From NCBI GenBank assembly GCA_007694095.1, contig RECI01000176.1, positions 1 to 64,000 of the forward strand: a stretch of DNA of 64,000 nucleotides, read 5' to 3'. The notes beneath the pieces were generated by a model, which was not told the origin of the DNA, ran no database searches, and worked only from the letters and a program-made list of their open reading frames with translations. The DNA is from Balneolaceae bacterium (GTDB taxonomy: Bacteria > Bacteroidota > Rhodothermia > Balneolales > Balneolaceae). The translations under genes were made by a program, and so were the position numbers. Shown in pieces: positions 1 through 64,000 of the stretch (within the stretch, counting starts at the first letter, position 1; the number at the start of each line of letters is the position of its first letter).

Positions 1-10
1 GCCCTTCGGG

Positions 11-40
11 CAAAATTGTCATTGGTCAATGACAATTTTG
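11..40. repeat. Perfect inverted repeat CAAAATTGTCATTG-GT-CAATGACAATTTTG, preceded by GCCC-TTC-GGGC
   Basis: Direct reading: 14-bp arms, 2-nt spacer; a second imperfect inverted repeat follows (GGGTTAAAACG ... CGTTTCAACCC, about 40-69). Confidence 0.85.
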
Positions 41-73
41 GGTTAAAACGGAAATTTACGTTTCAACCCTGAA

Positions 74-105
74 TGTGAATAACTTTGTGGAAAAGTTGTG
101 GGAAA
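74..105. promoter_or_regulatory. DnaA-box-like cluster (TGTGAATAA, TGTGGAAAA, TGTGGGAAA); possible oriC-type region
   Basis: TGTGAATAA is the reverse complement of TTATTCACA (fits TTATNCACA); two further degenerate copies in the same orientation within 32 bp, followed by an AT-rich stretch. Confidence 0.35.
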
Positions 106-372
106 ATAGATGATTTTTTTGTTGACAGGCAATTGAAAAATTTGCTTATTACTAGTGAGTATAGTTGTCATGAATGCTACGGCAGGATTGACAGAAAGCT
201 GAAATTCCGCAGCTTGTTTATTTGAAGAATCCAACAAGAAGACTCGAATGAATGTACTCCGGTACTTTTTTTATGCCCGCCTGTTTTTATCCATCAAAAC
301 TACCGCCCCCGGATCTGCAATATTCCATAAATATATTTACAAATTCAATAACCCGACTGATTCACTGTCAAC

Positions 373-837
373 TTAAACACCAAACTGGCTTAAGTGATGT
401 TCCAGATGGTAAACAGCCAAACCTTTCCATCTTTGGCTGCTGATTTTCCCAAAATAAGGGTGCCTGGCATATTCAAAATCAACCGGAAGCTTTGAAAATT
501 CCAATATGTGATTTTTTAACAGCAGTTTATCACTTTCAAAATCGACCGGTTTCGTGCCTTCTCCTTCAACTTGATCGAAACCCTTGGGAGTTGGTACGGT
601 TTTGCCGGATTTGGCCAGCAAAAGTATTTTTAGCGGGTTTACACCACCATTCTGTATAGCTTTTTTTCTGCCCATTGCCAGCCGAAGCTGATCAGTGCAG
701 TGGCAGATCATTTGATGTACATTCATTTTTCCAAACCGGGGCTGTAGCCCGGGATGGAGTTTATCAATACGTTCCAGGAAGGTATTAATCTCTTCACTTG
801 TCATATCAAACCTATTCATCCTCAAACATTTCTGCAA
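373..837 (-). CDS. DUF1569/DinB-like protein
   Basis: ORF with HQMICHCTDQLRLAMG and YHLEHHLSQFGV; the real start may be an internal Met at 819 or 804. Confidence 0.7.
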   Translation of the reverse strand: MQKCLRMNRFDMTSEEINTFLERIDKLHPGLQPRFGKMNVHQMICHCTDQLRLAMGRKKAIQNGGVNPLKILLLAKSGKTVPTPKGFDQVEGEGTKPVDFESDKLLLKNHILEFSKLPVDFEYARHPYFGKISSQRWKGLAVYHLEHHLSQFGV

Positions 838-2689
838 TCAGACCACCATATTTCTCCTCAATCACCCTCCGTTTCACTTTCATGGTAGGAGTTAACTCTC
901 CGGTTTCAACTGAAAACTCATGGTCAATTAAGCGAAAATCCCGAATCTTTTCATGGGATGCCAGATCTTTTGAGAAGCTCCGAATCTCCCTGCTGTACAG
1001 GTTTCGAACGGAGTCGCTGCTAATGAGCTCTGTACTACTCTCATAATCGATGTGGTTCTGTTTGGCATATTTTTTCAGGGCTTCGAAATCGGGCACTATC
1101 AGGGCACCCATAAAACTTTTCTTTTCACCAACCACAACAATCTGGTCAATCCACGGGCTGGTTTTAAAGAGGTCTTCTATCGGGCCGGGGTAAATATTTT
1201 TACCGCCGGCATTCACAATCATATGCTTGATTCGATCGGTTATTTTCAGCCTTCCGTTCACAAAACGGCCTACATCGCCGGTATGCAGCCAGCCCTCCGC
1301 ATCTATCATCTCATTTGTGGCCTCTTCATTTTTCCAGTAGCCTTTCATGGTGTTCGGGCCACGGTTAAGAATTTCACCCTCTTCTGTTGAGATACCGGTT
1401 GGGTAATCCTCACCGCTCACCTGTGCGATAATGCTGCTATCCTGCAGGCTCCGGATTCCTACAGTAACCCCGTTCAGCACTTTTCCAACAGTTCCCATTA
1501 CCTCTTCACCCGGCCTGTTGCATGTTATAACCGGCGAGGTTTCAGTAAGGCCATAACCTTCCAGGATACTCAGACCTGCCGACATAAAAAAAGTACCAAT
1601 TTCTGAAGGCAAAGCCGCCCCTCCGGATACGAAAAACCGAACTTTGCCCCCGGTTCTCTCTTTCAGCTTATTAAATACAAGTGTATCGGCAATAGCCTTT
1701 TGTATACCGATAAACCCCCGTTTACCTTGCCAGTATTTTTCACCTATATTCAGGGCCCAGTTAAAAATGGCTTGCTGCAGGGCACTTCCCTCCTGCACAT
1801 TTTTATTTATGAGATTGTACATTTTCTCAAACAGACGCGGCACGCTTACAATAATCGTCGGCTTTGCTTCAGTCATATTCTTAGCAACCGTATCCACACT
1901 TTCCGCATAATATATCTCAACACCACCAGCTAAGGCGGCATAGTAACCCGCAGTACGCTCAAAGGTATGGCAGAGAGGAAGAAATGATAAACAGCGGTCA
2001 TTTTCGTCGATAGCTATCACTTCATGAATAGCCTTTACATTACTCACGATATTTCGGTGAGTAAGCATTGCACCCTTTGGCTTGCCTGTAGTACCGGATG
2101 TATAAACCAGCGTTGTAACATCTTGCGGTTTAGTCTGATTGACCCTTCTTTTAAATTCATCAGCATACAACGTCTCGGCTTTTAACCCGGCAGCACAAAC
2201 GGTATCAAAAAGTTTTACATAATCGTTCGAGAGATATTTTTGCACCTTTGGTTCATCATAGGCGATGATACGCTTCAGATCCGGGCAACTATCAAAAATC
2301 TCTAATGCCTTTTTAAGCTGGATACCACTTGAAACAAAAAAGATTTTCGCGCCACTGTCTTGCAAAATAAACTCACACTGATTTGACGGCAGGGTGGAAT
2401 AAAGTGATACATTGATCGCACCAGTCATTTGTATGGCAAGATCTGTAACGGCCCACTCATACCGGTTTTCACTCAATATGGCAACCCTGTCCCCCTTTTC
2501 AATTCCCTGGCTTAACAAATAAGCTGCCAACGAGGTTACATCATCTTTAACCATATCCCAGGTAATCTTTTTGTATACGGATGATGGCGAAGGCTTGAAG
2601 GCAAAAGCTGTTTTGTCAGAATTTTTGTATTTTTTCGTAAGATTTAAGTAAAGCTCTGTTATAGTTTCGAAAGCAACAATTGTTGGCAT
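812..2689 (-). CDS. Long-chain fatty-acid--CoA ligase (AMP-binding)
   Basis: YTSGTTGKPKGAMLTHRN, GYGLTETSPV, GWLHTGDVGRF motifs. Confidence 0.93.
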   Translation of the reverse strand: MPTIVAFETITELYLNLTKKYKNSDKTAFAFKPSPSSVYKKITWDMVKDDVTSLAAYLLSQGIEKGDRVAILSENRYEWAVTDLAIQMTGAINVSLYSTLPSNQCEFILQDSGAKIFFVSSGIQLKKALEIFDSCPDLKRIIAYDEPKVQKYLSNDYVKLFDTVCAAGLKAETLYADEFKRRVNQTKPQDVTTLVYTSGTTGKPKGAMLTHRNIVSNVKAIHEVIAIDENDRCLSFLPLCHTFERTAGYYAALAGGVEIYYAESVDTVAKNMTEAKPTIIVSVPRLFEKMYNLINKNVQEGSALQQAIFNWALNIGEKYWQGKRGFIGIQKAIADTLVFNKLKERTGGKVRFFVSGGAALPSEIGTFFMSAGLSILEGYGLTETSPVITCNRPGEEVMGTVGKVLNGVTVGIRSLQDSSIIAQVSGEDYPTGISTEEGEILNRGPNTMKGYWKNEEATNEMIDAEGWLHTGDVGRFVNGRLKITDRIKHMIVNAGGKNIYPGPIEDLFKTSPWIDQIVVVGEKKSFMGALIVPDFEALKKYAKQNHIDYESSTELISSDSVRNLYSREIRSFSKDLASHEKIRDFRLIDHEFSVETGELTPTMKVKRRVIEEKYGGLIAEMFEDE

Positions 2690-2977
2690 AATGAAGCAGA
2701 GAATAGTTTTGGAGTTTAATTCAGTTTCCGTACATATGGAATAGTTAACTCACCGTTATAAATGTCATTAAATAAGTCAGGTTTGCCTGAAAAACAATAT
2801 ATTCAATGTATATCAACTTTCGCAATGTCAGTCCAATGGCATTCGTTTGTCACATTTTTTTCTCCAATTCATTTAGGGGACGTCAACAAAATCCGGTTTT
2901 TCGGATACTGAAAAACTCAAACACGAAGGGTTTCATTAAACCGTTATAAATATTTAAGCTAAGAAAACAGAAGACTC

Positions 2978-3478
2978 ATGGCACACCAGGCAACGGAAGA
3001 AACCATTCATTTAGTTAAGGAAATATTCAGAACCTATCTGAAGGAAAAAAAACAACGTCAAACACCCGAACGATTTATGGTTCTGCAGGAGATTTACAGC
3101 TCTGATGGCCATCTTGATGCAGATGAGATTTTCTTTAATATGAAAAATGCCGGCACCCGGGTTTCAAGAGCAACCGTTTATAATACGCTTGATCTTCTGA
3201 TTGAATGCGGATTGGTACAGCGCCAACAATTCGGAAAAAACCAGTACTACTACGAGCGATCTTACGCCTATCAACAGCACGACCATATGATCTGCAAAGC
3301 GTGCGGTGTAGTAATTGAATTCTGTGACCCCAGAATACTCGAAATTCAGAAACTGATGGAAAAAATTCACAACTTCAAGGTAGACGGACACTCACTTCAC
3401 CTTTTTGGCACGTGCAATGATACTGAAGCGTGCAAGCTCAGGCAGAAAAGCGGGGATAAAATTAAGTCTTTGGCATAG
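2978..3478 (+). CDS. fur: Fur-family transcriptional regulator
   Basis: RQTPERFMVLQEIY, HDHMICKACGVVIEF; winged-helix and metal-binding pattern. Confidence 0.88.
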   Translation: MAHQATEETIHLVKEIFRTYLKEKKQRQTPERFMVLQEIYSSDGHLDADEIFFNMKNAGTRVSRATVYNTLDLLIECGLVQRQQFGKNQYYYERSYAYQQHDHMICKACGVVIEFCDPRILEIQKLMEKIHNFKVDGHSLHLFGTCNDTEACKLRQKSGDKIKSLA

Positions 3479-3499
3479 GCATATAACCTGCCAATAGTT

Positions 3500-3535
3500 T
3501 TAACCCGGAATCTCTTGGTGAGAAATCCGGGTTAA
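3500..3535. repeat. Palindrome TTAACCCGGAATCTCTTGGTGAGAAATCCGGGTTAA, copy 1 (likely bidirectional terminator)
   Basis: Inverted repeat between convergent fur and ftsX; near-identical copy at 54540-54579. Confidence 0.8.
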
Positions 3536-3539
3536 TCGG

Positions 3540-4424
3540 TCAGGAATAAACTTTTGTATCCCTGATAAACTTTCGTGCTGCCCATCTGCTGCCCCACCAC
3601 CCCATAATGATGGAAAGACCGACAATACCTCCGGCCAGGTAGTACCATTCTCCGTATGGCCATGCTAGTTCTGCAGCCTGAGGAATGTATCTTGGTATAA
3701 GCCACTCAAATCCAAAGGTAATAACAAGAACTGCACAACTTCCTGCAATTAAACCCTGAAGTACGCCTTCCACCAAAAATGGCCGGCGTATGAATGAATT
3801 AGTGGCACCAACCAGTTTCATTGCCCGGATTAAATCCCGTTTGGCATAGATGGTAAGCCGGATTGTATTAAACACCAGAATATTGGCAACCAGCAGGATA
3901 AAAATTCCAATAGATGCCCCTGCAATCACAAACAATTCCATGCGCTCTTCAATAGTTTCGAGCAGGGCAAGGTTAAAACGCACTTCATCCACACCTGCAT
4001 ACCCACGGAATACCTGTACCAGCGAATCAACCTGAGCCACGCTTAGTTCATCAGACATTACCACACGGAATGATGCCGGTAAAAAATCAAGTGAAGCAAT
4101 AGCTTCGGCACCCATACCGAATTCTTGTTGAAATACTTTTGAGGCACTGTCTTTCGATATGTACGTGAGCCCTGATACTTCCGGTTTTTGTAAAATCAGT
4201 TCTTCGATTCTGTGGGTTTCCGGTTCGTTCAGATCTTGCAGGAATATCTCGACTTCAACCTGTTGGCGCAGTACCTGTGCCACTTCATAGGCATTGTAAC
4301 CAACCTGAAACAAGACGCCGATTAACAGAACTGCTATAAATAGTGAAAACATTGATGTAAATGCCGCCAATTTGGCTCTTCCAAGACCGGCAATACCTTC
4401 TTTTAAAACATAAACAGCGCTCAT
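3540..4424 (-). CDS. ftsX: Cell-division permease FtsX
   Basis: 294 aa, N-terminal TM, three C-terminal TMs, KRDLIRAMKLVGATNSFIRRPFLVEG motif. Confidence 0.9.
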   Translation of the reverse strand: MSAVYVLKEGIAGLGRAKLAAFTSMFSLFIAVLLIGVLFQVGYNAYEVAQVLRQQVEVEIFLQDLNEPETHRIEELILQKPEVSGLTYISKDSASKVFQQEFGMGAEAIASLDFLPASFRVVMSDELSVAQVDSLVQVFRGYAGVDEVRFNLALLETIEERMELFVIAGASIGIFILLVANILVFNTIRLTIYAKRDLIRAMKLVGATNSFIRRPFLVEGVLQGLIAGSCAVLVITFGFEWLIPRYIPQAAELAWPYGEWYYLAGGIVGLSIIMGWWGSRWAARKFIRDTKVYS

Positions 4425-4434
4425 TTTCAGTTAT

Positions 4435-6510
4435 CTAATTTGTGAATAATACTCTTATTCCAAAACGGAATCTCCGTTCCGGCATGGGGTAACCGGTTGA
4501 TTCAAAGTAGCCCAGTTGCCCGGCACGATCAAATAAATTTTCCCATTTAAGCAATATCATGAACCATCTCACCCTGGCCGATACATCCAGGTCTACCCGG
4601 TAATAAGACGGGTTGAAAAACTCGTTTGTTCCATGCTGCCAGCGATTCAGTGGTGTAATATATTCAGCAGTCCTGAATATTTGCGGCGACACCACCCCAG
4701 AAAAACCCGCTTTTACATAAGTGGCACGATCAAAAAGGTAATTTTTCCAATACAGGTGACTTTTAATCCAGATTCGATCTCCCGAAGTGTCCAGGATTTG
4801 GTTGATGGGGTTCATACTGCCAGAATTAAATGATTTGAATGTACCGGATACTTCAGCCTCAAACACCCTGGAATCAAGCGTCAGCCACGCTGTGCCGCTC
4901 AGCACCTCATAGGGGTCAATAGCTGTAAACTGACCGTCATCCCCGATAAATAATCCATAATTCGTTTCCCGGAAATCCCCGCGTAATCCGATTGTCAGAA
5001 TATCAGTCAAACCGAAAGCTGCTTCCACACCTGCAGTCAGCGATTCCTCGTTCGGAAGATCCTGATTCCCGAAAAATTGGGCTGACGTCCAGTAGAGCGA
5101 CTGGATGTCTGGAGCACGTGATAATTGGCCGCCAAATATTGAAAGTTTCAGGCGTTCTGTTGGGTTTAACACAAACCGGCCCGATATTTCAGTCGTTAAA
5201 CGGCCGTCATTCCATGTTGTAGCCCTTGTACGAATGTCGATTTTTGCGAAACGGGTTAAACCCTGTGATGCCGATAGTTCACCCTGTGCACCAAGCCAGC
5301 TTGTTCTGGTCAGATTTTGCTTTTCTCTCTCATTTAATAAAAATGAACGTGCAGTAGCTGTTGCGGATGTGGAACGAAATCCGATCTGATGCCTTGCAAA
5401 AAGTTCGAGATTACCAAAATTGGTGGATATACTATCAGTTACTGTAGTAAGTTCCCATGCATCGCTCTGATAATGAAGCCCGAAAGTTGTAGATACATCC
5501 TGTTCGATGCTGCGCCGGTGATGCATCTGAATAAACAGATCATTCGATGATTGTGTAGAATTTGCACCGCTTTGCAGTGGACTTTCAATAAACCTGTTGA
5601 ACGCAAAAAAACGGGGATCCGAAATGTTGTAGCCGAAGGGCTCCTGCCTGTCCAGTGAATTGCTTATATAATTAAATTTAGCAAGCCAATTGTCATTAAG
5701 CTGATGATACAGCCTGGCAACAACCTGATTGCCTTCCACACCTTGTCGCGAATATCCTCCGCCATCTCGCCTGTCCCAGAATGAGAGTTCCAGATTGGTA
5801 GTTTTTAAAAAATTTTGGGTAAATGAAAATTCAAGGTTCCTGTGATTGAATTTACTCTCATCGAAGTTTAGATAGGTTCGTGGTTGTATGATGTAATGAT
5901 CCCGCAGGCGAACATTCGCATCATAAACAGCCCCATAGTCAGCCTCTGAAAATTCTGATATTTTATGTACCGCAAGCCTGTTCCAGTTTACAGCACCCGT
6001 TAACGGATCATTGAGCCTGAGCCCTTCCATTTCCAGGTTCAGGTGCCTGCTCTCAAAGGCGTGAAGCTCCATGGCATCCATTCTGCCTTTGGTACCCATC
6101 CGGTAAGTAATGGCTCCTCTTTGCTGGTAAAAGCGGTCGAATAAATTTACAAGCTGAATCCACCGCAGAGTGCTGTCGGTTTCGGCAATATCAAATCCTT
6201 CCTGCATCGCAAAATTCCATATATGCACGGTATCGGGTTGCGCCCTGCGTTCTTCATCAGGCGGGGGCTCTTCCCATGGCTGCCTTGCACCTTCGATGAA
6301 TTGCAGCTGCGGCAATACCGGCTCACGTTCCCTTATAGTAATAACCGGTACTTTTCTGTAAATGTCGTCTGTCTCGGTTGTATCGCTTTGTACAATATGC
6401 AACCACAAACCCTCACTCATGGAAGAACCACCTCGTACATCCGGAGCAGCCTGCAGCATACCCTGACTAAGGATAAAAAACATCATCCAAAAAACTGACT
6501 GGTAAATCAA
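4435..6510 (-). CDS. Outer-membrane TonB-receptor-like beta-barrel protein
   Basis: Signal peptide, short plug-like segment, repeated amphipathic strands, C-terminal RRFRFGIRVLFTN. Confidence 0.65.
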   Translation of the reverse strand: MIYQSVFWMMFFILSQGMLQAAPDVRGGSSMSEGLWLHIVQSDTTETDDIYRKVPVITIREREPVLPQLQFIEGARQPWEEPPPDEERRAQPDTVHIWNFAMQEGFDIAETDSTLRWIQLVNLFDRFYQQRGAITYRMGTKGRMDAMELHAFESRHLNLEMEGLRLNDPLTGAVNWNRLAVHKISEFSEADYGAVYDANVRLRDHYIIQPRTYLNFDESKFNHRNLEFSFTQNFLKTTNLELSFWDRRDGGGYSRQGVEGNQVVARLYHQLNDNWLAKFNYISNSLDRQEPFGYNISDPRFFAFNRFIESPLQSGANSTQSSNDLFIQMHHRRSIEQDVSTTFGLHYQSDAWELTTVTDSISTNFGNLELFARHQIGFRSTSATATARSFLLNEREKQNLTRTSWLGAQGELSASQGLTRFAKIDIRTRATTWNDGRLTTEISGRFVLNPTERLKLSIFGGQLSRAPDIQSLYWTSAQFFGNQDLPNEESLTAGVEAAFGLTDILTIGLRGDFRETNYGLFIGDDGQFTAIDPYEVLSGTAWLTLDSRVFEAEVSGTFKSFNSGSMNPINQILDTSGDRIWIKSHLYWKNYLFDRATYVKAGFSGVVSPQIFRTAEYITPLNRWQHGTNEFFNPSYYRVDLDVSARVRWFMILLKWENLFDRAGQLGYFESTGYPMPERRFRFGIRVLFTN

Positions 6511-7793
6511 GGATGGTAGGGTTTAAGTTCGTAAGGGTAACCGTCTAACCCTAGCAGCCGCCTTCTTATACACTCCAGCACTACCATTGCGGTTCTTTCT
6601 TTATTTATGAGCCTGTTATTTGATAATATCGCTTGTAACGCAAAAGTAGTACCCTGTATTGAAAAACCCATCCATACGAGGCCAACAGGTTTATCTTTCG
6701 TGCCGCCGCCAGGCCCTGCAATTCCGGTAGTGGAAACACCAATATCGCTATTTAATATCCTGCTTACACCTTCTGCCATCTGGAATGCCACCTGTTTGCT
6801 AACGGCTCCAAAACTCATCAGCACGTCTTCACTTACCCCAAGCAAATCAGCTTTAACATCATTTGAATAAGAAATAACGCCACCTTTCATATAAGAACTG
6901 CTGCCAGGTATATTTGTTATTTCATTTCCCAAAAAGCCGCCAGTGCAACTTTCAGCAACCGCGATGGTCAGTTTTTTCTTTTCAAGTATTTTCCCGACAA
7001 CTTCGGCTAACTTCAGGTTTTTTCCTTTTCCATAGATGCACCCACCGGCACGTTCATGCAGCTGTTTCCTGATAAGTTTTAATTTTTCTCCCGCAACTTT
7101 CCGGTTTTTTCCATTTGCACTTATTCGAATCGTTACACCAGACGGTCCCGGTAAAAAAGCAATCCCAATACCATTATTTACATATTCATCAAGTAGGCCG
7201 ATTCGGTCGCTCAAAGTACTCTCAGGAATTCCTGCCGTTTTATAGTATTCGGTTACCCACACATCTTGAGACGGAAAAGTTTTTTTAATGCGCGGTATCA
7301 CCTCATTCTCCATAAGATATTCCATCTCATAGGGAACTCCCGGGAGAACCGCGAGATAATGCACATTGCGCTTAAACCACATGCCCGGTGCCGTACCCAT
7401 CTTATTGAAAAGCACATCACAAGCTTCCGGCACCAATGCCTGCTCTTTATTCGATTCGGAGAGTATATATCCTCTTTTTTTAAAAATCTCCCTAATATGA
7501 GTCAATACTTCAAGGTTTTCACGTAATCTGCTGTTGAAAATTTCAGCCACAATTTTTTTGGTGACATCGTCATGGGTAGGCCCAAGACCACCGGTAACAA
7601 TCGTCAAATCTGCTTTTGTCAGCGATTCTTCAATCTGATGACGAATAAGCAACGGGTCGTCCGGTATCGTAAAACCCCTTTCCACAATAAAGCCGATTTC
7701 TGTGAGAAAAATACCAATTTTTGCAGCATTTGTATTGACTGTATCACCAATCAGCAGTTCGTTCCCTATCGAAATAATATGCGCTTTTTTCAT
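6507..7793 (-). CDS. cinA: CinA family protein (nicotinamide-nucleotide amidase, MoCF + CinA domains)
   Basis: IISIGNELLIGDTVNTNAAKI, VTGGLGPTHDDVTKK, AVAESCTGGFLGNEIT; start placed at internal MKKAHI. Confidence 0.93.
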   Translation of the reverse strand: MKKAHIISIGNELLIGDTVNTNAAKIGIFLTEIGFIVERGFTIPDDPLLIRHQIEESLTKADLTIVTGGLGPTHDDVTKKIVAEIFNSRLRENLEVLTHIREIFKKRGYILSESNKEQALVPEACDVLFNKMGTAPGMWFKRNVHYLAVLPGVPYEMEYLMENEVIPRIKKTFPSQDVWVTEYYKTAGIPESTLSDRIGLLDEYVNNGIGIAFLPGPSGVTIRISANGKNRKVAGEKLKLIRKQLHERAGGCIYGKGKNLKLAEVVGKILEKKKLTIAVAESCTGGFLGNEITNIPGSSSYMKGGVISYSNDVKADLLGVSEDVLMSFGAVSKQVAFQMAEGVSRILNSDIGVSTTGIAGPGGGTKDKPVGLVWMGFSIQGTTFALQAILSNNRLINKERTAMVVLECIRRRLLGLDGYPYELKPYHP

Positions 7794-8127
7794 ATCCCAT
7801 GAAAATAGGGCTTTGTTAAACAACCGTAAAATTTAGTATCCCAAAATTATTGCACAATTACCCTTAAGTTTACTTTTTTGTTTTTTCGGTTTTCCGGTTA
7901 TACTGTCCATTATTTCCCCGGTTGTACGGTTACTTCGATTAGCCCCGGGCTCAAATTAAGCCATGGGAAAAAAAATCAAAATTTTACTATAGCTGCTGCT
8001 AACCAAATTGCAAAAGAATTACTGCCTCTGACTTGCGTAATTTTACAATGATAATCAAAAAAAGAATACCTGGTTCATTTGAAAAAACTTCATTCCATTT
8101 AATCAGTGATAGTTTTACCTTTATCCC

Positions 8128-8724
8128 GTGAATAATATTCCCAACATAATAAGCACCTTCAGGTTGATAATGGCGCCAGTATTTCTGGTTTTGTTTATTC
8201 AGGATGATATTTTATGGAGGGGCCTCAGCCTGCTTGTATTTCTGATTGCTGCACTTTCCGACATTATAGACGGGTACTATGCCCGCAGATACGACCTGGA
8301 AAGCGATTTTGGTGTCTTTCTCGATCCACTTGCCGATAAATTTCTGACATTTGCGGGTTTTGTCTGCCTACCCTTTCTTGATCCTCAGCAGTTCCCCTGG
8401 TGGGCTGTTGTACTTATTGTTATCCGTGACATAATGGTTACATCTCTCAGAATTTTTGCCAGTCGCCGCGGAATTGTTCTGGAAACACGTACTACAGCCA
8501 AAGCCAAAACAGCCATTCAGATGGGGTACCTCTATGTGGCATTGGTATTCGGATTCTTAATTTTATTTGGCGGCGGATTCGGAGAGCTTGTGCGTACCAT
8601 TTATGCTACAAACATCTTCTTTTGGGGAATGATGGTAGTTGTTATAATCACTGTATACTCAGGTGTCGAGTATCTTGTGGTTAACCGGAAGTTGTTCAAT
8701 TCTGCTGCTCATGGAGCAGATTAA
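8128..8724 (+). CDS. pgsA: CDP-diacylglycerol--glycerol-3-phosphate 3-phosphatidyltransferase
   Basis: CDP-alcohol phosphotransferase motif SDIIDGYYARRYDLESDFGVFLDPLADK. Confidence 0.93.
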   Translation: MNNIPNIISTFRLIMAPVFLVLFIQDDILWRGLSLLVFLIAALSDIIDGYYARRYDLESDFGVFLDPLADKFLTFAGFVCLPFLDPQQFPWWAVVLIVIRDIMVTSLRIFASRRGIVLETRTTAKAKTAIQMGYLYVALVFGFLILFGGGFGELVRTIYATNIFFWGMMVVVIITVYSGVEYLVVNRKLFNSAAHGAD

Positions 8725-9184
8725 AATATTTATCGGCACATTTTTCGGTGCAGGCTTACTGCCCTTGGCACCCGGAACCTGGGGCAGCCTGTTCACACTT
8801 CCTGTAATATACCTCACAGCACTCCATTTTAAAGCTGCAGGTATGATAATATTATTGTTGGTTGCCATACTGCTCTCCCTTTGGAGTGCCCCTGCTGCAG
8901 TAAGACGATACGGTGAAGATCCTGGCCGTTTTGTAATGGATGAAAGTGCCGGTCAAATTGTTGCCTTTCTGATTATCCCATTTCATTATTCCTTGAATAT
9001 GGATATCTGGATCCTGTTGGCAGGTTTTCTTCTTTTCCGTTTGTTTGATATTTTTAAGCCTTTTGGCATAAGGGAATTGGAAAAAATCAGCGGGAAATTT
9101 GGTATATTGTTCGATGATTTACTTGCAGGTGTTTACGCTCTCATCTGTCTACAAGTAATTCTCTATGTAATCACCGTTTTCTGA
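8711..9184 (+). CDS. pgpA: Phosphatidylglycerophosphatase A
   Basis: GTFFGAGLLPLAPGTWGSL, DESAGQIVAF, RLFDIFKPFGIRELEK; ATG 8711 overlaps pgsA 3' end. Confidence 0.9.
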   Translation: MEQIKIFIGTFFGAGLLPLAPGTWGSLFTLPVIYLTALHFKAAGMIILLLVAILLSLWSAPAAVRRYGEDPGRFVMDESAGQIVAFLIIPFHYSLNMDIWILLAGFLLFRLFDIFKPFGIRELEKISGKFGILFDDLLAGVYALICLQVILYVITVF

Positions 9185-9288
9185 TTGATTAAAAATTCCA
9201 TTGTCATAAAGATGTTTTCAAATAACGAGGAAAATCAGCAGGGGCCTCAAAGATTACGGAACTGAATAACATGTAGTTAACAATCATC

Positions 9289-9310
9289 TCTTATCTTAGG
9301 CAAGATAAGA
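9289..9310 (+). promoter_or_regulatory. Stem-loop TCTTATCTT-AGGC-AAGATAAGA upstream of pyrE
   Basis: Perfect 9-bp stem, 4-nt loop; a T7 run follows at about 9330. Confidence 0.5.
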
Positions 9311-9370
9311 TACAAGGCATGACGGCTTTTTTTAGACTACCATAAGTATTTAATTGACGAAAATTTACAC

Positions 9371-10012
9371 ATGATTTTAGACAAACCATTTTCAAGGGAA
9401 CTTGCCAAATCCCTGTTGCAGATTAATGCAATTATCCTCAGGCCGAATAACCCATTTACATGGGCATCGGGCTGGCATTCACCCATTTATTGCGACAACC
9501 GGCTTACGTTACGGTTTCCGGAAATCAGAAAAGAGATTTCCAAGGCTTTTGTACGAATTATTGAAGAAAAACATGGCAGTGTGGATGTTATCACCGGAAC
9601 AGCTACGGCTGGAATACCTCATGCTGCATGGGTTGCTCAAAGCCTCGATAAACCGCTCGCTTATGTTCGTGCAACAGCCAAATCTTATGGGTTGGGTAAC
9701 CAGATTGAAGGAGGGGTGGATAAAGGTCAGTCAACCATTGTAATTGAAGATCTTATATCTACCGGAGGGTCGGTAATGTCTGTCATTAATGCCCTCCATT
9801 TTATCGGGGCTGATGTAAAGGCTGTACTTAGTATTTTCACTTATGGATTTGATAAAGCCACTCAAAAATTCGAGGAAAAAAATATTCCTGTATACTCACT
9901 TACTGATTATACCACCCTGATTGATGTAGCACTTGAACTCGGGCGAATTAAAGATGAAGATTTGCAGCTTCTCAATGCCTGGAGGAAAACTCCCGAAACA
10001 TGGCCGAATTAA
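9371..10012 (+). CDS. pyrE: Orotate phosphoribosyltransferase
   Basis: WASGWHSPIYCDNR, GTATAGIPHAAWVA, TIVIEDLISTGGSV. Confidence 0.95.
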   Translation: MILDKPFSRELAKSLLQINAIILRPNNPFTWASGWHSPIYCDNRLTLRFPEIRKEISKAFVRIIEEKHGSVDVITGTATAGIPHAAWVAQSLDKPLAYVRATAKSYGLGNQIEGGVDKGQSTIVIEDLISTGGSVMSVINALHFIGADVKAVLSIFTYGFDKATQKFEEKNIPVYSLTDYTTLIDVALELGRIKDEDLQLLNAWRKTPETWPN

Positions 10013-10476
10013 ACTCCGAACCGTTACAATTTGCTGCAGCTGTTTCTGCCATAACGCTTATATCAGGGCGGAAACTATCCCGGAATTTTGCTTACTACCG
10101 TTCTGAGAAGATACCGGCTGAGATGGTTTTCAGGAATGAACTGCTTTTACTTTGCCATAGAATCAGGATGGAAATGTTTGGCATGCACAATTTGATGGAG
10201 AACCCTGAAAAAAGGTGTTCACCATTCCTGGTTGCTGTAGCCGGAGAAATCAACGACTGTTTTGAAGAGCTTCACAGAAAACTCCTTTTTTTTGACACAT
10301 CGGTCATTACAGAAATTATACCAGAGATTGACAGCCAGCGTTCTTTTTGGAAGCACTATACCGATGAGCTTTTTTACAGTGAAAACCTTAACCTTATCCT
10401 GGAAACAAGACTGCCCGATGCTATAAAGGAGATAGAATCCGGCATCAGGAAATTACCTGTATCGGCTCAGTGCTGA
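10000..10476 (+). CDS. Hypothetical protein, overlaps pyrE 3' end
   Basis: 158-aa ORF with ATG overlapping the pyrE end, likely translationally coupled; no family recognised. Confidence 0.6.
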   Translation: MAELNSEPLQFAAAVSAITLISGRKLSRNFAYYRSEKIPAEMVFRNELLLLCHRIRMEMFGMHNLMENPEKRCSPFLVAVAGEINDCFEELHRKLLFFDTSVITEIIPEIDSQRSFWKHYTDELFYSENLNLILETRLPDAIKEIESGIRKLPVSAQC

Positions 10477-10503
10477 TCGTATTTAATAACAGAAATAAAT
10501 ATT

Positions 10504-11334
10504 ATGAAGTATCTTATTCCATTCATTTCCCTTCTTTTTCTCGCAGGATGTCTCGATTCGGGCAGTGACCCGTTTGGAGCGCCTGTTGACGAAACCGATT
10601 TTCTCAGGGAAAATTCAACCAAGCCGGGAGTAGTAGTTACCAACAGCGGGCTTCAATACAAGGTCCTTGAACAAGGTGATGGTGAAATGCCGTCCATAGG
10701 CCAGATTGTGTTTATCGAATATGTTGGAAGGCTTGTAAGCGGACAAATATTCTCAAGGTCTGACGGGCTTGACTATTTAACTTTGACTCAAAATATCCTT
10801 CCCGGGTTATTTGAAGGCATCCCGTTAATGAACACAGGTTCTAAGTATGAATTTGTAATTCCAAGTGAACTTGGCTTTGGAGATTCACCACCTGCCAATA
10901 CACCGGTAAGGCCCGGTTCCGTCCTGATTATGGAGATAACTCTCAATTCTTTTTTATTGGCACCTGATCAATTTCTTACTCAAAACTCGGAAAATGAAGA
11001 TATCACGGTCACTGACAGCGGCCTCCAGTATCGTGTAATTACCGAAGGACAGGGAGATAATGCTACTGCAGGCAGCACTGTGCGTGTACGTTACACAGGT
11101 ACTCTCACAAACGGACTTCAATTCGACCGGTCACCAGGCAATGATACAGTTACTTTTAATACCTCCCAGGTGATACCCGGTTTTTCAGAAGGACTCCGAC
11201 TGATGAACCGCGGCTCAAAATTTCAATTTTTCATCCCTCCAAATCTTGGTTACGGGCAACAGCCGCCATTCGGGTCTGTTATCCCTCCCAATGTTGTACT
11301 GGTATTTGAGGTGGAGTTGGTAGAGATTCTATAA
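10504..11334 (+). CDS. Lipoprotein with two tandem FKBP-type PPIase domains
   Basis: Lipobox LFLAGC; duplicated V-Y-G-L ... SRSDG/DRSPG ... GFGDSPPANTPVRPGSVLIMEI / GYGQQPPFGSVIPPNVVLVFEVEL. Confidence 0.88.
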   Translation: MKYLIPFISLLFLAGCLDSGSDPFGAPVDETDFLRENSTKPGVVVTNSGLQYKVLEQGDGEMPSIGQIVFIEYVGRLVSGQIFSRSDGLDYLTLTQNILPGLFEGIPLMNTGSKYEFVIPSELGFGDSPPANTPVRPGSVLIMEITLNSFLLAPDQFLTQNSENEDITVTDSGLQYRVITEGQGDNATAGSTVRVRYTGTLTNGLQFDRSPGNDTVTFNTSQVIPGFSEGLRLMNRGSKFQFFIPPNLGYGQQPPFGSVIPPNVVLVFEVELVEIL

Positions 11335-11579
11335 CGGTTTTCAGCACCGATTCATCATTATTCCAGCCATGGTTTTTTAGATCCCATTTCAAAATCAATA
11401 TAAAGTATTTTATAAAGGTTCATCAGGAAACATTGTGGGCTCTGATTTGTAAAGAAGGAGAAGATGTTGTTGATTTTGCTATATGCTATCACAAGTTTTC
11501 CTGTTGAAACAAAAAAAATTGAATTATCAACATTCAGTATTGATCCTTATTTTAGTGACTGAAAAAAAGAATTGCAGGT

Positions 11580-12938
11580 ATGAATAATAAAACCTTTTAC
11601 ATCGAAACCTACGGCTGCCAGATGAACTTTGCGGATTCTGAGGTAGTGAATTCTATCCTCATGAATCAGGGGATGGTGCCTGTGCAGAGTGCTGAGGAAG
11701 CAGATGTAATTTTTGTAAATACCTGCTCAATCCGTGAAAATGCCGAATCAAGGGTATGGAACCGGCTCAAGGAATTTCGGGCACTTAAGAAAAACCGGCA
11801 AGAATTAACCGTCGGGGTTCTGGGCTGCATGGCTGAACGAATCCGTGAGCAAATCATTGACAAGGAAAAACTCGTTGATATCGTGGTTGGCCCTGATGCT
11901 TACCGCGACATTCCTAACCTGCTTGCCGAAGTGGATGACGGCCGAAAAGCAGTCAACGTTTTGCTCTCTCTTGAAGAAACCTATGCCGACATAAGCCCAG
12001 TGCGTACAAGTGGTAACGGGGTAACGGCGTTTGTCTCTATTATGCGCGGGTGTGATAACATGTGCTCATTTTGCGTAGTGCCGTTTACACGCGGGCGTGA
12101 GCGAAGCAGGCCGTTTGAAAGCATACTTAGGGAAATTGATGAGCTGGATCAGCAAGGTTATAAAGAGGTAACTCTGCTTGGTCAGAATGTAAATTCCTAT
12201 AAGCACGAAAACACAGACTTTACAACCTTAATGGATTTGGCGAGCAGCCGTCATCCCGAAATCAGATTCCGGTTTTCTTCACCCCACCCAAAAGATTTTC
12301 CCGAGGCACTTCTGCATCTTATTGCGGAGCGGCCAAATCTTTGCAACTACATTCATATTCCGGCTCAATCGGGAAGCAGCAGTATGCTCGAGCGTATGAG
12401 ACGCCCTTACACCCGTGAGCAGTATCTTGAACTCATTGCGAAGATGAAAAAAATTATCCCCGGTGTATCACTCTCAACTGATATCATTGCCGGGTTCTGT
12501 GATGAAACCGAGAGAGAACACCAGGATACAATGAGCCTGATGAAGTTTGTGGAATACGATCTTGCCTACATGTTTGCATATTCAGAGAGGGAACGTACAC
12601 TCGCCCATCGAAAATACGAGGATAATATTCCCGAAGAGGTAAAGAAGAAACGCCTCACCGAAATTATTCAACAACAGATGTCAATCCAGGAAAAAAACAA
12701 TCAAAAAGAGATCGGGCAGCGCCATCTTGTACTAGCAGAGGGGTTCAGCAAACGCTCGGATCAGCAGCTTTCAGGACGTACTGACACAAACAAAATGGTG
12801 GTTTTCGACAGGGAGAATTATCAAAAAGGAGAGTACGTGGAAGTTGAAATTACCGGCTGCACGTCCGCCACACTCATTGCCCGGCCGATAGCCAAAAGTT
12901 CGATTGGCCGTTTTTATGCTGAGCCAGCATACGCCTGA
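11580..12938 (+). CDS. miaB: tRNA-2-methylthio-N6-dimethylallyladenosine synthase
   Basis: TYGCQMNFADSE, RGCDNMCSFCVVPFTRGRERSRP (radical SAM CxxxCxxC), TRAM domain. Confidence 0.95.
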   Translation: MNNKTFYIETYGCQMNFADSEVVNSILMNQGMVPVQSAEEADVIFVNTCSIRENAESRVWNRLKEFRALKKNRQELTVGVLGCMAERIREQIIDKEKLVDIVVGPDAYRDIPNLLAEVDDGRKAVNVLLSLEETYADISPVRTSGNGVTAFVSIMRGCDNMCSFCVVPFTRGRERSRPFESILREIDELDQQGYKEVTLLGQNVNSYKHENTDFTTLMDLASSRHPEIRFRFSSPHPKDFPEALLHLIAERPNLCNYIHIPAQSGSSSMLERMRRPYTREQYLELIAKMKKIIPGVSLSTDIIAGFCDETEREHQDTMSLMKFVEYDLAYMFAYSERERTLAHRKYEDNIPEEVKKKRLTEIIQQQMSIQEKNNQKEIGQRHLVLAEGFSKRSDQQLSGRTDTNKMVVFDRENYQKGEYVEVEITGCTSATLIARPIAKSSIGRFYAEPAYA

Positions 12939-13104
12939 AAATAAATATATTGACCAATTTTGCTGCCAGGCAAATATACTCCTTTCTGTACGCTACAGGT
13001 AAAAAATTTGTGAAATCAGGATATTTACCGGATCAGGGTGAATTATAGTGATATTTTTCTGATCTTTTAAGTATATCAAATAAACGATTTTCATTAAAAA
13101 AATT

Positions 13105-14265
13105 ATGAAGGATATCAAATCTTTAAAAAAAGAATTACCTGGTATTGCTGAAAAACTAAAAAAATACAGGGAAGTACTTCTGGCTAATTTGGTGATGGTA
13201 GGGGAAATTCCAGCTCCAACTTTCCAGGAATCTAGACGGGTAGAATTTATCCTGAACCGCTTCGATGAAGCTGGTTTAACCGATTCTTCCATTGATGATG
13301 CAGGCAATGGTATTGGCGTGCTTGCCGGTAGTGACAGCAAATCTGCCCTGCTGCTCAATGCACATGCAGATACCATTTTTTCAGAAAAAACAGACCACAC
13401 CATGCAGGTGTCGAGTGATTCCATAACCGGGCCCGGGGTAGCTGATAACGCCATAGGGCTCGCTGCTATGATAACTCTTCCATATATTCTCGAAGACCTT
13501 AAGATTAAACTCAAAAACGATCTTATATTATTAGCCGGCGTGAAAAGTCTTGGGCGCGGCAATCTTGAAGGGATGCGTTTTTTCCTGGAAAACAATCCAT
13601 TCAAAATAAACAAGGCCATCTGTATAGAAGGAATTCAACTTGGCAGACTTAGCTACTCGTCAATCGGAATGCTTCGTGGTGAAATTACCTGCCGGGTGCC
13701 AGAAACTTACGACTGGTCGCGCTTCGGGGATTCAAGCGCTATTCTCACACTCAACGAAGTAATCAACAAGATTAATGATATGAGACTTCCGAGGCGTCCG
13801 AGGACAAGTATTGTCATGGGATCGATTGAGGGAGGCTCATCTTTCAATACGATTGCCCGGGATGCCACACTCCGTTTCGAAGTAAGGTCCGAATCTCAGG
13901 AAGTAGTTGAACGTGCCGGTGAAACTATTAACGATATTACACTTGAAGTGTCTTCAAAAACCGGAGACCAGGTAGAGCTGGACATATTCGCGAAACGTAT
14001 TCCCGGTGGAATTCCTTACTCCCACCCGCTTACACGCTGCGCCCGTGTGGTTATGGAAAGTCTTGATATAGAACCACGACTTGCGCCAAGTATCTCAGAA
14101 TTATCGGCACTCATCGATAAAAAAATACCTGCCCTCACTCTTGGTGTAACCGTAGGTGAACGAACATTTAAGACAAACGAAACTATTCAAATTGAGCCAA
14201 TTTACAAAGGTCTGGCTCATCTGATCGGAACCATTTTAGCTATTGACGGAGGATATTGTGAGTAA
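13105..14265 (+). CDS. M20-family peptidase/hydrolase
   Basis: LLLNAHADTIF, GPGVADNAIGLAAM, Zn-peptidase layout. Confidence 0.8.
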   Translation: MKDIKSLKKELPGIAEKLKKYREVLLANLVMVGEIPAPTFQESRRVEFILNRFDEAGLTDSSIDDAGNGIGVLAGSDSKSALLLNAHADTIFSEKTDHTMQVSSDSITGPGVADNAIGLAAMITLPYILEDLKIKLKNDLILLAGVKSLGRGNLEGMRFFLENNPFKINKAICIEGIQLGRLSYSSIGMLRGEITCRVPETYDWSRFGDSSAILTLNEVINKINDMRLPRRPRTSIVMGSIEGGSSFNTIARDATLRFEVRSESQEVVERAGETINDITLEVSSKTGDQVELDIFAKRIPGGIPYSHPLTRCARVVMESLDIEPRLAPSISELSALIDKKIPALTLGVTVGERTFKTNETIQIEPIYKGLAHLIGTILAIDGGYCE

Positions 14266-15226
14266 TCTTCAAAACTGGATTAACAAAAACACCTATCACC
14301 ATTCTGAATTTTGGGACATTAAAAAACTGGTTGAGGTAAAAGAAAGCAAGAACCTCACTATTTCTTTATGTCTGCCTACACTAAACGAAGAAAAGACAAT
14401 CGGAAAAGAGATTATCATTTTCAAATCGGAACTCATGGAACGCTATCCCCTGCTGGATGAAATTGCCGTGATCGACTCTGGTTCGGACGATAAGACACTT
14501 GAAGTTGCAAAAAATTACGGGGCAGATACATATCTCGCATCCGATATTCTTCCCCATCTTGAACCGAAACGCGGCAAAGGTGAAAATCTGTGGAAAGCCA
14601 TCTACCAATTAAAAGGCGATATTATTGTTTATGTAGATGCCGATATCAGTAATATTCACCCACGGTTTGTCTATGGGCTTGTAGCCCCGCTAATTTACCG
14701 TGAAGAAGTTAAATACGTAAAAGGATTTTACGATAGGCCGCTCGCTTTTTCAGGGAATGTTCGTGCTTCCGGCGGCGGTCGTGTTACAGAAATTCTTGTA
14801 CGCCCGCTTTTTTCACTATTTTTCCCCGACCTCACAGCAATGATTCAGCCGCTTTCCGGCGAGTACGCTGTAAGACGTGAGGTACTTGAACAAATCGCCT
14901 TCCCAATTGGCTATGGTGTGGAAACATCGCACCTGATTGATGTCTATCACATGTACGGCCTCGAAGCCTTCGCACAGACCGATCTTGACAAAAGGGTTCA
15001 TGAAAACAAACCTACACAAGCGCTTGGGAAAATGGCGTTTGGCATTCTACAAACGTTCATCAAACGTGCCAAAGCACTTGGTGTTTTAGACAAGGCAGAA
15101 CATAAAACCATTCTGCGACAGTTTCAGGTGAGGCAAACCGAATATGAACAAAACCTGATCGAAATTATTGAAGAAGAGCGTCCGCCGATGATTGAAATTG
15201 AAGAATACAGAAACAAATTCAAGTAA
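14258..15226 (+). CDS. gpgS: Glucosyl-3-phosphoglycerate synthase-like GT
   Basis: SLCLPTLNEEKTIGKEI, DSGSDDKTLEVAKNYGAD, PKRGKGENLWKAIYQLKGDIIVYVDADI; GTG start at 14258 preceded by GGAGGA. Confidence 0.82.
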   Translation: MSNLQNWINKNTYHHSEFWDIKKLVEVKESKNLTISLCLPTLNEEKTIGKEIIIFKSELMERYPLLDEIAVIDSGSDDKTLEVAKNYGADTYLASDILPHLEPKRGKGENLWKAIYQLKGDIIVYVDADISNIHPRFVYGLVAPLIYREEVKYVKGFYDRPLAFSGNVRASGGGRVTEILVRPLFSLFFPDLTAMIQPLSGEYAVRREVLEQIAFPIGYGVETSHLIDVYHMYGLEAFAQTDLDKRVHENKPTQALGKMAFGILQTFIKRAKALGVLDKAEHKTILRQFQVRQTEYEQNLIEIIEEERPPMIEIEEYRNKFK

Positions 15227-15286
15227 ATATTTGCTTACTTGGTAATCTTTGGGCAAGTACACCAGCTGAACCAGCACAAGCACTCG

Positions 15287-16186
15287 ATGAACCTGCATAA
15301 ACGATTTATTGACTTGTCAAAACCGATGGAATTGATGTCAACAGGCACCAATCCCAAACTTAAAGTATTGGAAAATATACATTTGATAGCCTATGATTTT
15401 TACGGTACACTATTTATTTCAGGGGTGGGAGATATCGGGGTCGACGACGGGTTGTACAACACCGGTATACTTAAACATGTACTTGAAAGCAGCGGCATAA
15501 CCATCGTGAATGAGGATGCAGCAGATAAAGCTTTCCATATCTATAATCAGGTGGTTGAGGAATACATAAAAAAAGCTAAGACCTCCGGGATTGAATACCC
15601 GGAACCTGACATCAGGAGCATCTGGCAGTCTGTTCTCTCCATACTTAGAAAAAATAAACTGGTTCAATTCCGGGAAAACAGCAAGCTTTACGAATCCGTA
15701 TCTGTTGAATTTGAAGCCAGGATGAATCCCGTTTGGCCCGTGCCCGGTATCGTTGACACCCTCGTTTATTTCAAACAGTCTGGAATAAAACAGGGCATAA
15801 TCTCCAACTCGCAGTTTTATACACCAATTGTGTTGGAAGCCCTGACCGGATATTCACTTCATGAACTTGGATTTTCTGAAGAACTCCTTCACTGGTCTTT
15901 CGAAGAAAAGATGAAGAAACCTGACTTGCAATTTTACAAAAACTATATTGATAAAGCCCGAAATTCCTACCCTGATATAAAACCGGAGAACATGCTTTAC
16001 ATTGGGAACGACATGCTGAAGGATATCTATCCTGCACATACCTTGGGTATGAAAACGGCACTATTTGCCGGTGATAATCGTTCCCTGAAATGGCGCAGAG
16101 ACGATGAGCGCTGCAAAAATCTTGAACCTGATTTGATTGTCACAAATGCTTTGCAGTTAAAAGAGTGTGTGGCAATGAATGGCTAA
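15287..16186 (+). CDS. HAD-superfamily hydrolase
   Basis: LIAYDFYGTLF, IISNSQF, KKPDLQFYKNYID, MLYIGNDMLKDIYPAHTLGM; start uncertain. Confidence 0.75.
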   Translation: MNLHKRFIDLSKPMELMSTGTNPKLKVLENIHLIAYDFYGTLFISGVGDIGVDDGLYNTGILKHVLESSGITIVNEDAADKAFHIYNQVVEEYIKKAKTSGIEYPEPDIRSIWQSVLSILRKNKLVQFRENSKLYESVSVEFEARMNPVWPVPGIVDTLVYFKQSGIKQGIISNSQFYTPIVLEALTGYSLHELGFSEELLHWSFEEKMKKPDLQFYKNYIDKARNSYPDIKPENMLYIGNDMLKDIYPAHTLGMKTALFAGDNRSLKWRRDDERCKNLEPDLIVTNALQLKECVAMNG

Positions 16187-16188
16187 TT

Positions 16189-17937
16189 CTATACTTTTAT
16201 CCAAATCACCTGGAAAGGCTGGAGTTCAGTTTTTCCATTTGCAATAAATTTCTTTCCCGATAAAATATCACTGTACTCTTTACCTGTTTCTATCGGAATA
16301 GAATTCGCAGAAAAATCTACTTTTTTTACACTGTTTGTAATATTCGCAAGCACGAGTACCTCTTCGGTTTTAGCAGGGTCCCAACGAAGGAGGCAGAATA
16401 AGTCCGGATCAATATCATAAACCTGCTGCCAGCCAAACGGATGAAAAGCGGGATGCTCTTTCCTTTTTTTTATGATCTCTTTCAGCTTAAAGAAAATGCG
16501 ATGTGTGGTTGTATCGGGGTCGCTTAATTCGTCTTCCAACTCATCAAAAAACCATTTTTTTCGGTTGATGGTTCGATACCTGCCGGTTATAGATACCCCC
16601 TGGATATTATTTGGAGTGGCAGTGAGATTATGAAAATAAATACCCGGTACTCCTTTAAAACTGAGCATTAATAACTGTGAACAGAGATAGCGGCGCTCCT
16701 GCAGGGATTGGGTGCCATTCAGGCTGCTAAATGCATCAAAATAGGTGATATTCAGCTCATAAGGACTTAATGAACCGTCCGGGTTTTTCTTCTCGGATAC
16801 AAATCCGCCTTTCTTTTTGATATCATTCACCAACTTATCAAATTCTTCCTGTGGCACCAGCCCTTCAAGCGGCCTTACCCCGATGCCATCATGAGATGAT
16901 GTGAAGTTGAAGTATGTACAGCCTGCAGGCAGCCTGTTCAGTGATTTAACCCATTCGGTAAGATAGGATGCGTTTTCCGTTAAGATGGCATGTAACAACA
17001 GAGGCGGCAGACTGAAGAGATAAACCATATGGGTTTCATCGCCGTCACCAAAATAACTGATATTTTCTTTATGAGGAACATTTGTCTCCGTAATAATGGT
17101 AGCATGAGGTGCAAAACAATCTGTCAGAGTTCTCATCAATTTCACAATTTCATGTGTCTGTTCAAGGTGGATACAGTTTGTACCCAATTCCTTCCAGATA
17201 AACGCCACTGCGTCAAGACGAATAACCGATAAACCCATGCTCAGATAAAAAAAGAAAATATCGAGATATTCGAACAACACGTCGGGATTCGCAAAATTAA
17301 CATCAATCTGGTCATCACTAAATGTAGACCAGACAAATTTTTCTCCTTTTTTTGTATGAACTGGTGTAAGAAGGGCTGTACTCCTTGGGCGCGTTACCAT
17401 CGAAAGATCCACGCCTGGTTCCACTTCAATGAAGAAATCCTTGTAGGGTTCTTCTTTTTTTAGATATTTTTTAAACCATTCACTGTGCCTTGAGATGTGG
17501 TTCATTACCAAATCTCCCATCAGCCTGAAATCTTTACTCAATTCCTGGATATCATCCCAACCGCCAATCCTTTCGTCAACACGGCGGTAATCTATAACAG
17601 AAAAACCATCATCAGACGAACTCGGAAAAAATGGTAAAATATGTACACTGCTGATTGTGCCTTTCAAATATTTTTTTAAAAATTCGTGCTGTTTATGAAG
17701 CATTGAAACCGGTTCCCCCACACCAGGCCGAACCATATCTCCATAGGTGATAAGAATATGGTCTTTATGTGTCCACAGATCCTGAATGGGAATATGGTCT
17801 TCCGGTTTTAAAACGAATTTGTTAATGTGCATGCGAATTCTTTTCATGCACTCTTCCACCATATCCTCCCCGTATATTACCGAGAAGTGTTTTCTTAGTT
17901 TTTCTTCTGTCCCCTTGCAGTAAACTGCATCTTCCAT
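16189..17937 (-). CDS. GH13_18 (sucrose phosphorylase family), candidate glucosylglycerate phosphorylase
   Basis: LSVIRLDAVAFIWKELGTNCIHLEQTHEIVK, ITETNVPHKENISYFGDGDETHMVYLFSLPPLLLHA, TSSHDGIGVRPLEGL; next to gpgS. Confidence 0.85.
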   Translation of the reverse strand: MEDAVYCKGTEEKLRKHFSVIYGEDMVEECMKRIRMHINKFVLKPEDHIPIQDLWTHKDHILITYGDMVRPGVGEPVSMLHKQHEFLKKYLKGTISSVHILPFFPSSSDDGFSVIDYRRVDERIGGWDDIQELSKDFRLMGDLVMNHISRHSEWFKKYLKKEEPYKDFFIEVEPGVDLSMVTRPRSTALLTPVHTKKGEKFVWSTFSDDQIDVNFANPDVLFEYLDIFFFYLSMGLSVIRLDAVAFIWKELGTNCIHLEQTHEIVKLMRTLTDCFAPHATIITETNVPHKENISYFGDGDETHMVYLFSLPPLLLHAILTENASYLTEWVKSLNRLPAGCTYFNFTSSHDGIGVRPLEGLVPQEEFDKLVNDIKKKGGFVSEKKNPDGSLSPYELNITYFDAFSSLNGTQSLQERRYLCSQLLMLSFKGVPGIYFHNLTATPNNIQGVSITGRYRTINRKKWFFDELEDELSDPDTTTHRIFFKLKEIIKKRKEHPAFHPFGWQQVYDIDPDLFCLLRWDPAKTEEVLVLANITNSVKKVDFSANSIPIETGKEYSDILSGKKFIANGKTELQPFQVIWIKV

Positions 17938-18121
17938 AAATTAAACGTATTCCTAATTTTGTATGTTATTGAAGTACAATGACTCAGCGCTCGGTATTGC
18001 TATGAATATAAAAAAATTAAGGTCAGATTAGTTCATTTTTGCCCGAAAAAAATTGTGCAATGCAATTTATTACAAGTTTCAGATGTTTCTTACCTTTATC
18101 TGTTTATAAAGGAATTATTCT

Positions 18122-19408
18122 ATGGATAGGCAAGTATTTCAGGAAAAATTTGGTTTGACTGGTGAATCGGATGCCATCCGACAGGTTGTGGATAAAGTGA
18201 TGCAGGTTGCAGGGACAGACATTACCGTTCTCCTGCAGGGGGAAAGCGGCGTGGGAAAAGATGTAACAGCCCGTGCCATCCATTCGCTCAGTCAAAGGAA
18301 AAGAAAAGATATTGTAATTGTTAATTGCGGCGCCATACCAGAAGGTATCATTGAAAGTGAACTGTTTGGTCACGAAAAAGGATCTTTCACCGGGGCTCAT
18401 GAAGCAAGGAAAGGCTATTTTGAAAAAGCCGACGGAGGGACCATTTTTCTTGATGAAATTGGTGATACCCCAAAAAATGTACAGGTAAAACTGCTTCGTG
18501 TACTGGAAAACGGAGAATTTTTCAGGGTAGGATCCAGTAAAATGTATACGGCTGATGTACGTGTAATTGCCGCAACAAACAGGGATTTGTGGGGGCTGGT
18601 ACAAAATGGCTCGTTTCGGGAAGACCTCTATTACCGCCTTGATACGGTTAAAATAAAATTACCTCCGCTCAGGGATCGGAAACAGGATATTATCCCTATT
18701 TTTCGAAAATTTGTAACTGAATTCTCATCGAAGTACGATTCTGTTTTCCAGGGCTTTTCCGATGAAGCCAAAGAATTGTTGATTTCATACCGTTGGCCGG
18801 GAAATGTCAGGGAACTCCGCAATGTGGCCGAACAACTTGTAGTTCTCGAAAAGTCACAGTTTATTGATAAAGATCGACTCCAAAAATATTTGAAAGGCCG
18901 CCAGTTCCATGGTTCCACAGACAACCTGCCTGTACTATCAGACAAGAGATCGGAAGATCCTTTTTCCTCATCCACCGGTTCGGCGGATATGGGAATTATC
19001 TATCGTGCATTACTCGAAATGAAAACAGAGATTTCCGACCTTAAGAAAATGCTTGCAAACTTTCTCTATACAACACTTTCAGACAAAAGCAATATCAAAG
19101 CACTGCCCGGTGCAATAACCCGTACCATAGACCCCAACGATATTTCTACTCATATAAGGAAACAGATCGATGATGCTTCGCTGGGTATTCGGTCCATTGA
19201 TACACTCGATGATACCGAAGAACACGAGGAAGATGACGTTGAAAGCTTTTTTGCAAACAAAGAAATCCCATCTATCGAAGAAGCGGAAAAGTTTCTAATA
19301 GAACAGGCTCTCAAGCGTTATGATGGTAACCGGCGTAAAGCCTCAGAAACGCTGGGAGTGAGTGAGCGTACACTATACAGAAAATTGGATCAGTATGGTC
19401 TTCAATAA
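18122..19408 (+). CDS. Sigma-54-dependent activator (AAA+ and Fis HTH, no receiver domain)
   Basis: GESGVGKDVTARAIH, GHEKGSFTGAHEARKGYFEKADGGTIFLDEIGD, C-terminal NRRKASETLGVSERTLYRKLDQYGL. Confidence 0.93.
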   Translation: MDRQVFQEKFGLTGESDAIRQVVDKVMQVAGTDITVLLQGESGVGKDVTARAIHSLSQRKRKDIVIVNCGAIPEGIIESELFGHEKGSFTGAHEARKGYFEKADGGTIFLDEIGDTPKNVQVKLLRVLENGEFFRVGSSKMYTADVRVIAATNRDLWGLVQNGSFREDLYYRLDTVKIKLPPLRDRKQDIIPIFRKFVTEFSSKYDSVFQGFSDEAKELLISYRWPGNVRELRNVAEQLVVLEKSQFIDKDRLQKYLKGRQFHGSTDNLPVLSDKRSEDPFSSSTGSADMGIIYRALLEMKTEISDLKKMLANFLYTTLSDKSNIKALPGAITRTIDPNDISTHIRKQIDDASLGIRSIDTLDDTEEHEEDDVESFFANKEIPSIEEAEKFLIEQALKRYDGNRRKASETLGVSERTLYRKLDQYGLQ

Positions 19409-19913
19409 GTTAAAATTAATAATCATACCTTTGATATTCGTTTTATTGGTTGCGGGATGTATTTCCTACAGCTTTACAGGTACATCTATACCCGCTGATG
19501 TTCGAACCATTTACATACCGTTTTTTCCGGATCGTTCCCAGAGCGGCCTCGGGGATTTGAGCGACCGATTAAACCGTGCGTTAATTAACCGGTTTGTGAA
19601 CCAAAGCAGGCTCTCCCTTGCAAACGATCAGGAAGATTCGGATGCATTCGTTGAAGGTGCTATTCAGAGTTACGTAACCCGCCCATTCAGTATCGGTGGC
19701 GACCAGCAGGCAAATCTGAATGAAGTGCAAATCACAGTGCGGGCTACCTTTCAGTATGCAAATGATGAAAGCCCGTTATGGACAAAAAATTTCAATGGAA
19801 GTGCAACATACGATGTATTGGCAAATCCGGTTGATGGTGAAATTGAGGCAGCCGAAGCAGCGCTTCAGCAAATCTCAAACAATATGTTTAATGATGCCGT
19901 TAGCAGTTGGTAA
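19395..19913 (+). CDS. lptE: LptE-like LPS-assembly lipoprotein
   Basis: Lipobox LLVAGC, YSFTGTSIPADVRTIYIPFF; overlaps sigma-54 activator 3' end. Confidence 0.78.
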   Translation: MVFNKLKLIIIPLIFVLLVAGCISYSFTGTSIPADVRTIYIPFFPDRSQSGLGDLSDRLNRALINRFVNQSRLSLANDQEDSDAFVEGAIQSYVTRPFSIGGDQQANLNEVQITVRATFQYANDESPLWTKNFNGSATYDVLANPVDGEIEAAEAALQQISNNMFNDAVSSW

Positions 19914-19940
19914 TTTGCGGTTACTTGCTTAAAATCCTGC

Positions 19941-20579
19941 ATGGAGTTAGAGCACTACCAAATACCGGATTCCTATAAAAGTACCATCGAAAAATTTGGT
20001 ACCGATCCCGAAGCTGCTATTACGAGTCTGAAAAACAGAATCGAAAAGAGAAATGCCGGGGCTATAGGTTACTTTTTTCTCGCGTGGTTATATTTAAAAA
20101 ATAATGACATCGATAATGCAATTGAGGCTGCCTGGCAGGCCAGGGTCCGGGCGCCGGGAAGCATCTTTATCAACAGACTCCATTATTTCATTGAACATCC
20201 CAGTAGGTTTGAAGCATGGCAGCCTCAATATCACAGGCCGGTATTCAACCGCGATCTGCCGGAAACAATATTATCCCATCCCATTCAGGATCTCGACACA
20301 CTGATCACCAAACTCTCCTCAGTAGAATCTACAAGGATCAGGATTGACAGGGAAAGAAAAAATGAAGATGACCTCAGTGAAGAAAGTGCAAATGTTGATG
20401 ATATTGTAACGGAAACCCTTGCGGTAATTCACGAAAAACAGGAAAATTTTGATGCAGCAATCACTGCGTATCAGCGCCTGATTGATATAAATCCTGATCG
20501 GAAAGATTTCTTTAAAAAGCAGATAAAACGCCTGATAAAGAATTCTCAATCTACTAGCGGGGAGAACGAAACCGGTTAG
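19941..20579 (+). CDS. TPR-like hypothetical protein
   Basis: Helical repeat segments (AIEAAWQARVRAPGS, AITAYQRLIDINPDRKDF). Confidence 0.6.
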   Translation: MELEHYQIPDSYKSTIEKFGTDPEAAITSLKNRIEKRNAGAIGYFFLAWLYLKNNDIDNAIEAAWQARVRAPGSIFINRLHYFIEHPSRFEAWQPQYHRPVFNRDLPETILSHPIQDLDTLITKLSSVESTRIRIDRERKNEDDLSEESANVDDIVTETLAVIHEKQENFDAAITAYQRLIDINPDRKDFFKKQIKRLIKNSQSTSGENETG

Positions 20580-21217
20580 TCGGCTGCCCTCACAAATGAA
20601 TTATTCACTTTTTCGTGGCCAATAGTTGTTTTTGGGCCATGTCCCGGATAAACTACAGTTTCGTCGGGTAGTGTGTAGAGTTTAGAACGGATGGTATCTG
20701 CCAGCTCGTTGAAATCTCCCTTGTAAAGATCCGTTCTGCCAATACTTTCATAGAACAGAACATCTCCCGCTATGAGAGTGTTATATTTTTCAAAATAAAG
20801 GGAAACATGATCTGGAGAATGTCCGGGGGTATGAAGCACATCAAACGTAAAATTGCCAATAGAGTGATTTCGCTTTTCCGGAAACGGTTCAGGAATAAAA
20901 TCAAAGCCTGCAGTCCTCACTCCGAACATAGCCGACTGGTTTGGAAAATTTTCCCAGAGAAACAGATCACTATGGTTCAGGTAAACCGGCAAGGGGAAAT
21001 CCTTCAAAACACGTTCAAGGCCCAGAACATGGTCAACATGCGCATGGGTTAACACGATAGCTTGTAACTGAATCGATTTTTTTTCCAAATGATCACGAAA
21101 GGTGTTGTATTCACGCGGTTCAAAAAAACCGGGATCCACAAGTATACCTTCCCCGTTACTGCTCAGGAGATATGTATTTTCTGCAAAAGGCCCAACTTCA
21201 AAAATTTCAACGTCCAT
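20576..21217 (-). CDS. MBL-fold metallo-hydrolase (glyoxalase II-like)
   Basis: LTHAHVDHVLGLERV, LHTPGHSPDHVSLY, AGDVLFYESIGRTDL, VVYPGHGPKTTIGHEK. Confidence 0.9.
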   Translation of the reverse strand: MDVEIFEVGPFAENTYLLSSNGEGILVDPGFFEPREYNTFRDHLEKKSIQLQAIVLTHAHVDHVLGLERVLKDFPLPVYLNHSDLFLWENFPNQSAMFGVRTAGFDFIPEPFPEKRNHSIGNFTFDVLHTPGHSPDHVSLYFEKYNTLIAGDVLFYESIGRTDLYKGDFNELADTIRSKLYTLPDETVVYPGHGPKTTIGHEKVNNSFVRAAD

Positions 21218-21230
21218 GACGATAAAACAT

Positions 21231-21263
21231 AAAAAAAGGATGCAGTGGAAACCAGTGCATCCT
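21231..21263 (-). terminator. Rho-independent terminator of rpmE2
   Basis: Minus strand AGGATGCACTGG-ttt-CCACTGCATCC followed by TTTTTTT (one stem mismatch). Confidence 0.7.
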
Positions 21264-21287
21264 CAATAATTTAGACTAATCCAAAAA

Positions 21288-21500
21288 TCAGCTTTTTTTG
21301 TAACGACGATTGAAACGATCGATACGGTCAGCCTTTTTCTGAAGTTTTTTATTCTGGTTGTAGAACGGATGGTTTTTTGAATCTACCTCACTTTTGAAGG
21401 TACCATCTTTTGTTTTGATGGTGCTGCGTGTAGTAAACTCGGTACCATCACTCAGTAATACTGTAATTTCCTTATAATCTGGGTGAATACCTTTCTTCAT
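21288..21500 (-). CDS. rpmE2: 50S ribosomal protein L31 type B
   Basis: MKKGIHPDYKEITVLLSDGTEFTTRSTI ... SKNHPFYNQNKK; no CxxC zinc motif. Confidence 0.93.
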   Translation of the reverse strand: MKKGIHPDYKEITVLLSDGTEFTTRSTIKTKDGTFKSEVDSKNHPFYNQNKKLQKKADRIDRFNRRYKKS

Positions 21501-21899
21501 TTTCTCGCGGTTGTTAATTTCGTAGCAATTGATCTGCCGGAATTTTAATAGACTTAAAAGATAAGGGTTCGTCAGAGTTATTGCAATGTTTTGATAAAGA
21601 GGAGTTGATCCATTTTTTTTGCAAACCTGTAAGATTCTTTTCGAATCACAAATCTTTCATCGGTTGCCCCTAATTTTGCCCAAAAAAGTTTCCTCTACGA
21701 AATTTAAATGCAGTAATGCAGGCAACACCATGCAGAAGTTGACAGTCTAAAAGTTCACTCTTGCCTGTGCATTGAAACGATAGCGAAGTTAAAACTCGGA
21801 AATACACGAAATGTTCATTGTTTTTCCGTGCTTCCGTAGCAATTAAGACTGATATACGTTTTCGTGATGTTGTTGAGTGTAAATCATCTCATTCAGTAC

Positions 21900-23390
21900 T
21901 CAAATATCCCTGTAATCACCTTCATCAAAATCTGTCATATCACCAAGCATACTTCCGAGCATATCCGTGTATTTTCTGGAATCATCAACATCATCCTTGC
22001 CAATTTTTGAGTTCTGGTGTAAAGCCTCTATTATTAAATCCATCAGTGCATAAAGTTCACCAGATTGAGCCTGTGTATATGTTTCTGCAATATTCTTCAA
22101 CCCTGAAACACCATTCAATTTATTCCTGTATTCCCTGTTGCTGATATGACCGGGAATCTCAAGCAGGTTACCACCTGCAAACCAATTCAGAACCTCATCA
22201 TATTCACTGTTTTCATTGTCCCGTTTTCTACGCTGGGGATCAGGGAAATAGTCTTTAAATGTAGTGTTTATTGCCTTGCCTATAATGTGTTTTGCCACAT
22301 TTACCGCCCCCTCCTGTTCACCCTCGTAAACCAATTCCAGCTTACCAGTAAGAGCAGGAATCATGGCATAAAGATCAGTAATGCGCAACACAGTCTCTTT
22401 TTCTCCATTCATCACCGCCCTTTTTTCGGCAGCTGATACTACCTGCTCCATCGCAGTTATGGTCATACGGGTGGAAACCCCGCTTTTTTGATCGATGTAT
22501 TCACTTAATCTTGCCTCAAAGGCAACATTCTCGAGTACTTTCTTATAGCTTTCCGGAATATGGATCTTGAGGGTTTCATCCCGATGGGTCCACGCTTCCT
22601 GTTCGGTGATCTTTATGGCTACATCCATTTCCCGCGGATAATGTGTTATAATTTGCGAATCAATTCTGTCTTTCAGCGGGGTTATAATATTGCCGCGATT
22701 GGTATAATCTTCCGGGTTTGCAGAAAAAGCCATCGACACATCAAGTGGAATACGGATGTTAAACCCCCGTATCTGGATGTCACGCTCCTGCATAATGTTG
22801 AGCAGAGCCACCTGGATGCGCGGCTGCAGGTCGGGAAGTTCATTAATGACAAAAATTCCGCGGTTTGTCCTTGGAATAAGACCGTAATTGATTACTTCTT
22901 CACTTGCAAGTGCCAGTTTAAGTGATGCTGCTTTTATCGGGTCAAGATCGCCGATTAAATCGGCAACGGAAGTATCTGGTGTTGCAAGCTTTTCACCATA
23001 CCGTTTTGAACGGTGTACCCATGTAATGGGTGTATCATCACCATGTTTGGCGACCATTTGCTTGCCAAATTTCGAGATAGGATTGTATGGATCGTCATTT
23101 ACCTCAGACCCTTCAATGATCGGAATATACTCATCCAGTAGTGAAACAAGCATTCTCAGTATTCTTGTTTTTGCCTGTCCCCGCAATCCCAGCAAAATCA
23201 GGTCGTGTTTTGCCAAAATCGCATTCACTATTTGTGGAATCACAGTTTTTTCAAATCCTAAAATACCTGGAAAAAGTGGTTGGTTGTTTTTAATCATCTG
23301 CAGCAGGTTTTTTCTCATCTCATGCTTTACCGACATGGACTTCCAGCCGCTATCCCTGAGGCCTCCGATTACTTTGATATTTTGATGCAT
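21900..23390 (-). CDS. Magnesium chelatase ChlI/MoxR-like AAA+ ATPase
   Basis: LILLGLRGQAKTRILRMLVSLL (Walker-A-like), GIFVINELPDLQPRIQVALLNIMQERDIQIRG, FSANPEDYTNRG. Confidence 0.82.
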   Translation of the reverse strand: MHQNIKVIGGLRDSGWKSMSVKHEMRKNLLQMIKNNQPLFPGILGFEKTVIPQIVNAILAKHDLILLGLRGQAKTRILRMLVSLLDEYIPIIEGSEVNDDPYNPISKFGKQMVAKHGDDTPITWVHRSKRYGEKLATPDTSVADLIGDLDPIKAASLKLALASEEVINYGLIPRTNRGIFVINELPDLQPRIQVALLNIMQERDIQIRGFNIRIPLDVSMAFSANPEDYTNRGNIITPLKDRIDSQIITHYPREMDVAIKITEQEAWTHRDETLKIHIPESYKKVLENVAFEARLSEYIDQKSGVSTRMTITAMEQVVSAAEKRAVMNGEKETVLRITDLYAMIPALTGKLELVYEGEQEGAVNVAKHIIGKAINTTFKDYFPDPQRRKRDNENSEYDEVLNWFAGGNLLEIPGHISNREYRNKLNGVSGLKNIAETYTQAQSGELYALMDLIIEALHQNSKIGKDDVDDSRKYTDMLGSMLGDMTDFDEGDYRDI

Positions 23391-23444
23391 AAAACTGTAG
23401 TTATTTTGTATGATTCACTCATGGTAACTCATTTACCCGGAACT

Positions 23445-24764
23445 TCATTTCGTGAAAGATAATTTGGGAGAAAAAACTTCAGTAAGATTTTTTGCCTTAA
23501 TGATCGTTTCTTCCCATTCTTTTTCCGGATCGGAGTCGCTGGTGATTGCGCCACCAACAGGATAAATTATTTTACCGTCATTTAAGATTGCCGTTCGAAT
23601 AACAACATTGAAATCAAAATCATCATCCGGTGTTACATACCCGATGGCTCCGGAATAGATGCCTCTTTTATAATTTTCCAACTCCTCAATTCGCTTCATA
23701 ACTTCTATTTTTGGTGCACCGGTCATAGAACCCATTGGGAAACAGCTTTTGATCACATCAAATACATCTGTACCGTCTTTGATTACCGATTCAACAGTCG
23801 AAATTAACTGGTGTACCGTTCCGAAAGATTGCACATCAAATAGTTTTGTAACACACACACTTCCTGTTTCTGATACTTTTGATAGATCGTGCCTCACCAA
23901 ATCAACAATCATGAGGTTTTCTGCACGGTTTTTTTCGTTTACCAGTTCTCCGATTCGAAGAAGATCTTCATCAGCGCTAACACCACGCTCTGTGGTTCCC
24001 TTAATTGGTTCCGAGATGATCTTTTTACCTGTTTTTTTTAAAAACCGTTCCGGGGAGGAACAGCACACTGAGATACCACTAAATTGAAGAAACACACCAA
24101 ACGGTACGGGGTTTACGGACCGCATCTCAATATAAAGATCATAGGGATCTGAATTGAAGATGCCGGTTAACGGATAAGAAAAATTTAATTCATAAAAATT
24201 TCCATCTTTAATCAGTTCTTTTATTTCGTGAATCTTACTGATGTACTCCTGTTTGGTGATTGAAGGTATAAAATCCTGCTTTTGAAAATCTGTGCCTCGT
24301 TTCTGACGGCCAAATTCGCTGCCTTGAAGTGAACAACACCCGTTGATTTGTTCAATCTTACCGTCTTCTATTTTTAATAGAATAGAGGGCTGCATAAAAT
24401 ACAAATCAGGAATCGTGACGAACTCCTTATTCCCGGAAGTTAACTCCTCTACAAAATTTTTCAGATCATATCCAAGGCAGCCAAAAATCCATCCTCTGTT
24501 TTCCTCACGAAATTGTTTGAGAGCATCCCACGGATTCATCTCAAATACCTTCCTTTTTCCATTTGTTGTAAGTTCAATCCGTGAGCCAAACGCCTTGATT
24601 TTACTTACCGGTTTAACAGCCAGGTAGGAACAGCCTGATGATGAATGCCCCGGGAGCTGAGATTCCAGCAAAATCATCTCTTCATCCCTGAATTGGTATC
24701 GAAGTGAATCAATTAAGTGCCGGTCAGAATTTTTCATGGGTTGAGGATACGGTTTTATGAGCAA
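23445..24764 (-). CDS. pabB: Aminodeoxychorismate synthase component I / anthranilate synthase I family
   Basis: SSPERFLKKTGKKIISEPIKGTTERG, LMIVDLVRHDLSKV, SCFPMGSMTGAPKIEVMKRIEELE. Confidence 0.88.
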   Translation of the reverse strand: MLIKPYPQPMKNSDRHLIDSLRYQFRDEEMILLESQLPGHSSSGCSYLAVKPVSKIKAFGSRIELTTNGKRKVFEMNPWDALKQFREENRGWIFGCLGYDLKNFVEELTSGNKEFVTIPDLYFMQPSILLKIEDGKIEQINGCCSLQGSEFGRQKRGTDFQKQDFIPSITKQEYISKIHEIKELIKDGNFYELNFSYPLTGIFNSDPYDLYIEMRSVNPVPFGVFLQFSGISVCCSSPERFLKKTGKKIISEPIKGTTERGVSADEDLLRIGELVNEKNRAENLMIVDLVRHDLSKVSETGSVCVTKLFDVQSFGTVHQLISTVESVIKDGTDVFDVIKSCFPMGSMTGAPKIEVMKRIEELENYKRGIYSGAIGYVTPDDDFDFNVVIRTAILNDGKIIYPVGGAITSDSDPEKEWEETIIKAKNLTEVFSPKLSFTK

Positions 24765-24921
24765 ATCACAAATGATTGAAAAATTTATTCAGGATCTGGC
24801 CAGTCGATTGAGTTTTATGTAAAACTTCAGGGTAATATTCATAGATGAAATTAGTTTCGACACAATTTTAATGTTACAGGTCTGGTGTTTAACTTTAGGA
24901 AAATAACCACAACATCAACAT

Positions 24922-26007
24922 ATGTATAAATTCCTGGTCAGGCCGCTTCTATTCAGGTTATCTTCAGACTATACCCACGAAATAACCATCAAATCGGCAT
25001 CCTTACTGAGCAAATACAAATGGCTGTTACACATTACAGAAGCGCTTTACGGTTATTCAAATAATTCACTGGAACAAAAAATCGGAGGCCTCAGGTTTCC
25101 AAATCCCATCGGCCTTGCTGCGGGTTTTGACAAAAATGGCACTGCTGCCCCATTTATGCAAAGCCTCGGATTCGGATTTGTTGAAATCGGAAGCGTTACG
25201 GCTAATTCATGCATTGGTAATCCCAAACCCAGAACATTCAGGCTCCCTGCTGATCAGTCGTTAATCAACCGTCTTGGCCTGAACAATGAAGGGGTCTTAA
25301 CCATTTCCCGAAGGCTTAAATACCGTGACCTTAAAATACCAATGGGAGTGAATATTGCCAAAACCCATGATCCATCAATCATCGGGGAAAAAGCCATCGA
25401 AGATTACCGGACAAGTTTCAACCTGGTAAAAAATATTGCCGACTATATTACTCTTAATATCTCTTGCCCGAATACAACTGAGGGTAAAACATTTGAAGAG
25501 CCGGAATCGCTGAATAATCTTCTGAAATCTCTCGGCATAGAAAAAGATGCAAGCCTCCCCCCCGTTTTCGTAAAATTTTCGGTTGATCTTGATGACAGCC
25601 TCCTTTACGAACTTCTGAATATATGCGAAGGGTATGCCATCGAAGGTTATGTTGCGACGAACACATCTTCTTTAAGGGAAAATTTAAAAACTCCTGAATC
25701 TACTATTCGCCAAATTGGCAAAGGGGGCTTGAGTGGTAAAGCTATATGCTCGAAAAGCACCGAAATCATTCAGAAAATATATTCTTACACAAAAGGTCTC
25801 AAAACCATAATCGGTGTTGGCGGGGTCAGCAGTACAGAAGATGCCATAGAAAAATTAAAAGCCGGTGCAGACCTGTTACAGATATATACCGGCCTGGTTT
25901 ATGAAGGCCCCCCACTTGTAAAAAGAATTAACCGTGGTTTAACAGATTACATGAAAAAACATGGAATTGACCATGTATACCATATAAGAAAAGTTAAAAA
26001 TCAATAG
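24922..26007 (+). CDS. pyrD: Dihydroorotate dehydrogenase (quinone type)
   Basis: NPIGLAAGFDKNG, FGFVEIGSVTANSCIGNPKPRTFRLPADQSLINRLGLNNEG, TLNISCPNTTEGKTF. Confidence 0.94.
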   Translation: MYKFLVRPLLFRLSSDYTHEITIKSASLLSKYKWLLHITEALYGYSNNSLEQKIGGLRFPNPIGLAAGFDKNGTAAPFMQSLGFGFVEIGSVTANSCIGNPKPRTFRLPADQSLINRLGLNNEGVLTISRRLKYRDLKIPMGVNIAKTHDPSIIGEKAIEDYRTSFNLVKNIADYITLNISCPNTTEGKTFEEPESLNNLLKSLGIEKDASLPPVFVKFSVDLDDSLLYELLNICEGYAIEGYVATNTSSLRENLKTPESTIRQIGKGGLSGKAICSKSTEIIQKIYSYTKGLKTIIGVGGVSSTEDAIEKLKAGADLLQIYTGLVYEGPPLVKRINRGLTDYMKKHGIDHVYHIRKVKNQ

Positions 26008-28750
26008 GAAATACGAAAGTACACTGAACTGGAACTACATCCGTAACAGCCGGTGTGAATCGGAATAGCTGATCTATCGCCGCTTCTATGGATTGAGGAA
26101 TCCCGGATCTGTCCATACCATCTATTTGCTCGTAATTCAAAATAGTTCCGTCACTATCTACTTCAAAAAGATAACGTACCTCCCCTCTCATTGATAAATT
26201 TTGAGTCCATGATGGATAGCTGATTGCGTCCATAAACCCATTGATCCCTCCTTCCATATCTACTTGAAATCCCAAATCCTCGCATGCTTGCAGTTCCCCT
26301 GCATAAATTGATGTGCCTTCACCGTCGGTATATTCATCAATTTCAAATTCTGGTTTTTCGTCTGCCTCTTTGATAACCGGTTTTTCAAGCGTTTGCCGCA
26401 AGATTCGAACACGTGGCATCACTTCTGTGGATGCATAATAGGTTTCAATATGTGCCAGGATTGATCGTGTGCTGTCCCAATATGCTCCTTCGAACGGAAA
26501 TAATTCTGTTAAATCCGGACCCGAAAAGGTAGAATCTGCAATCTGCTGCCAGAAGTGAATTTGCTGTTCGGTAATTGTACTGTCCTGAAGCATGACCCGG
26601 GATGAATCTTTCAGGGCAGAAAATTCATTTTTTTTGCGATCAAGAGAATCCTGAATTGAAAACCAGTTTCGAATTGAATCTTGTAACCCGGTATCTTTCT
26701 GTGCCGCTTTCATATATTCACGTGCAGCCTCATAAAGTAAAACCGCTCGCTGAGATTCGCTTGAACCGTTTTCTGCCAGTTTTTTTAACTCTTCGGCCCT
26801 TTGAACGGCTGAAGTATCCGGAATTCCTGCAATAATGTCATGGTATAGTTTTTCAACTATAACTATTTCTTCGGTTTCGGGAGGAGTGTACTCAATATTC
26901 AGCCTTTCGGCCAGCCTTTGGGAATAGATGGAATAGGCATCAATTTCTTTAAGTTTTTCGAACCATGTAACAGCCTTTTCCCTGTTACTTTGCAGGAGTT
27001 CAATTTCTGAAAGCGTATAGAGCGACATAGTTACAAGGTTTTTTTGTGGCGATTCAGCAACCACTTTTTGATAATAAACTTTGGCACTGTCCGGATTATC
27101 AAGCGACATAAAGAATACATTCGCCAATCTGTACTGCAATTCAAGGATTTCTTGTTTCATTGCTTCCTGATCTTCTTTGTCGAAGGGAACTTTACTTAAA
27201 TCCACAGCATGAAAAATCCCGGCAGATGCGTTATTTTCAACGATTGTAACTACCTCGTCATTAGTACCAGAGACAATAATCTGGTCAAAGCGGCTGCCGC
27301 TCACATCAGCCCTTCTTCTCCAGTTATCTGCGAGCGGACGGTCTCCCCATACTGCCTGAAACTGAAGGCTGGCATCGGCAAGCATGGGCTGGCTCCTTAC
27401 ATTTAGAAAACCATGCTCAACAGATGTCTCAGCATCAGCAATCAGATCGGCCTCATCTGCTACAATCATCCTGTCTCTCTGTTGCTGCATCCTGCTGAGT
27501 TCTGTATCAAGCCTCTCCATTTCAATTCGCTGCAGTTCTGCAACCAATGCTTCCAGTTCTTCCGGTTCAAGATTTGCAATTCCAATGAGACTGTCTTTTC
27601 TGGCAATTTCTGCCTTAATTGTGGCATATTGGCCAAAAGAGTCGGCCAATTCACGGGCATTGAAATTTTGGGGAAGCAGGTGTGTATCAACGCGCTGTGC
27701 TGCCGCAGAATCGAAATATGCTGCAGCTAGTGAATAATTTTTTAGCTGGTCACGGTAAATCTCACCAATACCAAAATAAGTTTTTGCCCTTGTCAGGTTG
27801 CCGGGGGGTTGAATTCTATCCCTCAATACCTGGTAATAGCTTGTAATTGCGTTTTCAGAATTCCCGCGTAACTGCTGAGTCCGTGCAATCTCGTACTGAA
27901 GTTCATTCCTGTATTCATAAAATTTATCATCCCTTCTCATCTGACGATAGATGATTTCTGCATAATCGTAATTCCCGATTCTTCTCGAAACTTCGGCTTG
28001 TTTCCGTTTTGCATTAAACTCGAGATCATAGCTTACTCTCAATTCGGTAACCTGGCTGTAAGCAAATAACGCTTGTGTCTCGAGCCCAAGGGTTTCAAAA
28101 TTCTGGCCAAGTAAAAAGTACCCCCTGGCCTGCATCTCACTATCTTCCAGGCCCGGGATTGCACGCTGAATGTATTCGATGGATTGTTCGTAATTGCCAA
28201 CTGCAACATGAAGCTGCGCAAGTACAGCGTCTATTTCAGCAAGCAGGTTGGTATTCCATTCACGGAATATTTCGGCTTCTATCTCAAGAAAGCGGATTCC
28301 CTCATTGTAATTTGACATTTCAAGATAGGTAAGCCCCTGCCAAAGAACTCCCTCACCCTTCAGGTCTTCATTTGCAAGTGTAACAAGTTCCTGGAATTTT
28401 TCAAGGGCAGAGAAAAACTCAGACCTGTAATAATACGATTTCCCGATAAGGGCGATTGCAGGCAATACATACTTTGATTCTTCATGATTTCTGAGGATTG
28501 AGCTGCCCCGTTCTATAGCCTGTTCAAAATCAGCGAGCCCCGCATTTGTTGGTGCAGTATGAATACGCAACGGCTGCAATGGATTAATGGCTGGAGCCTG
28601 CCTTTTATTTTTCTTTACACCTTCACTGTAGAAATGTTTGGCATTATAAAAGGTGTTGTAATACGCAGTAAAGTCTTTCCAGCCCTGTTTAAGTGCAGAA
28701 CAGCCTGAGAATACCAAACAAGCCAGGATTATGTAAGCTGCTTTTTTCAC
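25994..28750 (-). CDS. TPR-repeat lipoprotein with C-terminal TonB-C-like domain
   Basis: Lipobox LVFSGC, many TPR segments; C-terminus GEVRYLFEVDSDGTILNYEQIDGMD...QLFRFTPAVTDVVPVQCTFVFPIDF. Confidence 0.75.
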   Translation of the reverse strand: MKKAAYIILACLVFSGCSALKQGWKDFTAYYNTFYNAKHFYSEGVKKNKRQAPAINPLQPLRIHTAPTNAGLADFEQAIERGSSILRNHEESKYVLPAIALIGKSYYYRSEFFSALEKFQELVTLANEDLKGEGVLWQGLTYLEMSNYNEGIRFLEIEAEIFREWNTNLLAEIDAVLAQLHVAVGNYEQSIEYIQRAIPGLEDSEMQARGYFLLGQNFETLGLETQALFAYSQVTELRVSYDLEFNAKRKQAEVSRRIGNYDYAEIIYRQMRRDDKFYEYRNELQYEIARTQQLRGNSENAITSYYQVLRDRIQPPGNLTRAKTYFGIGEIYRDQLKNYSLAAAYFDSAAAQRVDTHLLPQNFNARELADSFGQYATIKAEIARKDSLIGIANLEPEELEALVAELQRIEMERLDTELSRMQQQRDRMIVADEADLIADAETSVEHGFLNVRSQPMLADASLQFQAVWGDRPLADNWRRRADVSGSRFDQIIVSGTNDEVVTIVENNASAGIFHAVDLSKVPFDKEDQEAMKQEILELQYRLANVFFMSLDNPDSAKVYYQKVVAESPQKNLVTMSLYTLSEIELLQSNREKAVTWFEKLKEIDAYSIYSQRLAERLNIEYTPPETEEIVIVEKLYHDIIAGIPDTSAVQRAEELKKLAENGSSESQRAVLLYEAAREYMKAAQKDTGLQDSIRNWFSIQDSLDRKKNEFSALKDSSRVMLQDSTITEQQIHFWQQIADSTFSGPDLTELFPFEGAYWDSTRSILAHIETYYASTEVMPRVRILRQTLEKPVIKEADEKPEFEIDEYTDGEGTSIYAGELQACEDLGFQVDMEGGINGFMDAISYPSWTQNLSMRGEVRYLFEVDSDGTILNYEQIDGMDRSGIPQSIEAAIDQLFRFTPAVTDVVPVQCTFVFPIDF

Positions 28751-28783
28751 GTCATACTAACGCAGGCAAAAATCATTGCGTAT

Positions 28784-30223
28784 TTATCCGGTTTCAATCG
28801 TACTCACTTTAATCATATTGGTTCTTCCCCTTTTCGCAATAGGAATACCGGTTGCAATAATAACCCTGTCACCGTGGTTTACCCTCCCATTGTCAATCAG
28901 GAAGTTTTCCATCATGCTGATGCTCATATCGGTATCAAAAATTTCATCAATTTTTACAGAATGTACACCCCATACGAGGTTAAGCTGCCGTCTCACGGTT
29001 TGGTTTTCTGTAAAGGCAATAATTGGCACCTTTGGACGGAATTTTGCAATCCGTTTTGCCGTATTGCCTGAATGTGTGATGGTGCTTATAATCTTTGCAT
29101 CCACATTTTCGGCAAGTGTTACACAGGAATATGCAAGTGACTCAATAACCTGTTTCTCTTTCCAGTCAGGTTTACGGTATTTCAGGCTGTAGTAAATGGA
29201 TGATGTATTCGCTTCTACTGATTGAATGATCTTCACCATTGTTTTTACAGCTTCTACCGGGTATTTGCCTGCAGCTGTCTCACCTGACAACATTACCGCA
29301 TCGGTGCCATCCACAACAGCGTTTGCAACATCCGAACTTTCCGCACGCGTGGCTCTCGGGTTGTTAATCATCGAATCGAGCATTTGAGTGGCAGTAATTA
29401 CAGGTTTGCCTGCGATCCTGCATCTTTCTATGATCTGTTTCTGGATCATGGGAACCTGCTCACTTGGAATTTCTATGCCAAGATCTCCCCTGGCTACCAT
29501 AATTCCGTCGGCTTCCTCGATAATTTCATCAATAACCCTGACAGCTTCCGGTTTTTCGATTTTTGCGATGATTGCTGCATTGCTCCCTTTGGCCCTGATT
29601 CGTGAAATTACATCCTGAATATCGCGCGCAGATCTCACAAAAGACATGGCGACAAAATCAACGCCTACACTTAAACCGAATTCAAGGTCCTCAATATCTT
29701 TTTCAGTAAGAGAAGCCATAGAAATTTTTACATCCGGCAGATTCACTCCTTTTCGTGATTTCAATAAACCGCCCACGACAACTTTTGCTGTGAGGTCTCT
29801 TTCATGTTTTTTTATGATTTTCAGCTCAATCAATCCATCATCAATCAGAATCTGATTTCCTTCTTCGGCATCATCAACAAGGCCAGCGTAGTCGATGGGA
29901 ATAACGTTTTTATCTCCGATAACTTCATCCGGAGTGATTTTTATGAGTTGGCCTGCCATGATTTCCTGAACACCATCTTTCATCGTGCCAATACGGATTT
30001 TCGGTCCCTGCAAATCCATGAGTACCGGCACTGAGTATTTATATTTTTTTGCAACTTTCCGAACCAGGCCTATTGTTTTTTTGTGGCCTTCATGCGTTCC
30101 ATGAGAAAAGTTGATTCGAACAACGTTCATCCCGGCACGAAGCAGGTTTTCGATGGTTTCTTCTGTATTACTGCTGGGGCCTAATGTGCAAACTATTTTC
30201 GTTTTTCGTGCACTACTTAACAT
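28784..30223 (-). CDS. pyk: Pyruvate kinase
   Basis: KIVCTLGPSSNTEE, DLQGPKIRIG, GIMVARGDLGIEIPSEQVPMIQKQII, MLDSMINNPRATRAESSDVANAV. Confidence 0.96.
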   Translation of the reverse strand: MLSSARKTKIVCTLGPSSNTEETIENLLRAGMNVVRINFSHGTHEGHKKTIGLVRKVAKKYKYSVPVLMDLQGPKIRIGTMKDGVQEIMAGQLIKITPDEVIGDKNVIPIDYAGLVDDAEEGNQILIDDGLIELKIIKKHERDLTAKVVVGGLLKSRKGVNLPDVKISMASLTEKDIEDLEFGLSVGVDFVAMSFVRSARDIQDVISRIRAKGSNAAIIAKIEKPEAVRVIDEIIEEADGIMVARGDLGIEIPSEQVPMIQKQIIERCRIAGKPVITATQMLDSMINNPRATRAESSDVANAVVDGTDAVMLSGETAAGKYPVEAVKTMVKIIQSVEANTSSIYYSLKYRKPDWKEKQVIESLAYSCVTLAENVDAKIISTITHSGNTAKRIAKFRPKVPIIAFTENQTVRRQLNLVWGVHSVKIDEIFDTDMSISMMENFLIDNGRVNHGDRVIIATGIPIAKRGRTNMIKVSTIETG

Positions 30224-30374
30224 AAAATTGTGTTGAATTTGAAAATTTTATAAATAGATAATAAAAATCCATCCAAAGGTAAGCAATTATATCACAGATA
30301 TGCTGTTATATTAATGCAATTATTGGCAGAGTTTTTTTGTTTCGTATTATTCAGATTAACATAATTTCAGGACA

Positions 30375-31793
30375 TTGAAGAGTAAAATCCACCACCTACT
30401 AATTCTTGTACTTCTTTCGGTGTATGCAGCAGGATGTGTTCGTTCTGCTAACCCTGACATAGAAAGGGGTTCTTTTTTCCAGTTCCAGGATGGTTTCCCG
30501 GAAATAAGAATGTCGTCTATCGGCCTGCTTAGCGAAACCGATGAAGCACTGATCAACATTACCACTGATATAGTTCTTGGCAGTCTTATCTATTCCACAC
30601 ACAACGATGTCCGTTCAGCGGATGTTACCCTCGAAATCCGTATCCTGGAAATTGAGGGTGATTATTCTCAAAATATTCGCAGGGATTTTTCAGTAGAATC
30701 CAGCTTTGAGGGTAGCTATCTGAGCCAGGATGTGTTTACCCATAATGAAGAAATTAAAGTTAAACCAGGGGTTTTCGAGGTGCAGGTTTCTGTTATGGAC
30801 CGATCATCAGGAAGGGCATCTACCCGGCGTGCAGAAGCTGAAATACCTGATCCGGACTATCCCCAAATAAACATTACCACGGTCAGGCTTCTTGGAAAAT
30901 CAGCCAATTCGGGTAGTGCTCAATTTTTCCCAATCACCACTTATACCGTTTCTAATGCACTCGACAGCCTGCAGTTCATATTCCAGGTAACTAACAACGA
31001 TATGGATGATCCGCTCGAAATTAACTCAAGGCTGATCCAGTTTAAAGCAGACGAATCTGCGGCACGCCCAATGAATTTTAATAATTACAGCCCATCGACA
31101 TTACCTTATCTTGGTGTGGACATGAGAAATCCTATTGAAATTGATGCTGTTACACGAAGGCTCGATCAGCCGGGCAGCGTTTTAATTGAATTCAAATACG
31201 AAATGCTTGAACGCGGCAATTACCGTTTCGAAGTCGAAACCCGGGATGAATCCGGTGATCGTGTATACAAAGCCCGTGATTTTGCAATTATGAGTGAGAA
31301 TTATCCGGCTGTTATTTCGCCAAGGGAACTTGCAGAGCCGCTTATTTACCTGATGGACCGCAGGGATCATGAGCGCATGATGAAAATACAGGATCCAGAC
31401 TCACTGAAAGAGGCAATCGACAGATTCTGGCTCACAAATGTAGGCAACATGAACCAGGCAAGAACCGTGATCAGCCTGTATTATGAGCGGGTTGAACAAG
31501 CCAACAAACAATTCACGACATTTAAGGAGGGGTGGAAAACTGACCTGGGAATGGTATACATACTATTTGGTCCGCCATGGTACGTCGACAGATTCCTGAA
31601 TACCTTTATTTGGTCGTACTCTTATGACAGGTCCGACCCCCGTTATAATTTTACGTTTGAAAGGCCGAATATGAGGAATGAATTTTTCCCGTTCGATAAT
31701 TACCTGCTGCAAAGAAATCAGGGTTATTTTAACGTACAGTACAGGCAGATACAATTGTGGCTATCAGGAGCAATTTTGACCACAAGAATATGA
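30375..31793 (+). CDS. GWxTD-domain lipoprotein
   Basis: TTG start, lipobox VYAAGC, FKEGWKTDLGMVYILFGPPWYVDRF. Confidence 0.8.
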   Translation: MKSKIHHLLILVLLSVYAAGCVRSANPDIERGSFFQFQDGFPEIRMSSIGLLSETDEALINITTDIVLGSLIYSTHNDVRSADVTLEIRILEIEGDYSQNIRRDFSVESSFEGSYLSQDVFTHNEEIKVKPGVFEVQVSVMDRSSGRASTRRAEAEIPDPDYPQINITTVRLLGKSANSGSAQFFPITTYTVSNALDSLQFIFQVTNNDMDDPLEINSRLIQFKADESAARPMNFNNYSPSTLPYLGVDMRNPIEIDAVTRRLDQPGSVLIEFKYEMLERGNYRFEVETRDESGDRVYKARDFAIMSENYPAVISPRELAEPLIYLMDRRDHERMMKIQDPDSLKEAIDRFWLTNVGNMNQARTVISLYYERVEQANKQFTTFKEGWKTDLGMVYILFGPPWYVDRFLNTFIWSYSYDRSDPRYNFTFERPNMRNEFFPFDNYLLQRNQGYFNVQYRQIQLWLSGAILTTRI

Positions 31794-31839
31794 TTCCCTG
31801 CCGGGTATAATGTCCAAATCAAGACGGTAAAAGTTTTGC

Positions 31840-32286
31840 CTATCCCTCTTCCTGTTTTATAAACGCATCAAAAACCATTAGTAAATCCTGTGCAACCTCT
31901 TCCCGCGTTCTTCCTTCGATTCGGTGGCGGGGAATCATCGCTTTCACTTTACCGTCAACAAAAAAAGCGAATGCTGGTGATGAAGGGGGGTATTCACTAA
32001 AATATTCTCTTGCCCGTGCAGTAGCTTCCTTGTCCTGTCCGGCGAATACGGTAACAAGATGGTCGGGTTTTACTTCTGCCTTATCAAGCGCGATAGACAG
32101 GCCCGGTCTTGCATTACCTGCAGCGCAGCCACATACTGAATTGATTGCCATAAGCACGGTTCCGTTGCTGTAATCCTGCATTGCACGGTCAACATCCTCA
32201 GGTGTTTTAAGTTCTTCTACCCCAACGTCGGTGAGTTCCTTTCTCATCCATGAAACATCAGGGCCAAGTCCAAATCCAAATTGCAT
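31840..32286 (-). CDS. BrxA/BrxB-family bacilliredoxin
   Basis: MAINSVCGCAAGNARP with CGC motif, FFVDGKVKAMIPRHRIEG. Confidence 0.9.
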   Translation of the reverse strand: MQFGFGLGPDVSWMRKELTDVGVEELKTPEDVDRAMQDYSNGTVLMAINSVCGCAAGNARPGLSIALDKAEVKPDHLVTVFAGQDKEATARAREYFSEYPPSSPAFAFFVDGKVKAMIPRHRIEGRTREEVAQDLLMVFDAFIKQEEG

Positions 32287-32692
32287 ATTTCTTAAGGTTT
32301 GATTTTAATAATTTAGACCAAATATAAGTATTTCCAACGTAATTCTGGCCACTCTTTTCGTCTGGATAGTCATTTCTATTCTTCGAAAAAAGTGATAGGT
32401 TACCTGTTCGTTGTACATTTTTTAATCAATATTATAGATCTGTACCAGTATCCGCATTCCCATAATCCCGTACCGGCTGTCCGGTATTATGGGTTTCCTC
32501 AACTTTTTTAAAACGGAGTTAAGGATTTATCAATACCGGATATGAAAAATGTATTTCTTTTTTTACCCATTATATGACGTATAAATAATAACAAAGACTA
32601 CCACAATAACGTTCGAAAATTCGCTGTTGTGTCACTTGTGGCCAAATAAAAAAATGATTGCACTAACATTTCCGATCAATCGTTCATAGATC

Positions 32693-33496
32693 ATGAAAAT
32701 CTATACAAACCTTCTTACTTTATTTCTATTCGCCTTCCTTGCAAGCTGTTCTGGCACGAAACAAATAACCGTTCACGATAGTGAAAGCCATATCACCATC
32801 GATGGTTCGCTTTCCGATTGGGATACCGGTGCTTCATCTTTAAACGACTCAGATGAAATTCGCTACTTTGCCACCAGGCAGGGAGATTATCTATATGTTT
32901 TTGTTGATGTTAGAAGTATTTACAAGGATTATTCCATACGTCAGATGGGAATGACTGTGTATCTGAGTAACTCGGAAGATAATCGCAGGAGTGTAGGTAT
33001 TGGTTACCCTGCGGGTACGTTTAACCTACTTCGGCAATATCCTAATGCATTTAACGGATTTACCACGGACCTGGAGTGGGGCCGAAAACCTGAAAATATT
33101 GAATTAATGACTGAACTCTCTAAAGACCTATTCTCCAGGGTGATGATTGTTGAACGGTTTGATGGCGGAAGCAGGCCCGAATTTGGTTTTGTAGAGCTTT
33201 CACAGGTAGAAATTGACGGTTTTGAAATTGCAACAGATACAGATAGAAGGTTACTTTCATTGGAAATGAAAATCCCCCTTGACGGCGGATCACTCTATAA
33301 CGTCAAGAATGAAGATCTATGGATCGGCTTCGCGATTGAACCGCCTGTTTTCAGGTTCAGAGAAGAAAACCAATCAATGTCACCACGGCAGCAGACATCA
33401 ATGTATGGGTATGGATACGGGCAGCGCCAACCCCGGCAGAGCGCAAGAAGGACAGTGCCAACACAGGAAGACTGGTTTATTTTACGCCTTAGATAA
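32693..33496 (+). CDS. Lipoprotein, CBM9/DOMON-like sugar-binding fold
   Basis: Lipobox FLASC; ITIDGSLSDWDTGASSLNDSDEIRYFATRQGDYLYVFVDV pattern. Confidence 0.55.
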   Translation: MKIYTNLLTLFLFAFLASCSGTKQITVHDSESHITIDGSLSDWDTGASSLNDSDEIRYFATRQGDYLYVFVDVRSIYKDYSIRQMGMTVYLSNSEDNRRSVGIGYPAGTFNLLRQYPNAFNGFTTDLEWGRKPENIELMTELSKDLFSRVMIVERFDGGSRPEFGFVELSQVEIDGFEIATDTDRRLLSLEMKIPLDGGSLYNVKNEDLWIGFAIEPPVFRFREENQSMSPRQQTSMYGYGYGQRQPRQSARRTVPTQEDWFILRLR

Positions 33497-33497
33497 A

Positions 33498-33532
33498 AAA
33501 AAGGCACTCAATTGCAAAACGAGTGCCTTTTT
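33498..33532. terminator. Bidirectional terminator AAAAAGGCACTC ... GAGTGCCTTTTT
   Basis: Perfect stem with A- and T-tracts between convergent genes. Confidence 0.85.
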
Positions 33533-33563
33533 AAACTTATTTGATGTGGGTATCAGCCGAATG

Positions 33564-34172
33564 TCAGATTGCGGCTTTGTAATATTCGTTCACCTGATCC
33601 CAGTTTACTACATTCCAGATCGCGTTTAGGTAATCCGGACGCCGGTTTTGGTAATTTAGATAATAGGCATGTTCCCATACATCCACTCCAAAAATAGGAG
33701 TCAATCCATCCATATACGGGCTGTTCTGGTTAGGTGTTGACACAACTCTCAATTTTCCGTTACCATCAACACAAAGCCAGCCCCATCCCGAGCCAAACTG
33801 ACCGGCTGAAGTTGCATTAAACTTATCTTTAAACTGATCGAAACCGCCAAAATCTTCATCTATGGCATCGGCAAGTGCTCCGGTTGGTGTTCCGCCACCA
33901 CTCGGCGATAATACTGTCCAGAAAAGGTTATGATTGGCATAACCGCCACCATTGTTAATGACAGCCTGCCGCTTATCTTCCGGCACTTCATCAATTCGTT
34001 TAAGGACTTCTTCAATAGGAAGTTTTGCAAATTCATGTCCATTTAGTGCGTCATTCAGTTTTGTGGTATATCCCTGATGATGCTTTCCATGATGGATTTC
34101 CATAGTTCGTGCATCAATACTCGGTTCAAGCGCATCATATGCGTATGGTAATTCAGGTAGTTTGTAAGCCAT
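33564..34172 (-). CDS. Superoxide dismutase (Fe/Mn)
   Basis: [60 protein letters not shown]. Confidence 0.96.
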
Positions 34173-34333
34173 TTGATTTTGATTTTAATTTTTGATTTTT
34201 GTTAATCCAACACATTCAGTTGCAATGTGTTTCTCTTACTATATCTGATTTAAATAATATGAAATTCAGGTGTAATCGTTCCACTTTTTTTGTTTTTATA
34301 ACAATCCCGGGCATTAGTTGCTTGTTATCAGAC

Positions 34334-34371
34334 CTGACAGCATCCCCGGCGCTTCCCCGGGGTTCTGTCAG
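34334..34371. repeat. REP-like hairpin CTGACAGcatCCCCGG-cgcttcc-CCGGGGttCTGTCAG
   Basis: 13 paired bases in an intergenic region. Confidence 0.7.
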
Positions 34372-34664
34372 CGTCGGGTTCATGGAATGATTTCGTTACC
34401 TCACTACATTTCTGTTTTCATCGCAACACTATTGACATTTCAACGATAAAACAACGGGTACGTCATCCGACGAATCGATCCGGAATTAATCCAATTATAA
34501 TAAATAACTCATTTTTCGAAAAACTCGTCAATCACTTTACGGCATCAACATTCTGAACCAAACAAATTATCACAGAGATCACATTTCATGGTATCTTTGC
34601 AAGAAATGTAGGTGAATTTCTTCTATCTTTAATCACAGCAAATAAAAACAAGATATTTTTCCTT

Positions 34665-36125
34665 ATGAAGTATGATTACGACGTAATCGTTATCGGCAGC
34701 GGCCCGGCGGGTTTCTCATGTGCTATGCAAAGCACAAAATTTGACAAAAAAGTTCTTATTGTTGAAGCGAGCACCTATTCACTGGGAGGTTCGTGGATAT
34801 CAAAAGGGACTGTTCCGAGCAAGGCTCTGCGCGCGGCTGCCAAGCTCATTCAATCTTTCAACAAGCAGTTTGGCGATGAGAAAGGGCGAAAACCCTATGA
34901 ACGGTTTCGGATGGAAGACATCATGGAATATAAAAAACCTATTCTTGAGAGCAAGAATAAACAGGTAAAAGACGATATCATAAAAAATGAGGTGGAAACT
35001 GCGCGCGGGTGGGGGAAGATTCTGGATGCAAATACAGTTGAAGTAATCGATAACCTTAATCACAAGAAAACATTTACCACCAAAAACATCCTAATTTCTA
35101 CCGGAAGCAGCCCGTCACTACCCAAAAATTTTAACATCGATCATACAAAAATCCTTGATTACACTTCCATCATGGAGCTCACACATATTCCGCGAAGACT
35201 GGTTATCATTGGAAGCGGTGTTATTTCGATGGAATTTGCAACAATTTTTTCTGCGCTCGGCACACGAGTGGTGATCTTGAGTGACCTGCCCGGCATTCTC
35301 CCGTTTCTTGACAAGGAAATTAAACAGTATCTGATTAATATCATCAAATCCCGCAATATCCAGGTTTTCAATAACACAACCGTTTCAAAAATCGCAACGA
35401 ACGATCTTCGCACCTGTGAGGAAGTATATTTCAAAACTGAAGGCGATTCCAGGGTACAGGTGGTAGAGACAGATCATGTACTATATGTAGGCGGAAAAAA
35501 ACCGAATACAAGCGGTATTGGTCTCGAAACTATTGGTATCAAAACCAACAAAGAAGGTTTTATAAATGTTGATAAATTTTACCGCACAGCTGTACCAAAT
35601 ATTTACGCAGCCGGCGATGTTATCGGCCAGCCCTCTCTTGCATCTGTATCTTTTTTGCAGGGAAGAATTACATCAACACAAATGTTTGGAAATTTGTCAG
35701 CCGATTCTATCACTGTTGACAAAGATATCCCTTTCGGTATCTATTCCATACCAGAAATTTCCGGCATAGGCCTTACGGAAGAGATGGCAACTGAACTTGG
35801 CATCGATGTAACCGTAGGAAGGGCTTATTACGAGACCCTTACACGGGCCGATATAAATCACGACACGGAAGGTTTATTAAAACTGGTTTTCAGGACGGAT
35901 AACCTGCAGCTACTTGGTGTTCATATTTTGGGAGAACATGCTACCGATCTCGTACATCTTGGCCAAAGCGTTATGGCTCATAATGGAACCATCAAATATT
36001 TTATTGAGCGGGTATTAAATTATCCGACGTACGGTGAGGCATATAAAATTGCTGCTTTTAACGGGCTGAACAGGGTTCATAAAACTGGTGTAAAATACAA
36101 GAATGTTCTCGGACTTGGAGAATAA
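34665..36125 (+). CDS. SthA-like pyridine nucleotide-disulfide oxidoreductase family protein
   Basis: VIVIGSGPAGFSCAMQ, GTVPSKALR, IYAAGDVIGQPSLASVSFLQGR. Confidence 0.83.
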   Translation: MKYDYDVIVIGSGPAGFSCAMQSTKFDKKVLIVEASTYSLGGSWISKGTVPSKALRAAAKLIQSFNKQFGDEKGRKPYERFRMEDIMEYKKPILESKNKQVKDDIIKNEVETARGWGKILDANTVEVIDNLNHKKTFTTKNILISTGSSPSLPKNFNIDHTKILDYTSIMELTHIPRRLVIIGSGVISMEFATIFSALGTRVVILSDLPGILPFLDKEIKQYLINIIKSRNIQVFNNTTVSKIATNDLRTCEEVYFKTEGDSRVQVVETDHVLYVGGKKPNTSGIGLETIGIKTNKEGFINVDKFYRTAVPNIYAAGDVIGQPSLASVSFLQGRITSTQMFGNLSADSITVDKDIPFGIYSIPEISGIGLTEEMATELGIDVTVGRAYYETLTRADINHDTEGLLKLVFRTDNLQLLGVHILGEHATDLVHLGQSVMAHNGTIKYFIERVLNYPTYGEAYKIAAFNGLNRVHKTGVKYKNVLGLGE

Positions 36126-36155
36126 CAGGGATTCTTCACTAAACGGGTCTCAATA

Positions 36156-36863
36156 TCAAACGTAATGAATCGCTTTTTTCAGGCCCATTGAATCTTTTGG
36201 CGGGTTTTGGGGTAATGATTTAACACCTTTATTTGCTGACTGTTTTGCCGCAAGGGCAAGGGCCATTGCATCCACAATGTCGTCTTCCTCGACCTCATTT
36301 CTCCGGTAGTCCTCCTTTATTACCCTGAAAAATTCAGCAGCTATTTCTTCATGATTGGTAATGAGATCGAGCCGGTGTCTCAACCCCTTTTTTGTATTTT
36401 TCTTCTGAAAGATCTTGCCACCATTCAGGTTCATAAAAATCAGTTCCGGGTGGCTTTCAAGCAAGATCTCCTGCAAATGATCATTTTCTGTTAAAAACTG
36501 GTCCAAAATCCTGATTTTTGGTGTAATATTCCACGCCTGCAGCGTGAGTTTCTTTTCCGTATACTCATAGCTTTGCATATTCGCTTCTACGTAGGATGGG
36601 GCATGAAGTGCCGGACGAATTGGCGGGCTAAACACACTCGACGCATAATCGGCACCCAGCTTTTTTCTCAACAGTTCATCACATTCACGGGTATACACCT
36701 CATCTTCAAGTCCAATTGGCATATCGATAAAAATCCGGTCAAAAGATTCGAGAATTGCTGCTAACTCATCATCTGTACGCAGAATTTTATAGAATGGGTT
36801 TCCATCATCAAAAGTAACGGCTATCCAACCGGCTTTACAGCCGTCTATTCCGGCAGTTTTCAA
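36156..36863 (-). CDS. DUF429 domain protein
   Basis: AGIDGCKAGWIAV, IDMPIGL, DDIVDAMALALAA. Confidence 0.8.
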   Translation of the reverse strand: MKTAGIDGCKAGWIAVTFDDGNPFYKILRTDDELAAILESFDRIFIDMPIGLEDEVYTRECDELLRKKLGADYASSVFSPPIRPALHAPSYVEANMQSYEYTEKKLTLQAWNITPKIRILDQFLTENDHLQEILLESHPELIFMNLNGGKIFQKKNTKKGLRHRLDLITNHEEIAAEFFRVIKEDYRRNEVEEDDIVDAMALALAAKQSANKGVKSLPQNPPKDSMGLKKAIHYV

Positions 36864-36895
36864 TGTTTTATCAATTATTCAGTTTATTGATTTCG

Positions 36896-38677
36896 CTAAA
36901 TGTTACTTGCTACTGACTTACGCAAAGCAATATGCAATTCTTTTAATTGATGCTCATCCACAACATCCGGAGAATTATCCATCAAACTTTGAGCTTTTTG
37001 GTTTTTTGGAAACGCAATAACATCACGTAAGCTTTGGGCTCCTGCCATCAGCATAATGATCCTGTCGAGCCCGAGGGCGATGCCACCGTGTGGCGGAGCT
37101 CCATACCGGAATGCATTGAGAAGAAAACCGAATTTATTTTCTGCTTCTTCTTTACCAATACCGAGTATGCTGAACACTTTTTGCTGAAGTTCAGTATCAT
37201 GTATCCGCATAGAGCCGCCTCCTATTTCATTTCCGTTCAGAACCAAATCATACGCCCTGGCATTCACCTTCTCCGGAGATTCATCCAGCAAATGCAGATC
37301 TTCCGGACGGGGGGATGTAAACGGATGGTGAAGTGAATAATACCGCAGATCCTCACGCGACCATTCAAACAGCGGGAAATCGGTAACCCATAAAAATTTT
37401 GATTTGGATGTATCAACCAATCCAAAATCGGCACCAGCAATCAGCCGCAGGCCACCCATTTGATTATATACATCGGGATCAGGTCCGGCAAGTATAAGAA
37501 CCAGGTCCCCTTCTCCGGCGCCTGCTTTAGCGGCCATTTGCCTCATCGTATCCTCATCGAGGAATTTGCCTACACTACAGGTAATCTCTCCACCCGAATT
37601 TTTCATAAAAATCATGCCGCCGGCACCGGTTTGTGATTTCGCTTTCTCGGTAAGCCTGTCTAAAGCGCCCCTGCCTAGTGACCCTTGTCCGGGAATGGTG
37701 ATGGCAATAACACGGCCACCTTTTTCCACAGTTGACTGAAATATTTTAAAACCGGATTCTGCAACAATTTCAGATAAATCGCTTATAGGTACATCAAACC
37801 TCAGATCGGGTTTATCTGAACCATATCTGGTGATGGCCTCGCGATATGTAAGGCGCGGAAAGGGGGTTTCAACCTCAACACCCAGGTGAGTTCTCCAAAT
37901 TTCTGCCATCAACTGCTCGTGTGTGGAGTAGATGACATCTTCGTTAATAAACGACATTTCCACATCAACCTGTGTAAATTCCGGCTGGCGGTCGGCCCTG
38001 AGGTCTTCATCACGGAAACATTTCACAATTTGGAAATAGCGGTCGAAACCGGAAACCATCAATAGCTGCTTATAGGTTTGCGGGCTTTGCGGAAGGGCAA
38101 AGAAGCGGCCGGCATTAACCCGGCTGGGTACCAGGTAGTCGCGTGCACCTTCGGGGGTTGACCGCATCAGGAACGGCGTCTCAACTTCAGCAAAATGCCT
38201 GGAATGATAAAATCTACGGATGCTGTGATACACCTCAGATCGCAGCAGCAGGTTTTTCTGCATTGAAGGCCTTCTGAGGTCAAGGTAACGGTAGCGCAGG
38301 CGTACCTCTTCGTTTGTGGCAATGTCGTCTTTAATTTCGAACGGGGGAGTCTGGGCTTTCGAATAAACATTCAGATCTGTTGCCTCCACCTCTATTTCGC
38401 CCGTTTTCATGTCAGGATTGACTGTCTCTTTATCGCGGGCCAAAACCGTTCCTTTGACACCAATCACATATTCGGAGCGTAACTGTTCTGCCTGTTGATG
38501 CAAATGTTTATTAGACTCATCAAAAACGACCTGAGTAATTCCGTATCGGTCCCTGAGATCAATGAAAATCAATCCGCCAAGATCACGCCTTGTGGAAATC
38601 CAGCCATTTAAAATAACCTCCTCTCCCTTATTATTTGTACCTAATTCACCACAAGTATGGGTTCGTAACCAGCTCAT
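36896..38677 (-). CDS. aspS: Aspartyl-tRNA synthetase
   Basis: MSWLRTHTCGELGTNNKGEEVILNGWISTRRDLGGLIFIDLRDRYGITQVVF, FRDEDLRADRQPEFTQVDVEMSF, GLDRIIMLMAG; start at internal MSW. Confidence 0.96.
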   Translation of the reverse strand: MSWLRTHTCGELGTNNKGEEVILNGWISTRRDLGGLIFIDLRDRYGITQVVFDESNKHLHQQAEQLRSEYVIGVKGTVLARDKETVNPDMKTGEIEVEATDLNVYSKAQTPPFEIKDDIATNEEVRLRYRYLDLRRPSMQKNLLLRSEVYHSIRRFYHSRHFAEVETPFLMRSTPEGARDYLVPSRVNAGRFFALPQSPQTYKQLLMVSGFDRYFQIVKCFRDEDLRADRQPEFTQVDVEMSFINEDVIYSTHEQLMAEIWRTHLGVEVETPFPRLTYREAITRYGSDKPDLRFDVPISDLSEIVAESGFKIFQSTVEKGGRVIAITIPGQGSLGRGALDRLTEKAKSQTGAGGMIFMKNSGGEITCSVGKFLDEDTMRQMAAKAGAGEGDLVLILAGPDPDVYNQMGGLRLIAGADFGLVDTSKSKFLWVTDFPLFEWSREDLRYYSLHHPFTSPRPEDLHLLDESPEKVNARAYDLVLNGNEIGGGSMRIHDTELQQKVFSILGIGKEEAENKFGFLLNAFRYGAPPHGGIALGLDRIIMLMAGAQSLRDVIAFPKNQKAQSLMDNSPDVVDEHQLKELHIALRKSVASNI

Positions 38678-38778
38678 ATAAAATATATATTGATTAAATC
38701 GTAATATTATCGTTTCGTATTTAATCGCCAAAAATAAACAATCTGACAACCATTCGCTTATATGAACTGTAAAGAATT

Positions 38779-39210
38779 ATGCTGCACATCATTTTAACCC
38801 TGAACCTGTTCAGTAGTTTTTTTCTTTGCGGATTAATCTGGACCATTCAATTGGTTCATTATCCCACGTTCCATCATATCGATAAAACCAGATTTTCCAG
38901 GCATATCGCATTTCATGGTTTCAGGATTTCACTGATCGTAATTCCAGCAATGATAATTGAACTTGTTACTTCTACTGCCCTTGTACTGATTTCCATACCC
39001 TTTTTTAATTTTCACTTTGCCGGACTTATCGCTGTAATAGCCATATGGATCACCACATTCTTCGTTCAGGTACCGCTTCACAACAGCCTGTCACAACAAA
39101 GAAGTAAATACCTGATCCGTAAATTGATCCGGACAAATTGGTTACGAACTGCATTCTGGACTTTTAAAAGTTTACTTGGCATTGCAATATTATTCCTACT
39201 GGTTCCCTGA
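38779..39210 (+). CDS. Small integral membrane protein, unknown function
   Basis: 143 aa with four hydrophobic segments. Confidence 0.6.
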   Translation: MLHIILTLNLFSSFFLCGLIWTIQLVHYPTFHHIDKTRFSRHIAFHGFRISLIVIPAMIIELVTSTALVLISIPFFNFHFAGLIAVIAIWITTFFVQVPLHNSLSQQRSKYLIRKLIRTNWLRTAFWTFKSLLGIAILFLLVP

Positions 39211-39353
39211 AAACAGCTGCTATCCGGCTGGTTTTAAAATTTGGAATGATTTTTAGATAGCCTGGCATTATTTCCGGTTAGTTGTATCAGTTAATAAATT
39301 TCTGCTGCAGATAAAACCTCAAGCTCGATTTCATGCGACTACCCCGGGCAACG

Positions 39354-39381
39354 CTGCCAGGACCTTACGGACTCTGACAGG
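39354..39381. repeat. REP-like hairpin CTGCCAGGACCTTACGGACTCTGACAG
   Basis: Imperfect inverted repeat with CTGACAG tail, intergenic. Confidence 0.5.
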
Positions 39382-39511
39382 TTTTTCTAATAATCAATAC
39401 GAACCGGTTGTGGATGATGCCAATATTTAAATGATAAATATAAATTTTTCTTTACATTTTGGGAGAATGGTTTATATTCATAATTCAATTCATTTTATGA
39501 GACCATAAAGT

Positions 39512-40159
39512 GTGAAAATTATTCATATCATTATAGCGGAAGTTTTTGATATCTACAGGGCTGGCCTCAATGCTGTATTGAATGAGTATGCGAATTTCAG
39601 GGTCGTTGACAGTGTTAAAACTGCAAAGGATCTTCTGAAAGCCTACAAAAAAAATTCGAAGGCCGTTTGTATGGTTTCAAGCAGCCTCCCCGACAGCAAC
39701 ATTCATGAATTAATGAAGGAACTAAAAAAAATAAATCCCCAGGCCAGGGCAATAATTCTCACCCATTCCACTGATCTTGCACATCTGAATCAATCCCTTA
39801 AAGCAGGTATAAAAGGTTACTTAACAAAAAATGTAACGGTGGATGAACTTACGGATGTGATTCTTGTTGTTGAATCGGGCGAGCAGGGTTTCAGCAAGTC
39901 AGTGTCCCAGGCTATGATAGGCAAATATGCCGATATTACAAGAAGGGGAGGACTGCCGGGCAAGAAAACCATTACAAAAAGAGAAAAAGAAATTATGAAA
40001 CTTATTGTTGAGGGACATACGAGTGCCGAAATTGCCAAACAACTCTACATCAGCACCCGTACGGTTGAAACACACCGATCGAACCTCATGAATAAGCTTG
40101 AGCTTAAAAATACGGCGGAACTGGTACGTTTCGCGATTGAAGAGCAAAACCTGCTATAA
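39512..40159 (+). CDS. LuxR/NarL-family response regulator with atypical receiver
   Basis: C-terminal KREKEIMKLIVEGHTSAEIAKQLYISTRTVETHRSNLMNKLELKN; receiver fold with phospho-acceptor Asp replaced. Confidence 0.88.
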   Translation: MKIIHIIIAEVFDIYRAGLNAVLNEYANFRVVDSVKTAKDLLKAYKKNSKAVCMVSSSLPDSNIHELMKELKKINPQARAIILTHSTDLAHLNQSLKAGIKGYLTKNVTVDELTDVILVVESGEQGFSKSVSQAMIGKYADITRRGGLPGKKTITKREKEIMKLIVEGHTSAEIAKQLYISTRTVETHRSNLMNKLELKNTAELVRFAIEEQNLL

Positions 40160-40165
40160 ACCGTC

Positions 40166-40185
40166 TCTACGTATATATACGTAGA
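40166..40185. repeat. Perfect 20-bp palindrome TCTACGTATATATACGTAGA
   Basis: Equals its own reverse complement; 6 bp after the response regulator stop. Confidence 0.85.
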
Positions 40186-40274
40186 CAAATTACGATAAAA
40201 TACTTATTGCACAAGCCCCTTGATAAACCTATGTTAAATTTGCAAATGGGGTAATAGCCGTCTGTAGATGATAT

Positions 40275-40312
40275 TTAGCAGCATTCTTTGACCGGAATGC
40301 TGCTAATTTTTT
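40275..40312 (+). terminator. Rho-independent terminator TTAGCAGCATTC-tttgaccg-GAATGCTGCTAATTTTTT
   Basis: Perfect 12-bp stem and T-tract. Confidence 0.88.
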
Positions 40313-40381
40313 GTACACCGGTTTCCACACTTCCATTCCCGCTTAAGCTTTTCTATTTTGTGAGTAAAATAAATCACTCCG

Positions 40382-41164
40382 ATGTGCTCCATGGTTATCG
40401 CAAAACTTTCACATTCTCACCATTCTTTAGAAAGCGAAAAGCCTGTAAACCTTTTATGGACCGGTGGCTGGGACTCTACTTTCAGGCTGATGCAATTATT
40501 GCTGGTAGAGAAGGTTGCGGTGCAACCATATTACATTATCGATTACAGGAGAGAATCGATTGGCATGGAATTTAAATCGATGCGTTACCTCAGGAAAAAA
40601 ATCACGGAAACTTATCCCGAAACACGGAAATTATTACTACCAACTATTCATTCTGAGCTGGAATCAATCAACCCGGATAAACAAATTACCGAGTCTTACC
40701 TTAAAATAACAACTTACCGGCACCTCGGTGATCAGTACGACTGGCTCACACGGTTTTGTAAACAACACAACATCGGCAAAATAGAAATCGCTATTGAAAA
40801 ATTTTTAGACCATAATGAACTCAGCATTTTCCCTTACCTGTATAACCCGGATGATTATCCCACTTTTAAAAAACCAGACTATTACGATATCGTGAAACCG
40901 GAATTGGATTTCCTGTTCGGTTATTTCAAGATACCGCTTAAAGACACAACTAAACCGATGATGCTCCAATATGCCAGGGAAAAAGGATGGATGAACGAAA
41001 TTATGGATAAAACCTGGTTTTGTTACCGACCCACCCGTTTAAACTTGCCGTGTGGTTTATGCAAGCCATGCGAGCAAGTTATGGACATCCGATTTGGATG
41101 GAGAATTCCGCTGCACAGACGGGGATTGTACTATCTGAGAAAATGGAAGCGAAGGATTTTTTGA
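40382..41164 (+). CDS. QueC-like PP-loop ATPase
   Basis: LLWTGGWDSTFRLMQL PP-loop; C-x9-C-x2-C-x2-C zinc-type motif FCYRPTRLNLPCGLCKPC. Confidence 0.7.
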   Translation: MCSMVIAKLSHSHHSLESEKPVNLLWTGGWDSTFRLMQLLLVEKVAVQPYYIIDYRRESIGMEFKSMRYLRKKITETYPETRKLLLPTIHSELESINPDKQITESYLKITTYRHLGDQYDWLTRFCKQHNIGKIEIAIEKFLDHNELSIFPYLYNPDDYPTFKKPDYYDIVKPELDFLFGYFKIPLKDTTKPMMLQYAREKGWMNEIMDKTWFCYRPTRLNLPCGLCKPCEQVMDIRFGWRIPLHRRGLYYLRKWKRRIF

Positions 41165-41490
41165 TGGCTCCGTGGGTGCATGGATTTCAGTTTTTAGTGT
41201 TTAGTTGGTGATTGTTGATGCCTAAATATGGTTTATATTTTTAGTTTACTCTTCATGGCAACCAATTTTGTGGACACATTTTATTAAATCACACAAATAG
41301 AGATGAGATTCATTATATGTATTCGGCTATTACCAATTTCGATGATATCCCTCCATGTATTCACTTCCACCCGACCTCTGTAATCCTGATATAGGCGGGC
41401 TCTGCTTAGTCGGATGACACAACCCTTCCAACCCTGAGATATTGGGATTTTCGCTATCGCCCCAACTTTTCATCCCCACAAGCATGTTGT

Positions 41491-41578
41491 GACTGTCGCT
41501 ATCGCTCCAGCTTTTTGCTTCGCGGTAATCACTACGCTCCGCTGCGTGGGATAAATGAGGAGCACTGACGCTCTAAGC
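41491..41578 (+). repeat. Dispersed ~85 bp repeat, copy A
   Basis: Imperfect match to the reverse complement of 47956-48038. Confidence 0.8.
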
Positions 41579-41605
41579 ACTTTTCACTTTTCACTTTTCA
41601 CTTCT
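41578..41605. repeat. Heptanucleotide tandem repeat (CACTTTT)x3 + CACTTCT
   Basis: Direct reading. Confidence 0.85.
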
Positions 41606-41648
41606 TATACATTAAATTAATGGTAGAACAAATATTACATTTACTGCC

Positions 41649-41873
41649 ATGGCTTCAAACCTCCGGTTTCAAATTATCATTGATACTAAGGATATTTTCA
41701 TCAGCACCACGCCGGATGGCAAAATCCGGGTAAACATAACCGGTATAGAACTGGAACAGCTCGATAACATCGTAGATGCGGTTCAGGATGCCGGTAATGA
41801 AGCTGCCGAATATTTCCTCAACCTTGTGAACAAAAAACTTTTACCTGGCAAGGATATTCATACTCCGGACTAA
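41649..41873 (+). CDS. Small hypothetical protein (74 aa)
   Basis: ORF with plausible composition; no family recognised. Confidence 0.35.
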   Translation: MASNLRFQIIIDTKDIFISTTPDGKIRVNITGIELEQLDNIVDAVQDAGNEAAEYFLNLVNKKLLPGKDIHTPD

Positions 41874-42002
41874 TAGATCGTTTCAACCCAAATTAAGCAG
41901 CTTTTTGCTTGATTTGCTCACTGTAGATTTTTCGTTTGCGAAGTTTTCTAAGGTTCATAGCTTTGTAATTATGTGGTCAAGCTATATTAGGGATGGACAA
42001 AG

Positions 42003-42037
42003 TATCCAGTATCCCGTATCCAGTATCCAGTATCCCG
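42003..42037. repeat. Heptanucleotide tandem repeat TATCC(A/C)G x5
   Basis: TATCCAG TATCCCG TATCCAG TATCCAG TATCCCG. Confidence 0.88.
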
Positions 42038-42062
42038 TTACCCCACAAACCGCCCTAAGTCA

Positions 42063-45000
42063 TTACTTTACCCATTTTCCATTCAGCATTACACGGGTGA
42101 TATTGTACATGTTTCGGATATCCATATCAGGAGACCCATCCACAAGCACCAGGTCTGCAATTTTTCCGTTTTCAATACTTCCGATGCGCTGCTCTGACCG
42201 CAAATAGCGTGCATTTTGGATGGTACTGCTGCTGATAACTTCGAGTGGGCTGAGACCGGCCTCAGCCAGCATCTCCATCTCCCTCTGATACGACCATCCA
42301 AAAGTGGCATGTTGGATACCGTAAACATGAGATCCGGTCACAATCTTCATCCCTGCACGATTTGCCATTTCCGTGAATTTCAGCATGTTTCGAAACCCCT
42401 CAACATGATAATCTTCCACACCTTCTTCTCCCTCCCGGCGTTCAAATAGTGCCAGTGTTGGTGAAAAGACCACATTGTTTTGAATTGCAAGCCCTATCAC
42501 CTCCTTAACCCGTTCGTGCTCAAGATCAATTTTTGACCATAGCCTGTAACGCTCGTCACTTCGTGCATTATCGTCGTTTTTTACCGAATTTTTAAACTCA
42601 CGGGCATCAGCGGTATCAGCCAGCGCTGTTCCAAAGGATGTAACGTGTTCAATTCCGTTCACTCCGGCACGAATGGCGTCATCCGCATCTACCAACTCGA
42701 GGTGAGCCATAACCGGGACACCGGCCTCACGTGCGGTTTTGGTTACATCATCATAATATTCAAGCGGCAGCCGGTAATATATTTTTATGCCGGTCCCTCC
42801 TTCTTCCACATGTTTTCTGACCGTCTCACGGGCATGTGCCCCGTCCCTGACTACAACGGCCTGCTGCGGCCATACCGGCGGGAAACCGTCAAGATGAGCG
42901 CCGGTCAGAAATACCCTCGGCAGTGGTTTGTCAGTAAAATTCAGTGATTGGTAAAAGCTGAAAGGATGGCCGGGATCACGCAGGGAAGTGACACCTCTCT
43001 GAAGGTAGTCTGAGAGCAGGTCATTATTCATGATAGAATGAAAATGTGCATCTATAAGCCCGGGTATAAGTGTTTTCCCGGATGCATCAAATCTTTCGGC
43101 ATCAGCCGGTATCTCTATGTCATAACGGCTGCCTGCAGCGATAATACGATTGTTTTTCACGATTACTACCGCATCATCAACAGGCGGTCCTCCGAGACCG
43201 TCTATTAAGCGTGCCCCGTTAATCGCGATAAGGGATTCCTCTTTGGGCGCTTCGGCAGGATTCACCTCCTCCAGTGGTTTGATCAGCATCGACCTTAGTT
43301 CGTCGTATAACACTTGCTGCATTTCCGGACCGAAGCGGTTATAATCAAATGCTGTTTTGAAACGCAGATGTTCTCCCGCTCCCATTCTTTCAAATACCGG
43401 ACGTACCTGCTGAACGGCGTTCTTTACCTCTTCAGGCACTGCCTGTGTATCTATCTTTGGAGTGATAACCGAAACTTTCCTGGGGGCTACAGCGGCCATC
43501 ACCTCGTGATAATCATAGGGAACATGCTTTTCCTTCCCGATAAAATCGGCCAGCCAGGGCTGGAGCGGATAGTGCTTCGACCACCGGGCCAGCCCTCCGG
43601 TGTGTTTCTCTTCGGTATCCAGCCGCATTGGAGTAAATCCGGCGATCGAAATCACCCCTGCAATGCGCTCATCAAGCGCTGCCGCATGCAGAGCCGCGCG
43701 CCCTCCCATCGCAAATCCAAGCAGATAGATCTGGCCAGTATCCAAAAAACCGGTATCCCCGAATTCATCATATTCGGTGAGCGGTTCATAGATCAGCGCG
43801 TTGACGGCCTGCTTAATATCATGCACCATTTTGCCGAGCAGTGTCCATCCGGGATAGCGCTCATAAAACCGTGAGGCCTCTTCAATCCGGGTTCCATGAC
43901 CAATTTGATCAAATGCAAATACGGCATAACCTTGTGCCGCAAGTGCGAGGGTTGTGGGATGACCGCGCCGGTAACCAGCCCGATAACCATTTGAAACTGA
44001 GATGGGATGAATCCAGATGATGACGGGAAGTATATCGCCTCGTTCCACCGCTTCCTCCGGGTAGTAAATATCACCGGCGATATAATTACCAAAATTCAGG
44101 GATAATGAACCGATTCCCTCATAAGCCGAACCCGGCGCCCTTCTGCTTAACATACTCGAAATGTAGCCTCTTTCCGAACCGTAACTCCCTGCAAAGCTTG
44201 TTGCCTCCGGTGGTGCTGTACCCAGGCCGGCCCGTATCCGTTTGCGTATGTCCATCGAATAATTATCCCACTGCTGGTGGAAGTCATCTAATTCCGCAAT
44301 ATCGGAAAGCAGGTCATCCGGTGATTTATCCGGAAAATCATCCGGGCTAAGGCGTTCCGGCACAGTGCGTTCCCAATCTTGAAAAGCAGGATAAAGCGCA
44401 TCATTTACTACTCCCACCAGTGGTTTACGGTTGAGCTGTACATCCAGCCAGTCAAGATATTCCTCGATATCGCGCGCTTTTGTCTCGTGGGTGCCTGGTC
44501 GGTAAAGAAGCTGGATATTATCTCCGGCCCCCAATAGGTCATACACTTTTTTTGCGGATCGCCAGGAGTGCTCAATATCCCATACGCTTTCCACATTGTC
44601 ATTCAAAGCAACAGCATAGAGAAAAGGTGCCGGAGCAATGGCTGCAACCATATTTGGGGTGTCGATGGGCAGTTTATCTTCCCGGCCGGTAAAAAAGCGA
44701 AGCCTGGGATGGAACCAGTCGGGGAAACGCCGGGTTAGAATCTCAATGCCCTCAGCGAACTCCGATTCCGAAAAAAAGCGAAAGGTATTCACACCGCCCG
44801 CGCCGGAACTGCTGGAAATAATCGCACCAAAACGGGGATCAAGTGCACCTGCAATCACAGACAGCTTACCATTGCGGGAGTGACCGGTAAGAGCCACTTT
44901 ATCCTGCTCTATGAAGTCAAGTGTTTCAAGGTAATCCAAAACGCGGCTCGCACCCCAGGCCCTGCGGGCCATCAGTGACCAGTCATAATCAGGATAAACA

Positions 45001-45647
45001 TTCAGCCAGGCTTCGGTATCGTCTTTAGAGTCGGCACCTGCATAGACAACACCTGCGTACCCACGGCTGACCGCTACCAATGCCCAGCGGCGGTGATTGT
45101 CCTGGGTCATGAAAACCGGGAACGGGCCTTCCCCTTTTGGCAGGATCATTTCAAAAGAGAGTGTGGCTTTATGATCCGGCCCGAACTCCAGTACGATATC
45201 ATGAATTGTTATATGATTTTCATTCCTGATCGTTTCCTTTTTTACACGCAGGTTTCGGGGCGGTTCAGGCACCTTCCCGATCAGCCATTGCATCATCTGC
45301 TTGCGAATCTCCTCCTGCCTCAACGGCCACTCTGCAGCTAATATAACAGGTTCACCGTTCTCCATCCGGAGCGGATCGGGAATAAACGGGATACTTTTTA
45401 TCGCTTCGAAATCCGGCGGCAATTCACCCGTTTCGTTAAGCCACCTAATCCATTTATTTCGTTCATCCGGCCATTCATTTTCTGCCGGAAAGAGCAGGTG
45501 CATCTCCTCCAGGTAAGCCCGTCTCCTTTCTTCAGATTCGCCGTTTGATTGAGCCAGTGCCGGCAAGTAGCCTGATATTATTATTCCTGCACATATAACA
45601 CACCGGAGTACCACTCCGCGAATACCCCACGCTTCCTGCATAAACAA
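42063..45647 (-). CDS. Secreted fusion: CE15-like esterase + second alpha/beta-hydrolase + amidohydrolase
   Basis: Signal peptide; LTGHSRNGKLSVIAGALD, LLGFAMGGRAALHAAA, LIPGLIDAHFHS ... ADLVLVDGSPD in one 1194-aa ORF. Confidence 0.83.
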   Translation of the reverse strand: MFMQEAWGIRGVVLRCVICAGIIISGYLPALAQSNGESEERRRAYLEEMHLLFPAENEWPDERNKWIRWLNETGELPPDFEAIKSIPFIPDPLRMENGEPVILAAEWPLRQEEIRKQMMQWLIGKVPEPPRNLRVKKETIRNENHITIHDIVLEFGPDHKATLSFEMILPKGEGPFPVFMTQDNHRRWALVAVSRGYAGVVYAGADSKDDTEAWLNVYPDYDWSLMARRAWGASRVLDYLETLDFIEQDKVALTGHSRNGKLSVIAGALDPRFGAIISSSSGAGGVNTFRFFSESEFAEGIEILTRRFPDWFHPRLRFFTGREDKLPIDTPNMVAAIAPAPFLYAVALNDNVESVWDIEHSWRSAKKVYDLLGAGDNIQLLYRPGTHETKARDIEEYLDWLDVQLNRKPLVGVVNDALYPAFQDWERTVPERLSPDDFPDKSPDDLLSDIAELDDFHQQWDNYSMDIRKRIRAGLGTAPPEATSFAGSYGSERGYISSMLSRRAPGSAYEGIGSLSLNFGNYIAGDIYYPEEAVERGDILPVIIWIHPISVSNGYRAGYRRGHPTTLALAAQGYAVFAFDQIGHGTRIEEASRFYERYPGWTLLGKMVHDIKQAVNALIYEPLTEYDEFGDTGFLDTGQIYLLGFAMGGRAALHAAALDERIAGVISIAGFTPMRLDTEEKHTGGLARWSKHYPLQPWLADFIGKEKHVPYDYHEVMAAVAPRKVSVITPKIDTQAVPEEVKNAVQQVRPVFERMGAGEHLRFKTAFDYNRFGPEMQQVLYDELRSMLIKPLEEVNPAEAPKEESLIAINGARLIDGLGGPPVDDAVVIVKNNRIIAAGSRYDIEIPADAERFDASGKTLIPGLIDAHFHSIMNNDLLSDYLQRGVTSLRDPGHPFSFYQSLNFTDKPLPRVFLTGAHLDGFPPVWPQQAVVVRDGAHARETVRKHVEEGGTGIKIYYRLPLEYYDDVTKTAREAGVPVMAHLELVDADDAIRAGVNGIEHVTSFGTALADTADAREFKNSVKNDDNARSDERYRLWSKIDLEHERVKEVIGLAIQNNVVFSPTLALFERREGEEGVEDYHVEGFRNMLKFTEMANRAGMKIVTGSHVYGIQHATFGWSYQREMEMLAEAGLSPLEVISSSTIQNARYLRSEQRIGSIENGKIADLVLVDGSPDMDIRNMYNITRVMLNGKWVK

Positions 45648-45954
45648 GTAATTTTTGATTTTAATGAAATAATGGCGTCACAGAAGAATTCGTAACGATT
45701 CAGATAATTAAAGAAATCAAAACCAATTATCCCAGATGATACTTCAGGATTTTGGGTTAGCCAGAGGTCAAACATTTTTTCCAAAAGAAGAGGATGCGCC
45801 TGTACAATGGTAATAAGTTTGAAAATAACCCGGAATTCATTCATATTTTAGAATCCGTGAAAGTTTGAATTTGGTGCTTGAATTTTGAATTTATTGACAT
45901 TTTTGGTCAGATTTTTAATTTAAAAACATCAATCACTTATAAAACTAACAGGTT

Positions 45955-46113
45955 ATGAATGATCAAATAAAAGAAAGCGATTGGAAAATTTATAAGAAAT
46001 TGAGGCCATTGGCATTACAGCGTTATTGTGAAAGGGTGTTGGGAGATGTTGATAAGGTAATCCGGAATAGCGGCCTCTCGGTTACGTGCAGATCGGTTAC
46101 AATCTGTTGGTGA
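45955..46113 (+). pseudogene. Truncated N-terminus of a small protein (MNDQIKESDWKIYKKLRPLALQRYCERVLGDVDK...)
   Basis: ATG-initiated 52-aa reading frame that runs into the alpha/beta-hydrolase remnant and stops at 46111. Confidence 0.5.
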
Positions 46114-46825
46114 ATATTGGTCCGGTACAATCGATGCATTGACCTCAGAGGGATACCGGGTAATTGCGCCAGATCAAATAGGCTTCGGACGTTCATCCAA
46201 ACCGATCATCCCGTACAGTTTTCAAAAGAAGGCAGCCAATACACGAATGCTGCTGGATGAACTCGGCATAGAAGAGGTTGCCATTGTTGGTCATTCGATG
46301 GGCGGAATGCTTGCCATACGTTTCGCATTCACCTATCCGGAGACTACCTCGCAACTGGTGCTGGTGAATATGATCGGAAAGAAAGATTTCCGGAAGATTC
46401 GTCCCTGGCAAAGCACCGAAGAAATCTACAAAGAGAGCCTGGATTGGAAGTTTGAGGAAATCCGCGCCAGCCAGGAGCGCTACTATGTAGAGTGGGATGA
46501 TAGATATGATAAATATATCCGGATTCACTATGGATGGCGTCTGAGCCCCGAATGGCCGCGAATAGCTTTGGTCCGGGCGCTGAACCGCCAGATGGTCTAC
46601 TCCCAGCCGGTAGAATATGAATTTCCACATATAAAGGTGCCCACCCTGATTCTTTCCGGTAAAGAGGACGTCCGGGATTTTGTCGAACTTGCGCGTAGTA
46701 CATGCGATTTAATTCCAGACTATGAGCTTTCACTGCTGGAGAATGTGGGCCATAATCCACACTTTGAGGCACCCGGACCATTTCATGACAGGCTCATAGA
46801 GTTTTTGAACAGTGTTCAGAAATAA
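46082..46825 (+). pseudogene. 5'-truncated alpha/beta-hydrolase
   Basis: Frame opens with RLRADRLQSVGEYWSGTIDALTSEGYRVIAPDQIGFGRSSKP; GHSMGG and C-terminal GHNPHFE kept, N-terminal HG region absent. Confidence 0.65.
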
Positions 46826-46885
46826 TGATTTAGAAACAAAACATGAATACAACTGCAATCTCAAAGCTGCCCCCTCAACCAGCCC

Positions 46886-47887
46886 TTATCGGTTGGCAAG
46901 GGGCCTTGCCGGTACACCTTTAAAACTAATCTGAACAGGTTTGATTTTTCCATCGCTGTCAAATTCCATTTTTTCAATACTTACAACCCTGCGATTATGA
47001 TGGGTTTCTTCCAGTGGCCTTCTGTGATAAACAATGTAATACTCATCCTCACCCGGTATCTGGAGTACTGAGTGATGGCCTGCACCTGTTGCAACAGCAG
47101 GGTCCTGCTGAAGTATGATTTCTTCTCTTTCGAATGGCCCCAGGGGGTTGTCTGAAATGGCATAAGCTACCCTGTAATTTGGTCCGCCCCATCCCCCTTC
47201 CGACCACATAAAATAATATTTTCCATTCCGGATAAACATAAATGGTCCTTCAACATAACCCTCCGGTGTTATCTCCTTATAAACCGTTCCATCCTCAAAA
47301 GGGATCAGTCCGGTAAAGTCATCATTAAGCATTACAACATTACAATGCCCCCAACCCCCGTAATACATATAATATGTTCCGTCTGAATCTCTGAAAACAT
47401 ATTGGTCGATCGGCTGGGCTCCGTTAACAATCTCATTTATCAAAGGTTTTCCGAGCAGGTCTTTGTATGGCCCTTCCGGCCGGTCTGAAACAGCTACCCC
47501 TATCCCGCCAACCTGGCCTTCATGCACATCATTGGCTGCAAAGAAGAAATAATATTTTTCATCTTTTTTTATGGATGCCGGTGCCCACATGGCACTATCG
47601 GCCCACTGTACTGCCAGTGTATCGATAATGCGTTCATGTTTTGTCCAGTTAACCAGGTCGGGTGAAGAGAACGCATCGAAAAAAACCTGCTTGTGGTAAT
47701 AATCCGAGTATGTAGGAAATATCCAATAGGTGTCATCATAAACACGTGAAGCGGGGTCTGCATACCATCCGTCGAAAAGAGGATTTCCGGAATAATTAAT
47801 TTCTTCATTTTCGGGTGACTTGTTGCAGGCTGTTGTGAATAAAATAACAGAAAGAAAAAATAAAAGGTTTTTCATAACGATTGGCAA
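46886..47887 (-). CDS. GH43-family glycoside hydrolase, lipoprotein
   Basis: Lipobox FTTAC; NPLFDGWYADPASRVYDDTYWIF, MWAPASI, YVEGPFMFIRNGKYYFMWSEGGW. Confidence 0.88.
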   Translation of the reverse strand: MPIVMKNLLFFLSVILFTTACNKSPENEEINYSGNPLFDGWYADPASRVYDDTYWIFPTYSDYYHKQVFFDAFSSPDLVNWTKHERIIDTLAVQWADSAMWAPASIKKDEKYYFFFAANDVHEGQVGGIGVAVSDRPEGPYKDLLGKPLINEIVNGAQPIDQYVFRDSDGTYYMYYGGWGHCNVVMLNDDFTGLIPFEDGTVYKEITPEGYVEGPFMFIRNGKYYFMWSEGGWGGPNYRVAYAISDNPLGPFEREEIILQQDPAVATGAGHHSVLQIPGEDEYYIVYHRRPLEETHHNRRVVSIEKMEFDSDGKIKPVQISFKGVPARPLANR

Positions 47888-47955
47888 TACTCTGATTTGA
47901 GGTAATTTAATTATTGTGGTAATACCTCAAATTTAGTGATTAAATTGTGAAAAAT

Positions 47956-48038
47956 GCTCAGAACGTCAGCGCTCCTGATTTATCCCACATAGCGAAGTGA
48001 TTCCCGCGCAGTGAAAAGCTGGAGCGATAACGATAGTC
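47956..48038 (-). repeat. Dispersed ~85 bp repeat, copy B (inverted relative to copy A)
   Basis: Reverse complement aligns with 41491-41578. Confidence 0.8.
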
Positions 48039-48411
48039 CAGACACACCGTTTAGTAAACAAAATTTTAAAACTCAAAAACTCCGATTCAAAGTAACAGAA
48101 AATTAATCGAATCCTCTTAAACAGTAGCATAACAAAAAACTTTCATTTTGATAGGCTTTATATATCAATTAATAACTTATACTTAGAAGACCTGCAAAGT
48201 TCATAATAAAACAATAAAAAAATATTTACTATTTAGAATATGTCTAAATAGAACGATAGTAAATTGCCCCCCAACAGCTTCTACAGAGTCACCTAAAATC
48301 GTTCTCGAAAAAACATAATTTGTACATGTTGACGGGCATCAGTAAAAGTGTTTACTTACAGTAGATTCATTGATCATCTAACGATGACTGATGATTCAGG
48401 ATCAGGGAATT

Positions 48412-48632
48412 TTGGAGGCGATAGTTCCCGGGTGTAAAAAGCCAGGGTATCTGCCGCAAGGCAGAAAAAATCGCACTGAAATGAACTGACACCGGAGCCT
48501 TCTTCTTAGGAACAAGAGCTGTCGGCCCGGATGGTGCGAACTACGGTTCAAGTCATCTTGTAAGATGTACAGAATGCCTAACCGGTATCGCTGTTATTTG
48601 CCGAAGACTCCCTGAGAGGGAGGTTTTTTTTT
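48412..48632 (+). ncRNA. Candidate structured ncRNA of unknown family
   Basis: TCTGCC-GCAA-GGCAGA GNRA hairpin, long-range pairings, CATCTTGTAAGATG hairpin, CTCCCT-gag-AGGGAG + T9 terminator; no plus-strand ORF of note. Confidence 0.45.
48608..48632 (+). terminator. Rho-independent terminator of the candidate ncRNA
   Basis: 6-bp stem followed by GGTTTTTTTTT. Confidence 0.75.
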
Positions 48633-48732
48633 GCCTATCAGCAATTGCAACTTAAAAATCGGATGACTTAACAGGGAAGCTCACAGCCAACTCCATAAAC
48701 AGTCATCCGTTGAAAATTTTAAACTTTCTCCT

Positions 48733-50040
48733 TTATACAAAAGGGGTTATGCCAGGCATGGGAACTTTCAGATCGCTGAATTTCGGTATAGTTTCCCAGC
48801 TGAGATTATCGGGGCCTAATTGCTCCTCTGAGTTCAACGCCTGTTCAACTGAAATTCTTCTTCCGGTATAGGCGGCCATGCGACCCATAATAGCTACCAG
48901 TGTACTGTTCGTCATGTATTCCCCATCATTGATAGGAATACCCCGGCGAATTGCAGCAAACAATTCATCATGCTGGGTTTGGTACATATTATTCTCTTCA
49001 CCATCATATGACCAGTTATTTCGCGCACTTATTGAATGCTGATTCCGTGAAACACTCGCGATGGCAACACCATCAGAACCGTAGATCTCGGCTTTATAAC
49101 TATTTTCACAGTTTGGCTGCTGCCTGCTGAAATGAAATCCTTTCGCGCCATTTGCATACTCGTAGGTTATGGCAAAGTGATCGTATATATCGCCAAACTC
49201 AGGTTCAACCCTTACCTGTCTGCCACCGGTTCCCATAGCACTTACAGGAAGCTGATCTCCCATTGCCCACTGCATAAAGTCGATACTGTGCACTGCCTGT
49301 TCCACAATGTGGTCGCCGGACATCCAGTTATAATAAATCCAGTTTCTCAACTGGAACTCTTCGTCGCTCCAATCGGCAGGCCTTTGGTCGAATCGGGCAG
49401 CACCGGTATTATATGTATTGTAGATGGTTCTGATATCACCTACCGCACCATTAAGAATCCGTTCATAAATTGCCCTTTTGGGATAATGATACCGCCAGCA
49501 AAAACCTGAAACTATGGAGAGCTCTTTCTCCCGGGCTTTCCTTACTGCTTCAAACATCCTGCGAACTCCGGGAGCATCCACAGCAACAGGCTTTTCGACA
49601 AACATATGAAGCCCTGCATCAACTGAAGCCTCAACATGGCCGGGCCTAAAACCCGGAGGCGCTCCGTGGATCACAACATCTATACCGGAACTAATTACAT
49701 CTTTATATGAATCAAATCCAACGAACTGGCGCTCTTCAGGTACATTAATCTTATCGCCATGTCGTTGTCTAAGTACAAAAAGTGCGTTCTCAATCTTGTC
49801 CGGAAAAATATCACATACGGCAACAAGTTCAACATTCGGATCCGCATTCAGTGCCTGGTTCGCGGCACCTGTACCACGGCCGCCACAACCGATAAGCCCA
49901 ACCTTTAGTTTAACATCCGGGCTCAGTGCCTTGTCGCTCACCAAAGCTTCCTGGGTAGAACATGCAGTAAGGGGCAGCATAGTTCCTGCAACGGCCATAC
50001 TTGATAATTTTAAAAATTCTCGTCTGTTATGTTTCTTCAT
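48733..50040 (-). CDS. Gfo/Idh/MocA-family oxidoreductase with Tat-like signal
   Basis: NRREFLKLSSMAVAGTMLPLTAC; VGLIGCGGRGTGAANQAL, FVEKPVAVDAPGVRRM. Confidence 0.93.
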   Translation of the reverse strand: MKKHNRREFLKLSSMAVAGTMLPLTACSTQEALVSDKALSPDVKLKVGLIGCGGRGTGAANQALNADPNVELVAVCDIFPDKIENALFVLRQRHGDKINVPEERQFVGFDSYKDVISSGIDVVIHGAPPGFRPGHVEASVDAGLHMFVEKPVAVDAPGVRRMFEAVRKAREKELSIVSGFCWRYHYPKRAIYERILNGAVGDIRTIYNTYNTGAARFDQRPADWSDEEFQLRNWIYYNWMSGDHIVEQAVHSIDFMQWAMGDQLPVSAMGTGGRQVRVEPEFGDIYDHFAITYEYANGAKGFHFSRQQPNCENSYKAEIYGSDGVAIASVSRNQHSISARNNWSYDGEENNMYQTQHDELFAAIRRGIPINDGEYMTNSTLVAIMGRMAAYTGRRISVEQALNSEEQLGPDNLSWETIPKFSDLKVPMPGITPFV

Positions 50041-50237
50041 TTCTGTTTATTCGTGAGATTTATAAATGAGATTGGAACCTGTTATTTAATAAAATTCTTG
50101 GAGTCTGTTTGACTCAATTCTTTTTTATCCTAACGTTTAAGATTTAAAAAACCTGATTCACAGACAAGCGTATTTCTTTTCTTTAAAGTAAAATTTTGTT
50201 CAGAAGCGAAAGTGATTGTAAAACGTATGTAATTAAT

Positions 50238-51062
50238 CTAAATTTTCATTGCCAGGGAATAGATGCCGTTTCCTTTGTTATTTTTGGTATATACATCAGC
50301 AAGATTCATCAAAAGGCAAAATGGCAGTACAACCGGGTAGTAAAAAAGTAAGGGAAATATTGCAAAAAGTTTCAGTTTATTGAACCCGATCATAGGCCAT
50401 TTTACTGAAATAATCCATGACAGCCTACCCCAGTATCCATAGGTGTAGTGTGTTTTTTCGGGCAACAAATCAGCTTCTATCAGTTTTTTTTCTATATCGT
50501 CTTTTGAATAACCGGTACGCGCGTGCTCGCCTACAAATGAGTTTTCCACTCCGGCATCACTCTCTGAATAGTGTGATGGTGAGTGCATCAGGAAAAAACC
50601 ACCTCTTTTCAGGCAGTTACTCAGGTTTTTGATAACTCTCTCATCCTCTTCGATGTGTTCAAGAACATCAATACAGATCACGGCATCGAACTTGTCTTTT
50701 GATACATATTCCAATAGATCGGCCTTTTCAAAGGAAATTCTTCCTTTATTCATCTCATCCCGAAAAAAATGGCGGTTATCCTCAAGATAATCTTCTTTTA
50801 CATCCACGCTGTTAATTCGTATATGTTCAAACTTTTCCAGCAAAAAACGGTCGTACTGACCAAAACCAGAACCCGCATCCAGCAAACTCCAGGTTCCCTG
50901 CCGATCAAGTTCCCCGCCTTTCTCCAACAGAATTCGCCTCATGTGCCAGCTGCGCAGAAAGAACATGTCGAGCAAAAAATAAAATAGCCTTCGCAATTTA
51001 TTTGAACCCTTGATAATTCCAGCAAAAGAATTTTTTACAGGATCATAGTCAATTTTACTCAT
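50238..51062 (-). CDS. Class I SAM-dependent methyltransferase
   Basis: LLDAGSGFGQYDRFLL, DAVICIDVLEHIEEDERVIKNLSNCLKRGG. Confidence 0.88.
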   Translation of the reverse strand: MSKIDYDPVKNSFAGIIKGSNKLRRLFYFLLDMFFLRSWHMRRILLEKGGELDRQGTWSLLDAGSGFGQYDRFLLEKFEHIRINSVDVKEDYLEDNRHFFRDEMNKGRISFEKADLLEYVSKDKFDAVICIDVLEHIEEDERVIKNLSNCLKRGGFFLMHSPSHYSESDAGVENSFVGEHARTGYSKDDIEKKLIEADLLPEKTHYTYGYWGRLSWIISVKWPMIGFNKLKLFAIFPLLFYYPVVLPFCLLMNLADVYTKNNKGNGIYSLAMKI

Positions 51063-52033
51063 AAACCTATTTTCTCATATATGCCCGGTTTTTGATCTTT
51101 TACCTGCCCCTTGTTGATCATCTCTCCTAAAAAGCCGATAGAAAAAAACTGAACTCCAACCACAATTAAAAGAATTCCAAGAAACAGGAGAGGCCGGTTT
51201 GCAAGGGGTTCACCCAGAAAAATTTTGAGATAGGCAAGCCAGCCGCTGATTGCCGCACCTGTGATCAAAAATAAAACACCGAATAATCCGAAAAAATGCA
51301 TCGGCCGGTGCATATACCGGTTTACAAATAACAATGTAAGAAGGTCCAAAAACCCGTTCAAAAACCTGGAAATCCCAAATTTTGTTTTCCCGTATTTCCT
51401 GGGGTGATGTTTAACCACTTTTTCTGATATTTTGCTAAACCCCTTCCACTTCGCCAGCAGCGGAACATACCTGTGCATTTCCCCGTACAGGAAAATACTA
51501 TCTGTTACTTCTTTTCGATATGCTTTGAGACCACAGTTAAAATCATGTAGTTTTATTCCGGTTGTAAGCCTGGTAATGGCATTAAAAAATCGTGAAGGAA
51601 CTGTTTTAGAAATGGGGTCGTGACGTACTTTTTTCCAACCGCTCACCATATCGGCGCCATCTTTAAGCATGGCCACCAGCTCCGGGATTTCAAACGGATC
51701 GTCCTGCATGTCTGCATCCATCGTAACAATATAGGTGCCTTTTGCAGCTTCAAACCCCGCCTGAAGTGCATCACTTTTCCCGTAATTTCTGCGGAACCTG
51801 ATTGCTCTCACAAAGTGAAACTGACCGGATAACTTCGTAATAACGTCCCACGAAAAATCATCTGAACCGTCATCTACAAAGATTACTTCAAAAGAATAGC
51901 CGTCAACTGCCTTGATGATTTGATTTGTAAGTTCATGCAGTGACTGTTCTTCGTTGAATAGTGGAATCACTATACTTATCTCCGGTTTATTTCCGGTTTG
52001 ATAATCAGTTTTATTTTCTTTTTTTGATGCCAA
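51059..52033 (-). CDS. Family 2 glycosyltransferase (DPM1/GtrB-like)
   Basis: SIVIPLFNEEQSLHELTNQI, VDDGSDDFSWDVI, TMDADMQDDPFEIPEL, two C-terminal TMs. Confidence 0.92.
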   Translation of the reverse strand: MASKKENKTDYQTGNKPEISIVIPLFNEEQSLHELTNQIIKAVDGYSFEVIFVDDGSDDFSWDVITKLSGQFHFVRAIRFRRNYGKSDALQAGFEAAKGTYIVTMDADMQDDPFEIPELVAMLKDGADMVSGWKKVRHDPISKTVPSRFFNAITRLTTGIKLHDFNCGLKAYRKEVTDSIFLYGEMHRYVPLLAKWKGFSKISEKVVKHHPRKYGKTKFGISRFLNGFLDLLTLLFVNRYMHRPMHFFGLFGVLFLITGAAISGWLAYLKIFLGEPLANRPLLFLGILLIVVGVQFFSIGFLGEMINKGQVKDQKPGIYEKIGL

Positions 52034-52111
52034 GAGCTTGCAAGTTCAATTATTTTACATGAACATATATACATACGTTTTCCAATCACAAAAATAAAAG
52101 ATTTCGATGCC

Positions 52112-52450
52112 ATGAAGAAACTCTATTATTCAATCGGTGAGATTAGCGAAATAACATCCGTTGAGCCACATGTTTTGCGCTATTGGGAAACAATTTTTAA
52201 AGAACTTTCACCAAGGAAAAATAAAGCCGGTAACCGGATTTATCGTGAAAAAGATATTACGTTTATCCTTCAGCTCAGGGAGCTTATCGTAGAAAAAAAA
52301 TTCAGCACGGCAGGAGCCAAAAAAATTCTGGAAAAGCAAATCCAAGACTCCGGATCAAATCCGGAAGAAGAAGCAGATTTACCTTACGAAACTCAAAAAG
52401 ATCTGAAAGAAATCAGGCTTTTTCTGCAAAAACTGGCAGAAAAATTATAA
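52112..52450 (+). CDS. MerR-family transcriptional regulator
   Basis: YYSIGEISEITSVEPHVLRYWETIFKELSPRKNKAGNRIYREKDI. Confidence 0.9.
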   Translation: MKKLYYSIGEISEITSVEPHVLRYWETIFKELSPRKNKAGNRIYREKDITFILQLRELIVEKKFSTAGAKKILEKQIQDSGSNPEEEADLPYETQKDLKEIRLFLQKLAEKL

Positions 52451-52456
52451 ATCAAT

Positions 52457-53395
52457 TCAGGCCGCTTCAATCGTTTTAGTGGATGCAAACCCTGTAATCA
52501 GCAGGTAGAGCAGTTGTGCACAGATAAGGATTGCCACACTCACAAGATGCATCACCTGGAGAACCCCCGGCATATCAAACCACTCCATCCCGACCCCGAT
52601 AAAAATCTGAAGTACAATCAATCCGCCAATTATCCATCCGATGAATTTCAGGCGTTCCGGGGCATTCAATTTTTTATTTTGATAAATCAATACTCCGGCA
52701 AGAATGACTAAAAGCCAGGAAAAGCTTCGGTGTACTTCATAGAGCCAGCCAAGGGTATCGATCCATGCTGTTCGGGGTAAAATCAATACATTTTTTGCTA
52801 CATCAACGGATTCCCGTACCTGGGTACCGAGTACAAGCTGAATCAGGGTCAAAAAAAGAACACCACCCGAAATCCACAACAATTTCCGTTTTGTTCCATC
52901 ACAAATGGAAATACTTAACCGGCTGCTCATGGCGCGGAATGTGGCAAACAAAAGGGCAGCCAGGATAATCATGGCAACTACCATGTGAATCGTAATCATA
53001 CCCGCGCTTAGACCAGAGCGGACCACCTGGCCTCCAAGCCAGCCCTGAAACAGCACAAGAATAAACGCAAAACCTGACGTTACTGTGATTAACCTATCAG
53101 TTTTCCTGTATTTAAATGAAAGAGCGAAAGTCAGGGTTATTAAAAATCCAATCAGAACACCTACAAGCCGGTTCACATACTCGAGCCAGGTGTGCAGAGG
53201 GTTAAAAAGGGAAGCATCATACTGTGGCGGCAAATCGGCTGCATTAACAGGCGGTATCCACATTCCAAAACATTGCGGCCAGTCGGGGCAGCCCAGGCCC
53301 GCACCCACTGCACGTACAAGACCGCCGATAAATATAAGCACAAGGGTAGCAATCACAGTTGTGAGTGCAGTTTTTTGGTAAAGATTCAGATTCAT
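52457..53395 (-). CDS. ctaA: Heme A synthase (COX15/CtaA)
   Basis: FIGGLVRAVGAGLGCPDWPQCFG, conserved His in TMs. Confidence 0.92.
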   Translation of the reverse strand: MNLNLYQKTALTTVIATLVLIFIGGLVRAVGAGLGCPDWPQCFGMWIPPVNAADLPPQYDASLFNPLHTWLEYVNRLVGVLIGFLITLTFALSFKYRKTDRLITVTSGFAFILVLFQGWLGGQVVRSGLSAGMITIHMVVAMIILAALLFATFRAMSSRLSISICDGTKRKLLWISGGVLFLTLIQLVLGTQVRESVDVAKNVLILPRTAWIDTLGWLYEVHRSFSWLLVILAGVLIYQNKKLNAPERLKFIGWIIGGLIVLQIFIGVGMEWFDMPGVLQVMHLVSVAILICAQLLYLLITGFASTKTIEAA

Positions 53396-53543
53396 TCAGA
53401 TTTCACAATTATTTGAGATGTTTTTAGCGGCTTAAATTGCCTGCAACAACGTAAAGTTTACTTTAATAATTTGAATTGGATATTAATTTCACATATCACT
53501 TTCAAAATGGTTAATTTCTGCCGTCTAAAAATAAGCCCAATTC

Positions 53544-54449
53544 ATGAACAGAGCTACTGCCGAAAATTTTACTTTTAAGAATATTATCGGGATTGTGAGC
53601 ACCTATTATGAGCTAACCAAGCCAGGGATCACATTTTCTGTACTTGCTAGCATGCTTATCGGTTTTCTGATGGGCTCGGCTGCCGGGATTGATATTATGC
53701 TTATGATACACGCAGCCCTTGGCACTTACCTGATCGCTGCCGGAACTTCTGCCCATAATATGTTTCTGGAACGCGATCTTGATGGTCTCATGAAACGGAC
53801 CAGCAAACGGCCGCTGCCTGCATACCGTATTGAACCCAGGCAAAGTTTTATATTTTCGATGACTCTCATCTTACTTGGCCTTGCTTACCTGCTGATGATG
53901 GTAAACATCATTGCCGGTTTGGTTTCTCTTGCTACAACGGTAATATATCTTTTCGCTTATACTCCTTTGAAGCGGGTCTCGGCTTTAAATGTATTTGTTG
54001 GTGCCATTCCGGGTGCCTTGCCCGTAGTAGGCGGTTGGGCAGCTGCAACCGGCACTGTTTTTGAGCATGGAATGTGGATTCTTTTTGGAATTATTTACTG
54101 CTGGCAAATTCCTCATGTAATCGCTATTGCCTGGGTTTGTAAAGGCGACTATGAACACGCAGGTTTTAAAATGCTCCCTAAAAACGATCCTCACGGCTTA
54201 AAAGCTGCTGTCTGGATCATTGTGCCATTACTCATACTTTTCCCAACTGTTTATAAACTATATGTGATGGATCTTGTGAGCTGGATATATCTCGGCGGGG
54301 CATTATTAACAACAGTTGGATATCTCTATTACGGTATTCGATTTGCCATCGCAAGAGATAAGCTCACCGCGAAACCCCTCATGTTTGCCTCGTTCGTTTA
54401 CCTGCCGCTTATCTGGATTTTTATTTTCACCGATTGGGTAATTTTATAA
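53544..54449 (+). CDS. ctaB: Protoheme IX farnesyltransferase (heme O synthase)
   Basis: YELTKPGITFSVLASMLIGF, HNMFLERDLDGLMKRTSKRPLPA, YTPLKRVSALNVFVGAIPGALPVVGGW. Confidence 0.95.
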   Translation: MNRATAENFTFKNIIGIVSTYYELTKPGITFSVLASMLIGFLMGSAAGIDIMLMIHAALGTYLIAAGTSAHNMFLERDLDGLMKRTSKRPLPAYRIEPRQSFIFSMTLILLGLAYLLMMVNIIAGLVSLATTVIYLFAYTPLKRVSALNVFVGAIPGALPVVGGWAAATGTVFEHGMWILFGIIYCWQIPHVIAIAWVCKGDYEHAGFKMLPKNDPHGLKAAVWIIVPLLILFPTVYKLYVMDLVSWIYLGGALLTTVGYLYYGIRFAIARDKLTAKPLMFASFVYLPLIWIFIFTDWVIL

Positions 54450-54539
54450 TCGGGTAATAGTACTCCATATAGAGATTGCCGGGGAACTAATCTCCTGGTG
54501 AGCTCCAAACAAATCGATACCCACGAAAAGAACTCCGTT

Positions 54540-54579
54540 TTAACCCGGATCTCTTGGCTTGGTGAGATATCCGGGTTAA
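54540..54579. repeat. Palindrome TTAACCCGGATCTCTTGGCTTGGTGAGATATCCGGGTTAA, copy 2
   Basis: Near-identical to 3500-3535; between convergent ctaB and desaturase genes. Confidence 0.8.
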
Positions 54580-55679
54580 GCTTCAGCATACTTGAAATTT
54601 GGATCGCCAAATTTTTTAAGTGTCCGGTAGTGAGATGCCACAGCCTCTGAAAACGTCTCGTGCTGGTTGTAGGGAATACCGAACTCATTGGCGGTTTTTT
54701 CTACGATGTGGCTTATGTCGGGGTAATGGATACTGCAAACTTTTGGAAAAAGGTGATGTTCTATCTGGAAGTTGAGGCCACCAACATACCAGCATAACAG
54801 TTTGTTTTTTCTCGCAAAGTTATTGGTTGTCACCATTTCATGAATCACCCAGTGCTCATCTATCATGTTATTTTCATCAGGCGTTGGGTGATCTGTTTCC
54901 TCAACCACATGTGCCAGCTGGAAAATAATCCCGAGAATTAACCCGGCCGTAAGGTGAAGTGTTACAAAACCGATAACCAGATGATACCAGGCTATTTCAA
55001 GCAATAACATCGGTATAGCAAGCATATAGAAGTAATAAAAAGCTTTTGTGCCGATCAAAATTAAAAGTTCACTAACCGGATGGTTTTTATTGTCGTAAGG
55101 CCCAATATTAGCCTTGAAAAAGTTCTTGTAATCTTTGATAAAAACCCAAAAAAGTGTTGCAAAACTATATGCAAAAAAAGCCAGGATGTGTTGCACCCGG
55201 TGTACGGCCTTGTACTCTGAGTGTGGTGATAACCGGATGAAATCAGCTACTTCCAAATCTTCATCATGTCCATGAATATTGGTGTATGTGTGATGTATAA
55301 TGTTATGGGTAATTTTCCAGATGTAACCGTTTGCCCCTAACAAGTCGAATGTATATCCAAGCGCTGAATTCACATATTTATTCGATGAATAGGCGCCATG
55401 TAACGCGTCATGAGATACCGAAAATCCGATTCCTGCCATACCTATACCCATCAAAAAAGTGAGAAACCACATCACATTTAACGAGAAATTGCCTGATATG
55501 ATAAGGAAGTATGACCCGAAATAGAGTGTTAACAAAATGATGGTTTTCAACACCATCTGGAAATTGGCATGCTTTGAAATTCCCTTTTCATCAAAATAGT
55601 CATTCACCCTCTGCTTTACAGTTTGACTGAATTCCCTGCTTATTCGATTATTGAACGTTACCTTTTGTACAGTGCCCAT
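54576..55679 (-). CDS. Acyl-CoA/fatty-acid desaturase
   Basis: Histidine boxes HDALHGA, HNIIHHTYTN, QIEHHLFP. Confidence 0.92.
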   Translation of the reverse strand: MGTVQKVTFNNRISREFSQTVKQRVNDYFDEKGISKHANFQMVLKTIILLTLYFGSYFLIISGNFSLNVMWFLTFLMGIGMAGIGFSVSHDALHGAYSSNKYVNSALGYTFDLLGANGYIWKITHNIIHHTYTNIHGHDEDLEVADFIRLSPHSEYKAVHRVQHILAFFAYSFATLFWVFIKDYKNFFKANIGPYDNKNHPVSELLILIGTKAFYYFYMLAIPMLLLEIAWYHLVIGFVTLHLTAGLILGIIFQLAHVVEETDHPTPDENNMIDEHWVIHEMVTTNNFARKNKLLCWYVGGLNFQIEHHLFPKVCSIHYPDISHIVEKTANEFGIPYNQHETFSEAVASHYRTLKKFGDPNFKYAEA

Positions 55680-55918
55680 AGTTTATTTAAATAATTTGTA
55701 CCAAGTTACATAGTTATAATAACTTTGTACAGTAATTATATTGTTACCATTTTATTCCACATTCGATCGTCCGGTGCCTCTATTCAGGAGTCCTTGACCC
55801 CAAGAGGGTTGTGTTCCTTTGGTGACAGCTTGGATGGCGGCCTCAGCTCCATTCTGGCCTTGTTTATGACAGACAGGATACTGATCCATGGGGATGTCTG
55901 TGGCACGTCCCGGGTACA

Positions 55919-58342
55919 TCATATGGCAGGATACTTTGATGGATTTGCGGAATTCATCATGCCATATACTTTTTCGATGATATCTTCCGCATTTGGTTTG
56001 GAAAAGTAATCGCCATCTGATGCAAATGCCGGGCGATGTGGTTTGGCGGCCAGGCAGGTTGCCTCAGAGTCGAGATAGTTGAAGCCGCCGTGTTCGTCGA
56101 TCACTTTTTGCATCATGAAAGCTGTTGCCCCGCCGGGAACATCTTCATCTACAAAAAGAATCCTGTTGGTTTTTTTCAGGGATTCCAGAATAACCCGGTT
56201 CCGGTCGAATGGCAACAGGGTTCTTACATCAATCAATTCGACGGAAATACCCAGTTCAGTTAAATCGGGCAGAACAGTTTCTATAAGATTGCAGGTTGAT
56301 CCGTACGATACAAGGGTAATATCACTGCCTTCATGGATAACTTTCGGTATGCCAAGCGGCACGGTAAATTCTCCGAGGTTTTCCGGCATTTTTTCTTTTA
56401 ACCTGTAAGAATTCAGCGGTTCAATTACTATGGCTGGATCATCACCCTGCATCAGTGTGTTGTAAAAACCTGCCGCATCGGTCAAATTGCGCGGCACACA
56501 AACATACACGCCTCTCACTCCATGGATAATCATTCCCATAGGCGAACCGGCATGCCATATACCTTCGAGTCTGTGCCCGCGAGTTCTTACAATAAGCGGA
56601 TAAGCCTGCCCGCCTTTCGTCCGGTAACGCAGGCTTGCTACATCGTCACTTAGCCCCTGAAAGCAGAAAAGCAGGTAATCAAGATACTGAATCTCGGCTA
56701 TTGGCCTTAATCCGCGAAGAGATAACCCAATACCCTGCCCCAAAATAGTCGCTTCCCGGATACCGGTGTCACTCACACGGATTTCTCCATATTTCTCCTG
56801 CATTCCTTCGAGACCCAGGTTCACGTCACCCAGTTTACCTACATCTTCACCAAACACAATTGCATTGGGATATCGGGTAAAAAGTGCATCAAAATTGTTT
56901 CGGAGAACTACTCTTCCATCAGCTAACCGGCCATTTTTTACATAAACCGGCTCAATTTCCTTTACATGCAGCGGGGAAAATCGGGTTTCACTGTAAAGGT
57001 GCGAATTATAGCGTTCTTTGTTTAATGAATTTTGTTTTTCCAGCCAGCCTGCCAGCTCTTTTACAGGTTCAGATTCGACTCCACGTAAAGAAATTGCAGC
57101 CCGTCTTGCCGCTTTCATTACATCACGGCGTATCAATTTACTTTTCCTGGAAAGCGATGAATGCAGATCTTTTAATTTTAAAATATCTGGATGTTCATTT
57201 CCCACTTTTCCAAGAAGTTTTAAAAGTTCAGCCTTCTCTTTATTAATTGGGCTTTGAAATGCTTCCCAGGCTTTTTTCTGCTCTCGAAGAACTTCTTCCC
57301 TGGCTTCGGCATCTAACTGATCCAATTCCTTATCGTCCGCTATTTCTTCATTTATTATCCAGTTTCTGAACTTTTCGATACAACAGTGGTTTGTTTCCCA
57401 TTCCAGCCTTTCATCACTCTTATACCGTTCATGAGAGCCTGAAGTCGAGTGGCCCAGAGGCTGTGTAACTTCGTCTACGTGAATGAGCACTGGAACATGT
57501 TCTTCCCTTGCTATGGCTTCCGCTTCACTGTAAACCGCTAATAGTTCTTCATAGTCCCAGGCTTTTACCGTAAAGATTTCAAAACCTTCTTCCGTCTGAG
57601 TCCGTTTAAATCCCTTAAGGGCTTTCGATATGCTTTCTTTTATTGTCTGATATTTTTTTTCAACCGAAATTCCGTAACCATCATCCCAAACGGATAACAC
57701 CAGGGGAACCTGCAAAACTCCTGCTGCATTCATTGTTTCCCAGAAAAGCCCTTCAGAGGTACTGGCATCCCCGATTGTACCCCATGCAATTTCATTTCCA
57801 TTGATCGAAAAGTCGGTCCAATCTTGCAGTTCAGTGCAATGGCGATAAATCTTTGAGGCCTGAGCAAGGCCAAGCAGTCTTGGCATCTGGCCGGCTGTAG
57901 GAGAAAGGTCGGCTGATGTATTTTTCATCTTTGTTTGCGACTTCCAGTTACCATCTTCATCAATAAGGCGAGTGGAATAATGGGAGTTCATTTGGCGGCC
58001 TGCTGAATTCGGCTCTTCATTTACGTCTGTATTCGCATAAACCTGGGCAAAAAATTGGGAAATGGTAAGTTCGTCAATTGCCAGCATGAATGTCTGATCG
58101 CGATAATAGCCGGAGCGAAAATCTCCTTTTTTGAAAAATTTGGCCATAACAAGCTGGGGTATCTCTTTTCCGTCACCAAAAATTCCAAATTTGGCTTTGC
58201 CGGTGAGTACCTCTTTTCTCCCCAAGAGCGAAATCTCGCGGCTTATACGCGCAATTTTATAATCCCTGAGGATTTCACTGGTTTGCACTTCGGAATATTT
58301 TATTTGTGTTGCTTCGCTGCTTGTCATGTCAAATTTATGCAT
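55919..58342 (-). CDS. Fused alpha/beta E1 component of a 2-oxoacid dehydrogenase
   Basis: N-terminal E1-alpha (GEVTQPLGHSTSGSHERYKSDERLEWE region) and C-terminal E1-beta (VFGEDVGKLGDVNLGLEGMQEKYG, AEIQYLDYLLFCFQGLSD). Confidence 0.9.
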   Translation of the reverse strand: MHKFDMTSSEATQIKYSEVQTSEILRDYKIARISREISLLGRKEVLTGKAKFGIFGDGKEIPQLVMAKFFKKGDFRSGYYRDQTFMLAIDELTISQFFAQVYANTDVNEEPNSAGRQMNSHYSTRLIDEDGNWKSQTKMKNTSADLSPTAGQMPRLLGLAQASKIYRHCTELQDWTDFSINGNEIAWGTIGDASTSEGLFWETMNAAGVLQVPLVLSVWDDGYGISVEKKYQTIKESISKALKGFKRTQTEEGFEIFTVKAWDYEELLAVYSEAEAIAREEHVPVLIHVDEVTQPLGHSTSGSHERYKSDERLEWETNHCCIEKFRNWIINEEIADDKELDQLDAEAREEVLREQKKAWEAFQSPINKEKAELLKLLGKVGNEHPDILKLKDLHSSLSRKSKLIRRDVMKAARRAAISLRGVESEPVKELAGWLEKQNSLNKERYNSHLYSETRFSPLHVKEIEPVYVKNGRLADGRVVLRNNFDALFTRYPNAIVFGEDVGKLGDVNLGLEGMQEKYGEIRVSDTGIREATILGQGIGLSLRGLRPIAEIQYLDYLLFCFQGLSDDVASLRYRTKGGQAYPLIVRTRGHRLEGIWHAGSPMGMIIHGVRGVYVCVPRNLTDAAGFYNTLMQGDDPAIVIEPLNSYRLKEKMPENLGEFTVPLGIPKVIHEGSDITLVSYGSTCNLIETVLPDLTELGISVELIDVRTLLPFDRNRVILESLKKTNRILFVDEDVPGGATAFMMQKVIDEHGGFNYLDSEATCLAAKPHRPAFASDGDYFSKPNAEDIIEKVYGMMNSANPSKYPAI

Positions 58343-58508
58343 CTGGTTATTTTCAGACTTTACCGAATTTTGACGGGCAAACCTATAATAAGATGTTGTG
58401 TACTATTTACAAAATCGGAGTAGAAAACAAGGGGGAATTTTCTCTCCCCCCTGTCCATTTTTTAAAAAACAGGTAAAAAATATTCGCAATTTGCGAATTA
58501 ACGGCAGT

Positions 58509-59900
58509 TTATTCGGTAAAACCACCTTTTGTCATATTCATCGGGTTCAGAGCTTTCTCAAGTTCCTCATCCGATAAATTAGTCATTTCCCTGGCAACAT
58601 CTATCACGGCTCTATCTTCCGCAAAGGCTGTTTTTGCAATCTTAGCAGCTTTATCATAGCCGATTAAAGGGTTCAGGGCAGTTACAAGAATCGGGTTTTT
58701 TCCAACCATCTGATTAATCACATCCTTTCGGGCAATCAGGCCGCTCACAGATTTATCTGCAAAGGTAGTGGCTGCATTGGCAAGTGTGCTGATGGATTGG
58801 AGCAGATTGTGTGCGGCTACAGGTAACATCACGTTCAATTCAAAATTTCCTGATTGTCCTGCAATTGTGATAGTTGCATCATTCCCGATAACCTGTGCAC
58901 ATACCATTGTGAGTGATTCTTCAATAACCGGGTTAACTTTCCCCGGCATTATGGATGAACCGGGCTGAAGTGCCATTAATTGAACTTCTCCAAGGCCGCT
59001 GTTAGGCCCGGAATTCATCCAGCGGAAATCGTTTCCGATTTTTAACAGGCTCACTGCAAGTGTCTTCAGCTGTCCGGATAATTCAACAGGAGCGTCAATT
59101 GTTGCTTGTGCTTCAAAGTGATTTTCAGCTTCAATAAAATCCACTTCTGTTTTTGAGGCCACTTCTTCGGCAAACCTGCGTCCAAACTCGCTATGAGTGT
59201 TAATCCCGGTACCAACTGCTGTTCCGCCCTGCGGCAGTTCTTTCATACGCACCAGGGCCGATTCTATCCGGCCTATAGATAGTTCGATCTGCCTTGCATA
59301 GCCACTGAATTCCTGTTCAATGGTAACCGGCATGGCGTCCATAAGGTGAGTGCGGCCTGTTTTAACTACATCCTTAAGTTCTTCGCCTTTTGCAAGCAAT
59401 GTTTTATGCAAATGCTCAAGAGCAGGTATCAATTTATCTTTTACAGATAAAACAGCGGCTATACGGATTGCGGTTGGAATTACATCATTTGAGCTTTGAC
59501 CAAAATTGACATGATCGTTGGGATGGATGTTTTTGTCACTTTCTGATTTTAGCTCATTGGCACGTTTTGCAATGATTTCATTCGCATTCATATTTGTTGA
59601 GGTGCCTGAACCTGTCTGGAAAATATCGAGTACAAAATCTTGGTTAAATTTGCCGTCAATAACTTCCTGTGATGCTTTTTGAATTGCATCGGCGGCTGCC
59701 GGATCAAGAAGCCCGAGGTCAGCATTTACTTTGGCGGCTGCCTGCTTGATGCGACCGACTGCCGCTATAAAATCAGCGCTGAATCGAATGTCGCTGATCT
59801 GAAAATTTTCTAATGCACGTTGTGTCTGAGCTCCGTAATAGGCGCCGGCTGGCACTTTTACTTCGCCCATGGAGTCTTTTTCAATTCTGAATTCTGCCAT
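58509..59900 (-). CDS. fumC: Class II fumarate hydratase
   Basis: GSGTSTNMNANEIIAKRA, GRTHLMDAMPVTIEQEFSGY, GSSIMPGKVNPVIEESL. Confidence 0.96.
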   Translation of the reverse strand: MAEFRIEKDSMGEVKVPAGAYYGAQTQRALENFQISDIRFSADFIAAVGRIKQAAAKVNADLGLLDPAAADAIQKASQEVIDGKFNQDFVLDIFQTGSGTSTNMNANEIIAKRANELKSESDKNIHPNDHVNFGQSSNDVIPTAIRIAAVLSVKDKLIPALEHLHKTLLAKGEELKDVVKTGRTHLMDAMPVTIEQEFSGYARQIELSIGRIESALVRMKELPQGGTAVGTGINTHSEFGRRFAEEVASKTEVDFIEAENHFEAQATIDAPVELSGQLKTLAVSLLKIGNDFRWMNSGPNSGLGEVQLMALQPGSSIMPGKVNPVIEESLTMVCAQVIGNDATITIAGQSGNFELNVMLPVAAHNLLQSISTLANAATTFADKSVSGLIARKDVINQMVGKNPILVTALNPLIGYDKAAKIAKTAFAEDRAVIDVAREMTNLSDEELEKALNPMNMTKGGFTE

Positions 59901-60128
59901 AATTATTTAGATATGTTTTTTGCGAAGCGGCTGCTTTTTTTCTTTTAGGATCCCTCTCTTTTTAAGGCGGATGTAACCGGTCAACTGACCGTAAACATGA
60001 GCTGAATAGCGCCGTGAACCAGGATCTTTTATTTACTATAAATTCAACCGCTGAACGCGTTAGTTGATAAACTTTTTATCCCTTTAAGGTAAGGCTTTTA
60101 AGGAAAATTCTGAAGAAAAACAGATAAA

Positions 60129-61265
60129 TTAGTCCAGTTTTTTGCTGTACATACGGTAGCGTTTATCGAGAGTTCCCCCGATTTTTTCAGCTACCCGAAG
60201 CATCTGGATATTGTTTTCGAGTATCCAGCCTACTTCAGATGAATAGTAATTTCTAATGAGTCCATTTTCGATCGCTTCCCTGTGAAGCAACACATCAATA
60301 CCACGACCCTGGTATTCAGGAATTACTCCCATCAACGCTGTACGTATTTTATTGATTTTTCTCTTGTTCCATAAAATTTTGAAAATCCCCACTGGAAATA
60401 AACGTCCGTTCATTTTTCTGAATATCTGGTTATAGTCGGGAAGTGCCACTGAAAAACCAACAGGCTCACCATTTATTTCGGCAATATGGGCAAAGTCATT
60501 GTCAACAATGGTTTTAAGGTCGGTGGCCAGGGCATCAAATTCTTCGTTACTCAGCGGAATGAAACCCCAGTTGTTTTTCCATGCCTTGTTAAATATTTCC
60601 TGTATAATTTTTACTTCATCGTGAATTTTGTTGAGACTTATTCTCCTGACATGGATTCCCGGCAGCCTTTTTTTTACAATTTCAACGGCACGATTGGCGC
60701 GATCGCGATCAACGCTATCCTGAGTTACAAGGTAGGTTAGCAAATCCATCTCTTTCTCGTAACCTGCTTCATGAATAATCTTGTCGTAATAAGGTTTATT
60801 GTATGGCATTAAAATAGATGGATATTTGTCAAAACCTTCAACAAGAAATCCGATTACATCCATCATACCCGGGTTTGCCGGTCCAAGCACATCTTCCATC
60901 CCTTTATCTTTCAGCCAGCCTTCGGCAGCTCTGAACAACAGGTTTACGGTTTCCTGATCATCATTACACTCAAAAAATCCAAAAAAACCTGTTTTCTTAT
61001 TATGATAACTATTATAACGATGATCAATAATTGCAGCAATGCGTCCGGTCATAACTCCATTGAATTGTGCAGTAAACAGTGCTAACTCGGCATCTCTGAA
61101 AAACGGATTTTTATCCGTGTTTATGAGTTTACGCTGTTCAATAAGGAGAGGCGCCACCCAGTATTCATCATTTTTATAGTGCTCATATGGAAAAAGAATA
61201 AATTCTTTTTTCTCCCTGTTACTGGTGAGAAAAGAAATCTGGCGAGTGTTAGGACTGTTAATCAC
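60129..61265 (-). CDS. GNAT-superfamily acyltransferase, candidate bacterial ceramide synthase
   Basis: VLGPANPGMMDVIGFLVEGFDKYPSILMPYNKPYY, MGVIPEYQGRGIDVLLHREAIENG; 8 bp downstream of spt. Confidence 0.75.
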   Translation of the reverse strand: MINSPNTRQISFLTSNREKKEFILFPYEHYKNDEYWVAPLLIEQRKLINTDKNPFFRDAELALFTAQFNGVMTGRIAAIIDHRYNSYHNKKTGFFGFFECNDDQETVNLLFRAAEGWLKDKGMEDVLGPANPGMMDVIGFLVEGFDKYPSILMPYNKPYYDKIIHEAGYEKEMDLLTYLVTQDSVDRDRANRAVEIVKKRLPGIHVRRISLNKIHDEVKIIQEIFNKAWKNNWGFIPLSNEEFDALATDLKTIVDNDFAHIAEINGEPVGFSVALPDYNQIFRKMNGRLFPVGIFKILWNKRKINKIRTALMGVIPEYQGRGIDVLLHREAIENGLIRNYYSSEVGWILENNIQMLRVAEKIGGTLDKRYRMYSKKLD

Positions 61266-61273
61266 ACCTAAAC

Positions 61274-62518
61274 CTATCCAAAATTGATCAGGGATTTCCC
61301 GTTTTCATCGATAATTCCATGCTTGATTCCCACTTTTCGGAAGGCATCCAGGATTTGATCGAGGTGCTGGTCGGTATGGGTGGCCATATAGCTGGTCCGA
61401 ACAAGAGCCTGCCCCGGGGGAACCGCCGGTGGCACCACAGCATTTACATAAACACCAGCTTCAAAAAGGTCTTTCCAGAATTGAAAGCAGCTGTACATAT
61501 CCCCAACTACAACAGGTATTATGGGTGTCTGACTCGTCCAGACATTGAAACCGAGGTTTTTTAGTTCGGTACGCATGTAGGATGATATTTGCTCAAGCCT
61601 TTCAAGCCTCCATGGTTCTTCCTGTAATATTTCAAGTGATTTCAGAACGGTTGCAACATTTGCCGGTGGCATGCTGGCACTGAAAATATGTGCAGGTGAT
61701 TTATGGCGAATGTATTCGATAACCGTACGGTCCCCCACTAAAAATCCCCCTAAAGACGCAAATGATTTAGAGAAAGTACCGCTGATCAGGTCCACATCAT
61801 TCATTAATCCAAAAACTGATGCTGAGCCCCGGCCGCCTTCTCCCACCACGCCGATTGCGTGAGCATCATCAAGATATAAACCGGCTCCGAATTCTTTTGC
61901 CAGGGCAACCAGTTCGGGCACTTTTGCCAGTGTGCCCGACATGGAAAACACTCCATCCGTTACAATAATTTTTCCTGCATCAGCATCAGAGCGTTCCAGG
62001 AGTGACCGAAGGTGATCCATATCGTTGTGGCGATACCGAACAGTTTTTGCATTTGAAACCTGTGTACCAACTACAATACATGCGTGGTTATCTCTGTCGG
62101 AATAAATAATATCGTTACGATCGGCGATGGTCTGTATGGAGCCCTCATTGGTCTGATATCCAGTACTGAAAAGTACACAAGCCTCTTTTCTCATAAATAC
62201 GGCAAGTTTATCCTCCAGTTCGAGATGCAGATCCAGTGTACCATTCAGGTATCTGGAACCCGTGCAGCCGGTACCATAGATAGAAATTACTTTTTGAGCG
62301 GCTTCTATGGTTCGCGGATCATTGGTCAGGCCAAGGTAATTATTAGAACCGGCCATAATCACTTCTCTTCCTTCAATATTTACTATTGTACCATCAGTAG
62401 CCTGAAGCGGTTTAAAATACGGATAAAGTCCCAAGGCTTTAATTTCATCAGCAATGGTAAAATCGTAGGCTTTATTGAATACTTTACTATGGGAAGTGTC
62501 GGCTTTGGGATCGCCCAT
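61274..62518 (-). CDS. spt: Serine palmitoyltransferase-like (alpha-oxoamine synthase)
   Basis: MAGSNNYLGLTNDPRTIEAAQ, GTGCTGSRYLNGTLDLHLELE, GLYLDDAHAIGVVGEGGRG, GTFSKSFASLGGFLVGD. Confidence 0.88.
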   Translation of the reverse strand: MGDPKADTSHSKVFNKAYDFTIADEIKALGLYPYFKPLQATDGTIVNIEGREVIMAGSNNYLGLTNDPRTIEAAQKVISIYGTGCTGSRYLNGTLDLHLELEDKLAVFMRKEACVLFSTGYQTNEGSIQTIADRNDIIYSDRDNHACIVVGTQVSNAKTVRYRHNDMDHLRSLLERSDADAGKIIVTDGVFSMSGTLAKVPELVALAKEFGAGLYLDDAHAIGVVGEGGRGSASVFGLMNDVDLISGTFSKSFASLGGFLVGDRTVIEYIRHKSPAHIFSASMPPANVATVLKSLEILQEEPWRLERLEQISSYMRTELKNLGFNVWTSQTPIIPVVVGDMYSCFQFWKDLFEAGVYVNAVVPPAVPPGQALVRTSYMATHTDQHLDQILDAFRKVGIKHGIIDENGKSLINFG

Positions 62519-62598
62519 TCTAAATGTCTTATCTTTATATATTAAACAGGTAAATATACCGAGTATTCGGCATCATTCAAATTCAAAACCGAAGGCAA

Positions 62599-63756
62599 TT
62601 ATCTTGTTATTACACTCTTTAAAAAATCGATATAACGTTCGATAACTTTATCCCAGTTAAATGTATTCAACACATAACTACTGGAAGATTCCGAAAGTTC
62701 ATTCAGACCATTTTGTAAAACCTCTTCAATTTTTTTTGCAAATATTTCTGCTTCTCCGGGTGGCACACGATAACCATTTACCCCTTGTTTGATTACATCC
62801 CTGATCCCCTCAAGATCGGATGCGATTGCAGGTACCCCTGCACTGTTAGCTTCAAGTAATACAATTCCAAACCCCTCCATATCACCTTTTACAGGGATAT
62901 TTGGCATTATAAAAAGATCTGCAGCTGCATAACAGGTACTCAGTAATTCGGATGATAATTTTCCTGTCATGACAATACGTTTTTGTTTGGGTGATTTCTC
63001 CTTTGCATTTGCAATGTTTTTGAATTCCGGCCCATCACCAACAATGAGATAAATAACGTCAGAATTAATTTTGTCGAAAACATTTTCGATAAACCATTGA
63101 TGCCCTTTTCTTTTTACCTGCCTGCCAACTGTTAGTAAAATTTTCGTATCACCAAACTTAATTCCTAATATATCTTCAAGTATTTTTAGTGCTTCATCCT
63201 TGGCTGGCAGTTTCATGATTTCCCTTATGTTGAACCCATTAGGAAGAGAAACGCCAATTCCAGGATTCATCCCCCGTTGAATCGATGCTTCCCTGGTAGC
63301 CGATGAAACCGAAATAACGCCCTGTAATTTTTTGAAAACACTGGGCAAATACCACTGGTAGATACGAACAGGCAGTGTCACATCCTGCCCGTGATTAATG
63401 GCAACACACGGAACCGGCAGTTTCCGGAATATAAATGGTAAAACACCGGCTGTTACCATGGAAGAGAACAGAATCACATCGGGTTTGAATCGCCTGATTC
63501 CAAGCGGAATTCTCCATAATAGGGCAAAAAGAAAAAAAAAGCTCTTAATTCCGATGAAACGCCAAGATGAGTGCATGATTATGGTTTCAAGCTCAATATC
63601 ATCCCGGCGTTTAACCGCCTCAATCATCTGCAAACTTACATTTTGCATACCACCCACACTCTTTAGCGGCTGGTTTTTCGGCGGGTGTAAATGGGAAATA
63701 TATAGAATTCGTAATTTGTTAATTTTCAGCCTCCAATACCTCAGTGTAACATCCAA
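62599..63756 (-). CDS. Family 4 glycosyltransferase
   Basis: LLTVGRQVKRKGHQWFIENV, EGFGIVLLEANSAGVPAIASDLEGIRDVIKQGVNGYRVPPG. Confidence 0.9.
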   Translation of the reverse strand: MDVTLRYWRLKINKLRILYISHLHPPKNQPLKSVGGMQNVSLQMIEAVKRRDDIELETIIMHSSWRFIGIKSFFFLFALLWRIPLGIRRFKPDVILFSSMVTAGVLPFIFRKLPVPCVAINHGQDVTLPVRIYQWYLPSVFKKLQGVISVSSATREASIQRGMNPGIGVSLPNGFNIREIMKLPAKDEALKILEDILGIKFGDTKILLTVGRQVKRKGHQWFIENVFDKINSDVIYLIVGDGPEFKNIANAKEKSPKQKRIVMTGKLSSELLSTCYAAADLFIMPNIPVKGDMEGFGIVLLEANSAGVPAIASDLEGIRDVIKQGVNGYRVPPGEAEIFAKKIEEVLQNGLNELSESSSSYVLNTFNWDKVIERYIDFLKSVITR

Positions 63757-64000
63757 GTAAGTTTGAATTTATCACCTCCCAACTGTAATTACCAGCCTTA
63801 TTTAATGAGGATGCAGCCATTTTTTTCCGTAATTCACTGTCAATAATTAACTTCTCAATGAAATTGTAAAAATCGTCTGCTTTGTCAGCTTCTGCAAGAT
63901 AACCGTTTACACCATGTTCTACCAGCGACTTGCTTCCGGTTGCATTCGCAACAACACATGGCAAGCCGCTCGCCATGGCCTCGAGAGTAACATTGCCAAA
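63719..64000 (-). CDS. Family 4 glycosyltransferase, C-terminal part (runs off window)
   Basis: Frame open to window end: FGNVTLEAMASGLPCVVANATGSKSLVEHGVNGYLAE. Confidence 0.85.
   Translation of the reverse strand, partial: FGNVTLEAMASGLPCVVANATGSKSLVEHGVNGYLAEADKADDFYNFIEKLIIDSELRKKMAASSLNKAGNYSWEVINSNLLGCYTEVLEAEN

Follow-up and report, generated by a model that had tools for sequence, protein, structure and literature searches.

A putative free-standing structured RNA and its new family in the Balneolales

Comparative analysis of a Balneolaceae genome indicates that positions 48360-48632 of the plus strand almost certainly constitute a gene for a structured RNA. This RNA represents a new family of a familiar kind, most likely a regulatory noncoding RNA, that is not in Rfam and is lineage-restricted. 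The reading favored here, to which a probability of roughly 0.75 is assigned, is that of an independently transcribed, trans-acting structured noncoding RNA of a new Balneolales family, which would present its fold to a protein and act without Hfq. Action in trans is very probable; the protein-binding mode is put forward tentatively, at somewhat less than even odds.

Genomic locus and extent of the RNA gene

The window (the whole stretch of DNA analyzed, 64,000 nt) comes from a 4.56-Mb, 99%-complete genome in 324 contigs (G000). A preliminary description of the locus had placed a candidate RNA in a gene-free gap of 845 bp; the gap was confirmed at exactly that length (47888-48732) between two minus-strand genes, and every sequence string quoted in the description was found in place. 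Its span for the RNA, 48412-48632, was right at the 3′ end and left out the first ~52 nt at the 5′ end, the modelled start lying at 48360.

46886-47887, minus strand: GH43 gene, left border of the gap
48360-48632, plus strand: RNA as modelled (covariance models R1, 274.8 bits, and R2, 257.7 bits)
48733-50040, minus strand: Gfo/Idh oxidoreductase gene, right border of the gap

The GH43 gene adjoins a 1194-aa open frame (42063-45647, minus strand) with glucuronyl-esterase-like (GCE_fung), second alpha/beta-hydrolase and C-terminal amidohydrolase domains, an unusual three-enzyme fusion. Records of the same genus are uncultured Balneolaceae; several bear 'CSSed' isolate names, which we read as soda-lake sediment.

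Secondary structure

The RNA is ~270 nt long from its modelled start at 48360 and comprises three domains: a 5′ hairpin (I), a three-way-junction domain (II) and a 3′ rod (III). The same layout was obtained for diverged copies from RNAalifold and single-sequence folds. The plus strand folds better than 200/200 dinucleotide shuffles (z -3.8), versus z -2.2 for the minus strand.

48364-48397, plus strand: domain I, 5′ hairpin; outer helix 48364-48370/48391-48397, inner helix 48374-48378/48383-48387; both sides changed in 9/12 pairs
48400-48493, plus strand: domain II, two stacked helices (48400-48406/48485-48493 and 48410-48415/48476-48481) leading to a three-way junction
48420-48472, plus strand: three-way junction; closing helix 48420-48422/48470-48472, pairing at 89-92%
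48427-48447, plus strand: hairpin IIa, loop GUGUAAAA / GUGUGAAA; covariation in 5/6 pairs
48450-48465, plus strand: hairpin IIb, with a GCAA loop in the window's genome; covariation in 5/6 pairs
48495-48626, plus strand: domain III rod; 48495-48510/48611-48626, then 48516-48518/48608-48610 and 48522-48526/48600-48604
48527-48560, plus strand: hairpin IIIa, cap C(UACG)G; 91.7% paired
48563-48599, plus strand: hairpin IIIb; both sides changed in 10/13 pairs
48624-48632, plus strand: T9 tract of the likely terminator, directly 3′ of the domain III closing helix

The junction carries conserved unpaired AGUU and AAAA segments, and its sequence GAUAGUUCNCG...AAAAUC is kept in most copies of family f1. 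In domain III, the closing helix is a long-range pairing of 16 bp with 94.4% of cells paired, which is also kept in a second family (f4), and the loop of hairpin IIIa is UACG or CACG in 20/20 domain III sequences.

Each pairing drawn in the preliminary description was scored as paired cells over 18 homologues. The hairpin TCTGCC-GCAA-GGCAGA (48450-48465) was kept, with 92/108 cells pairing. GCGAT/ATCGC, drawn as a pseudoknot, survives as a helix (67/90 cells as drawn, the inner three pairs at 89-92%) and forms part of the conserved helix closing the three-way junction, being nested rather than knotted. The remaining pairings, namely CGGGTGT/ACACCGG (77/126 cells), GTTCC/GGAAC (62/90), the enclosing helix CGGTT/AACCG (54/90) and the hairpin CATCTT/AAGATG (64/90), are not conserved. 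The terminator had been read as a local CTCCCT/AGGGAG stem followed by T9; the T9 is conserved and the stem is not (62/108). Local 3′ hairpins are mostly weak in the homologues (-0.8 to -8.9 kcal/mol) and strongest in the window's genome, and a T-rich tract follows GGCT/GGTT in all homologues. The terminator is likely to consist of the long-range base helix of domain III plus U9. The fold as first drawn is mostly wrong, whereas the main interpretation in the preliminary description is supported.

A kissing or pseudoknot interaction of UAGUUC (domain II) with GAACUA (domain III) was also considered and rejected: it is perfect in the window, but it fails in three homologues (L006, L012 and L015), and the UACG hairpin is in competition with it.

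Covariation among homologues

In the model alignment, which was built with the structural model, 88.5% of 1592 cells pair and both sides have changed in 56/89 pairs; the covariation score is 0.427, versus 0.225 ± 0.009 for shuffled and 0.10-0.13 for slid partners. Since this alignment came from the structural model, the count was repeated on a sequence-only MAFFT alignment and compared with a tree-preserving null, in which each column, starting from the consensus, evolved by itself on the same tree (300 simulations). On the sequence-only alignment, 85.8% of cells pair (null, 64.3 ± 1.8%), double changes occur in 54/89 pairs (null, 30.8 ± 3.9) and 171 cells are double changes (null, 60 ± 10); none of the 300 simulations reached the observed value on any of the three measures. 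For domain III with the f4 copies included, the sequence-only alignment gave 88.7% paired cells and double changes in 28/45 pairs. The excess of G-U cells (217) over A-C cells (32) fixes the plus strand as the one that folds.

An APC-corrected G-test against a simulated null, underpowered at 18 sequences, placed 6/89 structure pairs at E < 0.05 and, with the same limited power, found nothing significant among all column pairs. It was because such an R-scape-like test is underpowered at this depth that the tree-preserving null on the named structure was used. The covariation among homologues that the preliminary description had proposed as a check was strong, and the outcome named there as a refutation, a lack of covarying homologues, did not occur. 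In these alignments, compensatory changes go beyond phylogeny, and the covariation is regarded as decisive for the predicted structure.

Promoter and transcription unit

All copies examined have a predicted dedicated promoter in front of them, ACATATTG ... TATATTAC, together with a conserved repeat farther upstream. Its elements in the window are as follows.

48313-48332, plus strand: promoter upstream element, tandem ACATAATTTG-T-ACATGTTGA with an 11-nt period, aligned upstream of homologues
48329-48334, plus strand: -35-like TTGACG; TTG invariant in 18/18 homologues checked
48352-48359, plus strand: -7/-10-like box TTACTTAC; family consensus T(A/T)nnTT(A/G)Y

The second copy of the upstream repeat overlaps the -35 region, and the repeat is the sole match in the window at ≤3 mismatches, with 0 expected in shuffles. 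A script search placed the -7/-10 box 17-18 nt from the ACATRTTGAC block in 17/18 homologues (row L016 unresolved). The family pattern is accordingly AACATnnTTyG-n-ACATATTGAC, 17-18 nt, and T(A/T)nnTT(A/G)Y; across 233 kb of this and related loci, 8 of the 9 matches to the core promoter pattern are the promoter of this RNA.

The sigma-A box of Bacteroidota is TAnnTTTG, and in Flavobacterium psychrophilum a TAnnTTGY variant has been attributed to what is probably an alternative sigma factor (PMC9723704); the -7 box of the RNA resembles the former and, more closely, the latter (PMC9723704). With the box at -12 to -5 (PMC9723704), transcription would start at 48364, and the inferred start (~48364) would coincide with the first paired base of domain I. 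The promoter may be regulated. The conserved promoter and U-tract point to a unit that is transcribed on its own and not to a leader; as far as sequence can tell, the RNA has what defines a free-standing sRNA gene, namely its own promoter and terminator and independence of its neighbors.

Phylogenetic distribution

In a 59-genome sample, BLASTN found a single copy in 16 of the genus's 28 species and no copy in any other genome. The copies keep the same length and layout, and in an alignment with flanks, the shared block begins ~60 bp ahead of the RNA and ends with the T-run, with nothing shared beyond. The full-length covariance model R1 recovered these 16 and, at 167-194 bits, one further genome from each of two sister genera. 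The refined model R2 added two genomes of the second Balneolales family (f4); in both, the RNA is present as a tandem pair of copies that lie 728 bp apart and have their own promoters and terminators, versus a single copy in f1.

Beyond these, the domain III model R3 yielded no convincing further member in 245 genomes of the class and 395 of the phylum, its matches outside the four positive genera being partial (~33-40 nt, E ≥ 0.0017). When 84,980 genomes were scanned for the pattern, only chance matches appeared beyond Balneolaceae and a 'Bacteroidetes bacterium UBA2664' record, and the viral contigs, plasmids and phages searched gave no real match; the searches of >40 genomes used strict filters, by which very divergent relatives may be missed. 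Weak partial matches to the full model (13-24 bits; L140:1067-1162, L090:4384-4473 and L089:4970-5167) are probably due to chance.

Several complete genomes of the same genus (e.g., G005, G012, G016, G019 and G023) keep the methyltransferase-GT2 gene pair and lack the RNA both there and elsewhere, and no degenerate copies were found at the orthologous site of RNA-less genomes. The RNA is dispensable and not housekeeping; its absence from most of the order argues against a housekeeping role.

Mode of action

In the proposed mechanism, a regulated promoter would make the RNA under some condition, and the transcript would fold while being made. Its 3′ rod, closing through the long-range base helix at the U-tract, would then end its own transcription. 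The stable RNA would act away from its own locus and without Hfq, its conserved helices and loops being presented to a protein, either for titration or as a scaffold, in the manner of 6S- or CsrB-type RNAs. About 65% of the nucleotides are paired, the conserved unpaired runs are short and much of what is conserved in sequence is located within helices and in the UACG loop, features that were counted for protein binding. Hfq (PF17209) was detected in 0/28 genomes of the genus, with positive controls, and identification as an Hfq-dependent sRNA was rejected for this reason.

A serious rival, possible if on the doubtful side, is an antisense regulatory RNA whose AGUU, hairpin IIa loop and AACAA would pair with mRNAs in trans, the structure merely stabilizing it. 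These unpaired segments (AGUU in the junction, the GUGUAAAA loop and an AACAA internal loop) are conserved and could equally be base-pairing seeds. The tandem paralogues with separate promoters resemble duplicated regulatory sRNAs, and a patchy distribution and dispensability are also in line with such a role. However, the segments are short within a mostly paired RNA, and Hfq was not detected in the genus, even if pairing can also proceed without it. Rather unlikely is a new functional class, in which a condition-induced scaffold of haloalkaliphilic Balneolales would control a cellular machine through a mechanism unlike that of 6S, CsrB or antisense RNAs; domain III would be its conserved working part, and domain II a module specific to the lineage.

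Genomic neighborhoods

The RNA occurs in at least six different neighborhoods, in most of which it faces a convergent gene: SDR / Idh-methyltransferase-GT2 (the type in the window), a KaiC/SGNH region, Era-response regulator, MreB, a YciI region and MurB-FKBP, the names of neighbors other than the window's searched genes being read from translated ends rather than family searches. In one subgroup, the SDR gene preceding the RNA has a tRNA cluster upstream of it (Pro, Arg, Cys, Glu, His and Glu; L034:6790-7852, L037:5063-6018 and L033:39-210), in which the two tRNA-Glu score equally.

A small mobile or selfish element, i.e., an RNA gene hopping between loci, might account for the six contexts, for presence and absence between close relatives and for the tandem duplication in one family. 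It might also account for a tree of the neighboring glycosyltransferase in which well-supported branches force at least three changes of the presence/absence label; that tree, with an unreliable row for G009, shows solely that presence forms no single clean clade. Such an element is nonetheless improbable: conservation is confined to the promoter-to-terminator unit with no shared flanks in the alignment, inverted repeats or a transposase were not seen, and the genomes of one subgroup share the same site. In G010, the whole RNA interval is missing between flanks that are 84-86% identical to those of G022, and this absence reads as a loss, i.e., a deletion, since G022, G026 and others share the site.

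Comparison with known RNAs

No family among the 4227 of Rfam 15 matched the window at gathering score, with sub-threshold noise only at E ≤ 10, and six homologous loci gave nothing but tRNAs. This cmsearch had been suggested in the preliminary description, where a clear Rfam hit was the outcome that would count against novelty; none appeared. The description itself had not matched the RNA to RNase P, tmRNA, SRP, 6S or a familiar riboswitch. RNase P RNA (RF00010; contig C101, 224 bits) and tmRNA (RF00023; contig C287, 170 bits) were rejected as identities, their copies in this genome lying elsewhere. The small bacterial SRP model (RF00169) found nothing in the whole genome nor in a Bacteroides control; identity as SRP RNA was rejected, with no Rfam match at the locus and the absence of the RNA from complete relatives arguing against it. 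The SRP RNA of this bacterial group may be divergent.

Very improbable is a replacement 6S RNA, which would bind RNA polymerase in stationary phase. The 6S model (RF00013) has no match in the whole genome, and the RNA would loosely fit such a role in its size, its single copy and its rod-like 3′ domain; yet the window gives no 6S score, the fold has no large symmetric central bubble and, unlike 6S, the RNA is missing from complete same-genus genomes and most of the order. The protein-presenting RNA favored here shares with 6S (RF00013) and 6S-Flavo (RF01685) a free-standing gene, a 3′ rod-like domain and the lack of a host gene, and differs in its missing central bubble, patchy distribution, three domains and ~270-nt length. 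It resembles the protein-titrating sRNAs of the CsrB/RsmZ type in being stand-alone, highly structured and, as proposed here, Hfq-independent, whereas their repeated GGA-in-loop motif was not seen by inspection. OmrA/B and AbcR1/2 are tandem regulatory sRNA paralogues; the f4 copies are like them in number and in their separate promoters, but the RNA is single copy in f1 and much more structured, and no Hfq was detected in its genus. Like Bacteroidales-1 (RF01693) and Flavo-1 (RF01705), it is a structured RNA of one Bacteroidota lineage known from comparative evidence alone (PMC2864571), and it differs from candidates of that type in having both promoter and terminator conserved and no Rfam match.

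That the RNA acts in cis on an adjacent gene, as a leader, attenuator or riboswitch, is highly improbable. Leaders typically have a stable fold with a terminator at its end, but both in the window and at most homologous loci the gene downstream is convergent, and the neighbors differ wholly between lineages, which already contradicts this reading and bears out the earlier view that the RNA is not a leader of the minus-strand flanking genes. That there is no functional RNA, only a chance fold, conserved DNA or coding sequence, is hardly tenable: single-sequence folds alone are indeed weak evidence, but covariation far above the shuffled, slid and tree-preserving nulls, the G-U asymmetry and the lack of a reading frame open in all copies refute it at the level of comparative evidence.

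Conclusions

The RNA family described here is absent from Rfam and has comparative support that is unusually strong for its size; no sRNA literature on Balneolales was found. Its expression, regulation and loss of function are directly testable, since a consensus fold, a dedicated promoter motif and a clean deletion in nature are at hand. The finding also suggests that large structured RNAs serve in regulation in some haloalkaliphiles in which Hfq is not detectable.
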